From Kordiimonas marina (GTDB taxonomy: Bacteria > Pseudomonadota > Alphaproteobacteria > Sphingomonadales > Kordiimonadaceae): DNA of 64,000 nucleotides. The notes below the pieces were generated by a model. That model ran no database searches. It was not told where the DNA came from and saw nothing but the letters and a program-made list of their open reading frames with translations. Position numbers and translations under genes: made by a program. Each line of letters starts with the position of its first letter. Position 1 is the first letter of the stretch. Below are positions 1 to 64,000 of this stretch, in pieces. Location of the stretch: contig NZ_JAINDF010000003.1 of NCBI RefSeq assembly GCF_023006325.1, positions 310,001 to 374,000 on the forward strand. Direction: 5' to 3'.

Positions 1-186
1 AGCCTGCTTAAGGATGCCGGTGTTCCGGCGGTGGACCTGATGCAGGATGGTACCCGCTATTTCGACCTGCACCACACGGCTGACGACACGCTCGACAAGG
101 TGGACCCCGCCCAGCTTCAGCAGAACCTGGCCTGCTGGGTCGTTTTCACCTACCTGTCGGCTGAATGGGGCGGCAGCTTCCGGTAA
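1..186 (+). CDS. M28 family metallopeptidase, C-terminal end (partial)
   Basis: Frame 1 is open from the window edge to a TAA at 184-186 and gives 61 residues. The segment YFDLHHTADDTLDKVDP matches the C-terminal part of M28 aminopeptidase-type zinc enzymes, where the His of the HHTADDT block is a metal ligand. These enzymes are usually exported exopeptidases; the start, signal peptide and remaining zinc ligands lie outside the window. It ends just before a strong hairpin terminator, so it is probably the last gene of its unit. An intact upstream gene is likely but cannot be seen. Confidence 0.75.
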   Translation, partial: SLLKDAGVPAVDLMQDGTRYFDLHHTADDTLDKVDPAQLQQNLACWVVFTYLSAEWGGSFR

Positions 187-210
187 GCACCGCACCGCAG
201 CAGAAAAACA

Positions 211-240
211 AAGAGCGCCCAAAACCGGGCGCTCTTTTTG
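211..240 (+). terminator. Rho-independent terminator after the M28 peptidase
   Basis: A 10-bp perfect stem (AAGAGCGCCC at 211-220 with GGGCGCTCTT at 227-236, loop AAAACC) runs into a T-rich tail. It lies between two convergent genes. The left arm is preceded by an A-rich stretch, so it may also stop transcripts from the minus-strand TPR gene. Confidence 0.85.
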
Positions 241-266
241 TTTAAGGCAAGATCAGAAGGGAAAGC

Positions 267-770
267 TTAACGGCCTTCCTTCTTGGCCACCTTATGGGCG
301 GGGGCATCGGCTTCCGCCTTTTGGGCATGGTAAGCGGAAAGCGCGCTATCCACATCCGCAAGCGGCTTGCAACCGTCCGCGCACAGGCGGGCAAGCTTGT
401 CCCGGTTGTCGGTGGCCCGGGAAACCAGGTCCCGCTTCAGGAACGCCAGGGCCTGGGCTTCAAGCGCAGCCTTGTCGTTGGGCTCCAACTCCAGCGCCTG
501 ACGGTAGTTGCGCAGGCCGTGGCCAACCAGCCCCATGGCTTCATGGGTTTTACCAAGGCCCACGAGCGCATTCACATTGGCGGGGTCCGCCACCAGCGCG
601 CGTTCATAAAGCTCCTTGGCTTTCTTGGTCTGCTTGGCGCTGAGTGCCGCCTGGCCCTCGCTCACCAATTCACGGGAAAGCGCCTGATATTTGCTGGCTG
701 TTTGGGCCGCCGCTGGCAGGGTAAAGACCACCGCCGCAACGCAAAGAGCCGTCAGTTTCCGCATTGCCAT
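267..770 (-). CDS. Exported TPR-repeat protein
   Basis: A small protein of 167 residues with an N-terminal signal peptide (KLTALCVAAVVFTLPAAAQ) that suggests export to the periplasm. The mature part contains two or three tetratricopeptide units; clear TPR spacing is seen around AKELYERALVADPANVNALV and the next unit RNYRQALELEPNDKAALEAQ. Such proteins act as protein-protein scaffolds; no specific partner can be named. GTG, ATG and two further ATG codons occur at the start. I chose the ATG at 770 because GAGGA lies about six bases before it; starts at 785 or 782 would lengthen the n-region by a few residues. It is convergent with the M28 peptidase and lies about 65 bp downstream of the rRNA methyltransferase gene. 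Confidence 0.75.
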   Translation of the reverse strand: MAMRKLTALCVAAVVFTLPAAAQTASKYQALSRELVSEGQAALSAKQTKKAKELYERALVADPANVNALVGLGKTHEAMGLVGHGLRNYRQALELEPNDKAALEAQALAFLKRDLVSRATDNRDKLARLCADGCKPLADVDSALSAYHAQKAEADAPAHKVAKKEGR

Positions 771-834
771 GCCATTCCTCATCACGTTCTTTGTTGCCTC
801 ATGCTACCCGGTTTTTGGCTGCTTGCCATGGTTT

Positions 835-2166
835 TTAGGTAGAACGCCCCAAAATCGCGACAAAAAAGCCGTCCGTTTCATGGGGCACCGGTGCCAGTTG
901 CAGCATTTCCGGCATCAAGGCCAAACTCTCCGGGGGCGGGCTTTCCATCACATTGGACCATATGGCCCGATAGTCCAGCACCTGCCAGCCTTGCCCTTCC
1001 GGGCTTTCCAGAAAATGGCGGATCACGTCCTCATTTTCCTCAGGCAGCACCGAACAGGTCATATAAACAAGCCGGCCGCCGGGGCCCACCAGTCCCGCCC
1101 CTTCATGGAGCAGGCTTTCCTGAGTGTGCCTGAGCGCGGTTAAGGAATCCTTGTCAAAGCGCCAGCGTTGATCCGGGCTCCGCCGCCAGGTACCACTGCC
1201 GGTGCAGGGAACATCGAGAACAACCCGGTCCGCCTTGCCCTGAAGCGGGGCCAGCGCCTGTGTGCGCGCTTCGCCTTCAAGCGGCAGTTTGAGCGGCTGG
1301 ATATTATGGGCGGCGGCGCGCTTCGCACGGGTTTTCAGTTCAGAAAGCCGTTTGCCGGATATATCGCAGGCATGGACCTGGCCCTTGCCTTTCATCGTCG
1401 CGGCGATCAGCAGGCTTTTGCCGCCCGCGCCTGCGCACAGGTCCACCACCTGCTGCCCGGGGCCGGCTTCAACCAGCAAGCTGGCCACCTGTGCTGCTTC
1501 ATCCTGGACCTCGACAAGACCGTCCCGATAGGCCGGGCTGCCGCCAAGGTTCACATGTTTTTCGGCACGATATCCAATTGGTGAAAGTTTTGTTTTTTCA
1601 AAACCTTCCAGAGCAGACTTAATTTTATCCTGAAACTTTTGATTGCCTGCCTTAAGCGGATTGAGGCGGATATCCAGCGGCGCGTGGCCACATAGTGCGG
1701 CAGCTATTTCCTGCCAGGCTCCGCCAAAGCGGCGCTCAAACCCGGGCTGCGCCCATGCGGGCACATTCGCGTTTGCCGCCGCCGGGGCTGTCGACCAATC
1801 CAGCGCCTTCAGCTTGGCGACCTGCGCTTCCTCATCCGCGCTTATGGCGGCAGGCGCAAAGCGGGCATCCGTTCCGAACAGCGTCAGCGCCTCGGAATCC
1901 GTATGAGCAAGATAGGCGATCAGGAGGGCGCGGGCATCTATGGTACCCTGCCCGGCACTCTCAAGCGCCCACATATAGAGGCCGCGGCCGCGCAGGATTG
2001 TGTAAACCATGTCCGATATGGCGCGCCGATCTTTCGATCCGGCATAGCGGCGGGCACGGAAATAGTTGGAGGTCAGGACATCAGCCGGCAGCGCCCGCGC
2101 GCTCATGGCCGTCTCAATAGCTTCCAGAAGCTCAAGGGCGGCGGCAAGGCGCGCGGCGGGCTGCAT
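835..2166 (-). CDS. RsmB/NOP2-family RNA (cytosine-5-)-methyltransferase
   Basis: A 443-residue protein of the RsmB/NOP2/Sun family, which transfers a methyl group from SAM to C5 of cytosine in RNA, 16S rRNA in the best-known members. The N-terminal roughly 130 residues resemble the NusB-like helical domain. The C-terminal half is the methyltransferase: SAM motif VVDLCAGAGGKS, motif IV DVPCTGSGTWRR with its conserved Cys, and motif VI TCSVLPEEN with the catalytic Cys. It starts 12 bases after the guaB stop with GGAGG before the ATG, so the two are probably co-transcribed. This pairing is recurrent in Alphaproteobacteria. Whether the target is C967 (RsmB proper) or another site cannot be told here. 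Confidence 0.9.
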   Translation of the reverse strand: MQPAARLAAALELLEAIETAMSARALPADVLTSNYFRARRYAGSKDRRAISDMVYTILRGRGLYMWALESAGQGTIDARALLIAYLAHTDSEALTLFGTDARFAPAAISADEEAQVAKLKALDWSTAPAAANANVPAWAQPGFERRFGGAWQEIAAALCGHAPLDIRLNPLKAGNQKFQDKIKSALEGFEKTKLSPIGYRAEKHVNLGGSPAYRDGLVEVQDEAAQVASLLVEAGPGQQVVDLCAGAGGKSLLIAATMKGKGQVHACDISGKRLSELKTRAKRAAAHNIQPLKLPLEGEARTQALAPLQGKADRVVLDVPCTGSGTWRRSPDQRWRFDKDSLTALRHTQESLLHEGAGLVGPGGRLVYMTCSVLPEENEDVIRHFLESPEGQGWQVLDYRAIWSNVMESPPPESLALMPEMLQLAPVPHETDGFFVAILGRST

Positions 2167-2178
2167 CGTCCTCCGCCG

Positions 2179-3660
<1,482 letters not shown>

Positions 3661-3836
3661 CTAATGGGGCGCTCTTTGGGCGCAGGGCATCTCGCCTGGT
3701 TGCGCACGAGCTGCCGGATCAGGGTTCATTTGATATTCGCCGTTCAATACCGCGAAGGCGGACCCAAATGCAATGCGAATCTTTCAAAAGTTTCACACAG
3801 CAGGTCCGTCCGCCAGAAGCCTTATATTTCAGACGC

Positions 3837-4583
3837 TTACTTGGAAGGCGTGTCGTCACCACCCTCATGCGCACCCACGGCGGCCTTTTTAGCGTGGCGG
3901 AAGCCCTGGGCGACCACGAACCATTCCTTGCTGTCCTGGCGGCTTGAAGGCGGCTTCAGATGCTTGACGCTGGAGAAGTGAGTCCGCATCCGGCGCATGA
4001 GGTCATTGTCGGCCCCACCCTGCAGGACCTTGGCGACAAAGGTGCCGCCTTCCGCCAAAACCTTGATCGCGAAATCGAGCGCGGCATCACAAAGCGCCAT
4101 GGTACGCATCTGGTCCGTCGCCCGGTGGCCGGTGGCCGAGTTGGCCATATCGGACAGCACCACATCGACCGGGCCATCCAGCTCGGCCATCAGTTCCTCT
4201 TCCGCGCCTTCGTCCAGGAAATCCATCACCCACATCTTGGCACCGGGGATCGGCTCCACTTCCTGAAGGTCGATCCCGATGATCTGGGTTGTCTCCGGCA
4301 GGCGTTCGGTCAGTATCTGGGTCCAGCCGCCCGGCGCGCAGCCAAGGTCGACCACCCGCTTCGCGCCCTTGAGGATATTATAGCGGTCATCGATCTCCCC
4401 GAGCTTGAAAGCCGCACGGGACCGGTAGCCCAGGCGCTGCGCCTCAGCCACATAAGGATCGTTCAGCTGACGCTGCAGCCAGCGCGTCGAGGACGGCTTA
4501 CGCCCGCGCGCGGTTTTCACCCGTACCTTGGCGCCGCGCGCCCGGCTTCGGGTTGTCGATTGGTTGTTCCAGCCTTTTGCCAT
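3837..4583 (-). CDS. rlmE: 23S rRNA 2'-O-ribose U2552 methyltransferase RlmE (FtsJ/RrmJ)
   Basis: RlmE methylates the 2'-hydroxyl of U2552 in 23S rRNA on the large subunit, using SAM. The 248-residue protein shows the SAM motif VVDLGCAPGGWTQ at about 78-89 and the K-D-K-E tetrad: Lys60 in RAAFKL, Asp in VVLSDMA, Lys in FVAKVLQ, and Glu in SKEWFV. The first roughly 35 residues are basic and probably bind RNA. It begins two bases after the stop of the Ppx/GppA gene, so translation is likely coupled. The Ppx/GppA-RlmE pair is a recurrent alphaproteobacterial arrangement. Confidence 0.95.
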   Translation of the reverse strand: MAKGWNNQSTTRSRARGAKVRVKTARGRKPSSTRWLQRQLNDPYVAEAQRLGYRSRAAFKLGEIDDRYNILKGAKRVVDLGCAPGGWTQILTERLPETTQIIGIDLQEVEPIPGAKMWVMDFLDEGAEEELMAELDGPVDVVLSDMANSATGHRATDQMRTMALCDAALDFAIKVLAEGGTFVAKVLQGGADNDLMRRMRTHFSSVKHLKPPSSRQDSKEWFVVAQGFRHAKKAAVGAHEGGDDTPSK

Positions 4584-4585
4584 GA

Positions 4586-5752
4586 TCAGCCTGCCCTTTG
4601 TCGATTGCGACCATCACCGGTGCGGGGTTCATGTTCTGTTTGCATCAGCCCGCGCAGGATGCCCTCGCGGATGCCACGATCAGCGACCCTGAGGCTCGGC
4701 ACGTTCCACATGCCGAGGATCGCTTCGAGAATAGCACAGCCTACGACCACAAGGTCGGCCCTTTCTTCCCCGATACAGGGCTGGGCCGCACGTTCGGCGT
4801 GGGTCATCTGTGCCACACGCTGCGACAGGCTGTAGATATCGCGGGATTTCATCCAGGCGCCATCGACCTTGTCACGCTGGTAGCGTGGCAGGTTGAGGTG
4901 CAGGCTCGCCAGCGTCGTGACCGTGCCGGACGTGCCGAGAAACTGGGTATGGCGCTTCTTGATCACCGAACCGACCTGATGCGCATCTTCAAACGCGCGC
5001 AGATGGGACGCGACCTCCTCGACCATGGACGTATATTGTTCAGGCGGCGGGGTAATCCCGGGCACCGCGAACCGTTCAGACAGGTTGACCACGCCCCAGG
5101 GGATCGACATCCAGCCGCTGATTTCAGTGCGGCGGCCCGATAGCACCCGCACCCAGATCAGTTCGGTACTGCCGCCGCCGATGTCGAACACCAGCGCGTG
5201 CTTGTTGCCCGGCGCGATCAGCGACTGGCAGCCCATGACAGCAAGCCGCGCTTCTTCCCGTGCGGAAATAATATCGAGGTTGAGCCCGGTTTCTTCCTTC
5301 ACCCGGGTGAGGAATTCAGGCGCGTTATCGGCCACGCGGCAGGCCTCGGTCGCCACATGGCGCATACAGGTCACACCGCGGCGCTGGATCTTCTCGGCAC
5401 AGACCTTCAGGGCCTCAACGGCCCGGTCCATCGCCTCATCAGACAGGCGGTTGTTGGCGGAAACCCCCTCGCCCAGACGGACGATGCGGGAAAAGGCGTC
5501 AATAACACGGAAACCCTGCCGGGTCGGGCGGGCAATCAGAAGCCTGCAATTGTTGGTGCCGAGGTCGATCGCGCTATAGACACCGCGGGAAAAAGCCCTG
5601 CTTTCGCGGTATGGCCTACGCTGGCGCGGGCCCTCATGGGCCTCTGTCGCTGCCTCTTTTTGCCGGTCGCGCCCACCACCTTGTCCGGTGGGACGATCGG
5701 AGCGGCTGCCGGGCTTCTTGCCCTGGCGCGCGCGCCCTTCTTCCAATGACAT
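4586..5752 (-). CDS. Ppx/GppA family phosphatase
   Basis: A 388-residue member of the exopolyphosphatase/pppGpp phosphatase family (ASKHA fold), which cleaves polyphosphate or the 5'-phosphate of pppGpp. Two nucleotide-binding motifs are visible: SAIDLGTNNCRLLI near residue 60 and DIGGGSTELIW near 170. The protein is short, lacking the long C-terminal HD-like extension of E. coli Ppx, as is usual in Alphaproteobacteria. The first roughly 55 residues are a basic low-complexity extension (RARQGKKPGSRSDRPTGQGG) of unknown role, so the true start may lie further in, near YSAIDLG. It heads the unit with rlmE. Substrate preference between polyphosphate and pppGpp is not predictable from sequence. 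Confidence 0.88.
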   Translation of the reverse strand: MSLEEGRARQGKKPGSRSDRPTGQGGGRDRQKEAATEAHEGPRQRRPYRESRAFSRGVYSAIDLGTNNCRLLIARPTRQGFRVIDAFSRIVRLGEGVSANNRLSDEAMDRAVEALKVCAEKIQRRGVTCMRHVATEACRVADNAPEFLTRVKEETGLNLDIISAREEARLAVMGCQSLIAPGNKHALVFDIGGGSTELIWVRVLSGRRTEISGWMSIPWGVVNLSERFAVPGITPPPEQYTSMVEEVASHLRAFEDAHQVGSVIKKRHTQFLGTSGTVTTLASLHLNLPRYQRDKVDGAWMKSRDIYSLSQRVAQMTHAERAAQPCIGEERADLVVVGCAILEAILGMWNVPSLRVADRGIREGILRGLMQTEHEPRTGDGRNRQRAG

Positions 5753-5875
5753 ATTTTTTCTCGTTTTCTATTTTTTTCACCGCTCATCTCAGGAGCGGCT
5801 CACTTGCCTTCTACATATCATCCAGGCGCCAAATTGTGCAAAGCAAATGCGTGGACTTTGAGACAAAATAAGAAT

Positions 5876-5919
5876 GTTCTCTTTTTGTTCTTGACGGGAG
5901 GCCGCAGGCAGCGTAGAAG
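5876..5919 (+). promoter_or_regulatory. LexA (SOS) box and sigma-70 promoter of the small ORF
   Basis: GTTC at 5876-5879 and GTTC at 5887-5890 are exactly seven bases apart, a perfect match to the alphaproteobacterial LexA operator GTTC-N7-GTTC. Immediately downstream TTGACG (5891-5896), a 17-bp spacer and TAGAAG (5914-5919) form a good -35/-10 pair. A repressor on the box would abut the -35. The placement predicts a DNA-damage-inducible transcript starting near 5926. Confidence 0.7.
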
Positions 5920-5943
5920 AACAAAAAAGGAACGGAGGCTAAG

Positions 5944-6123
5944 ATGCTAAGTTTTGCTCACATGGGAATCATCATCGGTTTTATCGTCATGGGTGCCCTG
6001 GGTATGGCCGCGCTTCAGGATGGGCTCAGCATCGTTTGGCGGAACCTGCCCTTCCGCCCCAGCCTGCGGCGCACGCCGCTACGCGGCGCAAAGCCGGCTG
6101 CCGTTCGCCCTCAGCGGGCTTGA
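5944..6123 (+). CDS. Small single-pass membrane protein under an SOS box
   Basis: A 59-codon ORF with an excellent ribosome site (GGAGG at 5934-5938, five bases before ATG). The product has one hydrophobic segment, about residues 4-24 (FAHMGIIIGFIVMGALGMAA), followed by a basic Arg/Pro-rich tail (about ten Arg/Lys in the last 27 residues) that would stay in the cytoplasm. Promoter, LexA box, Shine-Dalgarno, ORF and terminator are all present within 300 bp, which argues for a real gene despite its size. Caulobacter SidA and DidA are small membrane proteins that stop division during DNA damage; a similar role here is inference from layout and size only, as I see no sequence match to them. Confidence 0.6.
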   Translation: MLSFAHMGIIIGFIVMGALGMAALQDGLSIVWRNLPFRPSLRRTPLRGAKPAAVRPQRA

Positions 6124-6579
6124 GCCCTCTCCCACACACAAACCCAGACTGACCAAAGCGCCGTTCCTGCGGCGCTTTGCCCTATTTCGGTCTTTTTATA
6201 TCTGGATTATCATCAGCGTCAGGCACACAAATGGCGCCGCCTTCTGGTCAAGGCAGCGTCAGAATGATGGCGATGTCTGTAGAAAATAAGAGGCGCGGCG
6301 AACAGATCCTCAGGACTGATACACCGCGCCTAATCCGAGCGAAACCCCCAGGTATGCCCGGCCCTTGTACGTGGCGGCTGCCGCATTGGCGCCCAGTCTG
6401 ATCTCACCTCCCCAAGTTGATCAGAACATCCACTAAACCAAGGGTGAACAGCATCCGACAGGATTCACGCGCTTCTGTCAAGGGGGCTTTGGGAAATAAA
6501 AGCGCTTAACCCCACTCCATGATAGTGCAACCGGTTGTTTAAAATGCAAATGAAACGGGGCCAGAAGGCCCCGCACTCT
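6124..6579. other. Intergenic region without a convincing gene
   Basis: Apart from the terminator at 6155-6178 nothing with coding character and a ribosome site is seen. On the minus strand, roughly 6420 to 6310, a short reading ends in TYKGRAYLGVSLGLGAVYQS and a TGA; it looks like the last strands of an outer-membrane beta barrel but is preceded by an in-frame stop, so it could be a gene remnant. Confidence 0.5.
6155..6195 (+). terminator. Hairpin terminator after the small SOS ORF
   Basis: A 9-bp perfect stem AAAGCGCCG (6155-6163) / CGGCGCTTT (6170-6178) with loop TTCCTG lies 31 bases past the stop. The T-run is delayed (TTTTTATA begins near 6192), so termination may be less than complete. 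Confidence 0.6.
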
Positions 6580-7425
6580 TTATTCTACCGGTTCGCCCTG
6601 ATATTCGGACACGCGGCAATATTGTTCGCTGGCATTTTTGCGAATCCGGTCGCACAGGGACTGCGCTTCCTGTTCGCTCATCAGCGGCCCCGCGATCAGG
6701 CGCAGGAACGTCCCGATACCGTCCTGGCTTTGCACATAGACGAGCGGGGTCAGACCATTGAGGTCGGCGCCGAACGCCCGCACCAGCGATTTCCAACCGG
6801 AAGCCACCTGGTCTTTGCTGCGGTAGGACGCCAGATGCACCCCGTAGAAGGTCTTCTCTGCGGTTGCCTTCTGCGCCACCGGGGTAGAGCCCGTACCGCC
6901 AGCAGCTTCGTTTGACGGCGCTGCCGTCTTGTCATCCTTTACATCCGCGCCCGACTGAACGGTCGAAGACTTGGCAGCCGGTGTCGGCATATTGACCTGA
7001 CGCGCGGTCCTGTCCGCCATTTCAACCGAGAAGACACGGTCTTCCAGCTTCTTCATCTGACCATGGACCTTGGAGACATCTTTCTGAAGATGGCTCAATT
7101 CCAGGGCTGTTTTCGGGTCTTTCTTGAAGTTGGCAAGCTTGGTCTGCAGGGTATTGATCTCAGCATCCTGCGCCCGCACCTGCCTGACCAGGTCCACATA
7201 CAGCCGTTCCAGCGAATTGAAACGGTCGAGAAGGTCCCGATGATTTTCATCCACCCGGGTTACCGTATGTTCCAGATTGGTCTGGCGCGCTTCCACCTTC
7301 ACATCATCACCCTGCCACAGATTATCTGACTGGCAGGCCGAGACCATAAGCGCAAGACCGGCAACTATTACCCGCGTCAGCGGTGAGCCGAACCGTGCCC
7401 GGTGGGTTAATTTTGCAGCCAACAT
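6580..7425 (-). CDS. SPOR-domain lipoprotein with coiled coil
   Basis: A 281-residue predicted lipoprotein. The N-terminus is a basic stretch, a hydrophobic segment and a lipobox (LMVSAC, Cys near residue 31). Residues about 45-135 are predicted to form a long coiled coil (VEARQTNLEHTVTRVDENHR, then LQTKLANFKK). A Pro/Ala/Ser linker follows, and a C-terminal SPOR domain covers about 195-275 (FYGVHLASYRSKDQVASGW and the Cys-containing last strand). SPOR domains bind denuded peptidoglycan glycans, often at the septum. A role in envelope or division processes is therefore likely, but no specific pathway can be named. It is a single gene, divergent from padR. A short hairpin with GGGGCC arms lies just after its stop (about 6557-6573). 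Confidence 0.8.
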   Translation of the reverse strand: MLAAKLTHRARFGSPLTRVIVAGLALMVSACQSDNLWQGDDVKVEARQTNLEHTVTRVDENHRDLLDRFNSLERLYVDLVRQVRAQDAEINTLQTKLANFKKDPKTALELSHLQKDVSKVHGQMKKLEDRVFSVEMADRTARQVNMPTPAAKSSTVQSGADVKDDKTAAPSNEAAGGTGSTPVAQKATAEKTFYGVHLASYRSKDQVASGWKSLVRAFGADLNGLTPLVYVQSQDGIGTFLRLIAGPLMSEQEAQSLCDRIRKNASEQYCRVSEYQGEPVE

Positions 7426-7594
7426 GAGCTTACCCTTCCTAATTCAGCGCCGAATTTCGGCGTTTTGCACCCTATGGCGTCTCTCCGCGCCGGAATGCCT
7501 ATTCACTCGCAAGAATTAATGCAAATGCGATGCCAGCTGCGCGGCTCACCTTGTTCTTTCCCAATATCCCGCTGCCCTCTTTAAATTCCAGGAG

Positions 7595-7615
7595 GTCTCC
7601 CCATTTAAAGGAGAC
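7595..7615. promoter_or_regulatory. Inverted repeat upstream of padR
   Basis: GTCTCC (7595-7600) and GGAGAC (7610-7615) form perfect 6-bp arms around a 9-bp AT-rich centre, 26 bp before the PadR start. PadR proteins usually repress their own promoter through a dyad in this position. It is not the classical ATGT-N8-ACAT form, so this is a weak prediction. The right arm also contains AAAGGAGA, which is too far from the ATG to be a normal ribosome site. Confidence 0.3.
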
Positions 7616-7640
7616 ATAATAATATTGTTTGAGACAGCGC

Positions 7641-8171
7641 ATGGATATCCGCACCCTTTGCCTCGGCATCCTCAGCCTTGGGGAAGCCACAGGGTATGAA
7701 ATCAGGAAAATGGTCACCGATGGCAGCTTCAGCTTTTTCAGCGAGGCAAGCTACGGTTCTATTTATCCTGCGCTAACACAAATGACAGCGGACGGGCTTG
7801 TCGCCTGCCGGGCTGAAAGCCAAACGGGACGGCCCGATAAAAAGGTCTACAGCCTGACGGCGGATGGGCGGAAGGCGCTGGAGCAGTCCCTCACCGCAGC
7901 GCCCGGACCTGACCGCCACCGGTCGGACTTTCTGGCCGCCCTTTTATTCGCAGAAGCCGTCAGCCCAGACAGGATCAACGCCCTTATCCATGACCGCATC
8001 AGCGAACATGATGAGCAAATCGCGCTCCTGAAGGGCCATTTGAAGGACGAACAGGGCACTGTCGCCCGGTTTGTGCTGGAATATGGTTTGGTGATGCAGG
8101 AAGCCGCACGCCGCTTCCTAAAAGAAAACCGGGCCCGCTTGAGCCCGGCTCCTGAAAAACAGACGGGGTAA
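7641..8171 (+). CDS. PadR family transcriptional regulator
   Basis: A 176-residue PadR-type regulator. The N-terminal winged helix spans about residues 1-85: the start DIRTLCLGILSLGEATGYEI, the tyrosine-rich SYGSIYPALTQMTADGLV recognition region and the wing GRPDKKVYSLTADGRKAL. The helical C-terminal dimerisation domain is of the longer (PadR-s2/Vir-like) type. I prefer the ATG at 7641; an upstream in-frame TTG adds four residues. Targets are unknown: it faces the SPOR lipoprotein gene across about 215 bp and is convergent with pssA. PadR proteins often respond to phenolics, drugs or stress. Its 3' end carries the terminator of the opposing pssA unit. Confidence 0.85.
   Translation: MDIRTLCLGILSLGEATGYEIRKMVTDGSFSFFSEASYGSIYPALTQMTADGLVACRAESQTGRPDKKVYSLTADGRKALEQSLTAAPGPDRHRSDFLAALLFAEAVSPDRINALIHDRISEHDEQIALLKGHLKDEQGTVARFVLEYGLVMQEAARRFLKENRARLSPAPEKQTG
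8119..8148 (-). terminator. Terminator of psd-pssA embedded in the padR 3' end
   Basis: On the minus strand CCGGGC and GCCCGG (8148-8143 and 8134-8129) form a GC-rich stem followed by TTTTCTTTT (8128-8120). It lies inside the last 50 bp of the convergent padR coding region, about 35 bp past the pssA stop. Confidence 0.6.
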
Positions 8172-8181
8172 TCCCCTGCCC

Positions 8182-8961
8182 TCAGAGGTTCTTCTTCTGC
8201 TCGCGCCGCTTCTGGTAAGCCAGGTATGTCAGCGGCATCGAAGCGAGATACAGCACCGCGATCCCGATCAGCACCATCCACGTGCGGGCAAACAGCCCCG
8301 CAATGACAACACCGATGATCAGCATAACCGGCACCAGCCATTCCTTCGGCACCCTGAGTGCTTTCAGGGAGATCGTCGGCAGGGTCGACACCATCAAGAT
8401 CGCAATCATCAGGGAATAGACCGCGACGATATATTGATATTGGCGCAGGAATTCGCCTTCGATGATGAAATCCACCATCAGCGGCACGAGAAGGAGCGCG
8501 GCCCCCATTGGTGCCGGTACCCCGGTCAGGAAGCCGAGCCGTTTGCGCGGTTCCTCTTCATCCTCAAGCCGGGCATTGAAGCGGGCAAGCCTCAGTGCCA
8601 TGGCGATGGCATAGACGAGCGAGACAGCCCAGCCGAGCCGGTCGAGCGCCTGAAGCCCCCAGAGATAGAGAATGACCGTCGGCGCCACTCCGAAGGCGAC
8701 GATATCGGACAGAGAATCCAGTTCAGCACCGAACTTGCTGGTGCTTTTGAGAAGACGCGCCACCGTGCCATCGAGCCCGTCAAACACGCCTGCGAGCAAA
8801 ATGGCCGTAACCGCCATTTCCCACCGGCCAGACAGCGCGAAACGAATTGCCGTCAGCCCCGCCATGAACGCCAACAGCGTCACGACATTCGGCAGGATGG
8901 TGCGAATGGAAACGGCTTTGAACAGGAGCGCTTTCTTTTCCCGTGGCATGGCGTCGCCCAT
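8182..8961 (-). CDS. pssA: CDP-diacylglycerol--serine O-phosphatidyltransferase
   Basis: PssA makes phosphatidylserine from CDP-diacylglycerol and serine in the inner membrane, feeding phosphatidylethanolamine synthesis. The 259-residue protein has the CDP-alcohol phosphatidyltransferase signature D64-G65-x2-A68-R69-x8-G78-x3-D82-x3-D86 (starting DGTVAR) and about eight hydrophobic segments, as in the integral-membrane type II enzymes of Alphaproteobacteria and Gram-positives. The start ATG shares its A with the psd stop (GTGATG context); a GTG three bases earlier is also possible. Co-translation with psd is thus near certain, and the two enzymes act consecutively. Confidence 0.93.
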   Translation of the reverse strand: MGDAMPREKKALLFKAVSIRTILPNVVTLLAFMAGLTAIRFALSGRWEMAVTAILLAGVFDGLDGTVARLLKSTSKFGAELDSLSDIVAFGVAPTVILYLWGLQALDRLGWAVSLVYAIAMALRLARFNARLEDEEEPRKRLGFLTGVPAPMGAALLLVPLMVDFIIEGEFLRQYQYIVAVYSLMIAILMVSTLPTISLKALRVPKEWLVPVMLIIGVVIAGLFARTWMVLIGIAVLYLASMPLTYLAYQKRREQKKNL

Positions 8962-9620
8962 CACCGTTTGCGGGCGATGATGGTTTCACCGCCAATCATG
9001 GTTTGACCGACCTTGACCGTCGGCACCAGCCCGTCATCGAGATAGATGTCGGTACGGCTGCCGAAACGGATAAGTCCGAAACGGTCCCCGCGCGCAACCG
9101 ACTGCTCTTCGCTGAGGTCACACAGGATGCGGCGGGCAACGAGCCCGGCTACCTGCGCGAACGCAATGTCATGGCCGTCTTCCGTGGTCATGCGGATAAG
9201 CTGGCGCTCATTTTCCTCACTGGCCTCCGTCGCGGCGGCATTCAGGTATTTGCCCGGCACATAGGCCAGCTTGGTAACCTGCCCTGTCGCAGGCGAGCGG
9301 TTCACATGGACATTGAAGACGGACAGGAAGATAGAGATACGGATCCGAGGGGCATCGCCCATGTCCAGCTCCGCCGGCGGCGTTGCTTCGGTGACCGCAC
9401 AGACAGTACCGTCTGCCGGGCTTACCAGCACGCCAGCTTCATCGGGAATGACCCGTTCCGGATCCCGGAAGAAATAAAGACACCACGCGGTGAGGATGAG
9501 GCCGATCCAGCCGAGAGGCTCCGCCACCCAGAAAAGAGCCAGAGAGGCGATAAAAAATATCGCCACAAACAAATGCCCCTCGCGGTTAATTGGGGTCATG
9601 ACTACGTCCATAGCCTTCAT
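8961..9620 (-). CDS. psd: Phosphatidylserine decarboxylase proenzyme
   Basis: Psd converts phosphatidylserine to phosphatidylethanolamine. The 219-residue protein is of the short archaeal-type (PSD-A) form common in Alphaproteobacteria. It has an N-terminal hydrophobic pair at about 16-50 and ends with the self-cleavage site in FGLIRFGSRTD: cleavage between Gly187 and Ser188 would give the pyruvoyl alpha chain of about 32 residues. The segment FNVHVNRSP contains the conserved catalytic His. It is the first gene of the psd-pssA pair and overlaps pssA at the stop/start. Confidence 0.94.
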   Translation of the reverse strand: MKAMDVVMTPINREGHLFVAIFFIASLALFWVAEPLGWIGLILTAWCLYFFRDPERVIPDEAGVLVSPADGTVCAVTEATPPAELDMGDAPRIRISIFLSVFNVHVNRSPATGQVTKLAYVPGKYLNAAATEASEENERQLIRMTTEDGHDIAFAQVAGLVARRILCDLSEEQSVARGDRFGLIRFGSRTDIYLDDGLVPTVKVGQTMIGGETIIARKR

Positions 9621-9888
9621 GGGCTGCCGCCTTTATCCTTGTTGTTAACACCGTCACACTGGCCGTTTGCCGCCTTGCCGTCAAGCTATCGCGACAGGGC
9701 CTTGGCCCGGGTCCTTATGTAATGACACCAGAGGCAAATAGCAAAATCTCACTCAAAGGCCAAGAAAATGCCAAGCCTGTCCGGCAAAACAAAATTCGCC
9801 CCTATTTACACTTGTTTAAAACTGTCCGGCGATGTTTATATCCGGGGACTGGACAATTGCTTGTCCGTGTAAGGATTGATGCGACACC

Positions 9889-10299
9889 ATGAAACTTCAA
9901 GAAACGCTTGCCAAAGTTCAGGGACATCTGGAGCGCCTTGATGATCCGACGTTCGACAAGCTCGATTTTGAATGGGAAGGCATCCAGTTCCACGCCTCGG
10001 CCGAAGAAAAGCCGGACGGCAGCGGCAGCGTCCGGTTGAACGCCACGCTCGGCCGACTTTATTTCACTGTGGAAGACGCAGCCCAGCGCACGATGGCGAT
10101 CGAACGCGTTTATGCCACCAACCGCGGCATCGATGGCGCTTATCTGATCAATAAAAAGGGCGAAGTCCTTTTCAACAGCGTCACCTTGACCGACAAGCAG
10201 CTTACAGGCTCGCAATTGATGGGCGCGCTGACGCTGATCCTTCTGGAATCGGAAACCCACCTGCGCGCCCTGCGCTCCCACCTCAAGCCCCTTCATTAA
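9889..10299 (+). CDS. Conserved hypothetical protein, 136 aa
   Basis: I do not recognise a family. The 136-residue product is soluble, without signal peptide or membrane segment, mixed alpha/beta. It begins with a helix (KLQETLAKVQGHLERLDD), followed by strand-rich sequence (DFEWEGIQFHASAEE, SVRLNATLGRLYFTVED), a central segment IERVYATNRGIDGAYLINKK and a C-terminal helix (QLMGALTLILLESETHLRAL). Coding character is clear and GTAAGG lies ahead of the ATG. It stands alone between psd (divergent, 268 bp away) and the convergent LysM gene. Function unknown. Confidence 0.7.
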   Translation: MKLQETLAKVQGHLERLDDPTFDKLDFEWEGIQFHASAEEKPDGSGSVRLNATLGRLYFTVEDAAQRTMAIERVYATNRGIDGAYLINKKGEVLFNSVTLTDKQLTGSQLMGALTLILLESETHLRALRSHLKPLH

Positions 10300-10337
10300 G
10301 GGGAAAGCCGTCAGGCCTTCGGGAAAGCTGGCTGAAC

Positions 10338-11372
10338 TCAGCCCTCTTTCTTGGTCTCAGCCTTTTTCGGCAACCGGAAGATCTGCCCGGGGTAGATGAG
10401 GTCCGGGTCTTTGATCTGTTCGCTGTTTTCGCGGAAAATCAGGGTATAGCGCACGCCTGACCCATAAAGCTGGCGGGCAATCTGCCAGAGGGTGTTACCC
10501 GGGCGGATAAAGACACCGCTTTCGGCGCTGGTCGGGTCGAGCGGCTCCCCGGTCGAGAACGGCTGTTCGATTCGAAGCTGGACCTTACCTTCGCTGATGG
10601 TCTGATCGACCCTGAGGACATGCTGCCCCGGCTTGAACGCGCCATCATGGGTTACCTGCCAGCGGCCCTGGTCGTCAGCCCTGGAATTGCCGACATAAGA
10701 GCCATCCATATAGACCCGCACCTCGACACGCGGCAGCGAATGACCGGCGATGACCGGCTGCCCGCCGTCGCCATAATCGATCGTGTCCACGCTCAGGCTT
10801 TCACCCACCTCAGCATAGGCCGCCACGCCCGGTTTCTGGAGCACCGTGCTGGCGCCCTCCCCGTTCTTGGGGGTCAGAACGGCGACAACACCATTTTGCT
10901 GGCGCTCGAGGAAATGCTGGTTATCGCGCTTGGGTACGGAGACCACCACCACCTTGTCGGCTTCGGATACTGGGCCCTTATCCCCTTGATGCGCTTTGAG
11001 ATTCAGCTCAACAGAGCCGCTTTCAAGCGGCTGCTCGAGGATCATCACCCACTCGCCGTTCTCATCGGCGGTGACTTCCGAAACCTTCTTGCCGTTTGCG
11101 TAAAGCTCGACCACCGCACCCGGCGCCATCCGACCGGCGATAACGCCGGTACCACCCCGGGAAATGCGGACGAGGTCGAACGCGGGAACAGCCTTTTTCT
11201 CGGCCTCCGCCTTCTTTGCTTCAGCGGTGACAGCTGGCTTCTCAGCCGGTTTGCTGGCGTCCTTTTCCTGCCCCCAAAAAACATATACGAGTGCGCCGAC
11301 GGCGATCACCGCACTGGTGATGCCGATGACAAGGCGGCGCCGGTCATCGTTCTTGGTTTCAAATGGGGGCAT
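10338..11372 (-). CDS. Membrane-anchored LysM-domain protein
   Basis: A 344-residue protein with a short cytoplasmic N-terminus, one membrane segment at about 16-32 (LVIGITSAVIAVGALVYVFW), a charged Ala/Lys/Glu linker, two beta-rich Ig-like modules (about 75-150 and 190-260) and a C-terminal LysM domain (about 285-335, VFIRPGNTLWQIARQLYGSG through YPGQIFRLP). LysM binds peptidoglycan N-acetylglucosamine. The layout matches the widespread alphaproteobacterial LysM/Ig-like proteins of unknown function, probably a periplasmic cell-wall-bound factor. No catalytic domain is present. It is a single gene, divergent from the LOG-family gene. Confidence 0.82.
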   Translation of the reverse strand: MPPFETKNDDRRRLVIGITSAVIAVGALVYVFWGQEKDASKPAEKPAVTAEAKKAEAEKKAVPAFDLVRISRGGTGVIAGRMAPGAVVELYANGKKVSEVTADENGEWVMILEQPLESGSVELNLKAHQGDKGPVSEADKVVVVSVPKRDNQHFLERQQNGVVAVLTPKNGEGASTVLQKPGVAAYAEVGESLSVDTIDYGDGGQPVIAGHSLPRVEVRVYMDGSYVGNSRADDQGRWQVTHDGAFKPGQHVLRVDQTISEGKVQLRIEQPFSTGEPLDPTSAESGVFIRPGNTLWQIARQLYGSGVRYTLIFRENSEQIKDPDLIYPGQIFRLPKKAETKKEG

Positions 11373-11486
11373 GTTTGGCCTTACAAATCATTCAACAAAG
11401 CCTTAACAATCAAGGCTGTATATTGAAAGATGATTTTACGAAAAACATGTCAATTGTTTGACGGCGTAACGAAAGAGAGCGTGGAT

Positions 11487-12077
11487 ATGGAAATGCGGCA
11501 TCCCATCAAATCGGTATGTGTTTATTGTGGCTCGCGGATGGGGAATAAACCGGCCTATGAAAAACTTGCGGACGATGTCGGTCGGCTGATCGCCGGCGCC
11601 GGTATGTCGCTCGTCTATGGCGCCGGTTCCATCGGGCTTATGGGCGTGGTCGCGCGGGCCGCCCGCGATGCAGGCGCGCCGGTCATCGGCATCATCCCGG
11701 AACATCTAGACGCCATCGAAATCACCCAGGAGGGCCTGTCCGAACTGCATGTCACCCAGAACATGCATGACCGCAAGCGCATGATGTTCGACCGCTCGGA
11801 CGCCTTCATCGTTCTGCCCGGCGGGCTCGGCACACTCGACGAAACGCTGGAGATCATGACCTGGGCGCAGCTTAGCCTCCATGAAAAGCCGATCATTCTT
11901 CTGAACCATGAGAACTATTGGTCGCCGCTTCTCGAACTCATCCGCCATGTGGTCGATGACGGCTTCGCCGCGCCCGAGAATGCTGACCTGCTGAAAGTCG
12001 CGGACACGGCCGAGGACGCGATCCGCTATCTCACCCATCAAACCACCAGCGACCAAAGCAAAAGCCAGCTGTTTTAA
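11487..12077 (+). CDS. LOG family protein (TIGR00730-type nucleotide phosphoribohydrolase)
   Basis: A 196-residue Rossmann-fold protein of the LOG (lysine decarboxylase-like) family. The hallmark PGGLGTLDE motif is complete, and the N-terminal [11 protein letters not shown] and [12 protein letters not shown] segments are typical. Members hydrolyse nucleoside 5'-monophosphates to free base and ribose-5-phosphate; plant and some bacterial members release cytokinins, but most bacterial ones probably act on AMP or other nucleotides. The reading frame extends 19 codons upstream, but homology begins at KSVCVYCGS, so I use the ATG at 11487. Old annotations call this family lysine decarboxylase, which is not correct for this type. 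Confidence 0.88.
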
Positions 12078-12235
12078 GGCCCAAAAGCCGCTATCCATGG
12101 GCCAAAACGCCATTTTCAGCGTGTTGGCTCTTCAACAATTGTGAAACTGGTGATAGGGTGCGGCAAAATTTCGCTGGTGCTCCCCGCACCGGCACCCGAA
12201 AAGCCCACCTGGCAACTAGTAAATTTGAGGGACAA

Positions 12236-13450
12236 ATGAGCAAGATTAAGGTAAAAAATCCTATTGTTGAGATCGACGGCGATGAAATGACCCGTATCAT
12301 TTGGACGTGGATCCGCGAGCGTTTGATCCAGCCCTATCTCGACGTGGACCTTCTGTATTACGACCTTTCGGTCGAAAACCGCGACGCCACCAACGACCAG
12401 ATCACCATCGATTCCGCCAACGCGATCAAAGAACACGGTGTCGGCGTCAAGTGCGCGACCATCACGCCGGATGAAGCCCGCGTTGAGGAATTCAACCTCA
12501 AGAAAATGTGGCGCAGCCCGAACGGCACCATCCGGAACATCCTCGGCGGTACCGTCTTCCGTGAACCGATCATCATCAAGAACGTGCCGCGGCTTGTTCC
12601 GGGCTGGACCCAGCCGATCGTCATCGGCCGTCATGCCTTCGGTGACCAGTATCGCGCCACCGACTTCCTGGTGCCGGGCGCCGGTAAGCTGACGATGAAA
12701 TTCACCCCGGCCGACGGCGGCGAAGCCATCGAGCGCGAAGTTTATGAATTCGCAGAATCCGGTGTTGCCATGGGCATGTATAACGTGGATGACAGCATCC
12801 GCGACTTCGCCCGCGCCAGCATGAACTATGGCCTGATGCGGAAATATCCGGTTTACCTTTCGACCAAGAACACGATCCTCAAGGCATACGATGGCCGCTT
12901 CAAGGACCTGTTCATGGAAGTCTATGAGAACGAGTTCAAGGACCAGTTCAAGGACGCCGGCATCACCTACGAACACCGCCTGATCGACGACATGGTCGCT
13001 TGTGCCCTCAAGTGGGCTGGCGGCTTCCTGTGGGCCTGTAAGAACTATGACGGCGACGTCCAGTCCGACACCGTGGCCCAGGGCTTCGGTTCGCTCGGCC
13101 TGATGACCTCGGTCCTGATGACGCCGGATGGGAAAACGGTTGAAGCCGAAGCCGCACACGGCACGGTGACCCGCCACTTCCGCCAGCACCAGGAAGGCAA
13201 GGAAACCTCGACCAACCCGATCGCGTCGATCTTCGCCTGGACCCGCGGCCTGCAGTATCGCGGCAACATGGACAACACGCCGGAAGTGGTCGAATTCGCC
13301 AAGACGCTCGAGCGCACCTGTATCGAGACCGTCGAAAGCGGCTGCATGACCAAAGACCTGGCACTGCTGATCGGCCCGAACCAGAGCTGGATGACCACCG
13401 GCCAGTTCTTCGACAAGATCGACGACAACCTGAAAGCCAAGTTCGGCTAA
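12236..13450 (+). CDS. icd: Isocitrate dehydrogenase (NADP+), eukaryotic-type homodimer
   Basis: Icd oxidatively decarboxylates isocitrate to 2-oxoglutarate in the TCA cycle. The 404-residue protein belongs to the type II (eukaryotic-like) subfamily that Alphaproteobacteria use: N-terminus [21 protein letters not shown], substrate segment [22 protein letters not shown], Lys/Asp catalytic region [29 protein letters not shown], and NADP segment AHGTVTRH. The frame is open 26 codons further up, but GAGG lies seven bases before the ATG at 12236, and the protein family begins there. It is monocistronic, ending at a strong terminator. Confidence 0.97.
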
Positions 13451-13473
13451 GGCACGTCAGTAACAAGAACACG

Positions 13474-13504
13474 AAAGCCGCCCCTCACCGGGCGGCTTTT
13501 TTAT
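13474..13504 (+). terminator. Rho-independent terminator of icd
   Basis: A 10-bp perfect stem AAAGCCGCCC (13474-13483) / GGGCGGCTTT (13490-13499), loop CTCACC, followed by a run of T. Twenty-three bases past the icd stop. Confidence 0.92.
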
Positions 13505-13547
13505 TGAGGTGCAGGTTTTAATGGCCGGACATCCCTGCCCTATGTCG

Positions 13548-14786
13548 TCAGGTCCGAGCCTTCTGCATCCAGGCTTCCAGGCTTTCAAGCATGGCCGAGC
13601 GTTCCTCCGCGTTCAGGTAGCTGGCCTCAACAAACTCGGCCAGGCGTTCCCCCGCGTAGGTGATGATCTGATCACCCAGGTCCGGGTAGATGGACAGGAT
13701 CATATGCAGATCGGTGCTTTCCAGCCACATAACGCGGCAGCGCGTGTGCGCGACCGCTGCCGGCTGGTGCCGGTTTTCATTGATGAGACCGCATTCGCCG
13801 ACAAAGTCCCCCGAGCGCATCGGGATCGGCCGGTGCTTGAAGAAGGCGCTCACCTCGCCCGACATGACGAAATAGAGGCCATTGTCCACGTCCATACGGT
13901 GACTGAGCACCGTGCCGGGCGCAATCGCGAGTGACCGTACGCGCGTCGCCACCTCGTGAGCCACTTCCCGCGGCAGGCGGGAGAAGACCGGGAAATCCTC
14001 AACGACACCAACCGGCACGACAAACTCACGCCGGTGTACTTCATCGGAAAAGCCGGAGGCAACGATACCGATGGGCAACGCGAAAAAGGCTAGGCCGAAA
14101 ATCATGACGAAGCCACCAATGATCTTGCCTGTCACCGTTACCGGCACCACATCGCCATAGCCCACGGTCGTGAGCGTGGAAAGCGCCCACCAAAGCGCTT
14201 CGGGGATGCTGCCGAACGCCTGCGGCTGGGCCTCATGTTCAACGCCGTACATGATGGTCGCAGCGAAAAACAACAGCCCCATCATGATGATGAGCGCGGC
14301 AATCAAAGCCCGGCGCTCGGCATAGATGACCCTACCCAAGGATGACAGTGCCGGGGAATAGCGCACAAGCTTCAACAGCCGGAGCAGCCGGAAGACCCGA
14401 AGCTCACGCAGGTCAACGGTCGTGACCGCGCCGAGATACAGGTAAAACGGCAGGATGGCGAGGAGGTCAATCAGCGCCGACGGCGACAGGACATAACGCA
14501 CCCGCCGCATGAAGGCCGTGTCGCCCGCGACTGACTCCCGCTCCGCGCTCGCCCAAACCCGGGCGACATATTCGATGGTGAAGATGATGACGGAGACGAC
14601 ATCGAACCAATGGAAAAAATGATGATATTTTTCCCAATATGCAGGCACGGTTTCGAGCGCGACCGCCGCCAGGTTGGCGAGGATCAGGCCGATCATGAAA
14701 AACTCGAAAGCGGCAGCCGCGCGTCCCGCGAAACTGCCAAGTTCGAGAAAATCATACGTTCTGCGCCTGAGGCCCGAAGCCGCCAT
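13548..14786 (-). CDS. Six-TM potassium channel with cyclic-nucleotide-binding domain
   Basis: A 412-residue ion channel. Six membrane segments plus a pore loop occupy about residues 20-245: the S4 voltage-sensor-like helix is Arg-rich (LRELRVFRLLRLLKLVRY) and the pore carries the potassium filter TTVGYGD. A C-linker leads to a C-terminal cyclic-nucleotide-binding fold (about 275-395) with the cassette GDFVGECGLINENRHQPAAV. The layout and length match MloK1-type prokaryotic CNG channels. The phosphate-binding Arg-Ser/Thr/Ala pair is not clearly canonical (NRHQPAAV), so cAMP binding is less certain. It is downstream of alaS on the same strand with 56 bp between, possibly its own unit. Confidence 0.88.
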   Translation of the reverse strand: MAASGLRRRTYDFLELGSFAGRAAAAFEFFMIGLILANLAAVALETVPAYWEKYHHFFHWFDVVSVIIFTIEYVARVWASAERESVAGDTAFMRRVRYVLSPSALIDLLAILPFYLYLGAVTTVDLRELRVFRLLRLLKLVRYSPALSSLGRVIYAERRALIAALIIMMGLLFFAATIMYGVEHEAQPQAFGSIPEALWWALSTLTTVGYGDVVPVTVTGKIIGGFVMIFGLAFFALPIGIVASGFSDEVHRREFVVPVGVVEDFPVFSRLPREVAHEVATRVRSLAIAPGTVLSHRMDVDNGLYFVMSGEVSAFFKHRPIPMRSGDFVGECGLINENRHQPAAVAHTRCRVMWLESTDLHMILSIYPDLGDQIITYAGERLAEFVEASYLNAEERSAMLESLEAWMQKART

Positions 14787-14842
14787 GCCTTCCCCTTTTA
14801 TGCCCGGCGGCCGTGAACAAACGTTCCGGCCGCCTACCCTGG

Positions 14843-17503
14843 TCAGATGGCGGCCAGGGTGTCTTCAATCGCCTTGATGGCGTCCGCGGCCTTGTCACCG
14901 TCCGGGCCACCAGCCTGTGCCATGTCGGGACGGCCACCGCCGCCCTGACCGCCGATCGCAGCGGCAGCGACGCGCACCAGATCAACCGCGCTTACGCGGT
15001 CTTTCAGGTCATCGGTCACACCGACAAGCACCGCGCCTTTGCCGTCATTGACGGCAATGAACGATACCACACCGGAGCCGAGTTTCTTCTTGCTTTCATC
15101 CGCAAGGCCCCGCAGGTCCTTCGGGCTGATGCCGTCCAGCACCTGGCCGAGGAACTTGATGCCGCCAATTTCCTTGGTGGCAGGTCCCGCGGCGGCACCA
15201 CCGCCGAGCGCGGCTTTTTTGCGGGCATCGGCAAGCTCTTTCTCAAGCGTCTTGCGTTCGGCCTGAAGGCCGGAAATGCGGTCGCTCAGGTCTGTGGGCG
15301 CAGCCTTGAGGGTCGCGGCGGCCTCCTTCAGAAGCCGCTGCTGAGTAAGGAGATAGTCAAGCGCCGCAGCCCCCGTCAGCGCCTCGATCCGGCGGACACC
15401 GGCCGACACGGCACTTTCGGAGACGATGGTGAAGGTTCCGATATCCCCCAAACGCCTGACGTGGGTCCCGCCGCACAGCTCCACCGAATAGTGCTGACGG
15501 CCGCCAGCGCCTTCGCCCATGGAAACCACGCGAACTTCATCGCCGTATTTCTCACCGAACAGCGCCATGGCACCGGCTTCGATGGCTTCGTCATAGCTGA
15601 GAAGACGGGTCTCGACCGCGGCGTTTTCACGCACCACGCGGTTGACCTCACGCTCGACATCGAGGATTTCCTCATCCGAGAGCGCTTTCTGGTGCGAGAT
15701 ATCGAAGCGGAGACGATCAGGCGCAACCAGCGACCCCTTCTGGGTCACATGCTCACCCAGCCGCTGACGCAGCACTTCATGCAAGACGTGCGTGGCCGAG
15801 TGGTTGGCACGCAGCTTGGCGCGGCGCTCCCCATCCACAACCATATCGAGGGCTTCGCCGACCTTCAGGCTGCCATCCAGCAGCTTGGCGCGGTGGACAT
15901 GAAGCGCGCCGATCATTTTCTGCGTATCCGTTACGTCGGCGCGGCCATTCGCGCCCTTCAGCGTGCCAGCATCACCCATCTGGCCACCGGATTCACCATA
16001 GAAAGGTGTCTGGTTGGTTACGATGGAAACCTCATCCCCGGCTTTGGCCTCATCAACCTCGTCACCATCCTTGACGATGGCAACGATCTGGCCTTCAGCG
16101 CGTTCGGTGCTGTAGCCGACAAATTCGGTTGCCCCGGCCTTGTCCTTGATATCGAACCAGACTTTTTCAGTGGCTGCATCGCCGGAGCCGGACCAAGCGG
16201 CCCGCGCCTGGGCGCGCTGGCGTTCCATCGCGGCGTCGAAGCCTTGGACCTCAACCTTCCGGCCCTGCGAGCGCAGCGCATCCTGCGTCAGGTCCAGCGG
16301 GAAGCCATACGTATCGTAAAGCTTGAAGGCGACCTCACCCGGTAGGTCGTCCTTGTCGCTGATCTTGCCAAGTTCGTCATCCAGAAGACGCAAGCCCTTC
16401 TCGAGCATGGTGCGGAATTTGGATTCCTCAAGCTTCAGGGTTTCCTGGATCAGCGCCTGTGCCCGGCCGAGTTCCGGGAAGGCCTGCCCCATTTCACCAA
16501 CCAGCGTCGGCGCAAGCTGGTGCATTACCAGGTCCTTGGCGCCCAGGAGGTGGGCATGACGCATGGCGCGGCGCATGATACGGCGCAGCACATAGCCGCG
16601 GCCTTCGTTGGACGGCAGCACACCATCAGCGATGAGGAAGCTGCAGGCACGCAGGTGATCAGCGATCACGCGGTGCGATGCACGGGTCTTGTCGGTCTCC
16701 GGTGCTTTGGTGACATCGATCGACGCTTCGATCAGACGGCGGAAGGTGTCGATCTCATAGTTGTCATGCGTACCCTGCATGACGGCAGCGATACGCTCCA
16801 GCCCCATGCCGGTGTCGATGCTCGGTTTCGGCAGCGCGATGCGCTCCCCACCCGGCAGCTGTTCGAACTGCATGAAAACCAGGTTCCAGATTTCGACGAA
16901 GCGGTCGCCATCTTCTTCCGGGCTGCCCGGAGGGCCACCCCAGATATGATCGCCATGGTCATAGAAGATTTCCGAGCACGGACCGCACGGGCCGGTGTCG
17001 CCCATCGACCAGAAGTTATCGCTGGTGGCGATGCGGATGATGCGGTCGTCCGAAAGGCCGGCGATCTTGCGCCACAGGTTAAAGGCTTCGTCATCTTCAT
17101 GATAAACCGTGACGGTCAGCTTATCCTTGTTGATGCCGTATTCCTTGGTGATCAGGTCCCAGGCGAATTCAATGGCGTTTTCCTTGAAATAGTCGCCAAA
17201 CGAAAAGTTGCCGAGCATTTCAAAGAAAGTGTGGTGGCGCGCGGTATAACCGACATTATCCAGGTCATTGTGCTTACCGCCGGCGCGGACACATTTCTGG
17301 GACGATGTCGCCCGGTTGTAGGGCCGGGTTTCTGCACCCGTGAACAGGTTCTTGAACGGCACCATGCCTGCGTTCGTGAACAGCAGGGTCGGGTCGTTGA
17401 TCGGCACGAGCGGCGCCGAGGGCACGACCTCGTGGCCATTCTTGCCAAAGAAGTCCAGAAATGCCTTACGAATATCGTTGGCGCCCGTCAGTGTTCCAGC
17501 CAT
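14843..17503 (-). CDS. alaS: Alanyl-tRNA synthetase
   Basis: AlaS charges tRNA-Ala and edits mis-charged Ser and Gly. At 886 residues it has full length: class II catalytic core (about 1-450) beginning [20 protein letters not shown], motif 2 region [20 protein letters not shown], editing domain with the zinc ligands in [11 protein letters not shown] and [11 protein letters not shown], and the C-terminal C-Ala domain with its Gly-rich linker ([16 protein letters not shown]). It is convergent with nothing and lies 285 bp downstream of recA on the same strand; recA-alaS proximity is common in Alphaproteobacteria. Confidence 0.98.
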
Positions 17504-17696
17504 TAAATCAGCCTCAGTTCATACAATTATTAATACGCACGCCCGGACCATGAATTCCGCCGGGTTTTCAGGCTCTTGTAGCGCCCGCCCCCGCCGCTGT
17601 CCAGCCTGAGCGCCGCCTATGCCACCGAATTCCCCAGCGCTGTGGCTCCCGCGGCACGACAAGAATGCCCAAATGGCCAAAATTCACCGTCGCGCC

Positions 17697-17726
17697 AGCA
17701 AAAAAGGCGGCCCATACGGACCGCCT
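17697..17726 (-). terminator. Rho-independent terminator of recA
   Basis: On the minus strand AAGGCGG (17726-17720) pairs with CCGCCTT (17709-17703), the loop itself contains a short CCG/GGG pairing, and a run of six T follows. It lies about 60 bp after the recA stop and separates recA from alaS. Confidence 0.85.
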
Positions 17727-17788
17727 TGATCTTTTCGTTCCCGTAGAAGGAACAGCCAACCTTTGGGACAACAGAAGCCCCTTGTGGC

Positions 17789-18853
17789 TTACTCTTCGGT
17801 ATCGTCTTCACGGCCTTCCAGCATCGCTTCATTGACAAGGCCGGCATTCTGACGGATCGCGCGTTCGATCTCATTGGCGACATCCGGGTTTTCCTGCAGG
17901 AAGCGCTTGGCGTTTTCACGGCCCTGGCCGATCCGCTGGCTGGCATAGCTGTACCAGGAGCCGGACTTTTCAACCACATCGGCCTTCACACCCAGGTCCA
18001 GGATTTCGCCCATCTTGGAGACGCCTTCGCCGTACATAATGTCGAATTCCACCTGCTTGAACGGCGGCGCCACCTTGTTCTTCACCACCTTGACCCGGGT
18101 GGTGTTACCGACGATCTCGTCCTTTTCCTTGATCGCGCCGGTCCGGCGGATATCCAGGCGGACAGAGGCGTAGAATTTGAGCGCGTTACCACCGGTCGTG
18201 GTTTCCGGGCTGCCATACATGACACCGATTTTCATCCGGATCTGGTTGATGAAAATGACGATCGTGTTGGAGCGCGAAATCGACGCCGTCAGTTTCCGGA
18301 GCGCCTGGCTCATCAGGCGGGCCTGCAGGCCGACGTGGCTGTCGCCCATCTCGCCTTCAAGTTCGGCCCGCGGCGTCAGCGCGGCAACGGAATCGACGAC
18401 CAGAATATCAACAGCCCCTGAGCGGACCAGCGTATCGGCAATCTCCAGCGCCTGTTCACCGGTGTCTGGCTGGCTGATCAGGAGTTCATTGAGGTCAACG
18501 CCCAGCTTGCGGGCATAGGAGGGGTCAAGCGCATGTTCGGCATCGACAAAAGCCGCAATACCGCCAGCTTTCTGCGCTTCGGCAACAGCATGAAGCGCGA
18601 GCGTGGTTTTACCGGAGCTTTCCGGCCCGTAAATTTCGACAATCCGGCCTTTCGGCAGGCCACCGACACCAAGCGCGATATCAAGGTTCAAGGAGCCCGT
18701 CGAAATGGTTTCGATATCGACGCTTTCGCGCTGACCGAGCTTCATGACGGAGCCCTTACCAAACGCCCGGTCTATCTGACTGAGCGCGGCTTCAAGCGCT
18801 TTGGCTTTGTCCATGGATGTTCCCTTTACCAGTTGTAATTCAGGCATTGCCAT
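17789..18853 (-). CDS. recA: Recombinase RecA
   Basis: RecA forms the filament on single-stranded DNA that drives strand exchange and stimulates LexA self-cleavage. The 354-residue protein has normal length with Walker [10 protein letters not shown] at 76-84, Walker [14 protein letters not shown]-binding loop L1 region [21 protein letters not shown], the L2 segment [20 protein letters not shown], and an acidic C-terminus (EGREDDTEE). It is monocistronic with its own terminator. Two imperfect SOS-type boxes lie just upstream. cckA precedes it on the same strand, about 157 bp away. Confidence 0.98.
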
Positions 18854-18919
18854 TGTCGGGTCTCCTTATTCCACAGGCGGTCATCGCTTGCAATGCAATG
18901 TTTTGTACCAGCTTTGTTC

Positions 18920-18953
18920 TAACCTGACAAGAACAAATATTCCCCTTTTGTTC
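18920..18953 (-). promoter_or_regulatory. Putative LexA operator region of recA (two imperfect boxes)
   Basis: Read in recA sense, GTTC-N7-GTTA lies at 18934-18920 and GAAC-N7-GAAT at 18953-18939; each differs by one base from the alphaproteobacterial SOS box. They are 19 bp apart. The position 70-100 bp before the recA start fits SOS control, but no perfect box is present. Confidence 0.45.
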
Positions 18954-19010
18954 TCGTGCTGAAATGCGCAGAAAACAGGCCCTTATCCCCAATACTGCAG
19001 GGGATGCGCT

Positions 19011-21410
19011 CTATCCGAGAAGCGTCTTGACCTGCTCGGCAAGGTCCTTGAGCGAGAAAGGTTTCGGCAGGAAGGAAAAGTCATCGTCTTCCAGGTCTTT
19101 GCGGAACATGTCCTCGGCATACCCGGAGACGAAGATGACCGGAAGATCAGGCAGGCTTTTGCGGGCTTCCTTCACCAGGGTGGGGCCATCCATATTGGGC
19201 ATAACCACATCCGAGATCAGGAGGTCGATCGGCTCCTGACTGGTCATCAGGATCTCGAGCCCCGCCTCCCCCGAAGCCGCCTCCAGCACCTTGTAGCCCT
19301 TATTCACAAGCGCCCGGCTCGCGAACATGCGCACGGGGTCCTCATCCTCGACAATCAGGATCGTGCCTTTGCCTGTCAGGTCCCGGGCGGGGGCTTCGGG
19401 CTTCTGGTCCTCGGGCTTTTCATCCCCCTCGGACGCATGCGCCTTGAAGAACAACAGGAACGTGGTGCCCTTGCCGACCTGGCTTTCAACGAAGACGAAA
19501 CCGCCGGTCTGTTTGACGATGCCGTAAACGGTGGCGAGCCCCAGGCCGGTGCCCTGCCCCACTTCCTTGGTGGTGAAGAAGGGTTCGAAAATCTTGTTGA
19601 GGTTATCCTTCGGGATACCACAGCCGGAGTCTTCCACTTCCACCAGCACATAATCGTCCGGCACAATCACGTCATAGCGTTCCACCAGCGGATGGTCCGG
19701 CCCGATCATGCTGGTGCGGATCTCCAGCTTGCCGCCTGAGCCCATGGCGTCGCGTGCGTTGACGGCAAGGTTGATGATCACCTGTTCAAGCTGCCCCTGG
19801 TCGACCTTGATCGGCTTCAGGTTCCGGCCGTGCACGACCCTGAGCTCGATATTCTCACCGATCAGACGCCGGATGAGGTTCGAAAGCTCCGCCAGCACGT
19901 CCGTCATCATCAGCACCTTGGGGCGGAGCGTCTGCTGGCGCGAGAAGGCGAGAAGCTGCCGGACGAGGTTCGCCGCACGGTTGGCGTTCTGCTTGATCTG
20001 GATGATATCGGAGAAGGATTGGTCGCCCGCGTCGTGCCGCACCAGCAGCAGGTCGCAGAAACCGATGATGGCGGTCAGCAGGTTGTTGAAATCGTGCGCC
20101 ACACCACCGGCAAGCTGGCCGACAGCCTGCATCTTCTGGGCCTGAACGAACTGGCGTTCCAGGCTTTTTTCCTGCGTTGTATCAATAAGATACAGTATCG
20201 CGAACTGCTCTTCCCCCCGGGTGATCGAGGAGGAGAAAACCTGCCCTACCCGTTCTGGCTGGGTGTTATAGACCACATCCAAGGGGTGCGAGGCAGGTTT
20301 GCCGTCATAGGCAAAGGCGATCTGCTGGCTGAGACCATCCCGGTCATCGACCTTCACGAGCGTGAGTACGGAATCGCCGACCTTGATATTCTTGCCGGAA
20401 GGATGGCGCTTGAGCGGCTGGTTGAATTCCTGAACCATGCCTTCCCGGTCGACCACGGCGATCGCCACCGGCGCGGCATCGAAGATCGGGTCGATCAGGA
20501 ACTGGCGCTCTTCCGGCACCAGGCGGCCGCGGATCTGGTCGAGCCGACGGATAAACCGGTACCGGCCGATATCCCGATCCTTTTCCCGGGTCTTAAGCGG
20601 CATATCGATAACATCGACATCGAGCCGCTGCTTTTTGCCGACCAGTAACTGGGTTTGCCCGGCCTTGAGCTGGATACGCCGCGGCAGAGGCGCCTCAGGG
20701 TCAAGCTCCAGCCAATCCCTGAGGGTCTTGTTGATATACTGGATACGGCCGTTTGCATCCTCAAGCGAGATACCGCATTCAAGCCGTTCGAACAGCGGAT
20801 CGCCCCAATCCTCAATCAGCTGGCGCTCATTTTCCAGCCGTTCCACATCGGTCTCGGTGACAACCTGCCACATGGCATATTGGCCAACCCGCCGGCCGGA
20901 GATCGAGAATTCGGCAAGGTCCTGCCCCTCCCCAACGCCGCTCAGGCTCATTTTCCCGGTGCCCGACTGGCGAACCGAGGACACCAGGCGCTGCAAGGCA
21001 TGTTTGGATTCTTCGTCCCCCATCAGGCCAAGCAAACCGCCAGCCCGGCCGCGGACAAGCCGTTCGAACCCGCCATTAGACGCAACAGCCGTCCCGCTGA
21101 GGTCGGTGATCAGGAGCGCCCGACGCTCCAGCCCGACAAGGGCCTGCAACAGCTCCCTGTCCAGAAGCTCGCGCCGCCGGATCGGGTCGTCGAGGGTGGA
21201 AAGCGATTTGAGAAGCGTGAAAGCGGTCGCGACCAAAACGAGGCTGGCTGCGGCAAGCGCCCCATGAAGCCCCCAGATGATCGCTGCAAGAAAGCCTGCG
21301 CCGCCCGCGCCCAACAGCCCGGCAAGCGCCATTGCCATCAGGCGTAGCCCCGTCTTCGCTTCGCTTTCGATAAGCGCATCACGAAACGGTTGCGGCAGAC
21401 GACTTTCCAT
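19011..21410 (-). CDS. cckA: Cell-cycle hybrid histidine kinase CckA
   Basis: CckA is the membrane-bound hybrid kinase that phosphorylates or dephosphorylates CtrA and CpdR through ChpT. The 799-residue protein has two membrane segments within about 22-70, PAS-like sensor regions (about 95-400), an HisKA domain with the phosphorylated His439 in [14 protein letters not shown], an HATPase ([19 protein letters not shown] and [13 protein letters not shown]) and a C-terminal receiver with phospho-acceptor Asp734 in [12 protein letters not shown]. This domain order and the position directly after the fliQ-fliR-flhB block are typical of CckA in Alphaproteobacteria. Membrane topology suits polar localisation, which cannot be seen in sequence. 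Confidence 0.93.
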
Positions 21411-21467
21411 AAATTCCTACCCTTGTTTTGAGGAAGCTTAGCGGCCCCTTAAGCCCCTGAAAAGCTT

Positions 21468-22553
21468 TTATGCCGGCACTTTACCAAGGCCGGCCCGGCG
21501 CAGCTTCATGACGTAGCTGATAACCTCAGCCACAGCCTTATACTGTTCCGGCGGGATTTCCTCATCAATCTCGACACTGGCGTGCAGCGCGCGGGCCAGC
21601 GGCGGGTTTTCTACGATCGGCACATTATTTTCCTCGGCGATTTCCCGGATCTTGAAAGCGATACCGTCCATCCCTTTAGCAACCAGCTTCGGGACATCCA
21701 TCTCGCCATGCTTATATTCCAGCGCTACCGCATAGTGGGTCGGGTTGGTAATCACCACATCGGCATTGGGCACCGACGCCATCATGCGCTGACGGGCGCG
21801 TTCCATCCGGATTGAGCGGAGCCGCCCCTTGATCTTGGGGTCGCCCTCCGTCTGCTTATACTCATCCTTGACCTCTTGCTTGGTCATGCGGAGTTTCTTG
21901 ATGAACTGATATTTCTGATAGGCGTAATCGAGGCCCGCGATCACGGTCATCACCATGACCACCCCGAGAAGGAGCTTGATGCAGATGGTCTTGATCAGGT
22001 GCAAGGCGTCCGGCATTGACAGCAACATCACCGTATCGAGCCGGCCCCGTTCGGGATAGACGATAACGGCGATCACACTGGCCACCGTCACCAGCTTCGC
22101 GCTGATCTTGAAAAACTCGACACCCTTCTGCATGGAGAACATGCGCTTAGCCCCAGCCATGGGCGATATCTTTTTCAGGCTGGGTTTGACCTTTTCTAAC
22201 GAAAAGACCCCCTTGTGCTGGATACGGTTGGAGATGACCCCCGACACCATGAAAGCAAAAAGCGGGATGACGAGAACCAGCAGAACTTCCTGCAGAATAC
22301 CGATGAGCGGATGGAAAAGGCCACTCTGATCAATATCATAGGCGTTGAGCTTACCCAGATAGGCCTGGAACGGCACAGCGATATGAAGGGCGATATAGTC
22401 GCTTGTCGAGGCGACCAAAAGCGCAGCCGTGGCCAGCAGGAACCAGGTCTTGAGTTCCTGGCTTTGGGCGACTTCCCCTTTCTCCAGCGCGTCCTGAAGT
22501 TTTTTGGGGGTGGGTTCTTCAGTTTTTTGTGACTGGTCGTCGTCTTCTGCCAT
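21468..22553 (-). CDS. flhB: Flagellar export apparatus switch protein FlhB
   Basis: FlhB is part of the flagellar type III export gate and switches secretion from rod/hook to filament substrates. The 361-residue protein has the four-helix membrane part (about 30-215) and a cytosolic domain with the self-cleavage motif NPTH at 270-273, followed by the conserved GMDGIAFKIREIAEENNVPI and PPLARALH segments. It starts four bases after fliR ends and is the last flagellar gene of the minus-strand operon; cckA follows after 57 bp and may be partly co-transcribed. Confidence 0.97.
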   Translation of the reverse strand: MAEDDDQSQKTEEPTPKKLQDALEKGEVAQSQELKTWFLLATAALLVASTSDYIALHIAVPFQAYLGKLNAYDIDQSGLFHPLIGILQEVLLVLVIPLFAFMVSGVISNRIQHKGVFSLEKVKPSLKKISPMAGAKRMFSMQKGVEFFKISAKLVTVASVIAVIVYPERGRLDTVMLLSMPDALHLIKTICIKLLLGVVMVMTVIAGLDYAYQKYQFIKKLRMTKQEVKDEYKQTEGDPKIKGRLRSIRMERARQRMMASVPNADVVITNPTHYAVALEYKHGEMDVPKLVAKGMDGIAFKIREIAEENNVPIVENPPLARALHASVEIDEEIPPEQYKAVAEVISYVMKLRRAGLGKVPA

Positions 22554-22557
22554 GCTC

Positions 22558-23325
22558 TTACCCCACGAAGTCGACTAAGTGCTGACCGAAGCGGTCGAGG
22601 AACACGTTAATGATGGTGCCTAACAACATCATCATCAGCGCAAACCCGAAGAACAGGTTGACCGGCATCCCCACGAAGAACACCTGGAACCCCTGGATCA
22701 TGCGGGAAATAAGGCCAAGCCCGACATAATAGACAAAGCCATACACAATGAACGGCATGGCAAGCTGGACCCCGAGCATGAAAGCCCAGGAGACATAATG
22801 CACTGTCACGGTGGCGAAATCCGCATAGGGCACGGACATGCCCACCGGGAATTTCTGGTAGCTGTTGACCATGCCCATGATCAGAAGGTGATGCATGTTC
22901 GTCACCACAATCATGGTCACGGCCATGAGGGTCATGAAAGTAGAAATCAGCGCGCTTTGCGAGCCCTGGCTCGGGTCAAAGCTTTGCGCCGCGGACAAGC
23001 CTGTCGTGAAGGCGATCAACGAGCCTGCCGTGTGGGTGGCCGTCAAAAGGATGCGGGTAACCAGCCCCATCATCAGCCCGATCGTAAGCTCACGGATAAA
23101 AAGCGCCGCCAGTTCTATGACACTGGCCGGCATCGGCGGCAGGATATTCTTGATTGTGGGGTAAATGACCAGGGACAGCGCAAGGGCGAAGGCCACGCGC
23201 GTACGCCGCGGCACCGAATGGTCCCCCAGGACGGGCATGACCATGACAAGGGCCGCCAATCTTACTGTAATCAGCAGAAAGCCAAAGGCCTCGGCAGGGA
23301 GAATCCGCCCAAGCACGCCGCTCAC
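22558..23325 (-). CDS. fliR: Flagellar export gate protein FliR
   Basis: FliR is one of the core membrane proteins of the flagellar export gate, packing with FliP and FliQ. The 255-residue protein is almost entirely hydrophobic with six predicted membrane segments and ends in a short charged tail; FTTGLSAAQSFDPSQGSQ and the FFVGMPVNLFFGFALMMM segment are typical. Its start overlaps the fliQ stop by four bases (ATGA), giving coupled translation in the order fliQ-fliR-flhB. Confidence 0.95.
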   Translation of the reverse strand: MSGVLGRILPAEAFGFLLITVRLAALVMVMPVLGDHSVPRRTRVAFALALSLVIYPTIKNILPPMPASVIELAALFIRELTIGLMMGLVTRILLTATHTAGSLIAFTTGLSAAQSFDPSQGSQSALISTFMTLMAVTMIVVTNMHHLLIMGMVNSYQKFPVGMSVPYADFATVTVHYVSWAFMLGVQLAMPFIVYGFVYYVGLGLISRMIQGFQVFFVGMPVNLFFGFALMMMLLGTIINVFLDRFGQHLVDFVG

Positions 23326-23588
23326 CCGCCGCTGATGATGTGCTCGCTAATTCGTCCCATGAACGCACTCAGGATACGGCCCATATAAGGAAGCGAAAAC
23401 AGAAGCATCGTGAAAATAGCCAGGATTTTCGGCACAAAGGTCAGGGTCATTTCCTGCAATTGCGTAATCGCCTGGAAAAAAGCGATCACAAGGCCCACGA
23501 CCATGCCGACCGCCATGATTGGCCCGCACACGAGCAACATGGTCTGCACGGCATCGCGTCCTACTTCTAGAACTTCCGGGCCTGTCAT
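23322..23588 (-). CDS. fliQ: Flagellar export gate protein FliQ
   Basis: FliQ is a small two-helix membrane protein of the export gate. The 88-residue product has the family length and motifs: a first helix VQTMLLVCGPIMAVGMVVGL, then AFFQAITQLQEMTLTFVPK, which is strongly conserved in FliQ/SctS, and a second helix. It overlaps fliR by ATGA and lies 26 bases downstream of fliE. Confidence 0.96.
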   Translation of the reverse strand: MTGPEVLEVGRDAVQTMLLVCGPIMAVGMVVGLVIAFFQAITQLQEMTLTFVPKILAIFTMLLFSLPYMGRILSAFMGRISEHIISGG

Positions 23589-23614
23589 AGAACGTCCCCC
23601 AACCGAAACACGGG

Positions 23615-23938
23615 TTAGATCGGCATCTTGAGGATGTCGTTATAAGCGCTGATAACCTTGTCGCGAACACTGACGACGGTCTGGACGACCATCTCGGCAT
23701 TGGAAACGGCCGTTACCACATCGACCATGTCGGCCTTATCGGTGAGGGCCCTGGCACCCGTCAATTCAGACGTGGCGGTTGCTTTGGTCACATCCCCCAT
23801 CGCATCTTCGATCAGCGACGAGAAAGCCGAGCCTTCACCCTTGCCATCCACACCCTCACGCGGGGCTGCGCCGCCTTTGTCGAGCTGGCGCGTCGCCTGG
23901 GAATATGCGTTTACGGCATCAAGTTGTTTTACGTTCAT
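23615..23938 (-). CDS. fliE: Flagellar hook-basal body protein FliE
   Basis: FliE links the MS ring/export gate to the proximal rod. The 107-residue protein has a variable N-terminal half and the conserved C-terminal helix (MVDVVTAVSNAEMVVQTVVSVRDKVISAY) that ends with DILKMPI, the usual FliE terminus. It follows flgC after 11 bases in the flgB-flgC-fliE-fliQ-fliR-flhB operon. Confidence 0.95.
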   Translation of the reverse strand: MNVKQLDAVNAYSQATRQLDKGGAAPREGVDGKGEGSAFSSLIEDAMGDVTKATATSELTGARALTDKADMVDVVTAVSNAEMVVQTVVSVRDKVISAYNDILKMPI

Positions 23939-23949
23939 CTAACCCCCTC

Positions 23950-24357
23950 CTAGCGCAACAGATCGAGCGTCATGGTCATCATGCGCCGCGATGCTTCAAG
24001 AGCGTTCAGGTTGGATTGATAGCTCCGCTGGGCCTGGCGCATATCCATAATCTCGATAAGACCATTGACGTTGGAGGTCTTGATATAGCCTGAGGCATCG
24101 GCCGCCGGGTTACCGGGGTCATACTTCTTGCCGAAGGCTTTCTTGTCATACTGGATGCCGGTCGCCTTGACGACATTGACCCTATCCGCCCGGTCAAGCT
24201 CGTTCTGGAAGGTCACGATCTTGCGGCGATAGGGGTCTGCGCCCGGTTCGGTTGCAACGGAATCCTGGTTGGCGATGTTTTCGGAAATCACCCGCATCCG
24301 CACGGATTGCGCCCGAAGGCCCGCCGCGGATGCGATCATCGCTTTTTGAAGGTCCAT
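23950..24357 (-). CDS. flgC: Flagellar proximal rod protein FlgC
   Basis: FlgC is a rod subunit exported through the flagellar apparatus. The 135-residue protein has the rod-family N-terminal helix with the ANQDS signature (VISENIANQDSVAT, a form of ANxxT/S), the substrate-like GYIKTSNVNGLIEIMDM segment and the C-terminal helix beginning RSYQSNLNALEASRRMM. Length is normal. It lies between flgB (47 bp upstream) and fliE. Confidence 0.95.
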   Translation of the reverse strand: MDLQKAMIASAAGLRAQSVRMRVISENIANQDSVATEPGADPYRRKIVTFQNELDRADRVNVVKATGIQYDKKAFGKKYDPGNPAADASGYIKTSNVNGLIEIMDMRQAQRSYQSNLNALEASRRMMTMTLDLLR

Positions 24358-24404
24358 GTGCCTGTTCCTTTACGCTGGCTCAAGCCGGCGGGTTAGCAAT
24401 TCTA

Positions 24405-24833
24405 CTAGCCGCCTCGTCCGAGGGCTATCTTCAACAGCCCCATATTCTTTTTATAAAGATTGACCGCAACACCATATTTCATCTGGTTGTCGGCCACTTT
24501 CATCATCTGCTCTTCAAGAACGACAGTGTTCCCGGTCGGCGATTCGTCCTCAATTTTGCTTTGAATAACATGGGAGTCACCGGCCATACCGCCATTCAGG
24601 GACATGTGTCCCGGCTCGGTCACCCTAAGCGCGACATGGGATACTGACCCCTTGCTGCTGCTACCGGAAAGGTTATCCACAAGGCCGGAAAAGTCCTGCT
24701 TTGACAGTTCTTTGGCCTTATAGCCGGGCGTATCTGCGTTCGCCACGTTCTCGCTGAGAACGGTCTGGTTCTGGTTCAACCACCGCATACGCTGCCTGAG
24801 CGCTGCCATAATCGGAATATTGTTAAAATCCAT
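24405..24833 (-). CDS. flgB: Flagellar proximal rod protein FlgB
   Basis: FlgB is the other proximal rod subunit. The 142-residue protein shows LSENVANADTPGYKAKEL, the rod/hook N-terminal signature, and a C-terminal helix (MMKVADNQMKYGVAVNLYKK). The frame is open nine codons upstream, but MDFNNIPIMAAL with AGGACAGGCAGG ahead of it fits the family start, so I use 24833. It is the first gene of the minus-strand flagellar operon and faces the FlhB-like gene across about 140 bp that must hold both promoters. Confidence 0.94.
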   Translation of the reverse strand: MDFNNIPIMAALRQRMRWLNQNQTVLSENVANADTPGYKAKELSKQDFSGLVDNLSGSSSKGSVSHVALRVTEPGHMSLNGGMAGDSHVIQSKIEDESPTGNTVVLEEQMMKVADNQMKYGVAVNLYKKNMGLLKIALGRGG

Positions 24834-24976
24834 TGGCCTGCCTGTCCTGGGACCTATCACAACCTTTTCGCACGAACCATAACATGACCCGAATCAGGTT
24901 AACAAGTTGCAAACATAAAACGTTTTTCCAAACACGAACATGGCGCCACTTGCAATTTCGGATCAACTGTCGCTCA

Positions 24977-25378
24977 ATGGTCGCCATGAATGACACCAAC
25001 GACATCCCTACCCCAACAACCAAGGCGGTTGCCGTCAAGCGTGGAGCAGACTCCGACACGCCGCGCATTACCGCCAAGGGGCATGGGTATGTTGCCGAGA
25101 AAATCCTCGACATCGCATTCGCCGAAGGCGTGAAAGTTCGTCAGGACAAGGACCTGACAGACCTTCTGGACGCCTTCGAGGTCGAAAGCCCCGTGCCCCT
25201 GGAAGCCCTCCAAGCGGTATCGATGATCCTCGAACGCGTCTATAACGAGAACAGCAAGATGGAAGCTGCGGCCGGTTCTGAGGACCAGACCAAGCAGTAT
25301 GGAACCACGGGTAGACCTCCGCTCACAACCCCTCTTGCCAAGCCTTCCCCGGAGGACGGAAACAGCAATGATCAGTGA
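24977..25378 (+). CDS. Free-standing FlhB cytoplasmic-domain homolog (FhlB/FlhX-like)
   Basis: A 133-residue cytosolic protein matching the C-terminal half of the FlhB switch domain: AKGHGYVAEKILDIAFAEGV aligns with the AKGMDGIAFKIREIAEENNV region of the FlhB in this window, and VPLEALQAVSMILERVY with its last helix. It has no membrane part and no NPTH cleavage motif. Small proteins of this kind (FhlB, FlhX, YlqH) occur with flagellar genes in several phyla; in Salmonella-type systems they can substitute for the FlhB C-terminal fragment. ATG at 24977 or 24986 are both possible. It overlaps fliO by 11 bp. Confidence 0.75.
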   Translation: MVAMNDTNDIPTPTTKAVAVKRGADSDTPRITAKGHGYVAEKILDIAFAEGVKVRQDKDLTDLLDAFEVESPVPLEALQAVSMILERVYNENSKMEAAAGSEDQTKQYGTTGRPPLTTPLAKPSPEDGNSNDQ

Positions 25379-25718
25379 TATTTTCAACGCCATTGCCGCT
25401 TTGGCCTTCGTCCTTGCGCTGATGGGTTTCCTCGTCTGGATGCTGAAACGGAGCGGCCTTGTCCCCGGCCAAACACCCAGGCTGGCAAAAGGTGCGAAGA
25501 AACAAATCACCATCCTTGAAACCCGGGCACTCGATGCCCGCAACAGACTTGTCATTGTGCGCTGGCGCGGGCACGAGTATCTTCTCGGCAGCGGCGCGAA
25601 CGGCGTTACCATGATCGGAACCGAAGAGAGTGACTTTGAAAAACTGCTCGACACAGGAGATGGGGCCAATGACGCCCCGAAAAGCCCTAACAAGGATGAT
25701 GGCGATGCAACTGCCTAG
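25368..25718 (+). CDS. fliO: Flagellar biosynthetic protein FliO
   Basis: FliO is a single-pass membrane protein that helps assemble the FliP pentamer of the export gate. The 116-residue product has one membrane segment at about 7-25 (AIAALAFVLALMGFLVWML), then the FliO domain with ITILETRALDARNRLVIVRW and HEYLLGSGANGVTMI. CCGGAGGACGG precedes the ATG at 25368, which sits inside the end of the preceding gene; fliP begins within its 3' end. The order FhlB-like, fliO, fliP supports the assignment. Confidence 0.9.
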   Translation: MISDIFNAIAALAFVLALMGFLVWMLKRSGLVPGQTPRLAKGAKKQITILETRALDARNRLVIVRWRGHEYLLGSGANGVTMIGTEESDFEKLLDTGDGANDAPKSPNKDDGDATA

Positions 25719-26505
25719 CTTGCGGTTCCACAAGAAGCTCGTCCTCAGGACCTTTTTCCTGCTGCTGCCGGTGTTCCTCGCGTTCGTGATCGCCGGCACC
25801 GGCTCTGCGATGGCCCAGTCGCTCAATCTCGACCTCGGCCAGGGCAGCACGCTTTCCGGCCGTGTGGTCCAGACAATCCTGCTGCTGACCGTCCTCAGCC
25901 TCGCCCCGAGCATTCTGGTGATGATGACCAGCTTCACCCGGATGGTGATCGTCTTCTCCTTGCTCAGAAGTGCGATGGGCACGCAGCAGACGCCGCCGAA
26001 CATCGTGCTGATCTCCCTGTCGCTGTTCCTGACCGCCTATGTGATGTCGCCGACACTCACGCAAGCCTGGCATGACGGCGTCCAGCCGCTCATCAACCAG
26101 GAAATCGACCAGAACGAAGCGTATGAGCGCGCGTCCGTGCCGTTCCGCAACTTCATGCTGGCGCAGGTGCGCGACAAGGACCTGGAACTGTTCATCAATC
26201 TTGCGGGCAACAGCAAGGACGTCACCCCGGCCACGGTGCCGATGACCACCCTCGTCCCCGCCTTCATGATCAGCGAACTCAGGCGCGCGTTCGAGATCGG
26301 CTTCCTGCTTTACGTGCCGTTCATCGTGATCGACATGGTCGTCGCCTCCATCCTGATGTCGATGGGCATGATGATGCTGCCGCCGGTCATGATCGCCATG
26401 CCGTTCAAGCTGATTTTCTTCGTGCTGGTGGATGGCTGGAACCTGGTTGCAGGCTCGCTGGTGCAAAGCTTCGGCACGGCGCCGCCACCGGGTGTCGGTG
26501 GCTGA
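25669..26505 (+). CDS. fliP: Flagellar export gate protein FliP
   Basis: FliP forms the core of the export channel. The 278-residue protein has a cleavable signal peptide (LVLRTFFLLLPVFLAFVIAG ... AMAQS), then LAPSILVMMTSFTRMVIVFS, the central soluble region and two C-terminal membrane segments around FEIGFLLYVPFIVIDMVVAS and MMMLPPVMIAMPFKLIFF, all strongly conserved in FliP/SctR. I take the ATG at 25669, eight bases after AGGAGA; it overlaps fliO by 50 bp in another frame. An upstream ATG at 25660 is too close to the ribosome site. Confidence 0.95.
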   Translation: MTPRKALTRMMAMQLPSLRFHKKLVLRTFFLLLPVFLAFVIAGTGSAMAQSLNLDLGQGSTLSGRVVQTILLLTVLSLAPSILVMMTSFTRMVIVFSLLRSAMGTQQTPPNIVLISLSLFLTAYVMSPTLTQAWHDGVQPLINQEIDQNEAYERASVPFRNFMLAQVRDKDLELFINLAGNSKDVTPATVPMTTLVPAFMISELRRAFEIGFLLYVPFIVIDMVVASILMSMGMMMLPPVMIAMPFKLIFFVLVDGWNLVAGSLVQSFGTAPPPGVGG

Positions 26506-26519
26506 CGCCTGTTTTTTCC

Positions 26520-27599
26520 TCAATAGCCGGAAACTTTGAGCCGCACGATCTGCGGCGCGTCAAGGCTGCCGAGATAGAGCGTATCCCCAACCTGCGTGGC
26601 TGAGGTGATCATATAGACCGGATTGCCGTCACCGTCGTGGAACACCTCTTTCACCCGGCCCTGTTCATCAAGGGCGACGACGATGCCTTCCTTGATCGCC
26701 GAGGGCTGCATCCACACAGGCAGCTTGGAAATGACTTTCTTGAGCCAGGGCTTGGGATGGGCATCATCCATCACCGGGTTGCGCGGGGACGGGATGGCGA
26801 GCCAGAAGGTGCCATGGCCGTTCGAGGAAATACCGTCCGGGAAGCCCGGCAGGTTATCGGCGAATATATCGTGCGTCCCCGCCTTGTCGCCCTTCAGCCA
26901 ATAGCGGCTGACCCGGTAGCGCCCGGTTTCATTGACCAGAACGAAGCTCTCATCCGCCGAGAGCGCAACACCGTTGGCGAAATAAAGCCCATCCAGCAGC
27001 TTGGTGGCCACCCCGGTTGCGGGATCATAGACCAGAAGCCGGCCATGGCCGCGCGCTTCCAGAAGATCGAGCCGGTAATCCGGCTGGCTGTAGGTGTCGC
27101 TGGCATCGGAAAAATAAATCTTGCCGTCCGAGGCGATGGCCAGGTCATCGGTGAAGCGGAACGGGCGGCCGCCCTCGCCCGCGCTCAAAACCGTTGCCTT
27201 TCCGTCCGGCGCCACACTGAGAAGGCCCTTATAAGCGTCACAGACGATCAGGTTGCCGGCAGCATCGAATGCCATGCCAAGCGGGCGTCCGCCCTGGATG
27301 GTGGCGAAGGTTTCCTGCGTGCCGTCCTTGAGGATACGAATGATCCGGCCATCCTGCAGCCCGCCATAGATGCGGCCATCATTATCGAGCGCAACGGTTT
27401 CCGGCCCCGTGCCATCCTTGATTTTGATGACCTCGGCCTTCTCCAGCTTGTCATTGGGGGCGAAAACACCGACAAACCCCGCGGATTTAGGCGGCGTCCA
27501 GGCCACTGGGTCTATCTTCGCAGGCGCAAGCCACAGCCAGGCGCCAAACAGCACAATGACAGCCAGCGCAAGCGCCAGCAGACGTTTCAGCCAAACCAT
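26520..27599 (-). CDS. SMP-30/gluconolactonase- or strictosidine-synthase-like beta-propeller protein
   Basis: A 359-residue protein with an N-terminal membrane anchor or uncleaved signal (WLKRLLALALAVIVLFGAWL) and a six-bladed beta propeller. Recognisable pieces are GPETVALDNDGRIYGGLQDG, RPLGMAFDAAGNLIVCDAYK, DLAIASDGKIYFSDASDTYS, FANGVALSADESFVLVNETG and DGISSNGHGTFWLAIPSPRN, the pattern of the SMP-30/strictosidine-synthase-like group, whose bacterial members are usually calcium-dependent lactonases. It would face the periplasm. The frame runs 52 codons further up into the VOC gene, but the ATG at 27599, one base beyond the VOC stop, matches the family. It is the last gene of the four-gene operon. 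Confidence 0.82.
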   Translation of the reverse strand: MVWLKRLLALALAVIVLFGAWLWLAPAKIDPVAWTPPKSAGFVGVFAPNDKLEKAEVIKIKDGTGPETVALDNDGRIYGGLQDGRIIRILKDGTQETFATIQGGRPLGMAFDAAGNLIVCDAYKGLLSVAPDGKATVLSAGEGGRPFRFTDDLAIASDGKIYFSDASDTYSQPDYRLDLLEARGHGRLLVYDPATGVATKLLDGLYFANGVALSADESFVLVNETGRYRVSRYWLKGDKAGTHDIFADNLPGFPDGISSNGHGTFWLAIPSPRNPVMDDAHPKPWLKKVISKLPVWMQPSAIKEGIVVALDEQGRVKEVFHDGDGNPVYMITSATQVGDTLYLGSLDAPQIVRLKVSGY

Positions 27600-27600
27600 C

Positions 27601-28071
27601 TTATTCCCCCTTCTCTTCGCTTCCCCATTCGATACCCGGCTCATGGTCGGGCTCATGGATTGGCGGTTCACCCTTTTGTTCCCACAGTTCGATCTTGGTA
27701 CCTTCCGGGTCCATGATCCAGGCGAAACGCCCGTAATCATATTCCTCGACCTCACCGATCTGCTCCACGCCCGCGGCCTGCAGCCGTTTCAGGAGCGCAT
27801 CAAGCCCCCGAACCCGCAGGTTGATCATGTAATCCTTGCCGGAGGGGCGGAAATAGTCGCTGTCCTTACGGAACGGCCCCCAAACCAGATAGCCTGCCTT
27901 CTTGGGGTCGTCATCTTCGCGGAACAGGAAGCTGGCACCGATCCCGTCATAGGGAAAGCCCAGCTTCTTCTGATACCAGCTGGCAAGGGCTTCGCGGTCC
28001 CGGCATTTGAAAAATATGCCGCCCACGCCGGTGACGATGCCGTCTTTTTCCGCCCGATCGTTTTCCGCCAT
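27601..28071 (-). CDS. VOC (glyoxalase/dioxygenase) superfamily protein
   Basis: A 156-residue vicinal-oxygen-chelate protein with paired beta-alpha-beta-beta-beta units: GVGGIFFKCRDREALASWYQKKLGFP begins the first, and DYMINLRVRGLDALLKRLQAAG and RFAWIMDPEGTKIELWE form the second, ending with the usual metal-ligand Glu (IELWE). An acidic tail follows (PDHEPGIEWGSEEKGE). VOC proteins include glyoxalases, dioxygenases and antibiotic-binding proteins; which one this is cannot be told. It sits between the deacylase (23 bp) and the lactonase-like gene (1 bp) in one operon. Confidence 0.85.
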   Translation of the reverse strand: MAENDRAEKDGIVTGVGGIFFKCRDREALASWYQKKLGFPYDGIGASFLFREDDDPKKAGYLVWGPFRKDSDYFRPSGKDYMINLRVRGLDALLKRLQAAGVEQIGEVEEYDYGRFAWIMDPEGTKIELWEQKGEPPIHEPDHEPGIEWGSEEKGE

Positions 28072-28094
28072 GTCTCTCCCCCTTACACCATGGG

Positions 28095-29117
28095 TCAGGC
28101 TGGCAAGTGTGCCACGCCAAGTTGTTCCATAACATAAAAAACACAGTCCTGCCGGATCACCCGGGCATCCGGCGTCGCCATTGAGGGGATGATATCCTCC
28201 CGCAGGATCAGCAGCCCGTTCCGCAAATCGAACAGGCTATCCGTGATGTCATTCCCATTCTCATCGGTGACGTAAACCGGCATATCCTCGCCTTTCACCG
28301 AAGCAAGCACACTCCCGCTCGGCATCCGGCCAAAATTGAAATGGTCGATATCCTGCCGGAAGGAAATATCCGTATCGTCCGGGTCGAAGCCGATCGATAA
28401 GCCCGGCTTAACTTTAACCACGGCCACCGTGTGCAGAAGCCCTATATCCCCCGACGCAATGGGATGATCCGGAATATGATGAAGCCGCAAACAGGCTTCG
28501 AGATAATCAACCGCATGTTTGTGCGCGCTAGCATCGCCCACCTGCCCGCATTCCAGCGTAACCGCCGGACAATGGTCCGCCATGGCGATGGACTGCACCC
28601 CACGCGGTTCGGTAAAATAGACGGTCGTGCGCGAAAACAGTGCCGCCAGATGCAGGTACGGCGTTTCCAGCTTATTGATGCAGCCATAATGCGGGTTGCG
28701 GCCCGTGTTATTGTGGATATCGACGCTGGCGAACAGCGGCTCAGCCGTTACCCGCTTCACTACCTCCTGCATGAGCGCGATCTCTGGCAAGCCGGTCATC
28801 GGCGTATGGGGCCAAACGCGGTTATAGTCCGCCTGTCCAGGCAGGAACCGAAGGCCTTCTGCTGCAGCGTCCACATTCCCCAGGAACAGCCATAGGCTGC
28901 GCGGCATCCCCGCCTCAATGTGGCGCCTGAGCACATCGCGCACGGCCTCAAACCCCGTGGTTTCATTGCCGTGGAGCAAGGTGGAGACAAAAAGCGCCGG
29001 TTCCCGCGCGCCCTTGAGATAGAAGAGCGACGGCCCACCGAGCAGGTCCTTCAACCCCGTGACAGGCACGGTCCAAAACCCGTCGGGGATGGTCTCAAAT
29101 GTCTTGAGCTCGGTCAT
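28095..29117 (-). CDS. Succinylglutamate desuccinylase/aspartoacylase-like zinc deacylase (M14 fold)
   Basis: A 340-residue cytosolic enzyme of the AstE/AspA group within the M14 carboxypeptidase fold. Zinc ligands His49 and Glu52 are in LLHGNETTG, the third ligand in DIHNNTG, and the catalytic Glu in VTLECGQVG. Family members split an N-acyl group from an amino acid (succinyl-glutamate, acetyl-aspartate). The ATG at 29117 overlaps the stop of the GCS2 gene as ATGA, so the two products are made together; a deacylase and an amino-acid ligase in one unit suggest synthesis and turnover of a gamma-glutamyl or N-acyl amino acid metabolite. No arginine catabolic ast genes are nearby, which argues against true AstE. 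Confidence 0.82.
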   Translation of the reverse strand: MTELKTFETIPDGFWTVPVTGLKDLLGGPSLFYLKGAREPALFVSTLLHGNETTGFEAVRDVLRRHIEAGMPRSLWLFLGNVDAAAEGLRFLPGQADYNRVWPHTPMTGLPEIALMQEVVKRVTAEPLFASVDIHNNTGRNPHYGCINKLETPYLHLAALFSRTTVYFTEPRGVQSIAMADHCPAVTLECGQVGDASAHKHAVDYLEACLRLHHIPDHPIASGDIGLLHTVAVVKVKPGLSIGFDPDDTDISFRQDIDHFNFGRMPSGSVLASVKGEDMPVYVTDENGNDITDSLFDLRNGLLILREDIIPSMATPDARVIRQDCVFYVMEQLGVAHLPA

Positions 29118-30532
29118 AAATCCCACTCATGAACCGGCGTCCCGGTTGCCTGCCGCTCAAGGTAAGCCGCTAACAGATCAGCCATCGAGGCCTGATGCTT
29201 GGCCACATAGGCGCGCTGCCACGCTGCGCCGTTCTGGCCGGTTTTAACCCGCGCCTCAATGATACCGAGGTAGGTTTTGATATCCCCGCCATCGACGCCG
29301 TATGCCTTGAGCCCTTCCTCTGCGAGCGGCAGGAATTCATCCAGGATAACGCGGTCGATCGGACGGCCATCGGTATGTTCCCAGCGGATCTGCGCCCGGA
29401 GGCCATGCTTGGCCGCCATATAGAAATTGTCGCGCGTGGTGAAGAACTGCGCGCGCCGGTGCGGCGGGGTTTCATGGTCCGCGAAGCTTTTCACCAAGCC
29501 GTAATAGAAGGCGGCATTGGCCATCGAATCCGCGATCGTCGGCCCCGCGGGGAGCACACGCTGTTCCAGCCGGAAGTGCGGCTTGCCGTCATCGTCCCAG
29601 CCGACAAGTGGCCTGTTCCAACGCCAGATGGTCCCGTTCTGGAGCCTCAGGTGATCCAGCTTCGTCGTCGGCCGGTCGCTGATTTGCGGCAGCAAAACCG
29701 GATAGCGCTGTCGGTTGGCGACAAACACTTCGGACAGATATTTCTCCAGATAACGCACGCCGAAGGTGACACGTTCGGCATAATCCCAATCCCCGACGGA
29801 GACAGCCTGTTCGAACAGGGGAATCCGCGTTTCGTCCCACAGGTCCTTGCCGAACAGGAAGGGGGAATTGGCGCCTGCGGCGATCAAGGGAGCGCTGGCG
29901 AGCTTGGAAGCATTATAATAGGTCGCGCCCTGCCCGTCCGGCACCTTGAGGTGGATCTGGAAGGATGTGGCCGCGGCTTCCAGCATCACATCCATATGCA
30001 CGCTTTCAAGCCGGTCCCGCCCCTCGATATCCAGCTTGATCGGCTTACCCTTTCGCAGGCGGAAAACCTGTTCATTCAAGGCCTTATAGCGCCTGGACTT
30101 GGACATGTTCGCGGGGCACAGGTCCTCATCCGCCACAGTTGGCAGGATGCCGATCATGGCGATATCGAGCCCCATGCCGCGGGCGGTCAGGCACGCATCC
30201 TGCCATAGGGCATCGAGCTTGGCGTGAATGTCCGAAAGGCCCTTCCCGGTCAGCTCCGCCGGATCGCCGTTGAATTCGATATTGAAGGCGGACAGTTCCG
30301 GCACGATGAGCGGATTATCCATCTTCTCCAGGAATTCCTGGTTCCGGGGGGCCGGATGCATTCCGGCATCCACAAGCCAGGCTTCCACCTCGAACCCCGC
30401 GGTTATCGGCGCACCAGACAGGGCGCCCTCGCGCTCCCACGCCTCCACAAGGTCCGTCTCCTCCAGGAGACGTTCGACGAACATACCAAAGTCTTCATCG
30501 CTGAAGGTTGAACGGTTCAGTTCCTTGCCCAT
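29114..30532 (-). CDS. Glutamate-cysteine ligase family 2 (GCS2)-type ATP-dependent ligase
   Basis: A 472-residue protein with the carboxylate-amine ligase fold of the GCS2 family. The N-terminal GFEVEAWLVD is the family's metal/glutamate motif, with FNIEFNGDPAEL and ASKLASAPLIAAGANSPFLF further along, and the Arg/Glu-rich FRLEQRVLPAGPTIADS and TTRDNFYMAAKHGLRAQIRW in the last third. Such enzymes join glutamate (or another carboxylate) to an amine using ATP; some are true gamma-glutamylcysteine synthetases, others make unknown amides. It is the first gene of the operon with the AstE/AspA-like deacylase. Whether it is the cell's GshA is uncertain: no gshB neighbour is seen and the deacylase partner suggests another product. 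Confidence 0.78.
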   Translation of the reverse strand: MGKELNRSTFSDEDFGMFVERLLEETDLVEAWEREGALSGAPITAGFEVEAWLVDAGMHPAPRNQEFLEKMDNPLIVPELSAFNIEFNGDPAELTGKGLSDIHAKLDALWQDACLTARGMGLDIAMIGILPTVADEDLCPANMSKSRRYKALNEQVFRLRKGKPIKLDIEGRDRLESVHMDVMLEAAATSFQIHLKVPDGQGATYYNASKLASAPLIAAGANSPFLFGKDLWDETRIPLFEQAVSVGDWDYAERVTFGVRYLEKYLSEVFVANRQRYPVLLPQISDRPTTKLDHLRLQNGTIWRWNRPLVGWDDDGKPHFRLEQRVLPAGPTIADSMANAAFYYGLVKSFADHETPPHRRAQFFTTRDNFYMAAKHGLRAQIRWEHTDGRPIDRVILDEFLPLAEEGLKAYGVDGGDIKTYLGIIEARVKTGQNGAAWQRAYVAKHQASMADLLAAYLERQATGTPVHEWDL

Positions 30533-30587
30533 GATGCTCTCCGCCTTGATCCCCCTTGAATGGTGGGGAAGACGGGGGCAGGACGCA

Positions 30588-30624
30588 ACAAATAAATCGG
30601 CCGCGGACAGATGCCCACGGCCGA
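30588..30624 (-). terminator. Terminator after prfC
   Basis: On the minus strand TCGGCCG (30624-30618) pairs with CGGCCGA (30603-30597), with extra G-C/G-U pairing inside the loop, followed by TTTATTTGTT. It separates prfC from the GCS2 operon. Confidence 0.7.
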
Positions 30625-30650
30625 ATATACGCTTCGGAAAAGAGGCCTAT

Positions 30651-32234
30651 TTAGTAGACTTCTTCCTTGGTTTTCAAAAACTTGAGGCTCGGGAAGGTTT
30701 CCTTGGCCTTATCCAGGTGCCAGTTATTGCGGGCGAGATAAACCGGGGCACCGGCATGGTCCACAGCCATGGAAGCGCGGTTCTGGTCGGTGAATTGCTT
30801 CACTTCACGGGGATCGCCCTCAATCCATTCCGCCGTCATCAGTGTCGTCGGCTCAAACCGGCACGGGATCTGATATTCGGTGCGGATACGGTCCGCCAGC
30901 ACGTCGAACTGCAGCGGGCCGACCACACCGACAACCCAGTCGCTGCCCAGCGTCGGCTTGAAGACACGGGCAGCGCCCTCTTCTGCCAACTGCTCCAGCG
31001 CGCGGCCAAGGTGTTTGGCCTTCATCGGATCATCCGCCCGCACCTTCTGCAGGATTTCCGGGGCGAACGACGGTACGCCGGTGAAGTGCAGCTCTTCCCC
31101 TTCGGTCAGCGTATCGCCGATCCGTAGGTTGCCGTGGTTCGGGATACCGATGATATCGCCCGCGTAAGCTTCTTCCGCGACTTCACGGTCCTGCGCCAGG
31201 AACAGCTGGGCGTTATGGATCGCCATGATCTTGCCGCTGCGGATATGCTTGAGCTTGATCCCCTTGCGGAACCGGCCAGAAACCAGCCGCACAAAGGCGA
31301 TACGGTCCCGGTGTTTGGGGTCCATATTGGCCTGGATCTTAAAGACGAAGGCCGCGACCTTGTCTTCCTTGGGCTCGACCGCACGTTCGATCGCTTTGCC
31401 GGGCCGGGGTTTCGGCGCGAAGTCACCCAGTCCGCGCAGGATTTCCTGCACCCCGAAATTGTTGATGGCGGAGCCAAAATAGACCGGCGTCTGCGTGCCT
31501 TCGAGATACGCCTCCAGGTCGAAGGCCGGGCAGAGTTCCCGGACCATTTCAACATCGGCGCGCAGCTTCTCAAGCGCGTAATCCGGCAGCATCTCCGCCA
31601 GCTTGGGATCGTCGAGCCCTTCGCATTTGATGCCTTCGGAAACAGCATCCCCCTTGCCGCGATCGAACATGATCAGCTGGTCATGGATCAGGTCGTAACA
31701 GCCAAGGAAGTCCCGGCCCATGCCAATCGGCCAGCTAGCGGGGGAGACATCCAGCGCCAGCGTCTGCTCGATTTCATCGAGGAGTTCGAACGGGTCCTTG
31801 GTTTCCCGGTCCATCTTGTTGATGAAGGTGGTGATCGGCATATCGCGCAGACGGCAGACTTCAAACAGCTTGCGGGTCTGCGCCTCGATACCCTTGGCGG
31901 CATCGAGCACCATCACGGCACTATCGACCGCCGACAGCGTCCGGTAGGTATCTTCCGAGAAGTCTTCGTGGCCCGGTGTATCGAGCAGGTTGAAGGTATG
32001 GCCCTGATAATCGAAGGTCATCACCGACGAGGCCACGGAAATACCGCGTTCCTGCTCCACCTTCATCCAGTCCGAGCGTGCCCGGCGGCGTTCCCCGCGC
32101 GCCTTCACTTCACCGGCCAACTGGATGGCACCACCGAACAAAAGCAGTTTTTCGGTCAGCGTGGTTTTACCGGCGTCCGGGTGCGAGATGATCGCAAAAG
32201 TGCGGCGTTTATCAATTTCCTCGGCGAGAGCCAT
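30651..32234 (-). CDS. prfC: Peptide chain release factor 3
   Basis: RF3 is the translational GTPase that recycles RF1/RF2 from the ribosome after termination. The 527-residue protein has G1 SHPDAGKTT, switch and G3 LLDTPGHEDFSEDTYR, G4 FINKMDRE, and the RF3-specific TWSPASWPIGMG-like segment (here VSPASWPIGMGRDFLGCYD), followed by domain II and the C-terminal domain ending LKTKEEVY. The frame is open 42 codons upstream; ALAEEIDKRRTFAIISHPDA after the ATG at 32234 is the usual start. Monocistronic with its own terminator. Confidence 0.96.
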   Translation of the reverse strand: MALAEEIDKRRTFAIISHPDAGKTTLTEKLLLFGGAIQLAGEVKARGERRRARSDWMKVEQERGISVASSVMTFDYQGHTFNLLDTPGHEDFSEDTYRTLSAVDSAVMVLDAAKGIEAQTRKLFEVCRLRDMPITTFINKMDRETKDPFELLDEIEQTLALDVSPASWPIGMGRDFLGCYDLIHDQLIMFDRGKGDAVSEGIKCEGLDDPKLAEMLPDYALEKLRADVEMVRELCPAFDLEAYLEGTQTPVYFGSAINNFGVQEILRGLGDFAPKPRPGKAIERAVEPKEDKVAAFVFKIQANMDPKHRDRIAFVRLVSGRFRKGIKLKHIRSGKIMAIHNAQLFLAQDREVAEEAYAGDIIGIPNHGNLRIGDTLTEGEELHFTGVPSFAPEILQKVRADDPMKAKHLGRALEQLAEEGAARVFKPTLGSDWVVGVVGPLQFDVLADRIRTEYQIPCRFEPTTLMTAEWIEGDPREVKQFTDQNRASMAVDHAGAPVYLARNNWHLDKAKETFPSLKFLKTKEEVY

Positions 32235-32358
32235 GGGGTTTGCATCTTCCTGATAAGCAAATGAATTGGCTGCGCACCCTAGCGATTTTTCGCCTAATTG
32301 GAAGAGAAAATGCCCAAAGCCCTGCGGGAACCGTTGCTTTCGCGCAACATTCGCGCGC

Positions 32359-32480
32359 AATTAAGTATTAAATAGATTAAAGTTAATTGATCATTAAGGT
32401 TAATAAGTGTTAAGGGCGCAAAAAAATCATCAGGCAAATAAATATACATAGTATTAACAACTCTACTTTTAGGAGAGTAC
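32359..32480 (+). promoter_or_regulatory. AT-rich promoter region with a CtrA-type box (TTAA-N7-TTAA)
   Basis: Eight TTAA tetramers lie within 97 bp (32359-32455). One pair, TTAA at 32381-32384 and 32392-32395, has exactly seven bases between, the CtrA consensus spacing; the following base is G rather than the preferred C. AGGAG at 32471-32475 is the ribosome site for the GTG start at 32482. The stretch is far richer in AT than its surroundings. Confidence 0.45.
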
Positions 32481-32481
32481 C

Positions 32482-33351
32482 GTGTCTAGTTTACACAGTT
32501 TGCCCAATGAAAGCGCCTTCCACTGTTTTTCCTATGAAGGCTTTCCGATCCACGTGAAGGAATACTCGCGCGGCCTTACAGAAAAACCACTGGTGTTCAT
32601 CGGCGGCGCCTTTCAAAACATTCAACAAATTGAAAAGGTTAGCCTCGCACTCGCCAAAGAAAGCTGGGTTATCGCCGTCGATACCCCCGGCAATGGCGAC
32701 ACCGGCGTCCTGCCCTATAGCTATGATTTCGAGTTCATTTGCCGCGCCATTCACAGCGCCATCAAAAAGCTCGGCATCGACTGCGTCAATGTGCTGGGAT
32801 GTAGCTATGGTAGTATCGTTGCCATGCGCTATGCCCAGATGTATCTGGGGGTCGACAAACTGATCCTCGGGTCGGCGATGGAACAACTGCCCCGCCACCT
32901 GGAATATGAGTTCAACCTGCTTCTGTTCCTACTGAAATGGAACCGCATGGAAGAATTCGCCGACGGCTTCACCAACTTGCTGACGAACCCGGACTTCCGC
33001 GAAACCAACCGCCTGTGCCGCCTGACTGCCGACAAGCTTCGGCATGCCCTCGTCAATGCCAGCACCGGCATGAAGGAACAGTTCAAGCACAACACCATGC
33101 GTATCCTGAAGCATGGCCACACGGATTTGGCCCTGATGCCCGATGTCGACGCTACGGTCTTCACCGGCGAGCATGACCATTTCCTGCCGGTAAGCGCCAA
33201 CCAGCGCGTTGCCGCTTCCTTCAAACGCAGCCGTTTCATCTCCATCCCGGACGCCGACCATATGTTCCATGTCGAACAGTTCCGGGCGACGGTCCAAACC
33301 ATTTTAAGCGGCCTCAAAGATGAAGACGACAAGCTGGAGCTCGCAGCCTAA
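32482..33351 (+). CDS. Alpha/beta hydrolase, RhlA/PhaG-like
   Basis: A 289-residue alpha/beta-hydrolase. The nucleophile elbow is GCSYGS with Ser108; the acid is probably in FTGEHDHFLP and the His in ISIPDADHMFHVEQ. The overall size and several positions (LVFIGGAFQ near the start, a late V-FTGE-D--LP-SA segment) recall the RhlA/PhaG group, which makes or transfers 3-hydroxyacyl chains (hydroxyalkanoyloxy-alkanoates, PHA precursors) rather than a plain esterase. That subgroup call is tentative. The start is GTG with AGGAG six bases upstream. It is monocistronic, behind a TTAA-rich promoter and before a long hairpin, so it is separately regulated. Confidence 0.7.
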   Translation: MSSLHSLPNESAFHCFSYEGFPIHVKEYSRGLTEKPLVFIGGAFQNIQQIEKVSLALAKESWVIAVDTPGNGDTGVLPYSYDFEFICRAIHSAIKKLGIDCVNVLGCSYGSIVAMRYAQMYLGVDKLILGSAMEQLPRHLEYEFNLLLFLLKWNRMEEFADGFTNLLTNPDFRETNRLCRLTADKLRHALVNASTGMKEQFKHNTMRILKHGHTDLALMPDVDATVFTGEHDHFLPVSANQRVAASFKRSRFISIPDADHMFHVEQFRATVQTILSGLKDEDDKLELAA

Positions 33352-33389
33352 CGGCAGGAGTAGGTCAGCTAAGGTCCCCAGAGGCAAAA

Positions 33390-33430
33390 ACCGGGATGCA
33401 GAACAGCCTGCATCCCGGTCTTAATTTAAA
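33390..33430 (+). terminator. Long hairpin terminator after the RhlA/PhaG-like gene
   Basis: A 12-bp perfect stem ACCGGGATGCAG (33390-33401) / CTGCATCCCGGT (33408-33419) with loop AACAGC, 38 bases past the stop. Only a weak T-rich tail follows (CTTAATTT). Confidence 0.75.
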
Positions 33431-33604
33431 CCCGGTGGTCCGAAAAGGGCTAGGGAGGGAGGGAAAAAGCCTCTTCCCGAACCGGCCGGGCTTTACTCAT
33501 GACATACGACACTCCTAGGAAGCATCGAGGTGCAGGAGGGCTGCTGAACCTCCCGCAAGAGTTATTAGACCAAGTAGTCCAGTTATTATTTCCGGCAAGG
33601 TATC

Positions 33605-33634
33605 TGCCGCATTTTTTTTGAAAAAAATGCGGCA
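33605..33634. repeat. 30-bp palindrome with T7/A7 core
   Basis: TGCCGCATTTTTTT (33605-33618) is exactly complementary to AAAAAAATGCGGCA (33621-33634), leaving only TG in the centre. In RNA a stem of six or seven GC-rich pairs with an A/U-rich upper part would form in either direction. No T-run follows the stem on either strand, so it is not a standard terminator. Confidence 0.7.
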
Positions 33635-33742
33635 CCCCCATTTCTGCTATGCCCTTTCCTGCCCCGATGCTACATATCTGCATAACTGCGGTTGAGCGTT
33701 AGCGGCTTGATGGAACCGCCCCCTATATTCGGAGATAACCCC

Positions 33743-33997
33743 TTGTCGCTGATCACTTTTATTGGCCTGACCGCCGGAAGCCTGACAACCATCGCCTTCA
33801 TCCCACAAGCTGTCCGCGCCTGGCGCACGCGGTCGACCAAGGATGTGTCCTTCGCCATGTTCGCCATCATGTTCACCGGCATCGTCATGTGGCTTGTCTA
33901 TGGCCTCGCGCGCGGCGATGTGCCCTTAATCGCCGCCAATTCTGTGACGCTTGTCCTCGCCGCCTCCATCCTGATTGCCAAGATCAAGTTCGGGTAA
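33743..33997 (+). CDS. SemiSWEET-type (MtN3/PQ-loop) sugar transporter
   Basis: An 84-residue protein with three membrane helices and the PQ motif TIAFIPQAVRAW, followed by RSTKDVSFAMFAIMFTGIVM, typical of bacterial SemiSWEETs, which dimerise to make a six-helix sugar uniporter. Length fits the family (about 85-95). I chose the TTG at 33743, seven bases after GGAGA, because it places SLITFIGLTAG at the N-terminus as in homologs; an ATG at 33710 would add 11 unsupported residues. It stands on the same strand as the Nudix-like gene, which begins 91 bp later, perhaps in the same transcript. Confidence 0.85.
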   Translation: MSLITFIGLTAGSLTTIAFIPQAVRAWRTRSTKDVSFAMFAIMFTGIVMWLVYGLARGDVPLIAANSVTLVLAASILIAKIKFG

Positions 33998-34088
33998 CCC
34001 CTGCCGACGGCACCTCGCTGCCGACTTCACACATCCCCAGGCAAAACGTTGAACTGAAGAACAGTCAACCATTCGCACGGGGACCACG

Positions 34089-34721
34089 ATGACCAGTTAT
34101 GCCTTCACCATGCCTTTTGCCGTGGACACCAAGGCTGCCCATGTGGTTCTGGTGCAGCGGCAATTGATCCAGAAACGCCAAGCCGGCAAGTCGGTCAAAG
34201 GCATCATCCCGGAATGGGCCGGACAGTGGGGCCTGGTGGGCGGCCCGATCGGCCAGAATGAAACGCCGGAAGCTGCAGCTATCCGGACCTTTCACGAACA
34301 AACAGGCCTGGATCTTACCGACAGCGATGTCGGGTCGAATTTCCTGCTGCAGAACCGCTCCATGATCAACCTCAAAACCGAGAACTACGCCACCTTTAGC
34401 GTGCAATGTATCTTCACGACCATGGCGGCGCTTAGCCTGCTTCAAACTGTCATCACCGATGTGATCGGCACAACACAGGTTTCTGAAGGCACACTCGCAG
34501 GCGCGAAGGTGCTTTCCATGAGCGACGCGCGCAATAAGATCGGCGCCACCCCAGTCCCAAGCGGTGGCTGGAAGGATGTGGTCATCCGCGAATATTTCGA
34601 CGGCAAATCACCAGGGCAACTGAACACGGAAATAGACACTCTCACGAGCGACCTCACCACGGCCGCCGCACAAGACACCAGCTATTTCACCACCGCGCTC
34701 AGCGACAAGGAAACCCAATGA
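34089..34721 (+). CDS. Nudix-like protein with degenerate Nudix box
   Basis: A 210-residue protein whose residues 15-110 read as a Nudix fold: GQWGLVGGPIGQNETPEAAA and IRTFHEQTGLDL. Compared with the consensus G-x5-E-x7-R-E-U-x-E-E-x-G-U, Gly52, Glu58, Arg66, Glu70, Gly73 are kept, but Glu67 is Thr and Glu71 is Gln, two metal-ligand positions. Hydrolysis is therefore doubtful; it may bind a nucleotide or have other chemistry. The C-terminal 100 residues have no recognised fold. It ends 49 bp before the transglutaminase-like gene with a good ribosome site between, so the two are probably one operon. Confidence 0.65.
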   Translation: MTSYAFTMPFAVDTKAAHVVLVQRQLIQKRQAGKSVKGIIPEWAGQWGLVGGPIGQNETPEAAAIRTFHEQTGLDLTDSDVGSNFLLQNRSMINLKTENYATFSVQCIFTTMAALSLLQTVITDVIGTTQVSEGTLAGAKVLSMSDARNKIGATPVPSGGWKDVVIREYFDGKSPGQLNTEIDTLTSDLTTAAAQDTSYFTTALSDKETQ

Positions 34722-34770
34722 TACCCCGTCTTCACCCCCGTCCCCCGCACCAGATTAAAAGGACAGCATC

Positions 34771-35739
34771 ATGCCGATTCTGACGATCATCTTAGGCATC
34801 GGGGCGGGCCTGACCGCCCTGGGCATCTTCGGCACCGCCATCTATTGCTGCTTTTTCCAGAATGCCCCGGAGGAGGACGACAGAGGCGTATATAGATGCC
34901 TCGATGGCGATCCCAATTTCGCGCCGGGCGTCCAGCAGATTGCCGACTGGGCAAACTCACCCGGGGGCCTGACCATCAACAATCAGGTCCTTGGTGTCCT
35001 GAACCATGGCAATGTACTTGCCTTCTCCAACAGGTTTCACACCACGCTTGCCCAGAACAATCTGTGGACGTGGTCGCCGGTGGACCGGGGCAACTATTAT
35101 GACCTTCTCGATGGCGTATTGGACCGCGGTGAGTGCAATCTCCCTGCGCACGCACTGCGCGGTCTGCTGCGCTTCGCCATGCCGTACGGCTTCAACCAAG
35201 CAGAAAACAATTTTGCCGTAAACGAATATACCGGCACCTATCACCAAGGCTTCATTGCCACGCACACAAACCAGGTGATGGGATTGTCTGCCAACACCTG
35301 GCGCCCCAACGGGACTGCGGCCGGTTTCTATAACTGGGAAAACCACAAGACACTTGTGTATAACAACCAGTATTACGATCCAAGCTATGGCACCAGCCAA
35401 GGCGGTCTGGGCTACTATGCCAATGAAGCAGATATGGCCGTCGCCCAAATTCGCGGCAGCGTCAACTTCAACCAGGACCAGTTTGTCGGGATTTATGTCC
35501 TCGGCGTGCTGAAAACCGATGATGCTGCGCCCCTGGCCCACAAAGGCTTTTACGTTGCCTGCGCACGCAGCACCATCGATGGCCACCTTGCGGTCGATGC
35601 CGATGAATATAATGGCAACCAAGCCGGCTTCACGGTCGCCTACATCGGCCCCTACTCACCGGGGGTAAATGGCACAGCCAATAACAATTTCAATTTCGAC
35701 AATACGGTCGATTACCTGAACGGCGTGGTGCTGCAATAA
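34771..35739 (+). CDS. Membrane-anchored protein with a transglutaminase/papain-like triad (novel)
   Basis: A 322-residue protein without a family name I can give. Residues 3-29 form a hydrophobic anchor (LTIILGIGAGLTALGIFGTA). The extracytoplasmic part includes GECNLPAHALRGLLRF (Cys122) and, 70 residues later, WENHKTLVYNNQYYDPSYG with His192 and Asp203. Cys-x-x-x-A-x-x-L-x-x-LL, then His, then YYDPSYG is the order and spacing of the transglutaminase-like/papain-like cysteine fold, so an active Cys-His-Asp triad is a fair inference. Asn and Tyr are very common. AAAAGGACAG precedes the ATG. Partner is the Nudix-like protein. Substrate unknown; protease, amidase or cross-linker are all open. 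Confidence 0.6.
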   Translation: MPILTIILGIGAGLTALGIFGTAIYCCFFQNAPEEDDRGVYRCLDGDPNFAPGVQQIADWANSPGGLTINNQVLGVLNHGNVLAFSNRFHTTLAQNNLWTWSPVDRGNYYDLLDGVLDRGECNLPAHALRGLLRFAMPYGFNQAENNFAVNEYTGTYHQGFIATHTNQVMGLSANTWRPNGTAAGFYNWENHKTLVYNNQYYDPSYGTSQGGLGYYANEADMAVAQIRGSVNFNQDQFVGIYVLGVLKTDDAAPLAHKGFYVACARSTIDGHLAVDADEYNGNQAGFTVAYIGPYSPGVNGTANNNFNFDNTVDYLNGVVLQ

Positions 35740-35761
35740 GCCCCCAAGTTCCCGCAAAGAA

Positions 35762-35795
35762 AAGGGCGGCAGCCGCATGGCTCCGCCCTTCCCTG
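35762..35795. terminator. Bidirectional hairpin between convergent genes
   Basis: AAGGGCGG (35762-35769) and CCGCCCTT (35783-35790) pair, with an inner AGCC/GGCT stem around GCAT and one bulged base. On the minus strand it is followed by TTTTCTTT, serving the peptidase gene; on the plus strand CCCTGTTTTC follows, serving the transglutaminase-like gene. Confidence 0.75.
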
Positions 35796-35815
35796 TTTTC
35801 AGCTTATGACGAGGG

Positions 35816-38029
35816 TCAGTTGCCCAGCGTGCGCTCGAAGAAGCTGAGCGCCATGTGCCACAGGTGCTTGCGCGCCGCCTCACCGTGGATGCCGTGCTTC
35901 TTGCCCGGATAGGTCATCAGCTCGAACGGCTTGCCCTTGTTCTGCAGGGTCGCCATCAGCTTGACCGAATTGTCGAAGAAGACATTGTCGTCCGCCATGC
36001 CGTGCATCAGCAGAAGCTTGCCTTTGAAATTGTCGACATAATCGAACACGCTCGATTTCTTGTAAACGTCCCCGGGGGCTGACGGCAGGCCAAGGTAACG
36101 TTCGGTATAGGCCGTGTCATAAAGCCGCCAGTCGGTCACCGGGGCGACCGCCACACCGGCCTTGAACACATCCGGCGCCTTGAAGAGGTTCATCAGTGTC
36201 ATGTAGCCGCCGTAGGACCAGCCCCAGATACCGACCCGGTCGCCATCGATATAAGGCTGGGTCTTGAGGAAGTTGACGCCCGCGACCTGGTCCGCCACCT
36301 CGACCGTGCCCATGGCGTGCTTGATATGGCCTTCGAACTTCAGGCCCCGGTTCCACATGCCGCGGTTGTCCAGCACCATGACGACAAAGCCGTTGGCGGC
36401 CAGAATGTCATTGAAGTCGACCGACCAGGCGTATTTCACGCGCTGGCCATGCGGGCCGCCATAAGGTGCCATGATCGCCGGGTACTTTTTCCCGGCTTTC
36501 ATGTCATGGGGCAGATACAGGCGGTAATAAAGCGTGGTGCCGTCATCGGCCGTGATGGTGCCGAACTCTTCCTTCGCCCGGCTCGCCAAATAGGGATGGA
36601 ACGGGTGGCTATCATCCAGCTTGTTTTCCAGAACGGCCGCCAGCGTCTTGCCGTCCTTGAGCGAACGGACCATCACCTGCGGCGGCTGGTCGGGGCTCGA
36701 GAATTTGTCGATGAAGACCTTGTCGCCCACCTCGGCTTCGTGCCAGCCTTTTTCCTGCGTTATACGCGTGATCGAGCCGTCTTTGTCCCGACGGTAGAGA
36801 TGCTCCTCGACCGGTGTATCCTTAAAGCCTGAGAAATAGACGGCGCCGGTGTCCTCATCATATTTTTCAAGCGACCCAACGACCCATTTGCCCGAGGTCA
36901 GAGCCTCCGCCTTGCCCGAGGCGAGGTCATACCGGTACAAATGCTTGTATCCCGTCCGTTCGCTGCCCCAGATCATCGCTTTGCCACCGTCGATGAATTT
37001 CAGGTCGTTGTTCAGATTGACCCAGACATCCGATTTTTCAGTCAGGAAAGTCTTCTGCGACGTGCCGTCGGCATCCGCGAACACGAGGTCCAACTGGTCT
37101 TGCAGACGGTTAAGGCGCTGGTATGCGACATGCTGACTGTCCGGCAGCCAATTCACCCGCGCGAGATAGATATCCTTGTCCGGCCCCAGGTCGATCCATT
37201 TGACCGCCTTGTCGTGAACACCGACAACACCGAGGCGGACAGCCACGTTCGCGCTGCCCGCTTCAGGGTAGCGCTGTTTCTTCGTGACCACGCTGCCATC
37301 GGGCTGGACCTCATACCGGTCCTTCAGGAGGACGCCGGATTCGTCATATTGCTCGAACGCGATCTTGCTTTCATCCGGGGACCACCAGTAGCCGGTGAAA
37401 CGGTCCAGCTCTTCCTGCGCGGCAAACTCGGCCATGCCGTTGGCGACCGTATCGCTGGCGCCTGTGGTCAGCCGCATTTCCTTACCGGTCGCGACATCGA
37501 CGGCATAAAGCTCACGGTCGCGGATGAAGGAAACATAGTGCCCCTTGGGGCTGAATTTGATGTCGGTTTCATACTGCGGGGTTTTGGTCAGGCGTTTGAC
37601 CTTGCCGTCAAGCGGCAGCACATAAACGTCCCCGCCCAAGGGAAACAGCAGCATCTTGGCATCAGCCGACCAGAAATAATCGACGATGCCGGATTTCCCC
37701 GCGATCGTGCGGTTGCGCTCCCGCCGGTTTTTCTCTTCCTCGCTCAGCTTTTCCGAGCCGCCTTCAAGCAGGCTGGCTGAATCGACCAGAAGCGAGGACT
37801 TACCGGTCGCGACGTCGAATTCCCACAAATCAAGCTGGTTTTTTTTGTCCTTCTTGCCGCGCAGAAACGTGATGCGCTTGCCGTCCGGCGACATCTTGAG
37901 CCCCTGAACGGCCGGGCCGTCGATGCTCGGGCTCGCCACAAGCCGGTCAATGGTCAGGTTTTCTGCGGAAACCGCTGTCGTCAGCCCCGAGGCTATCATC
38001 AGCCCCGCAGCGATAGCTGCTTTTTTCAT
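35816..38029 (-). CDS. S9 family (dipeptidyl-peptidase IV-like) serine peptidase
   Basis: A 737-residue exported peptidase. A signal peptide (KKAAIAAGLMIASGLTTAVSA) is followed by the DPP-IV N-terminal beta-propeller domain (about 30-480; LKMSPDGKRITFLRG, YFWSADAKMLLFPLGGDVYV) and the alpha/beta-hydrolase domain with Ser605 in GWSYGGYMT, the Asp in HGMADDNVFFD and the His in GKKHGIHG. DPP-IV-type enzymes remove X-Pro or X-Ala dipeptides in the periplasm. The propeller has the usual Glu pair region (GYWWSPDESKIAFEQYDES). I use the ATG at 38029, with GAGGG before it. It lies 123 bp from the TetR gene's stop on the same strand. Confidence 0.93.
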   Translation of the reverse strand: MKKAAIAAGLMIASGLTTAVSAENLTIDRLVASPSIDGPAVQGLKMSPDGKRITFLRGKKDKKNQLDLWEFDVATGKSSLLVDSASLLEGGSEKLSEEEKNRRERNRTIAGKSGIVDYFWSADAKMLLFPLGGDVYVLPLDGKVKRLTKTPQYETDIKFSPKGHYVSFIRDRELYAVDVATGKEMRLTTGASDTVANGMAEFAAQEELDRFTGYWWSPDESKIAFEQYDESGVLLKDRYEVQPDGSVVTKKQRYPEAGSANVAVRLGVVGVHDKAVKWIDLGPDKDIYLARVNWLPDSQHVAYQRLNRLQDQLDLVFADADGTSQKTFLTEKSDVWVNLNNDLKFIDGGKAMIWGSERTGYKHLYRYDLASGKAEALTSGKWVVGSLEKYDEDTGAVYFSGFKDTPVEEHLYRRDKDGSITRITQEKGWHEAEVGDKVFIDKFSSPDQPPQVMVRSLKDGKTLAAVLENKLDDSHPFHPYLASRAKEEFGTITADDGTTLYYRLYLPHDMKAGKKYPAIMAPYGGPHGQRVKYAWSVDFNDILAANGFVVMVLDNRGMWNRGLKFEGHIKHAMGTVEVADQVAGVNFLKTQPYIDGDRVGIWGWSYGGYMTLMNLFKAPDVFKAGVAVAPVTDWRLYDTAYTERYLGLPSAPGDVYKKSSVFDYVDNFKGKLLLMHGMADDNVFFDNSVKLMATLQNKGKPFELMTYPGKKHGIHGEAARKHLWHMALSFFERTLGN

Positions 38030-38152
38030 AGCCACCCTCATTAAAATACTGTGATGCCGCCCCCAGCGGCCCTACCGGACCTGCCTAGCAAATTTGACGG
38101 GAGGCGCCCAGTCACATATTCGAGCGTCAACTATTCAGTCGGATAAGATGGC

Positions 38153-38809
38153 TTATTTTTTCTCGCAGAGTTCGCGGAAACCGGCGGCGACGAAGGGCAC
38201 CATGCGCTTGTAGGCGCCGAGCATGTCGTCGGAATGAATGGCCCCGTTCGAGAGATGGTCGATCCGGCCCGTGCGCGCGAAGGTGAGCGTGAGCGCGCCT
38301 GAAAGGAAATGATAGCTCCAGTAGAGGTTGGCCGGGTCCGCATCCGGCAAGGCTTTTTTGAGCGCGTCCATGAAGCGCCGGACAAGCGGGTCAAAATATT
38401 TGGTCATCAGCTGACCGCCCCATTCGGTGGAGCTGTTCACCTGGCCGATCAGTTCGAAATAATGCCGCCAGCCTTCGTCATCCTCATAGCCATGCGCCAG
38501 CATCGGGTTCAGGAAGGCATCGATGATCTCTTCAACCGTCGGTCCATCAGGGCCTGCATTGGCCTGGCATTCCTCCAGCGCGGCCTGTCGGGCTTCGTTC
38601 AAAACCTCGGCACGGCGGAGGAGTACGGCATCAAAAAGCCCCTGTTTGCTGCCGAAATGGTAGCTCGCCAGCGCCAGGTCCACCTTGGCGCGTTCAGCCA
38701 CCATACGCATGGAAACGCCGTCGAACCCGTGGCGGGCCAACAGGGCTTCGGCGGCATCAAGAATACGCTCTTTACGGCTTTGGCGCTTTTTCTTTTCTGG
38801 CTCAGCCAA
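38153..38809 (-). CDS. TetR family transcriptional regulator
   Basis: A 218-residue TetR-type repressor: the N-terminal HTH ILDAAEALLARHGFDGVSMR and VAERAKVDLALASYHFGSKQ is well conserved, and the C-terminal ligand domain is of the TetR_C (CerR/YbiH-like) size. The longest frame starts at 38887, but that codon lies inside the operator cluster; a TTG at 38809 has AGGAGGGGG a few bases upstream and places the HTH close to the N-terminus, so I use it. The gene diverges from the TonB receptor-ligase-hydrolase operon, the likely target. The inducer is probably an acyl-CoA or a similar hydrophobic compound, by analogy with the operon's enzymes. Confidence 0.85.
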   Translation of the reverse strand: MAEPEKKKRQSRKERILDAAEALLARHGFDGVSMRMVAERAKVDLALASYHFGSKQGLFDAVLLRRAEVLNEARQAALEECQANAGPDGPTVEEIIDAFLNPMLAHGYEDDEGWRHYFELIGQVNSSTEWGGQLMTKYFDPLVRRFMDALKKALPDADPANLYWSYHFLSGALTLTFARTGRIDHLSNGAIHSDDMLGAYKRMVPFVAAGFRELCEKK

Positions 38810-38882
38810 TGGCTCCCCCTCCTGAACAACGCCCCCTTTTAGCCCATGGAAGCCCTTGGGGACAATGCCTATTCGTTCAAAT

Positions 38883-38929
38883 TTCAATGACCGTTGAATT
38901 TTTGCGTTGACTTTTCAACGATTGTTGAA
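38883..38929. promoter_or_regulatory. Double TetR operator (TTCAAy-N4-GTTGAA)
   Basis: Two 16-bp dyads lie 31 bp apart centre to centre: TTCAATGACCGTTGAA (38883-38898, one mismatch) and TTCAACGATTGTTGAA (38914-38929, perfect arms). A third overlapping dyad CGTTGA-N4-TCAACG (38905-38920) connects them. Three helical turns of separation suits two dimers on one face of the DNA. The position between divergent tetR and the TonB receptor gene implies control of both. Confidence 0.7.
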
Positions 38930-38980
38930 TTTACTTAATGCCAAGGTCTACGATTCAACCAAAACCCTGGGGAGGGAAAT

Positions 38981-41245
38981 ATGAAATCCAGACGGACCCT
39001 TTGCGCTGCCCTATTGGCAAGCGTGTGTACCACCAGCCTTGCCATCACCATGCCGGCGATGGCCCAAGACAAAAAAGCCGACGCAAAAAAAGCCGACACG
39101 GTCGGTCTTGAGGAAATTCAGGTTACGGCCCGCCGCCGGACTGAACGCCTTCAGGACGTCCCGATCGCGGTTTCGGCTTATTCCGCCGACAAACTGGCCC
39201 TGAGGGGTGCAACCGACATCACGGACATCGCCCAGGTCGCGCCGAGCGTGACGCTGGAGCCGTCGCGCGCCACCAACTCCACCCTCACCGCCTTCATCCG
39301 CGGCGTCGGCCAGCAGGATCCGCTCGCCGGGTTCGAGCCAGGCGTGGCGCTTTATGTTGATGACGTCTATATGGCCCGCCCGCAGGGTGCGCTTCTCGAT
39401 ATTTACGATATCGAGCGCATCGAAGTGCTGCGTGGCCCGCAGGGGACGCTCTATGGCCGGAACGCGGTCGGCGGTGCCATCAAATATGTCACCAAGAAAC
39501 TGCCCGACCATGCAGAGCTTGGCATCAAGGCCTCCTACGGCAGCTACAACCAGATCGACGGCATCATCAAGGCTTCGACGCCCTTGGGAGACAAGGTTCG
39601 TGTGGGGGCGACGGTCGCCAGCCTCAACCGGGACGGCTTCGGTCATAACCTGACCACCGGCCAGGACCAGTATAACAAGGATATTCTGGCCGCCCGCGCC
39701 AGCATCGAAATCCTGCCGAGCGACAGCGTCTTTATCCGCATCGCCGGCGACTATACCGACGACAAGTCCAATTCGGTTGCGGGCCACCGCCCCTACCCTG
39801 GTGCCCTGAGCGGCACGCCGGTCCTGAGCAATGTCTATGACACCTATGCCGGGGCCACGCTCACGACCGCCAACACCAAAATCCACGGCAACAACGAGAT
39901 CAAGGCCAAGGGCATCCATGGCTCGATCGAGTGGGAAGCCAGCGACGCGGTAACCCTGAAATCCATCACCGCCTACCGGACCGACTATACCGAATCCGTG
40001 ATCGACTTCGACAGCCTCGCGGTGGACGATTTCGACGCCCCGGTCATCTATGACAACAGCCAGTTCAGCCAGGAACTGCAGATGCAGTACCACAGCAGCA
40101 AGCTCAATGGCGTTGTCGGCTTCTTCTACCTGGATGCCTCCGCCTCGAACGACTTTGACGTTGTCCTCGGCCAGTTGGTCGGCGGGCTTGGCGTCACCGC
40201 CTATACCGGCGGCACGGTCGATACCAAAGCCTGGTCGCTGTTCGCGGACATGACCTACGATTTCAACGAGAACCTGTCCCTGTCGCTTGGTGGCCGATAC
40301 ACCAACGATAAACGCTCGGCTGACATTTACCGCGCCAACTATCTTGGCAAGGGCTCGCCGGTGTTCGGAAACGACAGTGCTACCCTCCTGGCTGTTACCA
40401 GTGACTTCCAGGCGGCGCGCACCTTCAAGAACTTCTCGCCGCGGATCGCGCTCGACTATAAGCTCAGCGACAATTCCAAGGTCTATGTCTCCTTCAGCCG
40501 CGGCTTCAAGGCCGGCAGCTTCGACCCGCGTGGCGCCAACTTCTCGTCGCCAGACGTGGCAAAGGGCTTCGCCCCGGAAATCCTCGACAGCTATGAAGCA
40601 GGCCTTAAAGCCACCTGGCTGGACGGCCGGGCGCGCACCAACATCGCGCTCTTCTATAGCGACTATAAGGACATGCAGATCCCGGGGTCGCTGCCGATTG
40701 ACAGCAACGGTGACGGCATCAACGACGGCTTCGTCGGCACCGTAACCAACGCCGGTCGGGCCCACATCAAGGGGATCGAATTTGAAGGCGAGTTCCTGCT
40801 GAACGAAAACCTGACCTTCCAGGGCACCTTCAACCTGCTTGATCCGAAGATCACGGAGTGGATGCTGAACGGCGTCAACGTTGCGAACCAGCGTTACATC
40901 CAGAACACGCCGAAGTTCATGTCCTACGCGGGGCTGACCTATACGATCCCGCTGGACTCCGGCACCATCAGCCTCAACGGCAACTGGTCGCACAAGAGCT
41001 CGATCGTGCAGTTCGAAACCCCGGTTCCGGAAATTGACCAGAAAGCCTATGACATCGCGAACGCCAGCATCGTCTGGACCGCGGAAGACAAGCGCTGGTC
41101 TGTCGGTATCCACGGCAAGAACCTGTTCGATACCCGGTACAAGACCTCGGGCTACAACTTCCCGACCCTGGGCCTTGAGAATAACATCACTGCCTTCTAT
41201 GGCGCACCGCTTACCGTTACTGGTACGGTCACCTATAACTTCTGA
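38981..41245 (+). CDS. TonB-dependent outer-membrane receptor
   Basis: A 754-residue receptor with a signal peptide, a TonB-box-like segment (GLEEIQVTARR at about 42-52), a plug domain (about 55-165; VPIAVSAYSADKLALRGA, IERIEVLRGPQGTLYGRN, GGAIKYVTKK) and a 22-strand barrel that ends with aromatic YNF, the usual C-terminal signal. It belongs to the large group of alphaproteobacterial receptors with the FIRGVGQQDP motif, used for siderophores, glycans, aromatic or lipid compounds. Being co-transcribed with an acyl-CoA ligase and a hydrolase, it probably imports an organic acid or ester rather than iron. Confidence 0.93.
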   Translation: MKSRRTLCAALLASVCTTSLAITMPAMAQDKKADAKKADTVGLEEIQVTARRRTERLQDVPIAVSAYSADKLALRGATDITDIAQVAPSVTLEPSRATNSTLTAFIRGVGQQDPLAGFEPGVALYVDDVYMARPQGALLDIYDIERIEVLRGPQGTLYGRNAVGGAIKYVTKKLPDHAELGIKASYGSYNQIDGIIKASTPLGDKVRVGATVASLNRDGFGHNLTTGQDQYNKDILAARASIEILPSDSVFIRIAGDYTDDKSNSVAGHRPYPGALSGTPVLSNVYDTYAGATLTTANTKIHGNNEIKAKGIHGSIEWEASDAVTLKSITAYRTDYTESVIDFDSLAVDDFDAPVIYDNSQFSQELQMQYHSSKLNGVVGFFYLDASASNDFDVVLGQLVGGLGVTAYTGGTVDTKAWSLFADMTYDFNENLSLSLGGRYTNDKRSADIYRANYLGKGSPVFGNDSATLLAVTSDFQAARTFKNFSPRIALDYKLSDNSKVYVSFSRGFKAGSFDPRGANFSSPDVAKGFAPEILDSYEAGLKATWLDGRARTNIALFYSDYKDMQIPGSLPIDSNGDGINDGFVGTVTNAGRAHIKGIEFEGEFLLNENLTFQGTFNLLDPKITEWMLNGVNVANQRYIQNTPKFMSYAGLTYTIPLDSGTISLNGNWSHKSSIVQFETPVPEIDQKAYDIANASIVWTAEDKRWSVGIHGKNLFDTRYKTSGYNFPTLGLENNITAFYGAPLTVTGTVTYNF

Positions 41246-41352
41246 TAACCCCCAAGGTTGTCCGGGGGAGAGCGAACGCCGCTCTCCCCACCAACAAGTC
41301 CCAACAACGGGCCGGCGCGCCGGTCGAAACTGGAAAGAGACAGGATTATCAA

Positions 41353-42888
41353 ATGTCCCCGTTTGATACCACAGCCCCCTTATTGCCTGAAATCCTGGCG
41401 CTCCACGGTAAATGGCGCGGCAAGAAGACCGCCCTCATCTCCGGTGACAAACGCCTGAGCTGGGCTGAGTTCGAGGCTGAGACCAACCGGCTCGCCAATG
41501 CCCTGATCAGCGCAGGCATCAGCCGCGGGTCCTCAGTCGGCGTGGTCATGACCAATAGCACCGAAATGGTCGAAAGCCTGGTCGGCATCATGAAATCAGG
41601 CGCTTCATCCGTACCGATCAACCTGTCGGTGACCGACGAAGCGCTTTACGCCATGCTGGATGATGCCGGTGTCTCCGCCGTTATCGCCACGGACGACCAG
41701 GTCGGCAGGCTGGCTGGTTATAAAGCCACGCACCCCAGCCTCAAGCTGATCGCCGCAGACGGCAATTACGACGCCTTCAAGGCCGAAGGCAGCGCCGAAA
41801 AGCCTTATGTCGCGATTGAACCCAATGACCCGCTCAATGTCATCTATAGCTCCGGCACCACCGGGATGCCCAAAGGTATCCTGCATACCCATGCTGGCCG
41901 CCGTGACTGGGCCTATGATCTCGCCATCGCGCTCCGCTACAACTGCTCGGCGCGCACGCTTTTCACCATCGGACTTTATTCCAACATCAGCTGGGTCGGC
42001 ATGGTGACCACACTGCTGGCGGGCGGCACCATGGTCATCCATTCAAAATTCGATGCCGAAGAAGCGCTGAAGACCATCGAGCGCGAGCGCATAACCAACA
42101 TGGCAATGGTGCCGATCCAGTATCAGCGCCTTCTCGAAGTTGAAAACCATGAACGGTTCGACCTTACTTCCATCCAGGCGGTCATGAGCTGCGGCTCTCC
42201 CCTCCACGCCGACCTTAAGGCCGCGTTGATTGACCGCCTGGGCCCCACCGTGATCGAGCTTTACGGCCTCACCGAAGGCATTATCACCACGCTTGAGCCC
42301 GAAGAAGCCGAAGGCCGGCTGGCCTCCGTCGGCAAGCCACTGATTGGCACCGATATCAAGATTGTCGGCGATGATGACCGCGAAGTAGCGCAAGGCATGC
42401 CGGGCGAAATCTGCGGTGCAGGCCGTATCGTCATGCCGGGTTACCTCAACCGGCCTGACGCCACCGCCGACAGCACCTGGATCGATCCGGACGGCAAGGC
42501 CTGGTTGCGTACAGGCGATATTGGACAACTTGACGAAGAAGGCTACCTTTATATCGTTGACCGCAAGAAGGATATGATCCTTTCGGGTGGGCAGAATATC
42601 TATCCGCAGGATATCGAGGCCGTTCTGATTACCAACCCCGATATCAATGATGTTGCCGTCATCGGTGCGAAAAGCAGCCGGTGGGGCGAGACACCGGTGG
42701 CGATCATCGTGCCGGAAAAAGGCTGCGGTCTTGGCCCTGAGGATTTCAAGGCCTGGGCCAATGGCCGTCTCGGCAAACAGCAGCGGATCGCGGCGGTCGA
42801 ATTTATCGACGCCCTGCCCCGGAACCCGAACGGCAAGATCCTGAAGCGGGACCTGAGAACGATATATGGGGACAAGGATTATGGCTGA
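41353..42888 (+). CDS. Acyl-CoA synthetase (class I adenylate-forming enzyme)
   Basis: A 511-residue ANL-family ligase. The phosphate-binding loop is YSSGTTGMPKGILHTH, the A5 motif ELYGLTEGI, the A7 region WLRTGDIGQLDEEGYLYIVD, the hinge DRKKDMILSGGQNIYPQDIE and the catalytic Lys in NGKILKRDLR. It activates a carboxylic acid to acyl-adenylate and then acyl-CoA; the substrate could be a fatty, aromatic or terpenoid acid. It starts about 107 bp after the receptor gene and overlaps the hydrolase gene by eight bases. Confidence 0.9.
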   Translation: MSPFDTTAPLLPEILALHGKWRGKKTALISGDKRLSWAEFEAETNRLANALISAGISRGSSVGVVMTNSTEMVESLVGIMKSGASSVPINLSVTDEALYAMLDDAGVSAVIATDDQVGRLAGYKATHPSLKLIAADGNYDAFKAEGSAEKPYVAIEPNDPLNVIYSSGTTGMPKGILHTHAGRRDWAYDLAIALRYNCSARTLFTIGLYSNISWVGMVTTLLAGGTMVIHSKFDAEEALKTIERERITNMAMVPIQYQRLLEVENHERFDLTSIQAVMSCGSPLHADLKAALIDRLGPTVIELYGLTEGIITTLEPEEAEGRLASVGKPLIGTDIKIVGDDDREVAQGMPGEICGAGRIVMPGYLNRPDATADSTWIDPDGKAWLRTGDIGQLDEEGYLYIVDRKKDMILSGGQNIYPQDIEAVLITNPDINDVAVIGAKSSRWGETPVAIIVPEKGCGLGPEDFKAWANGRLGKQQRIAAVEFIDALPRNPNGKILKRDLRTIYGDKDYG

Positions 42889-43762
42889 TAGCGCGGCACG
42901 CCCGACGGCTACCTACACAGACGAATATTTCACCAACACCGATGGGTTGAAGCAGCATTACCGGGACTATAACACCGCCGGGCCGGATGCCCCCGTGGTG
43001 CTGTGCATCCCCGGCCTCACCCGCAACGCCAAGGATTTCGAGGAAATCGCCGCCCATATCGCGGACCGTTGCCGGGTGCTCTGTTTCGAGAACCGCGGCC
43101 GCGGCCTGTCGGAATGGGACCCGGACCCGAGCCGCTACACGCCCGTGACCTATGTCGGTGATGTGCTCACGCTCGTGAACCAGTTGGGCCTCAAGGACGT
43201 CATCGCCTTCGGCACGTCCCTGGGCGGCCTCATGACCATGATCCTTCAGGCCACCACGCCCGGTGTGTGGCGCGCCGCCATCATCAATGATATCGGCCCG
43301 GAAATCGATGACGCGGGCATTGAACGCATCAAGGGCTTTGTCGGCAAGGGCACGCCGCCGAAGACATGGGAACAAGCTATTGAAAGCACCCGTAAAATCG
43401 GCCTCAGCATGTTCCCGAGCTTCACGGATGATGAGTGGTCCCGCATGACCCACAAGCTTTATGCAGATGTGGACGGCAAGCCTGTCATCCAGTATGACGC
43501 CGCCCTCGCCCAGAATTTCGATGCCGAGCCCGACCAGGCCGCACCGGACCTGTGGCCGATCTGGGCCGCCATGTATAGCGTGCCGACGCTGGTCCTCAGG
43601 GGTGAGCTTTCAGACATCCTTTCCGCCGAGACGCTGGACAAGATGGCCGCAGGCCACCCGGACCTCACCGCCGTCACCATTCCCGGTATCGGCCACGCGC
43701 CCATGCTGTGGGAACAGGAATCGATGGACGCGGTCGATAATTTCCTCGCCCGCTTCGTCTGA
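42881..43762 (+). CDS. Alpha/beta hydrolase
   Basis: A 293-residue hydrolase of the alpha/beta fold: oxyanion region VVLCIPGLTRNAKDFEEIAA, RGRGLSEWDPDPSRYTP, nucleophile elbow AFGTSLGGLM, acid probably in RGELSDILS and His in IPGIGHAPMLWEQ. This is the epoxide-hydrolase/haloperoxidase/meta-cleavage-hydrolase neighbourhood; activity cannot be specified. The ATG at 42881 sits inside the end of the acyl-CoA ligase gene (ATGGCTGA), so translation is coupled. It probably releases the acid that the ligase activates, or hydrolyses a downstream intermediate. Confidence 0.88.
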   Translation: MADSAARPTATYTDEYFTNTDGLKQHYRDYNTAGPDAPVVLCIPGLTRNAKDFEEIAAHIADRCRVLCFENRGRGLSEWDPDPSRYTPVTYVGDVLTLVNQLGLKDVIAFGTSLGGLMTMILQATTPGVWRAAIINDIGPEIDDAGIERIKGFVGKGTPPKTWEQAIESTRKIGLSMFPSFTDDEWSRMTHKLYADVDGKPVIQYDAALAQNFDAEPDQAAPDLWPIWAAMYSVPTLVLRGELSDILSAETLDKMAAGHPDLTAVTIPGIGHAPMLWEQESMDAVDNFLARFV

Positions 43763-43788
43763 GCCGGTCGCTTCGTAACCGCTCTCAT

Positions 43789-43888
43789 TGTCATACCGGG
43801 GCTTGACCCCGGTATCCATGCGCTGCGTCCATCACGGGAGATCGCGGCAGATATCGGATGCCCCCCGGGATCAAGTCCCGGGGTGACA
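43789..43888. repeat. Inverted pair of GC-rich intergenic repeats
   Basis: The left unit TGTCATACCGGGGCTTGACC... (43789-43820) and the right unit (43856-43888, ending AAGTCCCGGGGTGACA) are near reverse complements, 35 bp apart. Each unit is also a hairpin (ACCGGGG-CTTG-ACCCCGGT; CCCCGGGA-TCAAG-TCCCGGGG). Short repeats with a CGGGGTCAAGCCCCGG core are dispersed in intergenic DNA of many Alphaproteobacteria. Here the pair follows the hydrolase gene and may help terminate that transcript. Confidence 0.8.
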
Positions 43889-44042
43889 CGGTTATAACAA
43901 CAGAGCACAACGCGGCGCCAACCAGCACGACTGCCCCGCGTCTTATCCTTGAAAAATAACCCAAATAGCGTGCTTCTGGCTGGACATGGCCTGCACACTA
44001 TGGCAATGCTGCGGACCGTACTTTTATTTCATGGAGTCTGGT

Positions 44043-45263
44043 GTGCACGAACAATTATTGCCGATAACGGCCCAAGATGTTTTCGAAGCGGAAAGATCAA
44101 TCCGCGACGCCGTTAAACGCACCCAGACCATCCCATCCAAAACTCTGTCGGCCATAACCGGCGCTGATTGCTGGCTGAAGCAGGAGATTTTCCAGTTCAC
44201 CGCCGCCTATAAGGAACGCGGGGCCCTGAATAAGCTTCTGTCGCTCCCGAAGGATACCAAGGGCGTGATCGCAGCCTCTGCCGGCAACCATGCCCAGGGC
44301 ATCAGCTACCACGCCACGCGGCTCGGTATCCCCGCCACCATCGTCATGCCTGAGGGTACGCCCTTCAACAAGGTGAAGCGCACCGAAGAGCTGGGCGCGC
44401 GCGTGGTGCTCACCGGCAGCAATTTCGAGATCGCGACCCAGGCGGCATACGAACTGGCGGCCAAGGAAGGCCTGACATTCATCCACCCGTTCGATGACCC
44501 GCTTGTAATGGCTGGCCAAGGCACCGTGGGGCTTGAAATGCTCGAAGACGTGCCAGAGCTCGACACCCTCCTCGTCCCCATCGGCGGCGGCGGGCTTATC
44601 TCGGGCATCGCCACTATCGCCAAGCATATCAAGCCGGACATCCGGATCATCGGCGTCCAGACCGAAGCCTTCCCCGCCATGAAGGAAGTGGTGGACGGTG
44701 TCGACCTGGATGGCAGCTTCATCTCCATCGCCGAAGGTATCGCCGTTAAAACGCCGGGCCAGAATACCCGCAAGGTGGTCGCAGCCCTCGTGGATGAGAT
44801 CCTCATCGTGCCCGAACGCCGTATCGAAGCCGCGCTCGTGATGCTGATGGAGATCGAGAAGATCGTCGTCGAAGGCGCCGCCGCCACTGGCCTGGCCGCG
44901 CTTCTGGAGTACCCTGACCGCTTCAAGGACCGCAAGGTGGGGATGGTACTCACCGGCGGCAATATCGATAGCCGCCTGCTCGCCAGCGCCATCATGCGCG
45001 GCATGGCCCGTGACGGCCGCCTGGCACGCCTGCGCATCACCATGATGGACCAGCCCGGCGCGCTCGCCAAAGTCACCGAGGTGGTGGCCCAGGTCGGCGC
45101 CAATGTCATTGAGATGCGCCACCAGCGCGAATTTGGCGCCATTTCGCTGAAGCTCACCGAAATGGAGCTGGTGATCGAAGCCAAGGACCGCGAGCACGCC
45201 ATGCGGCTCGTCAGCGCCCTCGAAGACGCAGGCTTCAAGGTCGATTACGCCAAGACGGTTTGA
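44043..45263 (+). CDS. ilvA: Threonine ammonia-lyase (threonine dehydratase) with ACT domain
   Basis: A PLP enzyme that deaminates threonine to 2-oxobutyrate, the first step from threonine to isoleucine. The 406-residue protein has the PLP Lys57 in FTAAYKERGALNKL, SAGNHAQGISYHATRLG, the phosphate-binding GGGGLISGIA and a single C-terminal ACT-like domain (about 330-406, RITMMDQPGALAKVTEVVAQ). The size and single ACT domain fit the short IlvA/TdcB-like form that may be catabolic rather than feedback-controlled. A GTG at 44043, six bases after GGAG, is a better start than the ATG at 44031 or 43986. Serine can also be a substrate. Confidence 0.92.
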   Translation: MHEQLLPITAQDVFEAERSIRDAVKRTQTIPSKTLSAITGADCWLKQEIFQFTAAYKERGALNKLLSLPKDTKGVIAASAGNHAQGISYHATRLGIPATIVMPEGTPFNKVKRTEELGARVVLTGSNFEIATQAAYELAAKEGLTFIHPFDDPLVMAGQGTVGLEMLEDVPELDTLLVPIGGGGLISGIATIAKHIKPDIRIIGVQTEAFPAMKEVVDGVDLDGSFISIAEGIAVKTPGQNTRKVVAALVDEILIVPERRIEAALVMLMEIEKIVVEGAAATGLAALLEYPDRFKDRKVGMVLTGGNIDSRLLASAIMRGMARDGRLARLRITMMDQPGALAKVTEVVAQVGANVIEMRHQREFGAISLKLTEMELVIEAKDREHAMRLVSALEDAGFKVDYAKTV

Positions 45264-45280
45264 TTCCCGGGCCCAAATAA

Positions 45281-45308
45281 AAGCCGGCCCCCAGAGCCGG
45301 CTTTTTCT
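45281..45308 (+). terminator. Rho-independent terminator of ilvA
   Basis: AAGCCGGC (45281-45288) pairs with GCCGGCTT (45296-45303), followed by a T-run. Eighteen bases past the stop; it lies between ilvA and the convergent DUF gene. Confidence 0.88.
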
Positions 45309-45332
45309 GCTTCGGATCAATGAAGCCTGTGA

Positions 45333-45731
45333 CTATGACCTGCCGTGTGAGCAATCCCATTCGGTGTTGGCTTTACGAGCAGCTACAACATCTGCACAGT
45401 CACACCTCTTACCTTCCGCATGCGCCATCTCGAACATACTGAGAAAAGTGTGCTTTTCAATCTCGAACGGACCACTCGTTTCGGCTGTTTTTCCTTCAGG
45501 CTTTAGAATCTCACGGAAATCACCACCGATAAGATTGTCTTGGCCAAATGACGACACGCCCTTCTGACGGTAAACCGCCAAGTCATCCCAATGCAGACGG
45601 CCATCGCTAAACTTTTCTACCAACCTCAAAACTCTACCGTCATGGGAGACTTCATAGAAAAACTCTATTGGGTCGACTGGCCGTTCATGGTGCCAACCGC
45701 CCCAATAATATGTGTTGTTTTCCTTCGGCAT
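45333..45731 (-). CDS. Small hypothetical protein, DUF6881-like
   Basis: A 132-residue soluble protein. The N-terminal half, WGGWHHERPVDPIEFFYEVS then GRVLRLVEKFSDGRLHWDD, follows the pattern of the DUF6881 group (WxH...P..FYxE...G...R..E.F.DGR), small proteins often found in toxin-immunity contexts; this assignment is from memory of the pattern and is tentative. The C-terminal half carries CDCADVVAARK and a further Cys. Its base composition is poorer in GC than its neighbours. It starts six bases after the RND permease stop with GGGAG overlapping that stop, so it is read with the efflux operon. Confidence 0.6.
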   Translation of the reverse strand: MPKENNTYYWGGWHHERPVDPIEFFYEVSHDGRVLRLVEKFSDGRLHWDDLAVYRQKGVSSFGQDNLIGGDFREILKPEGKTAETSGPFEIEKHTFLSMFEMAHAEGKRCDCADVVAARKANTEWDCSHGRS

Positions 45732-45736
45732 ACTCC

Positions 45737-48700
45737 CTACTCCGCTGGTATCCCTGCGGCTTCCTTCTCTTCATAGTCCTTGATCTTGGCGGCGACATGG
45801 CCGGGCGACTTGGTGAAGCGCGCGAGCATGTCGTAGAAGACCGGCACGATGAACAGCGTGAAGAAGGTGGCGACGATGACGCCACTGAAGACGGTGACAC
45901 CGATGGTTTGGCGACTGGCTGAGCCCGCGCCTGAGGCCATCATCAAGGGCACGGCGCCCATGGCGGTGGAAAGCCCGGTCATCATGATCGGCCTGAGGCG
46001 GATCTTCGAGGCTTCCATCAGCGCGTCACGGATTGCCTTGCCCTCGTCCCGAAGCTGGTTCGCGAACTCGACAATCAGGATACCATTCTTGGCCGCGAGG
46101 CCGATCAACAATATGAGGCCGATCTGGCTGTATATATTGATCGTACTGCCTGCGAGATAGAGGCCAACCAGGCCGCCCAGAAGTGCGAGCGGCACGGTAA
46201 GCATGATCACGAACGGGTGCAGGAAGCTTTCGAACTGCGCCGCGAGGATCAGGAACACCACCACGAGCGCCAGCACGAAGATGAAGTAGATATCGTGCCC
46301 GGCTTCCATATATTCGCGCGTAGCGCCCTTATAGTCGATCGCAGTCACGTCAGGCACTTCATCCCTGACCAGCTTGCTCACCTCATCAATGACGGTGCCG
46401 AGCGTATAGCCGGGCGCGATGTTGCCGGAGACGGTCAGCGCCCGCACGCGGTTGAAGCGGCGGAGCTGCCCCGCACCCGAAACCTCATCCACCTTCACCA
46501 GGTTGGTGAGCGGAATGAGCTTGCCGGTGTTCGACGGCACGTAGGTGTTGTCCATATCAAGGGGCTGCATACGGTCCTGCTTCTTGGCCTGCAGGATCAC
46601 GTCATACTCCTGGCCTTCCTTGACGAAGGTGGTCACCCGGCGGCCGCCCATCATGGTTTCGAGCGTATGGCCGATCGACTGGATCGAAACACCCATATCG
46701 GCCGCGCGCAGGCGGTCGATCTTGACCTTATATTGCGGCTGGGTTTCACGGTAATCGAAATCCAGGTTCACAAGGCCCGGATATTTCTCCAGGATCGGCC
46801 TCAGTATCTGCTTGAAGCGGCCGAGGTCATCATAGGTGTTGCCGCCGATAACCATCTGGAACGCCTGAGAACTGCCGCTGCGGCTGGTCAGCCCCGACGT
46901 CTGGATCGGGATCGCCATGATACCCGGCACATTGTTCATCAGCTTGGGCCGAAGCTCGTTGACGATTTGTGTCGCGGTGTGCTTCCGCTCATCCCATGGC
47001 TTGAGGATGATGAAGCCGAAACCGCCGTTGCCGTCGACCCGCAGGAGAAGACGGGTCATATCGCCTTCCTTGATCAGCGGCAGCACCTGCTTCTCCACCT
47101 TGATCGCCTGCTTGCGCATATAGTTGGTGCTGGCACCTTCCGGGCCGCGCAGCATCAGGAACAGGCCGCCCCGGTCCTCGATCGGCGCAAGTTCGGACGG
47201 GACACGGGTGAAGATGGCGCCGATCAGCACAAAGCAGGTCAGGAAGCTCATGATCACCAGCGTCTTGTTCTCCAGGCACATCTCAAGCGCGCGGCCATAG
47301 GCGGCGTTGAGGCGCTGGAACAGGCGGTCGAGGAACTTGGCGAACGCAGGTTTCTTGTTGCGGCGCCGGACAAGCTTGGAGCACATCATCGGCGTCAGCG
47401 TCAGGGCCACAAGGGCCGAGAAAGCAACGGCCGCCGACATGGTGATCGCCAGTTCGCCGAACAGGCGCCCGACGTTGCCGGGCAGGAACAGGATCGGCAC
47501 GAACACGCCGATCAGCACCATGGTGGTGGCGATAACCGCGAACCCAACCTGACGCGCGCCGCGGTAGGCGGCCACGAGGCCTGCTTCGCCCTCTTCCACG
47601 CGGCGGTAGATATTCTCCAAGACCACGATGGCGTCATCGACCACAAGGCCGATCGCCATCACGAGGCCCAGAAGCGTGATCAGGTTGATCGACACGTTGG
47701 CAAGGTTGAGAACCAGGAAGCTCGCGATAATACAGATCGGCACGGTCACCGCGGGCACCAGTACGGTGCGCAGGTTGCCGAGGAACAGGTAAAGCACCAG
47801 CACCACCAGCCCCATGGCGATGGCGAGCGTGACATAAACCTCGTCAATCGCCTTCTCGATGAAGACCGAGCTATCGTAGGCCACGGAAAGCTTCATGCTT
47901 TCAGGCAAGGTGGCCTGCAGACGCTTGACCTCCTCCTTCACCGCCTTGGCGACGGCGAGCGTATTGCCCTTGGACTGCTTGACAACGCCCAGCCCGATGA
48001 CCGGAATACCGTTGCCGCGGAATACGCTTTCATCGCGTTCCCCGCCCATGGCGACGGTGGCAATGTCGCCGAGACGGACGAAGCCGTCATCCTTGCCTTC
48101 CTTGATCACCATGGTCTTGAAGTCCTCAGGCCGCGAATATTCGCGGTTGAGGCGGACGATGGTGTCCCGATTGATCGATTGGATCTTACCGGCAGGCAGC
48201 TCGACGTTTTCGGCACGCAGAACCCGCTCAACATCCGCCACGGTCACCCCGCGCGCGGCCATGGCCTGACGGTCAAGGTTGATGCGCACGGCATAGCTGC
48301 GGCGCCCGCCGATCCGGACACCGGCGACACCGTCCACCACCGAGAGGCGGTCAACGATATTGCGCTTGGCATAGTCGGTCAGCTGCAGCACGTCGCGCAC
48401 CGGGCTTGTGAGGTTGAGCCAGATAATCGGCCGCGTGTCGCTGTCAGCCTTGGATACTTCCGACGGTTTGACCGTTTCCGGCAGGTTGTCGAGCACACGG
48501 CTCACGCGGTCACGCACATCATTGGCGGCGGCGTCGATATCGCGGTCGAGGTCGAACTCGATTGTGATGCGGCTATTGCCGTCACTGCTGACGGAATCCA
48601 TGGTTTTAATACCCGGCACGCCCGCAATCGCACTTTCGAGGATTTGGGTAACGCGGGTTTCAACCACGGCAGCGTTGGAGCCCGGATAATCGGTGCTGAC

Positions 48701-48838
48701 GGAAACCACAGGCGGGTCAACATCCGGCAGTTCGCGCACGGAAATGCCCTCAAACGAGACGATCCCGAAGGCGACCAGCAGCAGGCTGATCACCGTCGCG
48801 AAGACCGGACGTTTAACGGAAACGTCGGAAAGGATCAT
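45737..48838 (-). CDS. RND multidrug efflux permease (AcrB/MexB type)
   Basis: A 1033-residue resistance-nodulation-division pump that expels drugs or other hydrophobic compounds across the envelope by proton antiport. Twelve membrane helices and two large periplasmic loops are visible in outline. The proton relay Asp pair is in LVMAIGLVVDDAIVVLENIY; IGLVVDDAIVVLENI and the second-half IGLAAKNGILIVEFANQL are typical of the HAE1/AcrB-MexF branch. It overlaps the adaptor gene by four bases (ATGA). No outer-membrane channel gene is linked, so it must use a TolC-like protein encoded elsewhere. Confidence 0.95.
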   Translation of the reverse strand: MILSDVSVKRPVFATVISLLLVAFGIVSFEGISVRELPDVDPPVVSVSTDYPGSNAAVVETRVTQILESAIAGVPGIKTMDSVSSDGNSRITIEFDLDRDIDAAANDVRDRVSRVLDNLPETVKPSEVSKADSDTRPIIWLNLTSPVRDVLQLTDYAKRNIVDRLSVVDGVAGVRIGGRRSYAVRINLDRQAMAARGVTVADVERVLRAENVELPAGKIQSINRDTIVRLNREYSRPEDFKTMVIKEGKDDGFVRLGDIATVAMGGERDESVFRGNGIPVIGLGVVKQSKGNTLAVAKAVKEEVKRLQATLPESMKLSVAYDSSVFIEKAIDEVYVTLAIAMGLVVLVLYLFLGNLRTVLVPAVTVPICIIASFLVLNLANVSINLITLLGLVMAIGLVVDDAIVVLENIYRRVEEGEAGLVAAYRGARQVGFAVIATTMVLIGVFVPILFLPGNVGRLFGELAITMSAAVAFSALVALTLTPMMCSKLVRRRNKKPAFAKFLDRLFQRLNAAYGRALEMCLENKTLVIMSFLTCFVLIGAIFTRVPSELAPIEDRGGLFLMLRGPEGASTNYMRKQAIKVEKQVLPLIKEGDMTRLLLRVDGNGGFGFIILKPWDERKHTATQIVNELRPKLMNNVPGIMAIPIQTSGLTSRSGSSQAFQMVIGGNTYDDLGRFKQILRPILEKYPGLVNLDFDYRETQPQYKVKIDRLRAADMGVSIQSIGHTLETMMGGRRVTTFVKEGQEYDVILQAKKQDRMQPLDMDNTYVPSNTGKLIPLTNLVKVDEVSGAGQLRRFNRVRALTVSGNIAPGYTLGTVIDEVSKLVRDEVPDVTAIDYKGATREYMEAGHDIYFIFVLALVVVFLILAAQFESFLHPFVIMLTVPLALLGGLVGLYLAGSTINIYSQIGLILLIGLAAKNGILIVEFANQLRDEGKAIRDALMEASKIRLRPIMMTGLSTAMGAVPLMMASGAGSASRQTIGVTVFSGVIVATFFTLFIVPVFYDMLARFTKSPGHVAAKIKDYEEKEAAGIPAE

Positions 48839-49929
48839 TGCGCCGCTCCCTTCATGGCACTACCGGCGGATGCCTTGGGCTCATCACCGGCTTCACGCAC
48901 GGGTACAGGCTGGCTGCCGAGGCGGAGCGTACCTTCGGTAACGACACGGTCACCTTCCTTGACGCCCTGGGTCACCTCAACATAGCCCGGACGGCGAATG
49001 CCGAGGCTGACGGCACGCCGATGCGCGGTACCATTTTCCACCACGAAAACATAATCCTTGCCGCCGGTGGGCACGACAGCCTCCTCCGGCACGGACAAGC
49101 CATTCCAGGACCGGCTGATCAGATCAACCGTCATGAGAATACCAGGCCGCAAGAGCTTGTCTTCATTGGGAATTTCAGCCCGAACAATCACCGAGCGCGT
49201 AACGGGGTCAACACGGCTATCCACCGTCTTCACCCGGCCCTTGAACAGACGCCCCGGATAGGCCTCAACCTTGGCTTCGACCTCCTGCCCCGGCTTGAGG
49301 CGGGCCAAGAAACGTTCCGGCACGGAAAAGTCCAGATAGATGAGATTGATGGCATCGATGGTCGTGATCGGCGTCGACGGCGTGATGAGCGAGCCTTCGC
49401 TGACCTGACGCAGGCCGAGAACGCCATCGAACGGCGCCACAACACGTTGGTCATTGAGCCTTGCCTGCGCTGCATCAACGCGGAAGCGGGCTTCATCCAG
49501 CGTGCGCTGGGCGGCATCGAGGGCGGCGGTCGAAGCGTTGCCCTTCTTCACCAGGTCACGCGTCCGCTTGAACTGGCGCTCGGCTTCCTTCTGGTTGGCT
49601 TCAGCTTCCTGAAGTTTGGCCTTTTCTTCGCGGTCTTCGAGATTGACGAGCACATCGCCTTTCTTGACCAGTTGGCCATCATCGAATTTAACCGCGCGGA
49701 TGGTATCGGACACACGGGCATTCAGCGTCACGGATTCGCTCGCTTTCGCCGTTCCCAGCGCTTCGACGATATCCGTAAACGGGCGAAGGGTTACAGGTTG
49801 GGTGACAACAGTCAGTGTGCCGCCATGCCGCTGCTGCGCGCCTTTGTCGCGCGGCCCCCAAATAAGCCACACCGACGCCCCAGCAAGCACCAAAAACACC
49901 GCTGCCAGCACAATCCGTCCCGGTTTCAT
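48835..49929 (-). CDS. RND efflux periplasmic adaptor (membrane fusion protein)
   Basis: A 364-residue HlyD/AcrA-family adaptor that bridges the RND permease to an outer-membrane channel. It is anchored by an N-terminal hydrophobic segment (IVLAAVFLVLAGASVWLIW) without a lipobox. Barrel-sandwich half motif LVKKGDVLVNLEDREEKAKL, an alpha-hairpin (about 90-150), the second lipoyl half NDQRVVAPFDGVLGLRQVSE and the beta-barrel PGQEVEAKVEAYPGR are clear. It heads the pump operon; promoter presumably in the 199 bp between it and the LysR gene's stop. Confidence 0.93.
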   Translation of the reverse strand: MKPGRIVLAAVFLVLAGASVWLIWGPRDKGAQQRHGGTLTVVTQPVTLRPFTDIVEALGTAKASESVTLNARVSDTIRAVKFDDGQLVKKGDVLVNLEDREEKAKLQEAEANQKEAERQFKRTRDLVKKGNASTAALDAAQRTLDEARFRVDAAQARLNDQRVVAPFDGVLGLRQVSEGSLITPSTPITTIDAINLIYLDFSVPERFLARLKPGQEVEAKVEAYPGRLFKGRVKTVDSRVDPVTRSVIVRAEIPNEDKLLRPGILMTVDLISRSWNGLSVPEEAVVPTGGKDYVFVVENGTAHRRAVSLGIRRPGYVEVTQGVKEGDRVVTEGTLRLGSQPVPVREAGDEPKASAGSAMKGAAQ

Positions 49930-50128
49930 TCGCTACCTCGTATTCTGTCGTTATCGTGCCGGCAAAGTGCCGACATCCTAGCCCAAGTTGAAATTTGCAA
50001 ACTATATAATGCCATTTCTTAGGGTGGCATACCTTGGAGGCGAACCTTTGTGGGGTCACATGCGTGTGATTTGCGGCGAACTGTGCTTTTCATGCGACCA
50101 ATCGCCCGCATCGAACCGTATAAGCGGT

Positions 50129-51001
50129 TCAGCCACACCACACTGTGGCCACATAGCCTTCAAATTGCTGGCCTGCCGCTGCGACAACGGGCGGCAGTTC
50201 ATAGCGCGGTCGATAAAGCGCCAGGCGGCGTTTATAGTCAAACCCCTGCAACCGTGCGGACGTAACCCGTTCATCAACCAGGCTTTCCGGCACCACCGTG
50301 CCGCCAAGACCTGCCGCCACCATGGAAATGGCACGACTATCGTTCGGGGTACGGTACACAAGCCTGGGGCGGATATTCTGGTCGGTGAAGTACCGGCTGG
50401 TCTCAGAAAGCACCTCACAGCGGCTTCTGACAACCATATGTTCCTCCGCAAGATCCGCCGCCACCAATCGTGTTCGTGATGCCAAGGCGTGGCCCGCGGG
50501 CAGGATGAAGACATAGCCCTCTTCCCGAAGCGCAATCGCCTGGTCCGGCCCAGCCCCGCGGTGAACGGACAAGGCATAATCCAGGCTGCGGTCCTCCAAC
50601 CGGTTCAGGAGTTCCTGCTCGGTACCATCGACGATTTCCAGGACAACTTCCGGCGCCTGCTTTTTGAACCCGGCCAACAGATCCCCCATCGCTCGGGTTG
50701 AGATGGTAGTCAGCACACCAAGCCGGATGACCGGCGCCGCCCGCGTTTCTTCAAGCGCCTGCATCGCCATGTTGCATTCATGGAGAATCGCCTTCGCCCG
50801 CGGCAGGAAGCGCGTTCCCGCTTCCGTCAGGAACACCCGGCGGTTCGACCGCTCGAACAGGGGCTGTCCGACCTGTGTCTCCAGCTTCTTGATCCCGGCG
50901 GACAGGGTCGGCTGGGTCACAAAAACACGGTCGGCGGCGCGCGTAAAACTACCGGTTTCGACAACCGCGAGGAAATAGCGCAACAGGTACAAATCCATCA
51001 T
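50129..51001 (-). CDS. LysR family transcriptional regulator
   Basis: A 290-residue LysR-type regulator. The N-terminal HTH is classical (LRYFLAVVETGSFTRAADRV, QPTLSAGIKKLETQVGQPLF, TEAGTRFLPRAKAIL) and the C-terminal effector-binding domain spans about 90-290. It diverges from mccB with 126 bp between, the usual layout of LysR and its target, so it is a candidate regulator of the leucine operon; it also precedes the RND operon on the same strand, a second possibility. Known leucine operons in Pseudomonas use the MerR-type LiuR, so a LysR here would be different. Tandem ATG codons occur at the start. Confidence 0.9.
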   Translation of the reverse strand: MMDLYLLRYFLAVVETGSFTRAADRVFVTQPTLSAGIKKLETQVGQPLFERSNRRVFLTEAGTRFLPRAKAILHECNMAMQALEETRAAPVIRLGVLTTISTRAMGDLLAGFKKQAPEVVLEIVDGTEQELLNRLEDRSLDYALSVHRGAGPDQAIALREEGYVFILPAGHALASRTRLVAADLAEEHMVVRSRCEVLSETSRYFTDQNIRPRLVYRTPNDSRAISMVAAGLGGTVVPESLVDERVTSARLQGFDYKRRLALYRPRYELPPVVAAAGQQFEGYVATVWCG

Positions 51002-51014
51002 AGATACTGTCTAT
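51000..51014. promoter_or_regulatory. LysR-type (T-N11-A) operator candidate
   Basis: ATAGA-N5-TCTAT is a perfect 15-bp dyad that also satisfies the T-N11-A rule (T51001, A51013). It covers the LysR start codon, fitting auto-repression and control of the divergent mccB promoter. A second, looser CTATC/GATAG pair lies across 51011-51047. Confidence 0.5.
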
Positions 51015-51127
51015 CAATTCTATTTTTGCATTCGATTTTACCGATAGCACCCTTTTCCCTAAGATGCCAGCAATCACAATAAGTTCGCTGCCATCGTCGC
51101 CGCTGTATACGGGAGTATCAGGCCCCT

Positions 51128-52735
51128 ATGACCATTCTCCACTCGACTGTCCAGCCGGGCAGCGCGGAATTTGAACAGAATGCCGCCCACATGCAGGCCC
51201 AGGTCGATGACCTCCAAGCCAAGATCGCCGAAATCTCTCTCGGCGGCTCTGAACGCGCACGGGACAAGCATCTTTCGCGCGGCAAGCTGTTGCCGCGGGA
51301 CCGCGTGAATACGCTTCTCGACCCCGGCTCCCCCTTCCTGGAACTCAGCCAGCTGGCGGCTTATGACATGTATGGCGGCGGCATTTCGGCCGCAGGTATC
51401 ATTACCGGCATCGGCCGCATCAGCGGCACCGAATGCATGGTGGTGTGTAATGACGCCACGGTCAAAGGCGGCACCTACTATCCAGTCACGGTGAAGAAGC
51501 ACCTGCGCGCGCAGGAAATCGCCCGCGAAAACAACCTGCCCTGCGTCTATCTGGTCGACAGCGGCGGTGCCAACCTCCCCAACCAGGATGAGGTCTTCCC
51601 CGACCGCGACCATTTCGGCCGCATCTTCTATAATCAGGCGACCCTCTCGGCCGAAGGCATCCCGCAGGTGGCGGTCGTCATGGGCAGTTGCACAGCAGGC
51701 GGCGCTTACGTGCCCGCGATGGCGGACGAAAGCATCATCGTGCAGAAACAGGGCACCATCTTCCTCGGCGGCCCGCCCCTCGTGAAGGCCGCGACCGGCG
51801 AAGTAGTCTCGGCCGAGGACCTTGGTGGTGGTGACGTCCATGCCCGCACGTCCGGCGTGGTCGACCATCTGGCGAAGGACGATTATCAGGCGCTTGGCCT
51901 TGCGCGCCGTATCGTCGGCAACCTCAACCGCACCAAACAGGTACCGGTGAAGATGCGCGATGTGGTCGAGCCTAAATACGACCCGAAGGAAATTTACGGC
52001 GTCATCCCCAAGGATACGCGCCAGCCCTATGATGTGCGTGAGGTTATCGCCCGCATCGTTGACGGCAGTGAATTTGACGAATTCAAGAAGCTCTATGGGG
52101 AGACCCTCGTCTGCGGTTTCGCCCATATCCACGGTTTCCCGGTCGGCATCGTCGCCAACAATGGCGTCCTGTTCTCGGAAAGCGCGCTCAAGGGTGCGCA
52201 CTTCGTTGAACTTTGTGCACAGCGCGGCATCCCGCTGGTGTTCCTCCAGAACATCACCGGCTTCATGGTCGGCCAGAAGTATGAAAACGGCGGTATCGCC
52301 CGCGACGGTGCCAAAATGGTGACCGCGGTCGCCTGCGCCAATGTGCCCAAATTCACCATCCTGATCGGTGGCAGTTTCGGCGCCGGCAACTACGGCATGT
52401 GCGGCAGGGCCTACAGCCCCCGTTTCCTGTGGATGTGGCCGAACGCCCGCATCTCGGTGATGGGCGGTGAACAAGCCGCCAGCGTACTTGCCACCGTCAA
52501 GCGTGACGGCATGGAAGCCCGCGGTGAAAGCTGGTCCGCAGACGAGGAAGAAGCTTTCAAAGCACCGATCCGCGATCAGTATGAGGACCAGGGCCACCCC
52601 TATTATGCCAGCGCGCGCCTGTGGGACGATGGGGTCATCGACCCTGCCGACACCCGCCGCGTGCTCGGCCTCGCCCTTTCCGCCAGCATGAATGCCCCTG
52701 CCGAGCCGACCAGGTTCGGCGTGTTCCGTATGTAA
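51128..52735 (+). CDS. liuB: Methylcrotonyl-CoA carboxylase, carboxyltransferase (beta) subunit
   Basis: The beta subunit transfers CO2 from carboxybiotin to the 4-carbon of 3-methylcrotonyl-CoA, an intermediate in leucine breakdown. The 535-residue protein has the crotonase-like carboxyltransferase halves: [33 protein letters not shown]-like segment ([17 protein letters not shown]), [31 protein letters not shown], and in the second half [13 protein letters not shown] and [19 protein letters not shown] rather than propionyl-CoA carboxylase is inferred from the linked isovaleryl-CoA dehydrogenase and methylglutaconyl-CoA hydratase. First gene of the operon, divergent from the LysR gene. Confidence 0.93.
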
Positions 52736-52746
52736 AGGCCAAAGCC

Positions 52747-53541
52747 ATGACCGACGTACTTCATACCACTATCGATGATCGCGGCGTTGCCGCCGTCACC
52801 ATGATGCGCGCCGATGTGCATAACGCCTTCAATGACGACCTGATCTGGGAACTTCACAACGCTTTCAAGAAGCTGGGTGAGGATGAAAATGTTCGCGCGA
52901 TTGTGCTGACGGGCGCTGGCAAAAGCTTCTCGGCAGGCGCGGACCTCAATTGGATGAAAGCGGCCGCCGACTATACTGAGGCGCAGAACAAGGCCGATGC
53001 CCTGCGGCTTTCGGATATGCTCGCGGCCCTCAATGACTGCCCGAAGCCAACCATTGCCATCGTGAACGGCGCAGCCTTCGGCGGTGGGGTTGGCCTTGTC
53101 GCCTGCTGCGATATCGCCATTGCGGTTGAAGGCGCGGTCTTCTCGCTCTCCGAAGCCCGGCTCGGCCTTACGCCCGCGACCATCTCGCCTTATGTGGTGG
53201 CGACCATCGGCGCCCGCGCCGCCCGCCGCTATTTCCTGACCGCTGAACGCTTCAGCGCTGAAAAAGCCAAGGAAATCGGCCTGGTGCAGGAAACCGCGCC
53301 GTCGCTTCAGGATGCCTGCAGCCTCTCCCACGTTATGCTCAAGAATATCCTCGCCGGCGCCCCCGGGGCCCAGCGCGAAGCCAAGGCGCTGATCCGGGCA
53401 GTCGCAGGCAAGGAGATCACCGAGGACCTCCGCGCCGATACCGCAAACAGGATCGCCGCGCGCCGCGCCAGCCTTGAAGGCCGCGAAGGTCTTTCCGCCT
53501 TCCTTGAAAAGCGCAAACCGGAATGGAGCGTGGATCAATGA
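52747..53541 (+). CDS. liuC: Enoyl-CoA hydratase/isomerase, probable methylglutaconyl-CoA hydratase
   Basis: A 264-residue crotonase that, by context, hydrates 3-methylglutaconyl-CoA to HMG-CoA. Oxyanion-hole segments GAGKSFSAGADLNWMKAAAD and VNGAAFGGGVGLVACCDIAI are complete, and FSLSEARLGLTPATISPYVV carries the usual catalytic region. It starts 11 bases after liuB and overlaps liuD by ATGA, between the two MCC subunit genes, exactly as in liu operons. The frame is open 42 codons upstream in the liuB end, but MTDVLHTT is the true start. Confidence 0.9.
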   Translation: MTDVLHTTIDDRGVAAVTMMRADVHNAFNDDLIWELHNAFKKLGEDENVRAIVLTGAGKSFSAGADLNWMKAAADYTEAQNKADALRLSDMLAALNDCPKPTIAIVNGAAFGGGVGLVACCDIAIAVEGAVFSLSEARLGLTPATISPYVVATIGARAARRYFLTAERFSAEKAKEIGLVQETAPSLQDACSLSHVMLKNILAGAPGAQREAKALIRAVAGKEITEDLRADTANRIAARRASLEGREGLSAFLEKRKPEWSVDQ

Positions 53542-55547
53542 CGCACCGCATCCGCAAGCTCCTGATCGCCAACCGCGGTGAAATCGCCTGCCGGGTGATG
53601 GCCACCTGTGAACGGCTGGGCATCAAGACGGTCGCAGTCTATTCGGACGCGGACCGGGACGCCCTCCATGTCGCCATGGCGGATGAAGCCGTGCATATCG
53701 GCCCGGCTCCCGCACGTGAAAGCTATCTGGTCGCTGAGAAAATCATCGACGCCTGTAAGCGCACCGGCGCCGACGCCGTGCACCCGGGCTATGGTTTCCT
53801 GTCCGAAAACCCGGCGTTTGCCGAGGCCTGCCAGAAAGCCGGTATCATTTTCGTCGGTCCGTCGGCCCAGTCGATGCGGGCGATGGCGCTGAAGGGTGCC
53901 GCTAAGGCACTGATGGAAGACGCCGGCGTGCCGGTCGTGCCCGGTTATCACGGTGACGACCAGTCGCTGGAAACGCTAGTGGCCGAAGCCGAACTGATCG
54001 GTTTCCCCGTTCTGATCAAGGCGGTCGCGGGCGGCGGCGGCAAAGGCATGCGCAAGGTCTATAGCCTTGAGGAACTGCCCTCTGCCATCGAAGGCGCGCG
54101 GCGCGAAGGCGAAAACAGCTTCGGTGACGGCACGCTGCTCATCGAAAAGTTGATTGAGAAACCGCGCCACATCGAAATGCAGGTGTTCGGGGACGTGAAC
54201 GGTACCGCGGTTCACCTGTTCGAGCGTGACTGTTCGCTCCAGCGCCGCCACCAGAAGGTGATTGAGGAAGCCCCCGCCCCCGGCATGAGCGCGGAAATGC
54301 GCCGGGCCATGGGCGACGCTGCGGTCAAGGCCGCCGAAGCCATTGGGTATGTGGGTGCAGGCACAGTCGAATTCATCGTCGATGTCGCGAACGGGATCGA
54401 CGGTGCACCCTTCTATTTCATGGAAATGAACACCCGCCTGCAGGTGGAACACCCGGTAACCGAAGCCATCACCGGTCAGGACCTGGTCGAATGGCAAATC
54501 ATGGTCGCCGAAGGCAAGGACCTGCCGCTCGCGCAGGATGAAATCGAGATGATGGCGGACGGCCATGCGGTTGAGGTTCGCCTCTATGCCGAAGACCCGT
54601 ACGGCGGTTTCCTGCCCGCGACCGGCAAGATCGGCCTGTTTGACCCGTTTGCGAATGTCGGAGCGGGTCAGCGGATCGACGCGGGCGTGCGCGCGGGCGA
54701 CGCGGTCAGCATCCATTATGACCCGATGATCGCCAAGCTTATCGCCTGGGGCGAGGATCGCGAAAGCGCCATCAATGCGCTCATTGATCTCGTTGAAAAC
54801 ACGCCGGTTTCCGGCCTGACCACCAACCGCGATTTCCTGATAAGTGCCTTGAAGGACAAGGATTTCCGTGCGGGCGATGTGCACACGGGCTTTATCGAAG
54901 CCCACAAGAATACGCTTCTCACGAAACCGGCAGTTTCGGCACATGACTATGCGCTGGCGTCCGCCGCGATCCTTGCGGCCCGGCATACCCGTATCGAAGG
55001 CACCGACCCGTGGGCGATGGCCGACAATTTCCGCCTGAACCTCGCCCACAGCGAAAAACTGTGGTTCGAAAATGAAGATGGGGAAGTCATCACTGCAACT
55101 GTCGCGGCGTGCAACAGCACGGTCACCATTACTGTTGCAGATGCAACAGTGGACGCCCGGATCATCGATTTTGATGGAGATACGCTGACGCTCGAGGTCG
55201 ATGGCCTCCGCAGTCGCCTATTTGCCGAGGTGGACGAGGCAAAAGTCACGCTGGTGACGCCCGAGCGCACGATGGTGATCAAACGCCATGCACGCGATGG
55301 CGGGCTCGACGACGAGGTCGAAGGCCCCGGCACCATCACCGCGCCCATGCCCGGCAAAATCCTCGATGTGAAAGTGACGGACGGTGAGACGGTCGAGAAA
55401 GGCCAGCCGCTCCTGATCATGGAAGCCATGAAGATGGAACAGACCATCACTGCCCCGAAGGCCGGAACGGTCTCCGGCCTTGCGCTCACGCCCGGCCAAC
55501 AGGTCACCGGCGGCGCCGTACTGCTGACCATTCAGGACAAAGAATAA
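53538..55547 (+). CDS. liuD: Methylcrotonyl-CoA carboxylase, biotin-containing (alpha) subunit
   Basis: The alpha subunit carries biotin carboxylase and the biotin carrier domain. The 669-residue protein has an ATP-grasp carboxylase part (about 1-450): IRKLLIANRGEIACRVMATC, GYGFLSENPAFAEAC, the Gly-rich loop KAVAGGGGKGMRKV, ERDCSLQRRHQKVIEEAPAP and MEMNTRLQVEHPVTE. The C-terminal BCCP has biotinylated Lys632 in MEAMKMEQTI. Linkage to ivd and liuC points to MCC; geranyl-CoA or propionyl-CoA carboxylase cannot be excluded by sequence alone. ATGA overlap with liuC, 31 bp before ivd. Confidence 0.93.
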   Translation: MTHRIRKLLIANRGEIACRVMATCERLGIKTVAVYSDADRDALHVAMADEAVHIGPAPARESYLVAEKIIDACKRTGADAVHPGYGFLSENPAFAEACQKAGIIFVGPSAQSMRAMALKGAAKALMEDAGVPVVPGYHGDDQSLETLVAEAELIGFPVLIKAVAGGGGKGMRKVYSLEELPSAIEGARREGENSFGDGTLLIEKLIEKPRHIEMQVFGDVNGTAVHLFERDCSLQRRHQKVIEEAPAPGMSAEMRRAMGDAAVKAAEAIGYVGAGTVEFIVDVANGIDGAPFYFMEMNTRLQVEHPVTEAITGQDLVEWQIMVAEGKDLPLAQDEIEMMADGHAVEVRLYAEDPYGGFLPATGKIGLFDPFANVGAGQRIDAGVRAGDAVSIHYDPMIAKLIAWGEDRESAINALIDLVENTPVSGLTTNRDFLISALKDKDFRAGDVHTGFIEAHKNTLLTKPAVSAHDYALASAAILAARHTRIEGTDPWAMADNFRLNLAHSEKLWFENEDGEVITATVAACNSTVTITVADATVDARIIDFDGDTLTLEVDGLRSRLFAEVDEAKVTLVTPERTMVIKRHARDGGLDDEVEGPGTITAPMPGKILDVKVTDGETVEKGQPLLIMEAMKMEQTITAPKAGTVSGLALTPGQQVTGGAVLLTIQDKE

Positions 55548-55578
55548 TTATATAACAATTGGTTGAGGGACCCCTACC

Positions 55579-56745
55579 ATGTTTGAGTTTTCGCACCTTA
55601 CATTCGACCACGGCGAAGAGATCGCCATGCTGCGCGAAACCATCGCCCGCTTCGCCGCGGATGAGATCGCCCCGCGCGCCCAGCAAATTGACGCCGATAA
55701 CGCCTTCCCGGTGGACCTGTGGCGGAAGCTGGGGGAACTCGGCCTTCTGGGCATGACCGCGCCGGAGGAATTTGGCGGCGCCAACATGGGCTACCTCGCG
55801 CACGTGATCGCGATGGAGGAAATCAGCCGGGCGTCCGCCGCCGTTGGCCTCAGCTACGGCGCGCATTCGAACCTGTGCATCAACCAGATCAACAGGAATG
55901 CCAACGCCGAACAGAAAGCCAAATACCTGCCGAAACTGATTTCGGGCGAATATGTCGGCGCGCTGGCGATGTCCGAACCGGGGGCCGGGTCGGACGTGGT
56001 GTCCATGCGCCTGAAGGCCGACCGCAAGAACGACGGCTTTGTGCTGAACGGCAACAAAATGTGGATCACCAACGGGCCGGACGCCGATGTGCTGCTGGTT
56101 TACGCCAAAACCGACATGGAGGCGGGCCCGCGCGGCATTTCGGCCTTCCTGATCGAGAAAGGCATGCAGGGCTTCACCACCGCGCAGAAGCTGGACAAGC
56201 TGGGCATGCGCGGCTCCAACACCTGCGAACTGGTGTTCGAGGACTGCTTCGTGCCGTATGAAAACCTCGTCGGCAACGAAGGCGACGGCGTCAAAATCCT
56301 GATGTCCGGCCTCGATTACGAACGCCTGGTGCTGTCGGGCGGCCCGCTCGGCATCATGCGGGCCTGCCTCGATGTGGTGATCCCTTACGTGCATGACCGC
56401 AAACAGTTCGGCCAGCCGATCGGCACCTTCCAGCTGATGCAGGGCAAGCTGGCTGACATGTACGCCACCTGGGGTGCCACTCGCGCTTATGTCTACGCGG
56501 TCGCCCAAGCGGCCGACCGGGGCGAAACCACGCGGAAGGATGCCGCAGGCTGTATCCTCTATTCGGCCGAGAAAGCCACCTGGATGGCGGGGGAAGCGAT
56601 CCAGGCCCTCGGCGGCAACGGCTATATCAACGAATATGACACCGGCCGCCTGTGGCGAGACGCCAAGCTTTATGAAATCGGCGCCGGCACCTCGGAAATC
56701 CGCCGGATGCTGATCGGCCGCGAGCTGTTCAACGAAACCCGTTAA
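55579..56745 (+). CDS. liuA: Isovaleryl-CoA dehydrogenase
   Basis: A 388-residue FAD acyl-CoA dehydrogenase that oxidises isovaleryl-CoA to 3-methylcrotonyl-CoA. The catalytic Glu is at the IVD-specific position, Glu248 in [14 protein letters not shown], while the position used by medium-chain enzymes near the C-terminus is Ala/Gly in [12 protein letters not shown], which makes the assignment firm. [18 protein letters not shown] and [20 protein letters not shown] are the FAD and substrate segments. Last gene of liuB-liuC-liuD-liuA; no HMG-CoA lyase (liuE) follows. Confidence 0.95.
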
Positions 56746-56766
56746 GCGCACCCCGTTCCAAAAACA

Positions 56767-56805
56767 AAAACGCGGCGCCCATGGCGTCGCGTTTTCTTTT
56801 CCGGC
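56767..56805 (+). terminator. Terminator of the leucine operon
   Basis: AAACGCGGCGCC / GGCGTCGCGTTT (about 56768-56794) form a stem with one mismatch around CAT and run into TTTCTTTT. Twenty-two bases past liuA. Confidence 0.8.
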
Positions 56806-56835
56806 CTTGTCCGCCCGAAGTCGTCCCTGTGGGGA

Positions 56836-57117
56836 TTAAAAATTGACACCCCCGCGCCAGGCGTTTTTGCTTTTGCACCCACGGCAGACCCGTTCCCCGG
56901 ACCACTGGCTTTCAAAGCTTGTCTGGCATACCAGGCATGCCCGCAGCTTGGGAACATCCCAACCGTTCCGGGCCTGGATACCACCCCCGGCATTTTTAAG
57001 CGCGGCCGCACGTCCCCGGCCCGGACTGATGGCCAGGACCCTGGTGACGGGGCCACCACTCCCCTGCTGGGCCTGACGGGCCTCGGCAGAAGAATATCCG
57101 GGATCAGACACAGACAT
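56836..57117 (-). CDS. Small zinc-ribbon protein
   Basis: A 93-residue protein with a C-terminal four-cysteine ribbon: LRACLVCQTSFESQWSGERV then CRGCKSKNAW, i.e. CxxC-x14-CxxC with aromatic residues between, as in many small alphaproteobacterial DNA-binding or scaffold zinc ribbons. The N-terminal part is Gly/Ser/Ala-rich. Its frame is open further up, inside the Cys-repeat gene. I use the ATG at 57117, which overlaps the end of that gene by 14 bp; 57141 is an alternative. The overlap and equal strand imply one transcript with the repeat protein. It is convergent with the leucine operon. Confidence 0.6.
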   Translation of the reverse strand: MSVSDPGYSSAEARQAQQGSGGPVTRVLAISPGRGRAAALKNAGGGIQARNGWDVPKLRACLVCQTSFESQWSGERVCRGCKSKNAWRGGVNF

Positions 57118-57985
57118 CCCCACGGCGGCGATAGGGAGCATTACAGGTCCAGTCGTTACCTTCGCGCTGGAGATGCCCGTTTTCAGGCACGACCAGGGCG
57201 ATGCACGCCCCCTGCTTGGATTGATAACCACGGTCGCATTGCCAACCGGGGCCATAGCTCTCATCGACGAAGAAAGCATTGGCCGGAACCTTGATGGCAA
57301 CACACGCCGCCCCGTCTTCACGGAAGCCACGGTCGCAAGCCCAACCAGACCCGTAGGGCGAATCTGTCAGATAGCCATTTTCAGGCACCTTGATCGCAAG
57401 GCAGGTATCCCCTTCTTCCTTGAAGCCGCGCTCACATTTCCAGCCCTGACCATAGGAAGTATTGGTGAGATATCCGTTTGCCGGCACTTTGATCGCCACA
57501 CAGGCGTCCTTCGTTGCCCGATAGCCACGGTCACAGTCCCAACCGCCGCCACCTGGCTTGTCGGTAAGAAAGCCATGCTCCGGCACTATAATCTTGACGC
57601 AATCATCGCTTTTTTCAACGAAGCCGTGACCACAATCCCATCCGCGGCCATAACTGCTGTCGGACAAATGGCCATTTTGGGGAACCTGGATGGCGCGACA
57701 GACGCCATTGTCCTCGCGGAAGCCAAATTGACATTCCCATCCGCGGCCATAGCCGGTCGAATGGGCATAGGCATTGACCGGCACGACAACAGCCGTGCAC
57801 GTGCCACCGGTTTTGGTAAAGCCCTTGTCGCATTCCCAGCCAGTGCTATAGGTCCTTGCATGGGCATTGGCGGGGATGGGTTCGGGGGGGTCCGACGCCA
57901 TCACCGTAACAGCGCCATAAAGAGCAAAGGCTGCAAAAGTAATAAGGTATAGGGCTACACGCGGCAGCCTGAAAGTTAAGGGCAT
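57104..57985 (-). CDS. Exported protein of 33-residue cysteine-pair tandem repeats
   Basis: A 293-residue exported protein. After a signal peptide (about 1-30, ending VTVMA), seven tandem 33-residue units (the last 31) and a truncated eighth fill residues 49-293. Each unit reads GWxC-x10-C with the consensus GW.CDRGF......CVAIKVP.NGYL....YG, so all eight carry one Cys pair, probably an intra-unit disulfide in the periplasm or outside the cell. I recognise no named family; the fold may be a small beta hairpin repeat, perhaps carbohydrate- or wall-binding. The frame runs 15 codons above the ATG at 57985. An AT-rich 426-bp upstream region probably holds its promoter. The zinc-ribbon gene overlaps its end. 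Confidence 0.75.
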   Translation of the reverse strand: MPLTFRLPRVALYLITFAAFALYGAVTVMASDPPEPIPANAHARTYSTGWECDKGFTKTGGTCTAVVVPVNAYAHSTGYGRGWECQFGFREDNGVCRAIQVPQNGHLSDSSYGRGWDCGHGFVEKSDDCVKIIVPEHGFLTDKPGGGGWDCDRGYRATKDACVAIKVPANGYLTNTSYGQGWKCERGFKEEGDTCLAIKVPENGYLTDSPYGSGWACDRGFREDGAACVAIKVPANAFFVDESYGPGWQCDRGYQSKQGACIALVVPENGHLQREGNDWTCNAPYRRRGDVCV

Positions 57986-58411
57986 CAGGTTTCCTTTAAG
58001 TGAAAGCAAAGCCACCCCACCAAGAAACACGCCCTCCGGCGGACCGCCAGACCAGAGCTATGTATTGACCCAAATGATGGAGAAGGATCGATAAATAAAA
58101 TGGTGTGCCACCTCTTCCTTGGCGACAGACCTGCAACGCCTTATTTTTCAGGGCATTGCGAAACATTAAAAAGTAAAATCAAGCTTTATTATGCTTAATT
58201 ATCAGCATTTTGTACAATATATTATGTGTAGTTTAAATATTAGCGAATTACCGCCTTGTTTTTACTGAATATATTTAAAAACAAAACACAGAAGAAAATG
58301 AAGCTCTGCCCCATATATATTTTTACAAAACAGAAAAAGTGCAGAATCGCCCCAGCACGATGATGCCGGGAAACAAGTGAAGATGCAGTAGAGCCCTGGG
58401 GAAAGGCCACC
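57986..58411. other. AT-rich intergenic region, no gene seen
   Basis: The 426 bp between the repeat-protein start and the PAS gene stop are AT-rich at 58130-58330, unlike the GC-rich surroundings. No ORF with a ribosome site is visible. The region must hold the promoter of the repeat-protein gene (minus strand); several A/T hexamers could serve but none stands out. Confidence 0.5.
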
Positions 58412-58957
58412 TCAAAGGGCGACCGGCGCCCACTCGAGAGACGTATTGTTGGAGACAATCCCATTAAGCGCACTCTCCCTGACGTCTCCATCCACCAGTT
58501 CACCGATCGCCACCGCCTGAACCACCCGGTCCTTCGAGTTGGCCACGGGCAGCACCAGCACGTCATACTTTTCAACACCATCCCGCTTGAGGCTGATCAT
58601 AAGCCCCTGCTTTTTCTTCAGGGTTGGCATTGCCGTCATCAGCAGTTGGAAAGTATCGAAGGAAAAGGCCTGCATCAGCGACACGCCGAGCGGATCAAGA
58701 TAGAAAAACGGCAAGCTTTCGCTGCCGCTGTAGATGATTTGCGGGCTCACCTGCGAAACATCGAGCATGACGATCTTGTGAGAGACCGGGAGCAACTTGA
58801 TAAAGCTCAGCTCCTCACGGCTTGGCACCCTTTTGCTCCGGCACCCATCCCATATAGCGGCAAGCTGTTGGAAATTAACATCCTCATGGGCGGTAAAATT
58901 GGACAGGCTCCATGTCATAAATATCGGTTCCCGAACCGCAAATGGCATATCCGGCAC
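58412..58957 (-). CDS. PAS_5-type PAS domain protein
   Basis: A 181-residue protein of the small PAS family that is abundant in Alphaproteobacteria (PAS_5, DUF1512-like sizes). Hallmarks are LAAIWDGCRSKRVPSREELS (W..CR..RVPSR), then VMLDVSQVSPQIIYSGSES and a hydrophobic core ending DGVEKYDVLVLPV. Such proteins are single PAS domains without an output module, perhaps sensing redox or ligands and binding a partner. Both the ATG at 58957 and an internal ATG at 58918 are possible starts. It is monocistronic, between AT-rich intergenic stretches. Confidence 0.75.
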   Translation of the reverse strand: MPDMPFAVREPIFMTWSLSNFTAHEDVNFQQLAAIWDGCRSKRVPSREELSFIKLLPVSHKIVMLDVSQVSPQIIYSGSESLPFFYLDPLGVSLMQAFSFDTFQLLMTAMPTLKKKQGLMISLKRDGVEKYDVLVLPVANSKDRVVQAVAIGELVDGDVRESALNGIVSNNTSLEWAPVAL

Positions 58958-60806
<1,849 letters not shown>

Positions 60807-60809
60807 CCC

Positions 60810-61823
60810 ATGCCGCAAATGTCCATGATTGAAGCCATCCGCAGCGCGATGGATGTGAAAATGGGCCTGGATGACGATGTTGTCGTCTATGGCGAGGATG
60901 TCGGCTATTTCGGTGGCGTTTTCCGCTGCACCGCCGGCCTCCAGAAGAAATACGGCACCAACCGTGTGTTCGACAGCCCGATCAACGAATGCGGCATCGT
61001 CGGCACGGCGGTCGGCATGGCCGCCTACGGCCTGCGCCCGTGTGTCGAAATCCAGTTCGCCGACTATATCTATCCGGCCTATGACCAGATCGTGTCGGAA
61101 GCCGCGCGTATCCGCTACCGCTCGAACAAGGATTTCACCTGCCCGATCACCATCCGCACGCCCTGCGGCGGCGGTATCTTCGGTGGCCAGACCCACAGCC
61201 AGAGCCCAGAATCGCTGTTCACCCACGTCTCCGGCATCAAGACGGTCATCCCGTCGAACCCGTATGACGCCAAGGGCCTGTTGATTTCCGCGATCGAGGA
61301 TGACGACCCGGTTATCTTCTTCGAGCCCAAGCGCCTTTATAACGGTCCCTTCGACGGCCACCATGACCGCCCGGCGACCAACTGGTCCAAGCATCCGCTC
61401 GGCGATGTGCCTGAAGGCCACTATACCGTGCCAATCGGCAAGGCCTCGGTCTTCTCCGAGGGCAATGACGTGACCATCGTCACCTACGGCACCATGGTCT
61501 ATGTCGCCGAAGCCGCGAAGAAAGAGACCGGCATCGATGCCGAGATCATCGACCTGCGCACGCTGTCGCCCCTCGATGTCGACACGATCGTCGCGTCGGT
61601 GGAGAAGACCGGCCGCTGCATGGTCCTGCATGAAGCCACCCAGACCTCGGGCTTCGGTGCCGAGCTGGCCGCGCAGGTGCAGGAACGCTGCTTCTATCAC
61701 CTGGAGGCGCCAGTCGTGCGCGTCGCCGGGTGGGACACGCCCTACCCGCACGCGCAGGAATGGGACTATTTCCCTGGTCCGGCCCGTGTTGGCCGTGAAC
61801 TCACAGCCATGATGGAGGCTTGA
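60810..61823 (+). CDS. bkdA2: Branched-chain 2-oxoacid dehydrogenase E1 component, beta subunit
   Basis: The beta subunit forms the alpha2-beta2 E1 tetramer and reductively acylates lipoyl-E2. The 337-residue protein shows AIRSAMDVKMGLDDDVVVYG, GEDVGYFGGVFRCTAGLQKK, VEIQFADYIYPAYDQIVSEA and CPITIRTPCGGGIFGGQTHS, all typical of BCKDH rather than PDH beta subunits. The C-terminal transketolase-C fold carries EIIDLRTLSPLDVDTIVASV. It starts four bases after the bkdA1 stop and ends two bases before bkdB, so the operon is tightly coupled. Confidence 0.95.
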   Translation: MPQMSMIEAIRSAMDVKMGLDDDVVVYGEDVGYFGGVFRCTAGLQKKYGTNRVFDSPINECGIVGTAVGMAAYGLRPCVEIQFADYIYPAYDQIVSEAARIRYRSNKDFTCPITIRTPCGGGIFGGQTHSQSPESLFTHVSGIKTVIPSNPYDAKGLLISAIEDDDPVIFFEPKRLYNGPFDGHHDRPATNWSKHPLGDVPEGHYTVPIGKASVFSEGNDVTIVTYGTMVYVAEAAKKETGIDAEIIDLRTLSPLDVDTIVASVEKTGRCMVLHEATQTSGFGAELAAQVQERCFYHLEAPVVRVAGWDTPYPHAQEWDYFPGPARVGRELTAMMEA

Positions 61824-61824
61824 T

Positions 61825-63126
61825 ATGGGACTTCATAACATCAAGATGCCGGACGTTGGTGAAGGTATTACCGAAGCCGAAATCGTCGAATGGCATGTGA
61901 ATGTCGGCGATGTCGTCAAGGAAGACGACGTGCTCGCCGCTGTGATGACCGACAAGGCGACGGTGGAAATCCCCTCGCCGGTTGACGGCACGGTCAAGGC
62001 GATCATGGGTGAAGTTGGCGAAATGACCGCCATCGGCACGCCGATCATCACGCTTGAGGTCGAAGGCGAAGGCAACACGTCAGCTGAGGCGGAAGCCCCT
62101 GCCCCGGCGCCCGCCAAAGCGGAAGAGCCAAAGCCGGAGCCGAAGAAGGCTGAAGCCCCCAAACCCGCGCCGAAGAAGCCGGAGCCGACCCCGGCACCGG
62201 TCGTCAAACCGGCTGCTGCGAAGGCCCACACCGGTGCGCCGCGCCCTGAAGGTGAGAAGCCTGTGGCTTCGCCCGCCGTCCGCAAGCGCGCGATGGATGC
62301 GGGCGTGAAGCTCGAATATGTCCATGGTACCGGCCCCGCTGGCCGCATCACGCATGAGGACCTGGACGCTTACATTTCCGGCGAAAGCGCCCCGCGCGCG
62401 GCTGGCACCGGCCGGGTGGCCAACACCAGCGTCGAGGAAATCCGCGTGATCGGCCTTCGCCGCAAGATCGCCGAGCGCATGCAGGATGCCAAGCGCCGCA
62501 TCCCCCACATTACTTATGTGGAGGAAGTGGACGTGACCGAGCTTGAGGCTTTGCGCGAAAACATGAATGCCACCAAGCACGCCGACCAGCCGAAGCTGAC
62601 CATCCTGCCTTTCATCATGCTGGCCATGGTGCGGGCGCTGAAGCATTCGCCGAAGCTGAGCTCGCACTATGACGATGCGAACGACATGCTGTACCAGTAC
62701 GGCGCCGCGCACATCGGCATGGCGGCCCAGACGCCGGGCGGCCTGATGGTGCCGGTTGTCCGCCACGCTGAAGCGCGGGATATCTGGGGCATGGCCGAGG
62801 AAATCCACCGCCTGGCGCACGCAGCCCGCAACGGCAGCATCACGCGGGAGGAACTGACCGGTTCCACCATCACGCTGTCGAGCCTCGGCCGCATGGGCGG
62901 CATCGTCTCCACGCCGGTCATCAACAGCCCGGAAGTCGCCATCGTTGGCGTCAACAAGGTGGCTGTGCGCCCGGTCTGGCAGGAAGGTGCCTTCGTGCCC
63001 CGCAAGATCATGAACCTGTCGTCCTCCTTCGACCACCGTATCGTCGACGGTTGGGACGCGGCCGAGTTCATCCAGCGCATCAAGATGCTGATGGAACACC
63101 CGGCAACCCTGTTTATGGAGGAGTAG
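61825..63126 (+). CDS. bkdB: Branched-chain 2-oxoacid dehydrogenase E2 (dihydrolipoyl acyltransferase)
   Basis: E2 is the core of the complex and passes the acyl group to CoA. The 433-residue protein has one lipoyl domain (about 1-80, lipoylated Lys44 in VMTDKATVEIPSP), a Pro/Ala/Glu/Lys linker (about 88-150), a peripheral-subunit-binding domain (about 152-192, SPAVRKRAMDAGVKLEYVHG) and the catalytic domain (about 205-433) ending with SFDHRIVDGWDAAEF, where His and Asp are catalytic. A single lipoyl domain and the GLMVPVVRHAEARD segment fit BCKDH E2. It is followed by E3 after three bases. Confidence 0.96.
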   Translation: MGLHNIKMPDVGEGITEAEIVEWHVNVGDVVKEDDVLAAVMTDKATVEIPSPVDGTVKAIMGEVGEMTAIGTPIITLEVEGEGNTSAEAEAPAPAPAKAEEPKPEPKKAEAPKPAPKKPEPTPAPVVKPAAAKAHTGAPRPEGEKPVASPAVRKRAMDAGVKLEYVHGTGPAGRITHEDLDAYISGESAPRAAGTGRVANTSVEEIRVIGLRRKIAERMQDAKRRIPHITYVEEVDVTELEALRENMNATKHADQPKLTILPFIMLAMVRALKHSPKLSSHYDDANDMLYQYGAAHIGMAAQTPGGLMVPVVRHAEARDIWGMAEEIHRLAHAARNGSITREELTGSTITLSSLGRMGGIVSTPVINSPEVAIVGVNKVAVRPVWQEGAFVPRKIMNLSSSFDHRIVDGWDAAEFIQRIKMLMEHPATLFMEE

Positions 63127-63129
63127 TAG

Positions 63130-64000
63130 ATGAAAACGATCTCCTGCAAGCTGCTCGTGCTCGGCGCGGGGCCCGGCGGTTATATCGCCGCCATCCGCGC
63201 AGGCCAGCTCGGCCTCGATACCGTTGTCGTTGAAGGCAATGCGCCGGGCGGGACCTGCCTCAATGTCGGCTGTATCCCGTCGAAAGCGCTCATTCACGCC
63301 GCCGACGAGTTCGAGAAAGTCAGCCACTTCACCGGCGACAATGTCCTCGGTATTTCGGTTCAGAAGCCGACCATCGATTTTGGGAAAACCGTTGAGTGGA
63401 AAGACGGCATCGTCAAGCGCCTCACCGGCGGGATCGCGGGCCTCTTTAAAAAGAACAAGGTCCAGCATATCACCGGCTGGGGCACCATGATCGACGGCAA
63501 GACCTGCGAGGTCGAGACGGCTGACGGCAAGGTGACGGTTAAGGCCGAGAATGTCATTCTCGCCACAGGCTCTGTGCCGATCGAAATCCCGTCGCTGCCG
63601 TTTGGCGGCAATGTTATCAGCTCGACCGAAGCCCTGTCGCTCGATGCGGTGCCCGGCAAGCTGGTCGTCATCGGCGGCGGATATATCGGGCTCGAGCTCG
63701 GCATCGCTTACGCCAAGCTGGGCGCGGACGTCACCGTGGTCGAAGCGCTCGACCGCGTGCTCGCCCAATATGACAAGGAACTGACCAAGCCGGTCGTCGC
63801 ATCGCTCAAGAAGCATGGCATCACCGTGATGGCCAGCACCAAGGCGAAAACATTGGCGAAAGACGGCAAAGGCCTGGTGGTCGAAACCGCCGACGGCAAG
63901 GAAGAGACGCTGAAGGCGGATAATATCCTCGTCACCGTCGGCCGCCGCGCCAAGACCGAAGGCTGGGGCCTTGAAGGCCTCGACCTGACCATGAACGGCC
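63130..64000 (+). CDS. lpd: Dihydrolipoyl dehydrogenase E3 (partial, runs off window)
   Basis: From an ATG three bases after bkdB the frame stays open to the window edge (290 codons of an expected roughly 465). FAD Rossmann motif LGAGPGGYIAAIRAG, the redox disulfide GGTCLNVGCIPSK (Cys43, Cys48) and the second Rossmann VVIGGGYIGLELGIAYAKLG are complete; the C-terminal dimer domain with the His-Glu pair lies outside. E3 re-oxidises the dihydrolipoyl group with NAD+. Its place at the end of the bkd genes makes it an operon-specific E3 (LpdV-like), apart from any used by PDH or OGDH. Confidence 0.95.
   Translation, partial: MKTISCKLLVLGAGPGGYIAAIRAGQLGLDTVVVEGNAPGGTCLNVGCIPSKALIHAADEFEKVSHFTGDNVLGISVQKPTIDFGKTVEWKDGIVKRLTGGIAGLFKKNKVQHITGWGTMIDGKTCEVETADGKVTVKAENVILATGSVPIEIPSLPFGGNVISSTEALSLDAVPGKLVVIGGGYIGLELGIAYAKLGADVTVVEALDRVLAQYDKELTKPVVASLKKHGITVMASTKAKTLAKDGKGLVVETADGKEETLKADNILVTVGRRAKTEGWGLEGLDLTMNG

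What the first reader, a model, noticed from the sequence alone, without database searches (positions are those of the whole stretch)
5876..6195. Self-contained SOS unit encoding a 59-residue membrane peptide
A perfect GTTC-N7-GTTC LexA box, a -35/-10 pair with 17-bp spacing directly beside it, GGAGG five bases before ATG, a 59-codon ORF with one membrane segment and a basic tail, and a hairpin terminator all fall within 320 bp. Known alphaproteobacterial SOS division inhibitors (SidA, DidA) are also tiny membrane proteins, so this could be a lineage-specific analog. The box and ORF are seen; the division role is inference.
Basis: partly seen in the sequence, partly recalled or inferred. Interest (0 to 1): 0.7.

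Follow-up and report, generated by a model that had tools for sequence, protein, structure and literature searches.

The report
SOS-controlled tiny membrane protein family
Marine bacteria related to Kordiimonas carry a tiny membrane-protein gene that looks set to switch on when DNA is damaged; it belongs to a conserved family that the reference libraries searched here do not hold, and it may stop cell division while DNA is repaired.

Summary
ORF 5944-6123 (59 aa) has two perfect, convergent LexA boxes (5876-5890 on +, 5919-5933 on -), not one, around a TTGACG-N17-TAGAAG promoter; box 2 meets the -10 and covers the likely start site. Single perfect boxes are at background in this genome (95 against 88 for the reversed pattern), but the pair occurs once, and the reversed control gives none in 196 genomes. 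Boxes and ORF are conserved together in 26 of 29 own-family (Kordiimonas) genomes (two with one mismatch). Profile searches extend the family to 65 of 83 sampled order genomes outside the largest family f5, and none of 113 in f5. Purifying selection and an invariant helix motif (F13, G17, G20, Q25) mark a real protein without useful Pfam, NCBIfam, PHROGs or PDB matches. A convergent SPOR-domain gene follows the unit in 56 of 63 genomes checked. Putative SidA genes of Caulobacterales show no detectable homology and lie elsewhere. Best reading: a LexA-repressed single-pass membrane protein, most likely a SidA-like inhibitor of late division.

The parts
5876..5890 (+). LexA box 1, GTTCTCTTTTTGTTC, abutting the -35
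   Evidence: part of an exact pair in 24 of 29 own-family genomes
5891..5896 (+). -35 element TTGACG
   Evidence: sequence; TTGA- or TTTA-type element directly after box 1 in the own-family relatives
5914..5919 (+). -10 element TAGAAG (17-bp spacing), overlapping the first base of box 2
   Evidence: sequence; similar TA-rich hexamers at the same place in relatives; inference
5919..5933 (-).
5934..5938 (+). ribosome-binding site GGAGG
   Evidence: sequence
5944..6123 (+). ORF of 59 aa, LexA-controlled single-pass membrane protein (stop codon included)
5965..6015 (+). hydrophobic core of the membrane helix, residues 8-24; holds F13, G17, G20 of the family motif, with Q25 next
   Evidence: (helix 2-34 predicted)
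6016..6120 (+). basic variable tail, predicted without structure beyond residue 34
6151..6198 (+). probable intrinsic terminator (hairpin then TTTTT)
   Evidence: z -4.8; not listed by the scanner
4586..5752 (-). divergent neighbour, Ppx/GppA family phosphatase; conserved in the own family
6580..7425 (-). convergent neighbour, SPOR-domain protein; such a neighbour is conserved in 56 of 63 genomes with the unit

Best explanation
The unit is a dedicated LexA-repressed gene. Shown in silico: two convergent LexA boxes bracket one sigma-70-type promoter, box 1 against the -35 and box 2 against the -10 and over the probable start site, in front of a short conserved ORF that is followed by a convergent SPOR-domain gene. 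Inferred: while LexA is bound, transcription is doubly blocked; after RecA-driven LexA cleavage a short-leader mRNA is made from a start near 5926. The product inserts as a single membrane helix, probably N-out/C-in with a cytoplasmic basic tail. Conserved residues on the helix (F13, G17, G20, Q25) pack against a membrane partner. Most likely that partner belongs to the late division machinery (FtsW/FtsI/FtsN, or the neighbouring SPOR protein), so that division pauses until LexA returns. That the gene is LexA-controlled and coding I hold at about 0.95; the division target at 0.57.
For: Exact box pair plus ORF in 24 of 29 own-family genomes, one pair per genome, the F-G-G-Q motif in 22 of the 24; one-mismatch pairs with intact ORFs in two more, G018 and G007. 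Independent test: of 24 fetched profile hits outside f5, 22 have an exact LexA box within 160 nt upstream and two a one-mismatch box, against 0 of 14 fetched hits in f5 and 0 of 29 fetched loci of the class-wide search, the window excluded. Purifying selection: dN/dS 0.014/0.149 and 0.048/0.215 in two close pairs; third codon positions most variable. F13, G17, G20, Q25 invariant in the 20 aligned own-family proteins; conservation is helically periodic there (p 0.023). Helix 2-34 predicted with high confidence. The only exact paired operator in this genome, which suits a product that must be kept off. A convergent SPOR-domain gene on the 3' side in 24 of 24 own-family pair loci and 32 of 39 others, four of which had served as seeds of the search model; 0 hits in 145 control loci of 417 kb; Pfam agrees for the four non-window seeds. 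SPOR domains bind septal peptidoglycan (established knowledge), and DidA acts on the SPOR domain of FtsN (PMC4211646, passages read). Small damage-induced membrane proteins that block late division are known in several phyla (PMC4211646, PMC13396833, passages read).
Against: No transcription, LexA-binding or phenotype data. No homology to putative SidA. Conservation is not significantly periodic in the Emcibacter-like set (p 0.16). The SPOR neighbour is convergent, hence not co-transcribed, is of differing domain make-up (TPR plus SPOR in f8 and f4), and was not found in 7 of 39 loci, some of them short. Of the 24 exact own-family cases G008 and G028 lack the full motif. G017, rated 100% complete, shows no unit, so the gene may be dispensable. 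Tight operators also fit toxins that do not act on division.
Confidence: 0.57

Rival explanations
1. A TisB- or DinQ-like SOS peptide that lowers membrane potential and slows growth, rather than acting on the division machinery.
For: LexA-controlled single-helix peptides of this kind exist in E. coli (DinQ: PMC3567139, search listing only; TisB: PMC11575346, search listing only). Tight double operator.
Against: The best 17-residue membrane core carries no charged residue in 38 of 38 units, unlike amphipathic pore-formers (recalled). The start site inferred from the -10 leaves a leader of about 18 nt, with no room for the structured leader and antisense RNA typical of such toxins (recalled); the 5' 85 nt show no excess structure (z +1.2). 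A specific conserved motif and the SPOR linkage.
Confidence: 0.13
2. A damage-induced regulator of some other membrane protein (transporter, protease, lipid or envelope enzyme), with no direct role in division.
For: Small single-helix regulators of transporters and proteases are common (established knowledge). Conserved residues on the helix. The SPOR neighbour could mean envelope remodelling rather than division.
Against: Double LexA operator and one such unit per genome suggest a switch-like product; the known LexA-driven micro-membrane proteins are mostly division inhibitors or toxins (recalled).
Confidence: 0.25
3. The conserved element is the promoter or a small RNA and the ORF is incidental.
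For: The ORF tail is poorly conserved and lengths vary from 34 to 96 aa (the Caulobacterales row set aside).
Against: Low dN/dS, position-3 variation, invariant residues, and ORFs found by protein profile that then prove to have boxes.
Confidence: 0.03

Closest known systems
SidA of Caulobacter crescentus (29 aa, LexA-controlled, binds FtsW)
   Same: LexA-controlled, tiny, one membrane helix, alphaproteobacterial; probable timing and logic.
   Different: About twice as long, with a basic tail; other motif; profile comparison with putative SidA orthologues finds nothing; lies beside a SPOR gene rather than upstream of dnaE; paired operator, whereas about 97% of Caulobacter SOS promoters carry one box (PMC12700426, passages read).
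DidA of Caulobacter crescentus (71 aa, acts on the SPOR domain of FtsN)
   Same: Similar length, single helix, a link to a SPOR domain (PMC4211646, passages read).
   Different: DidA is induced by DriD without LexA; this unit has two LexA boxes. Here the SPOR link is only genomic. Sequences not compared.
YneA, SosA and ChiZ, damage-induced membrane division inhibitors
   Same: Membrane proteins induced by DNA damage that act on late division (PMC13396833, passages read).
   Different: Other phyla; YneA and ChiZ have LysM domains, and no Pfam domain matches the window protein.
TisB and DinQ of E. coli
   Same: LexA-controlled single-helix peptides.
   Different: Uncharged helix core, short leader, longer tail; no sign here of an antisense-controlled leader.

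Membership tests
SOS (LexA) regulon | LexA box at the promoter | tested here: met
   two perfect boxes, conserved with the ORF; lexA itself carries a perfect box in this genome
SOS (LexA) regulon | induction by DNA damage and in lexA mutants | not testable with these tools
   needs transcript data
SidA family | small protein with one membrane helix | tested here: met
   (helix 2-34)
SidA family | sequence homology to SidA | tested here: not met
   hhalign of A4 (putative SidA, 22 distinct rows) with A1, A2, A5, A6: probability 1.3% or less. That A4 is SidA rests on size, LexA box and place, partly recalled; short profiles limit sensitivity
SidA family | LexA-boxed micro-ORF directly upstream of dnaE, as in Caulobacterales | tested here: not met
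   0 of 30 genomes of the own order (chosen from 196) have a perfect box in about 600 nt upstream of the dnaE match, against 42 of 70 Caulobacterales loci with box and membrane micro-ORF
SidA family | binds FtsW and blocks division | not testable with these tools
   needs two-hybrid, microscopy, suppressors
DidA | LexA-independent, DriD-driven induction | tested here: not met
   two LexA boxes at the promoter; DriD not looked for
DidA | sequence homology to DidA | not tested
   no DidA sequence was fetched
TisB/DinQ-type SOS toxin | long structured leader with antisense RNA | tested here: inconclusive
   leader about 18 nt if the -10 is right; the 5' 85 nt fold no better than shuffles
TisB/DinQ-type SOS toxin | amphipathic charged helix | tested here: not met
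   no D, E, K or R in the best 17-residue window in 38 of 38 units
Known curated families | match to a Pfam, NCBIfam or PHROGs model, or a PDB sequence | tested here: not met
   window protein: none in Pfam or NCBIfam, one head-protein family at E 0.16 in PHROGs; among 37 members only scattered weak hits, best E 0.0027; no PDB sequence at E 1 or better for the own-family profile

The most novel reading that the evidence does not exclude
A second, independently evolved alphaproteobacterial family of SOS single-helix division inhibitors, under a paired LexA operator and genomically tied to a septal SPOR-domain partner, spread over six families of the Kordiimonas order and filling the role that SidA fills in Caulobacterales.
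Probability: 0.48. Interest if true: 0.78.

Novelty: new variant of a known kind. Interest (0 to 1): 0.65.

Why it matters
It names a conserved SOS microprotein family absent from the libraries searched here, with a defined operator, motif, distribution (65 genomes) and a candidate partner gene (a convergent SPOR-domain gene in 56 of 63). Damage-induced division control becomes directly testable in a group for which the searches found no paper. If it is a division inhibitor, unrelated micro-membrane proteins arose repeatedly for the same checkpoint, and the conserved helix residues give a handle on how late division is switched off.

Tried and rejected
A single LexA box as evidence: rejected, perfect single boxes are at background. 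The search for related loci with the single protein found nothing in genome contigs; the box-pair pattern did. The class-wide profile search gave membrane-protein noise: 0 of 29 fetched loci outside the window had a perfect box within 400 nt (seven lower-ranked hits were not fetched). Of the 33 stretches, several (Bacteroidales, Dysgonamonadaceae, Pontibacillus, Prevotella, Bradyrhizobium and Rhodobacteraceae MAGs and others) looked like chance or repeat matches and were dropped; two (L075, L083) stand before long ORFs, L083 ImuA-like by eye. Homology to SidA: tested and not found. Foldseek was not run: a single helix would not be informative.

Rows dropped or corrected: L097 (Robiginitomaculum) is in A2 and in the 38 units but belongs to the Caulobacterales set; L017 was left out of A1 and A2 as a near-duplicate; row 3 of A4 is a shortened copy of row 2. 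An earlier count said 25 of 29 for exact pairs; the count is 24. L211 holds N letters and was counted as not exact. The f5 control covers 14 of the 20 f5 hits and was not matched for reading-frame length; outside f5, hits in frames of about 300 aa or more, one short-frame hit at a contig end (G073:C64), and hits already known from boxes were not fetched. f5 and the other family codes are unnamed; I take f5 to be Sphingomonadaceae from recall only.

Full report
OBSERVATION. One thing was missed: a second perfect LexA box, GAACAAAAAAGGAAC, at 5919-5933, reading on the minus strand. The two boxes face each other across 28 bp. Box 1 ends where TTGACG begins; a -10 TAGAAG at 5914-5919 overlaps the first base of box 2, so RNA would start inside box 2 and the leader would be about 18 nt (inference from spacing). 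GGAGG stands five bases before the ATG. The terminator-like fold at 6150-6203 has -20.3 kcal/mol, z -4.8; the consensus scanner listed neither it nor the promoter.

CHANCE. A perfect GTTC-N7-GTTC box alone means little: 95 in the genome against 88 for the reversed pattern. The convergent pair (gap 20-34 bp) occurs once here. In 196 genomes of the order 38 have a pair, one each, and the reversed control has none. Of the 38, 24 are own-family genomes (24 of 29), 12 lie in other families, and two GC-rich cases in the largest family, f5, look like chance.

CO-CONSERVATION. In the 24 own-family cases a short ORF of 34-77 aa begins 10-26 bp after box 2, with the F-G-G-Q motif in 22 of 24; G008 (34 aa) and G028 diverge. 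G018 and G007 have the pair with one mismatch in box 1 and an intact ORF, making 26 of 29. Of the other three, G022 keeps the SPOR gene but its contig ends about 42 bases beyond it on the unit side; G013 is 76% complete with no ppx or SPOR match at the thresholds used; G017, rated 100% complete, shows neither the close ppx, the close SPOR gene nor the unit and may be a true loss. The genus is Kordiimonas by contig identity: G010, of the same genus as the window, has the 711,330-base contig that names K. gwangyangensis.

SPREAD. A profile of 37 proteins (A2, which includes own-family and other members) searched over the 196 order genomes found further short ORFs. I fetched 38 hits: 24 outside f5, chosen mostly for short reading frames, and 14 of the 20 in f5. 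An exact box lies within 160 nt upstream in 22 of 24 outside f5 (one mismatch in the other two) and in 0 of 14 in f5. Tally of genomes with a box (exact, or one mismatch in two) and a membrane ORF: f1 26/29, f2 6/8, f3 0/1, f4 4/4, f6 6/7, f7 1/2, f8 22/32, f5 0/113; that is 65 of 83 outside f5. In several of the f2 cases and in f7 only box 2 is intact. Named holders include Kordiimonas sediminis, K. aquimaris, K. laminariae, Pseudokordiimonas caeni, Eilatimonas milleporae, Iodidimonas muriae and an Emcibacter MAG. Profile comparison links f1 with the f2/f6/f7 set (E 6.9e-6) and that set with the f8/f4 set (E 1.5e-7); f1 and f8/f4 are not linked directly.

NEIGHBOURS. In all 24 own-family pair loci (L041-L064) both the ppx and the SPOR gene flank the unit. 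Beside ppx it also lies in members of f2 and f6 and in f7, but not in f8, f4 or f6 G058 as far as looked at. A convergent SPOR-domain ORF lies within about 1 kb in 32 of 39 (22 of 22 in f8), with no hit in G031, G042, G047, G052, G058, G059 and G063; some of these stretches are only 1.5-2 kb. The same profile gives no hit in 145 control loci of 417 kb. Five sequences, the window's and four of the 39, seeded the profile; Pfam SPOR confirms those four. The f8 and f4 neighbours are TPR plus SPOR proteins, so the linkage is to a SPOR gene rather than to one fixed protein. Together 56 of 63 checked; G018 and G007 were not checked.

THE PROTEIN. Twenty own-family members share invariant F13, G17, G20 and Q25, and H6 in 17 of 20; the tail is variable. 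Two close pairs show dN 0.014 / dS 0.149 and dN 0.048 / dS 0.215 (few changes: 2 against 6, and 5.5 against 7.5), and third codon positions vary most. AlphaFold2 gives one helix, residues 2-34, mean pLDDT 81, with the tail near 60. In 38 units (Robiginitomaculum included) the helix core has no charged residue and the part after it is net positive in 35, implying N-out/C-in by the positive-inside rule. Conservation along the helix is periodic in the own family (p 0.023) but not significantly in f8 (p 0.16). No informative match exists in Pfam, NCBIfam, PHROGs or PDB sequences.

THE REGULON. lexA carries a perfect box at its promoter, and a uvrA-like gene follows a single perfect box (named by eye); recA has three one-mismatch boxes. 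The small gene is the only one in the genome with the exact paired operator.

COMPARISON WITH SidA. The Robiginitomaculum hit (L097) led to Caulobacterales: upstream of dnaE, 42 of 70 loci examined (of 120 genomes searched) have a perfect LexA box and a membrane ORF of 25-64 aa as read by the script, mostly 28-40 aa, four of exactly 29 aa. SidA is a 29-aa LexA-controlled protein (PMC4211646, passages read) with locus tag CCNA_02004 (PMC11034885, passage read); that sidA neighbours dnaE is recalled, not tested. These putative SidA proteins show no similarity to any Kordiimonas-order set, and 0 of 30 chosen genomes of the Kordiimonas order have a perfect LexA box in about 600 nt upstream of dnaE. 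So the two families look unrelated and complementary, with the caution that 34-column profiles are weak.

MECHANISM. Shown: operator anatomy, coding, conservation, single helix, SPOR linkage. Inferred: LexA represses by covering both promoter elements; cleavage releases a burst of a membrane microprotein; its conserved helix residues meet a membrane partner. I favour the late division machinery because the known LexA-driven micro-membrane proteins of other lineages act there, because the operator is unusually tight, and because a SPOR-domain gene stays beside the unit even where ppx does not. Rivals are a regulator of another membrane protein and a TisB-like toxin.

NOVELTY. No paper in the held library joins Kordiimonas with LexA or Kordiimonadales with SOS response; the two that hold both Emcibacter and LexA were seen as listings only. 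The kind (SOS micro-membrane protein) is known; the family, its operator and its distribution appear new.

Noticed in passing
L251-L320, upstream of dnaE (Caulobacterales): Perfect LexA box plus a membrane micro-ORF, mostly 28-40 aa, between a lolD-like gene (seen in L097) and dnaE in 42 of 70 loci; probably the wider SidA family.
   Followed up: partly
L351-L371 and L247-L249 (f8, f4): The convergent neighbour of the unit is a TPR plus SPOR protein (Pfam on three of them; SPOR profile on the rest).
   Followed up: partly
L202, L203, L207, L208, L213, L221 (Emcibacter-like, f8): Upstream operator is a triple half-site by eye, ATTC-N7-GTTC-N6-GTTC, before the -35.
   Followed up: no
L083 (Geminicoccaceae MAG), L075 (MED665 MAG): The same paired operator stands before long ORFs, L083 ImuA-like by eye, so the design may serve other SOS genes elsewhere.
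   Followed up: no
window 18905-18953, recA promoter: Three one-mismatch LexA boxes within 50 bp upstream of recA.
   Followed up: no
G000 single boxes: L099, L102, L104, L109: Perfect AT-rich boxes before MmcB-like, UvrA-like, radical-SAM-like and ribonucleotide-reductase-like genes (names by eye).
   Followed up: no
G017: A Kordiimonas-genus genome rated 100% complete shows neither the close ppx and SPOR genes nor the unit.
   Followed up: partly
L245 (G036): Paired boxes with a 20-bp gap but no membrane ORF found nearby.
   Followed up: no
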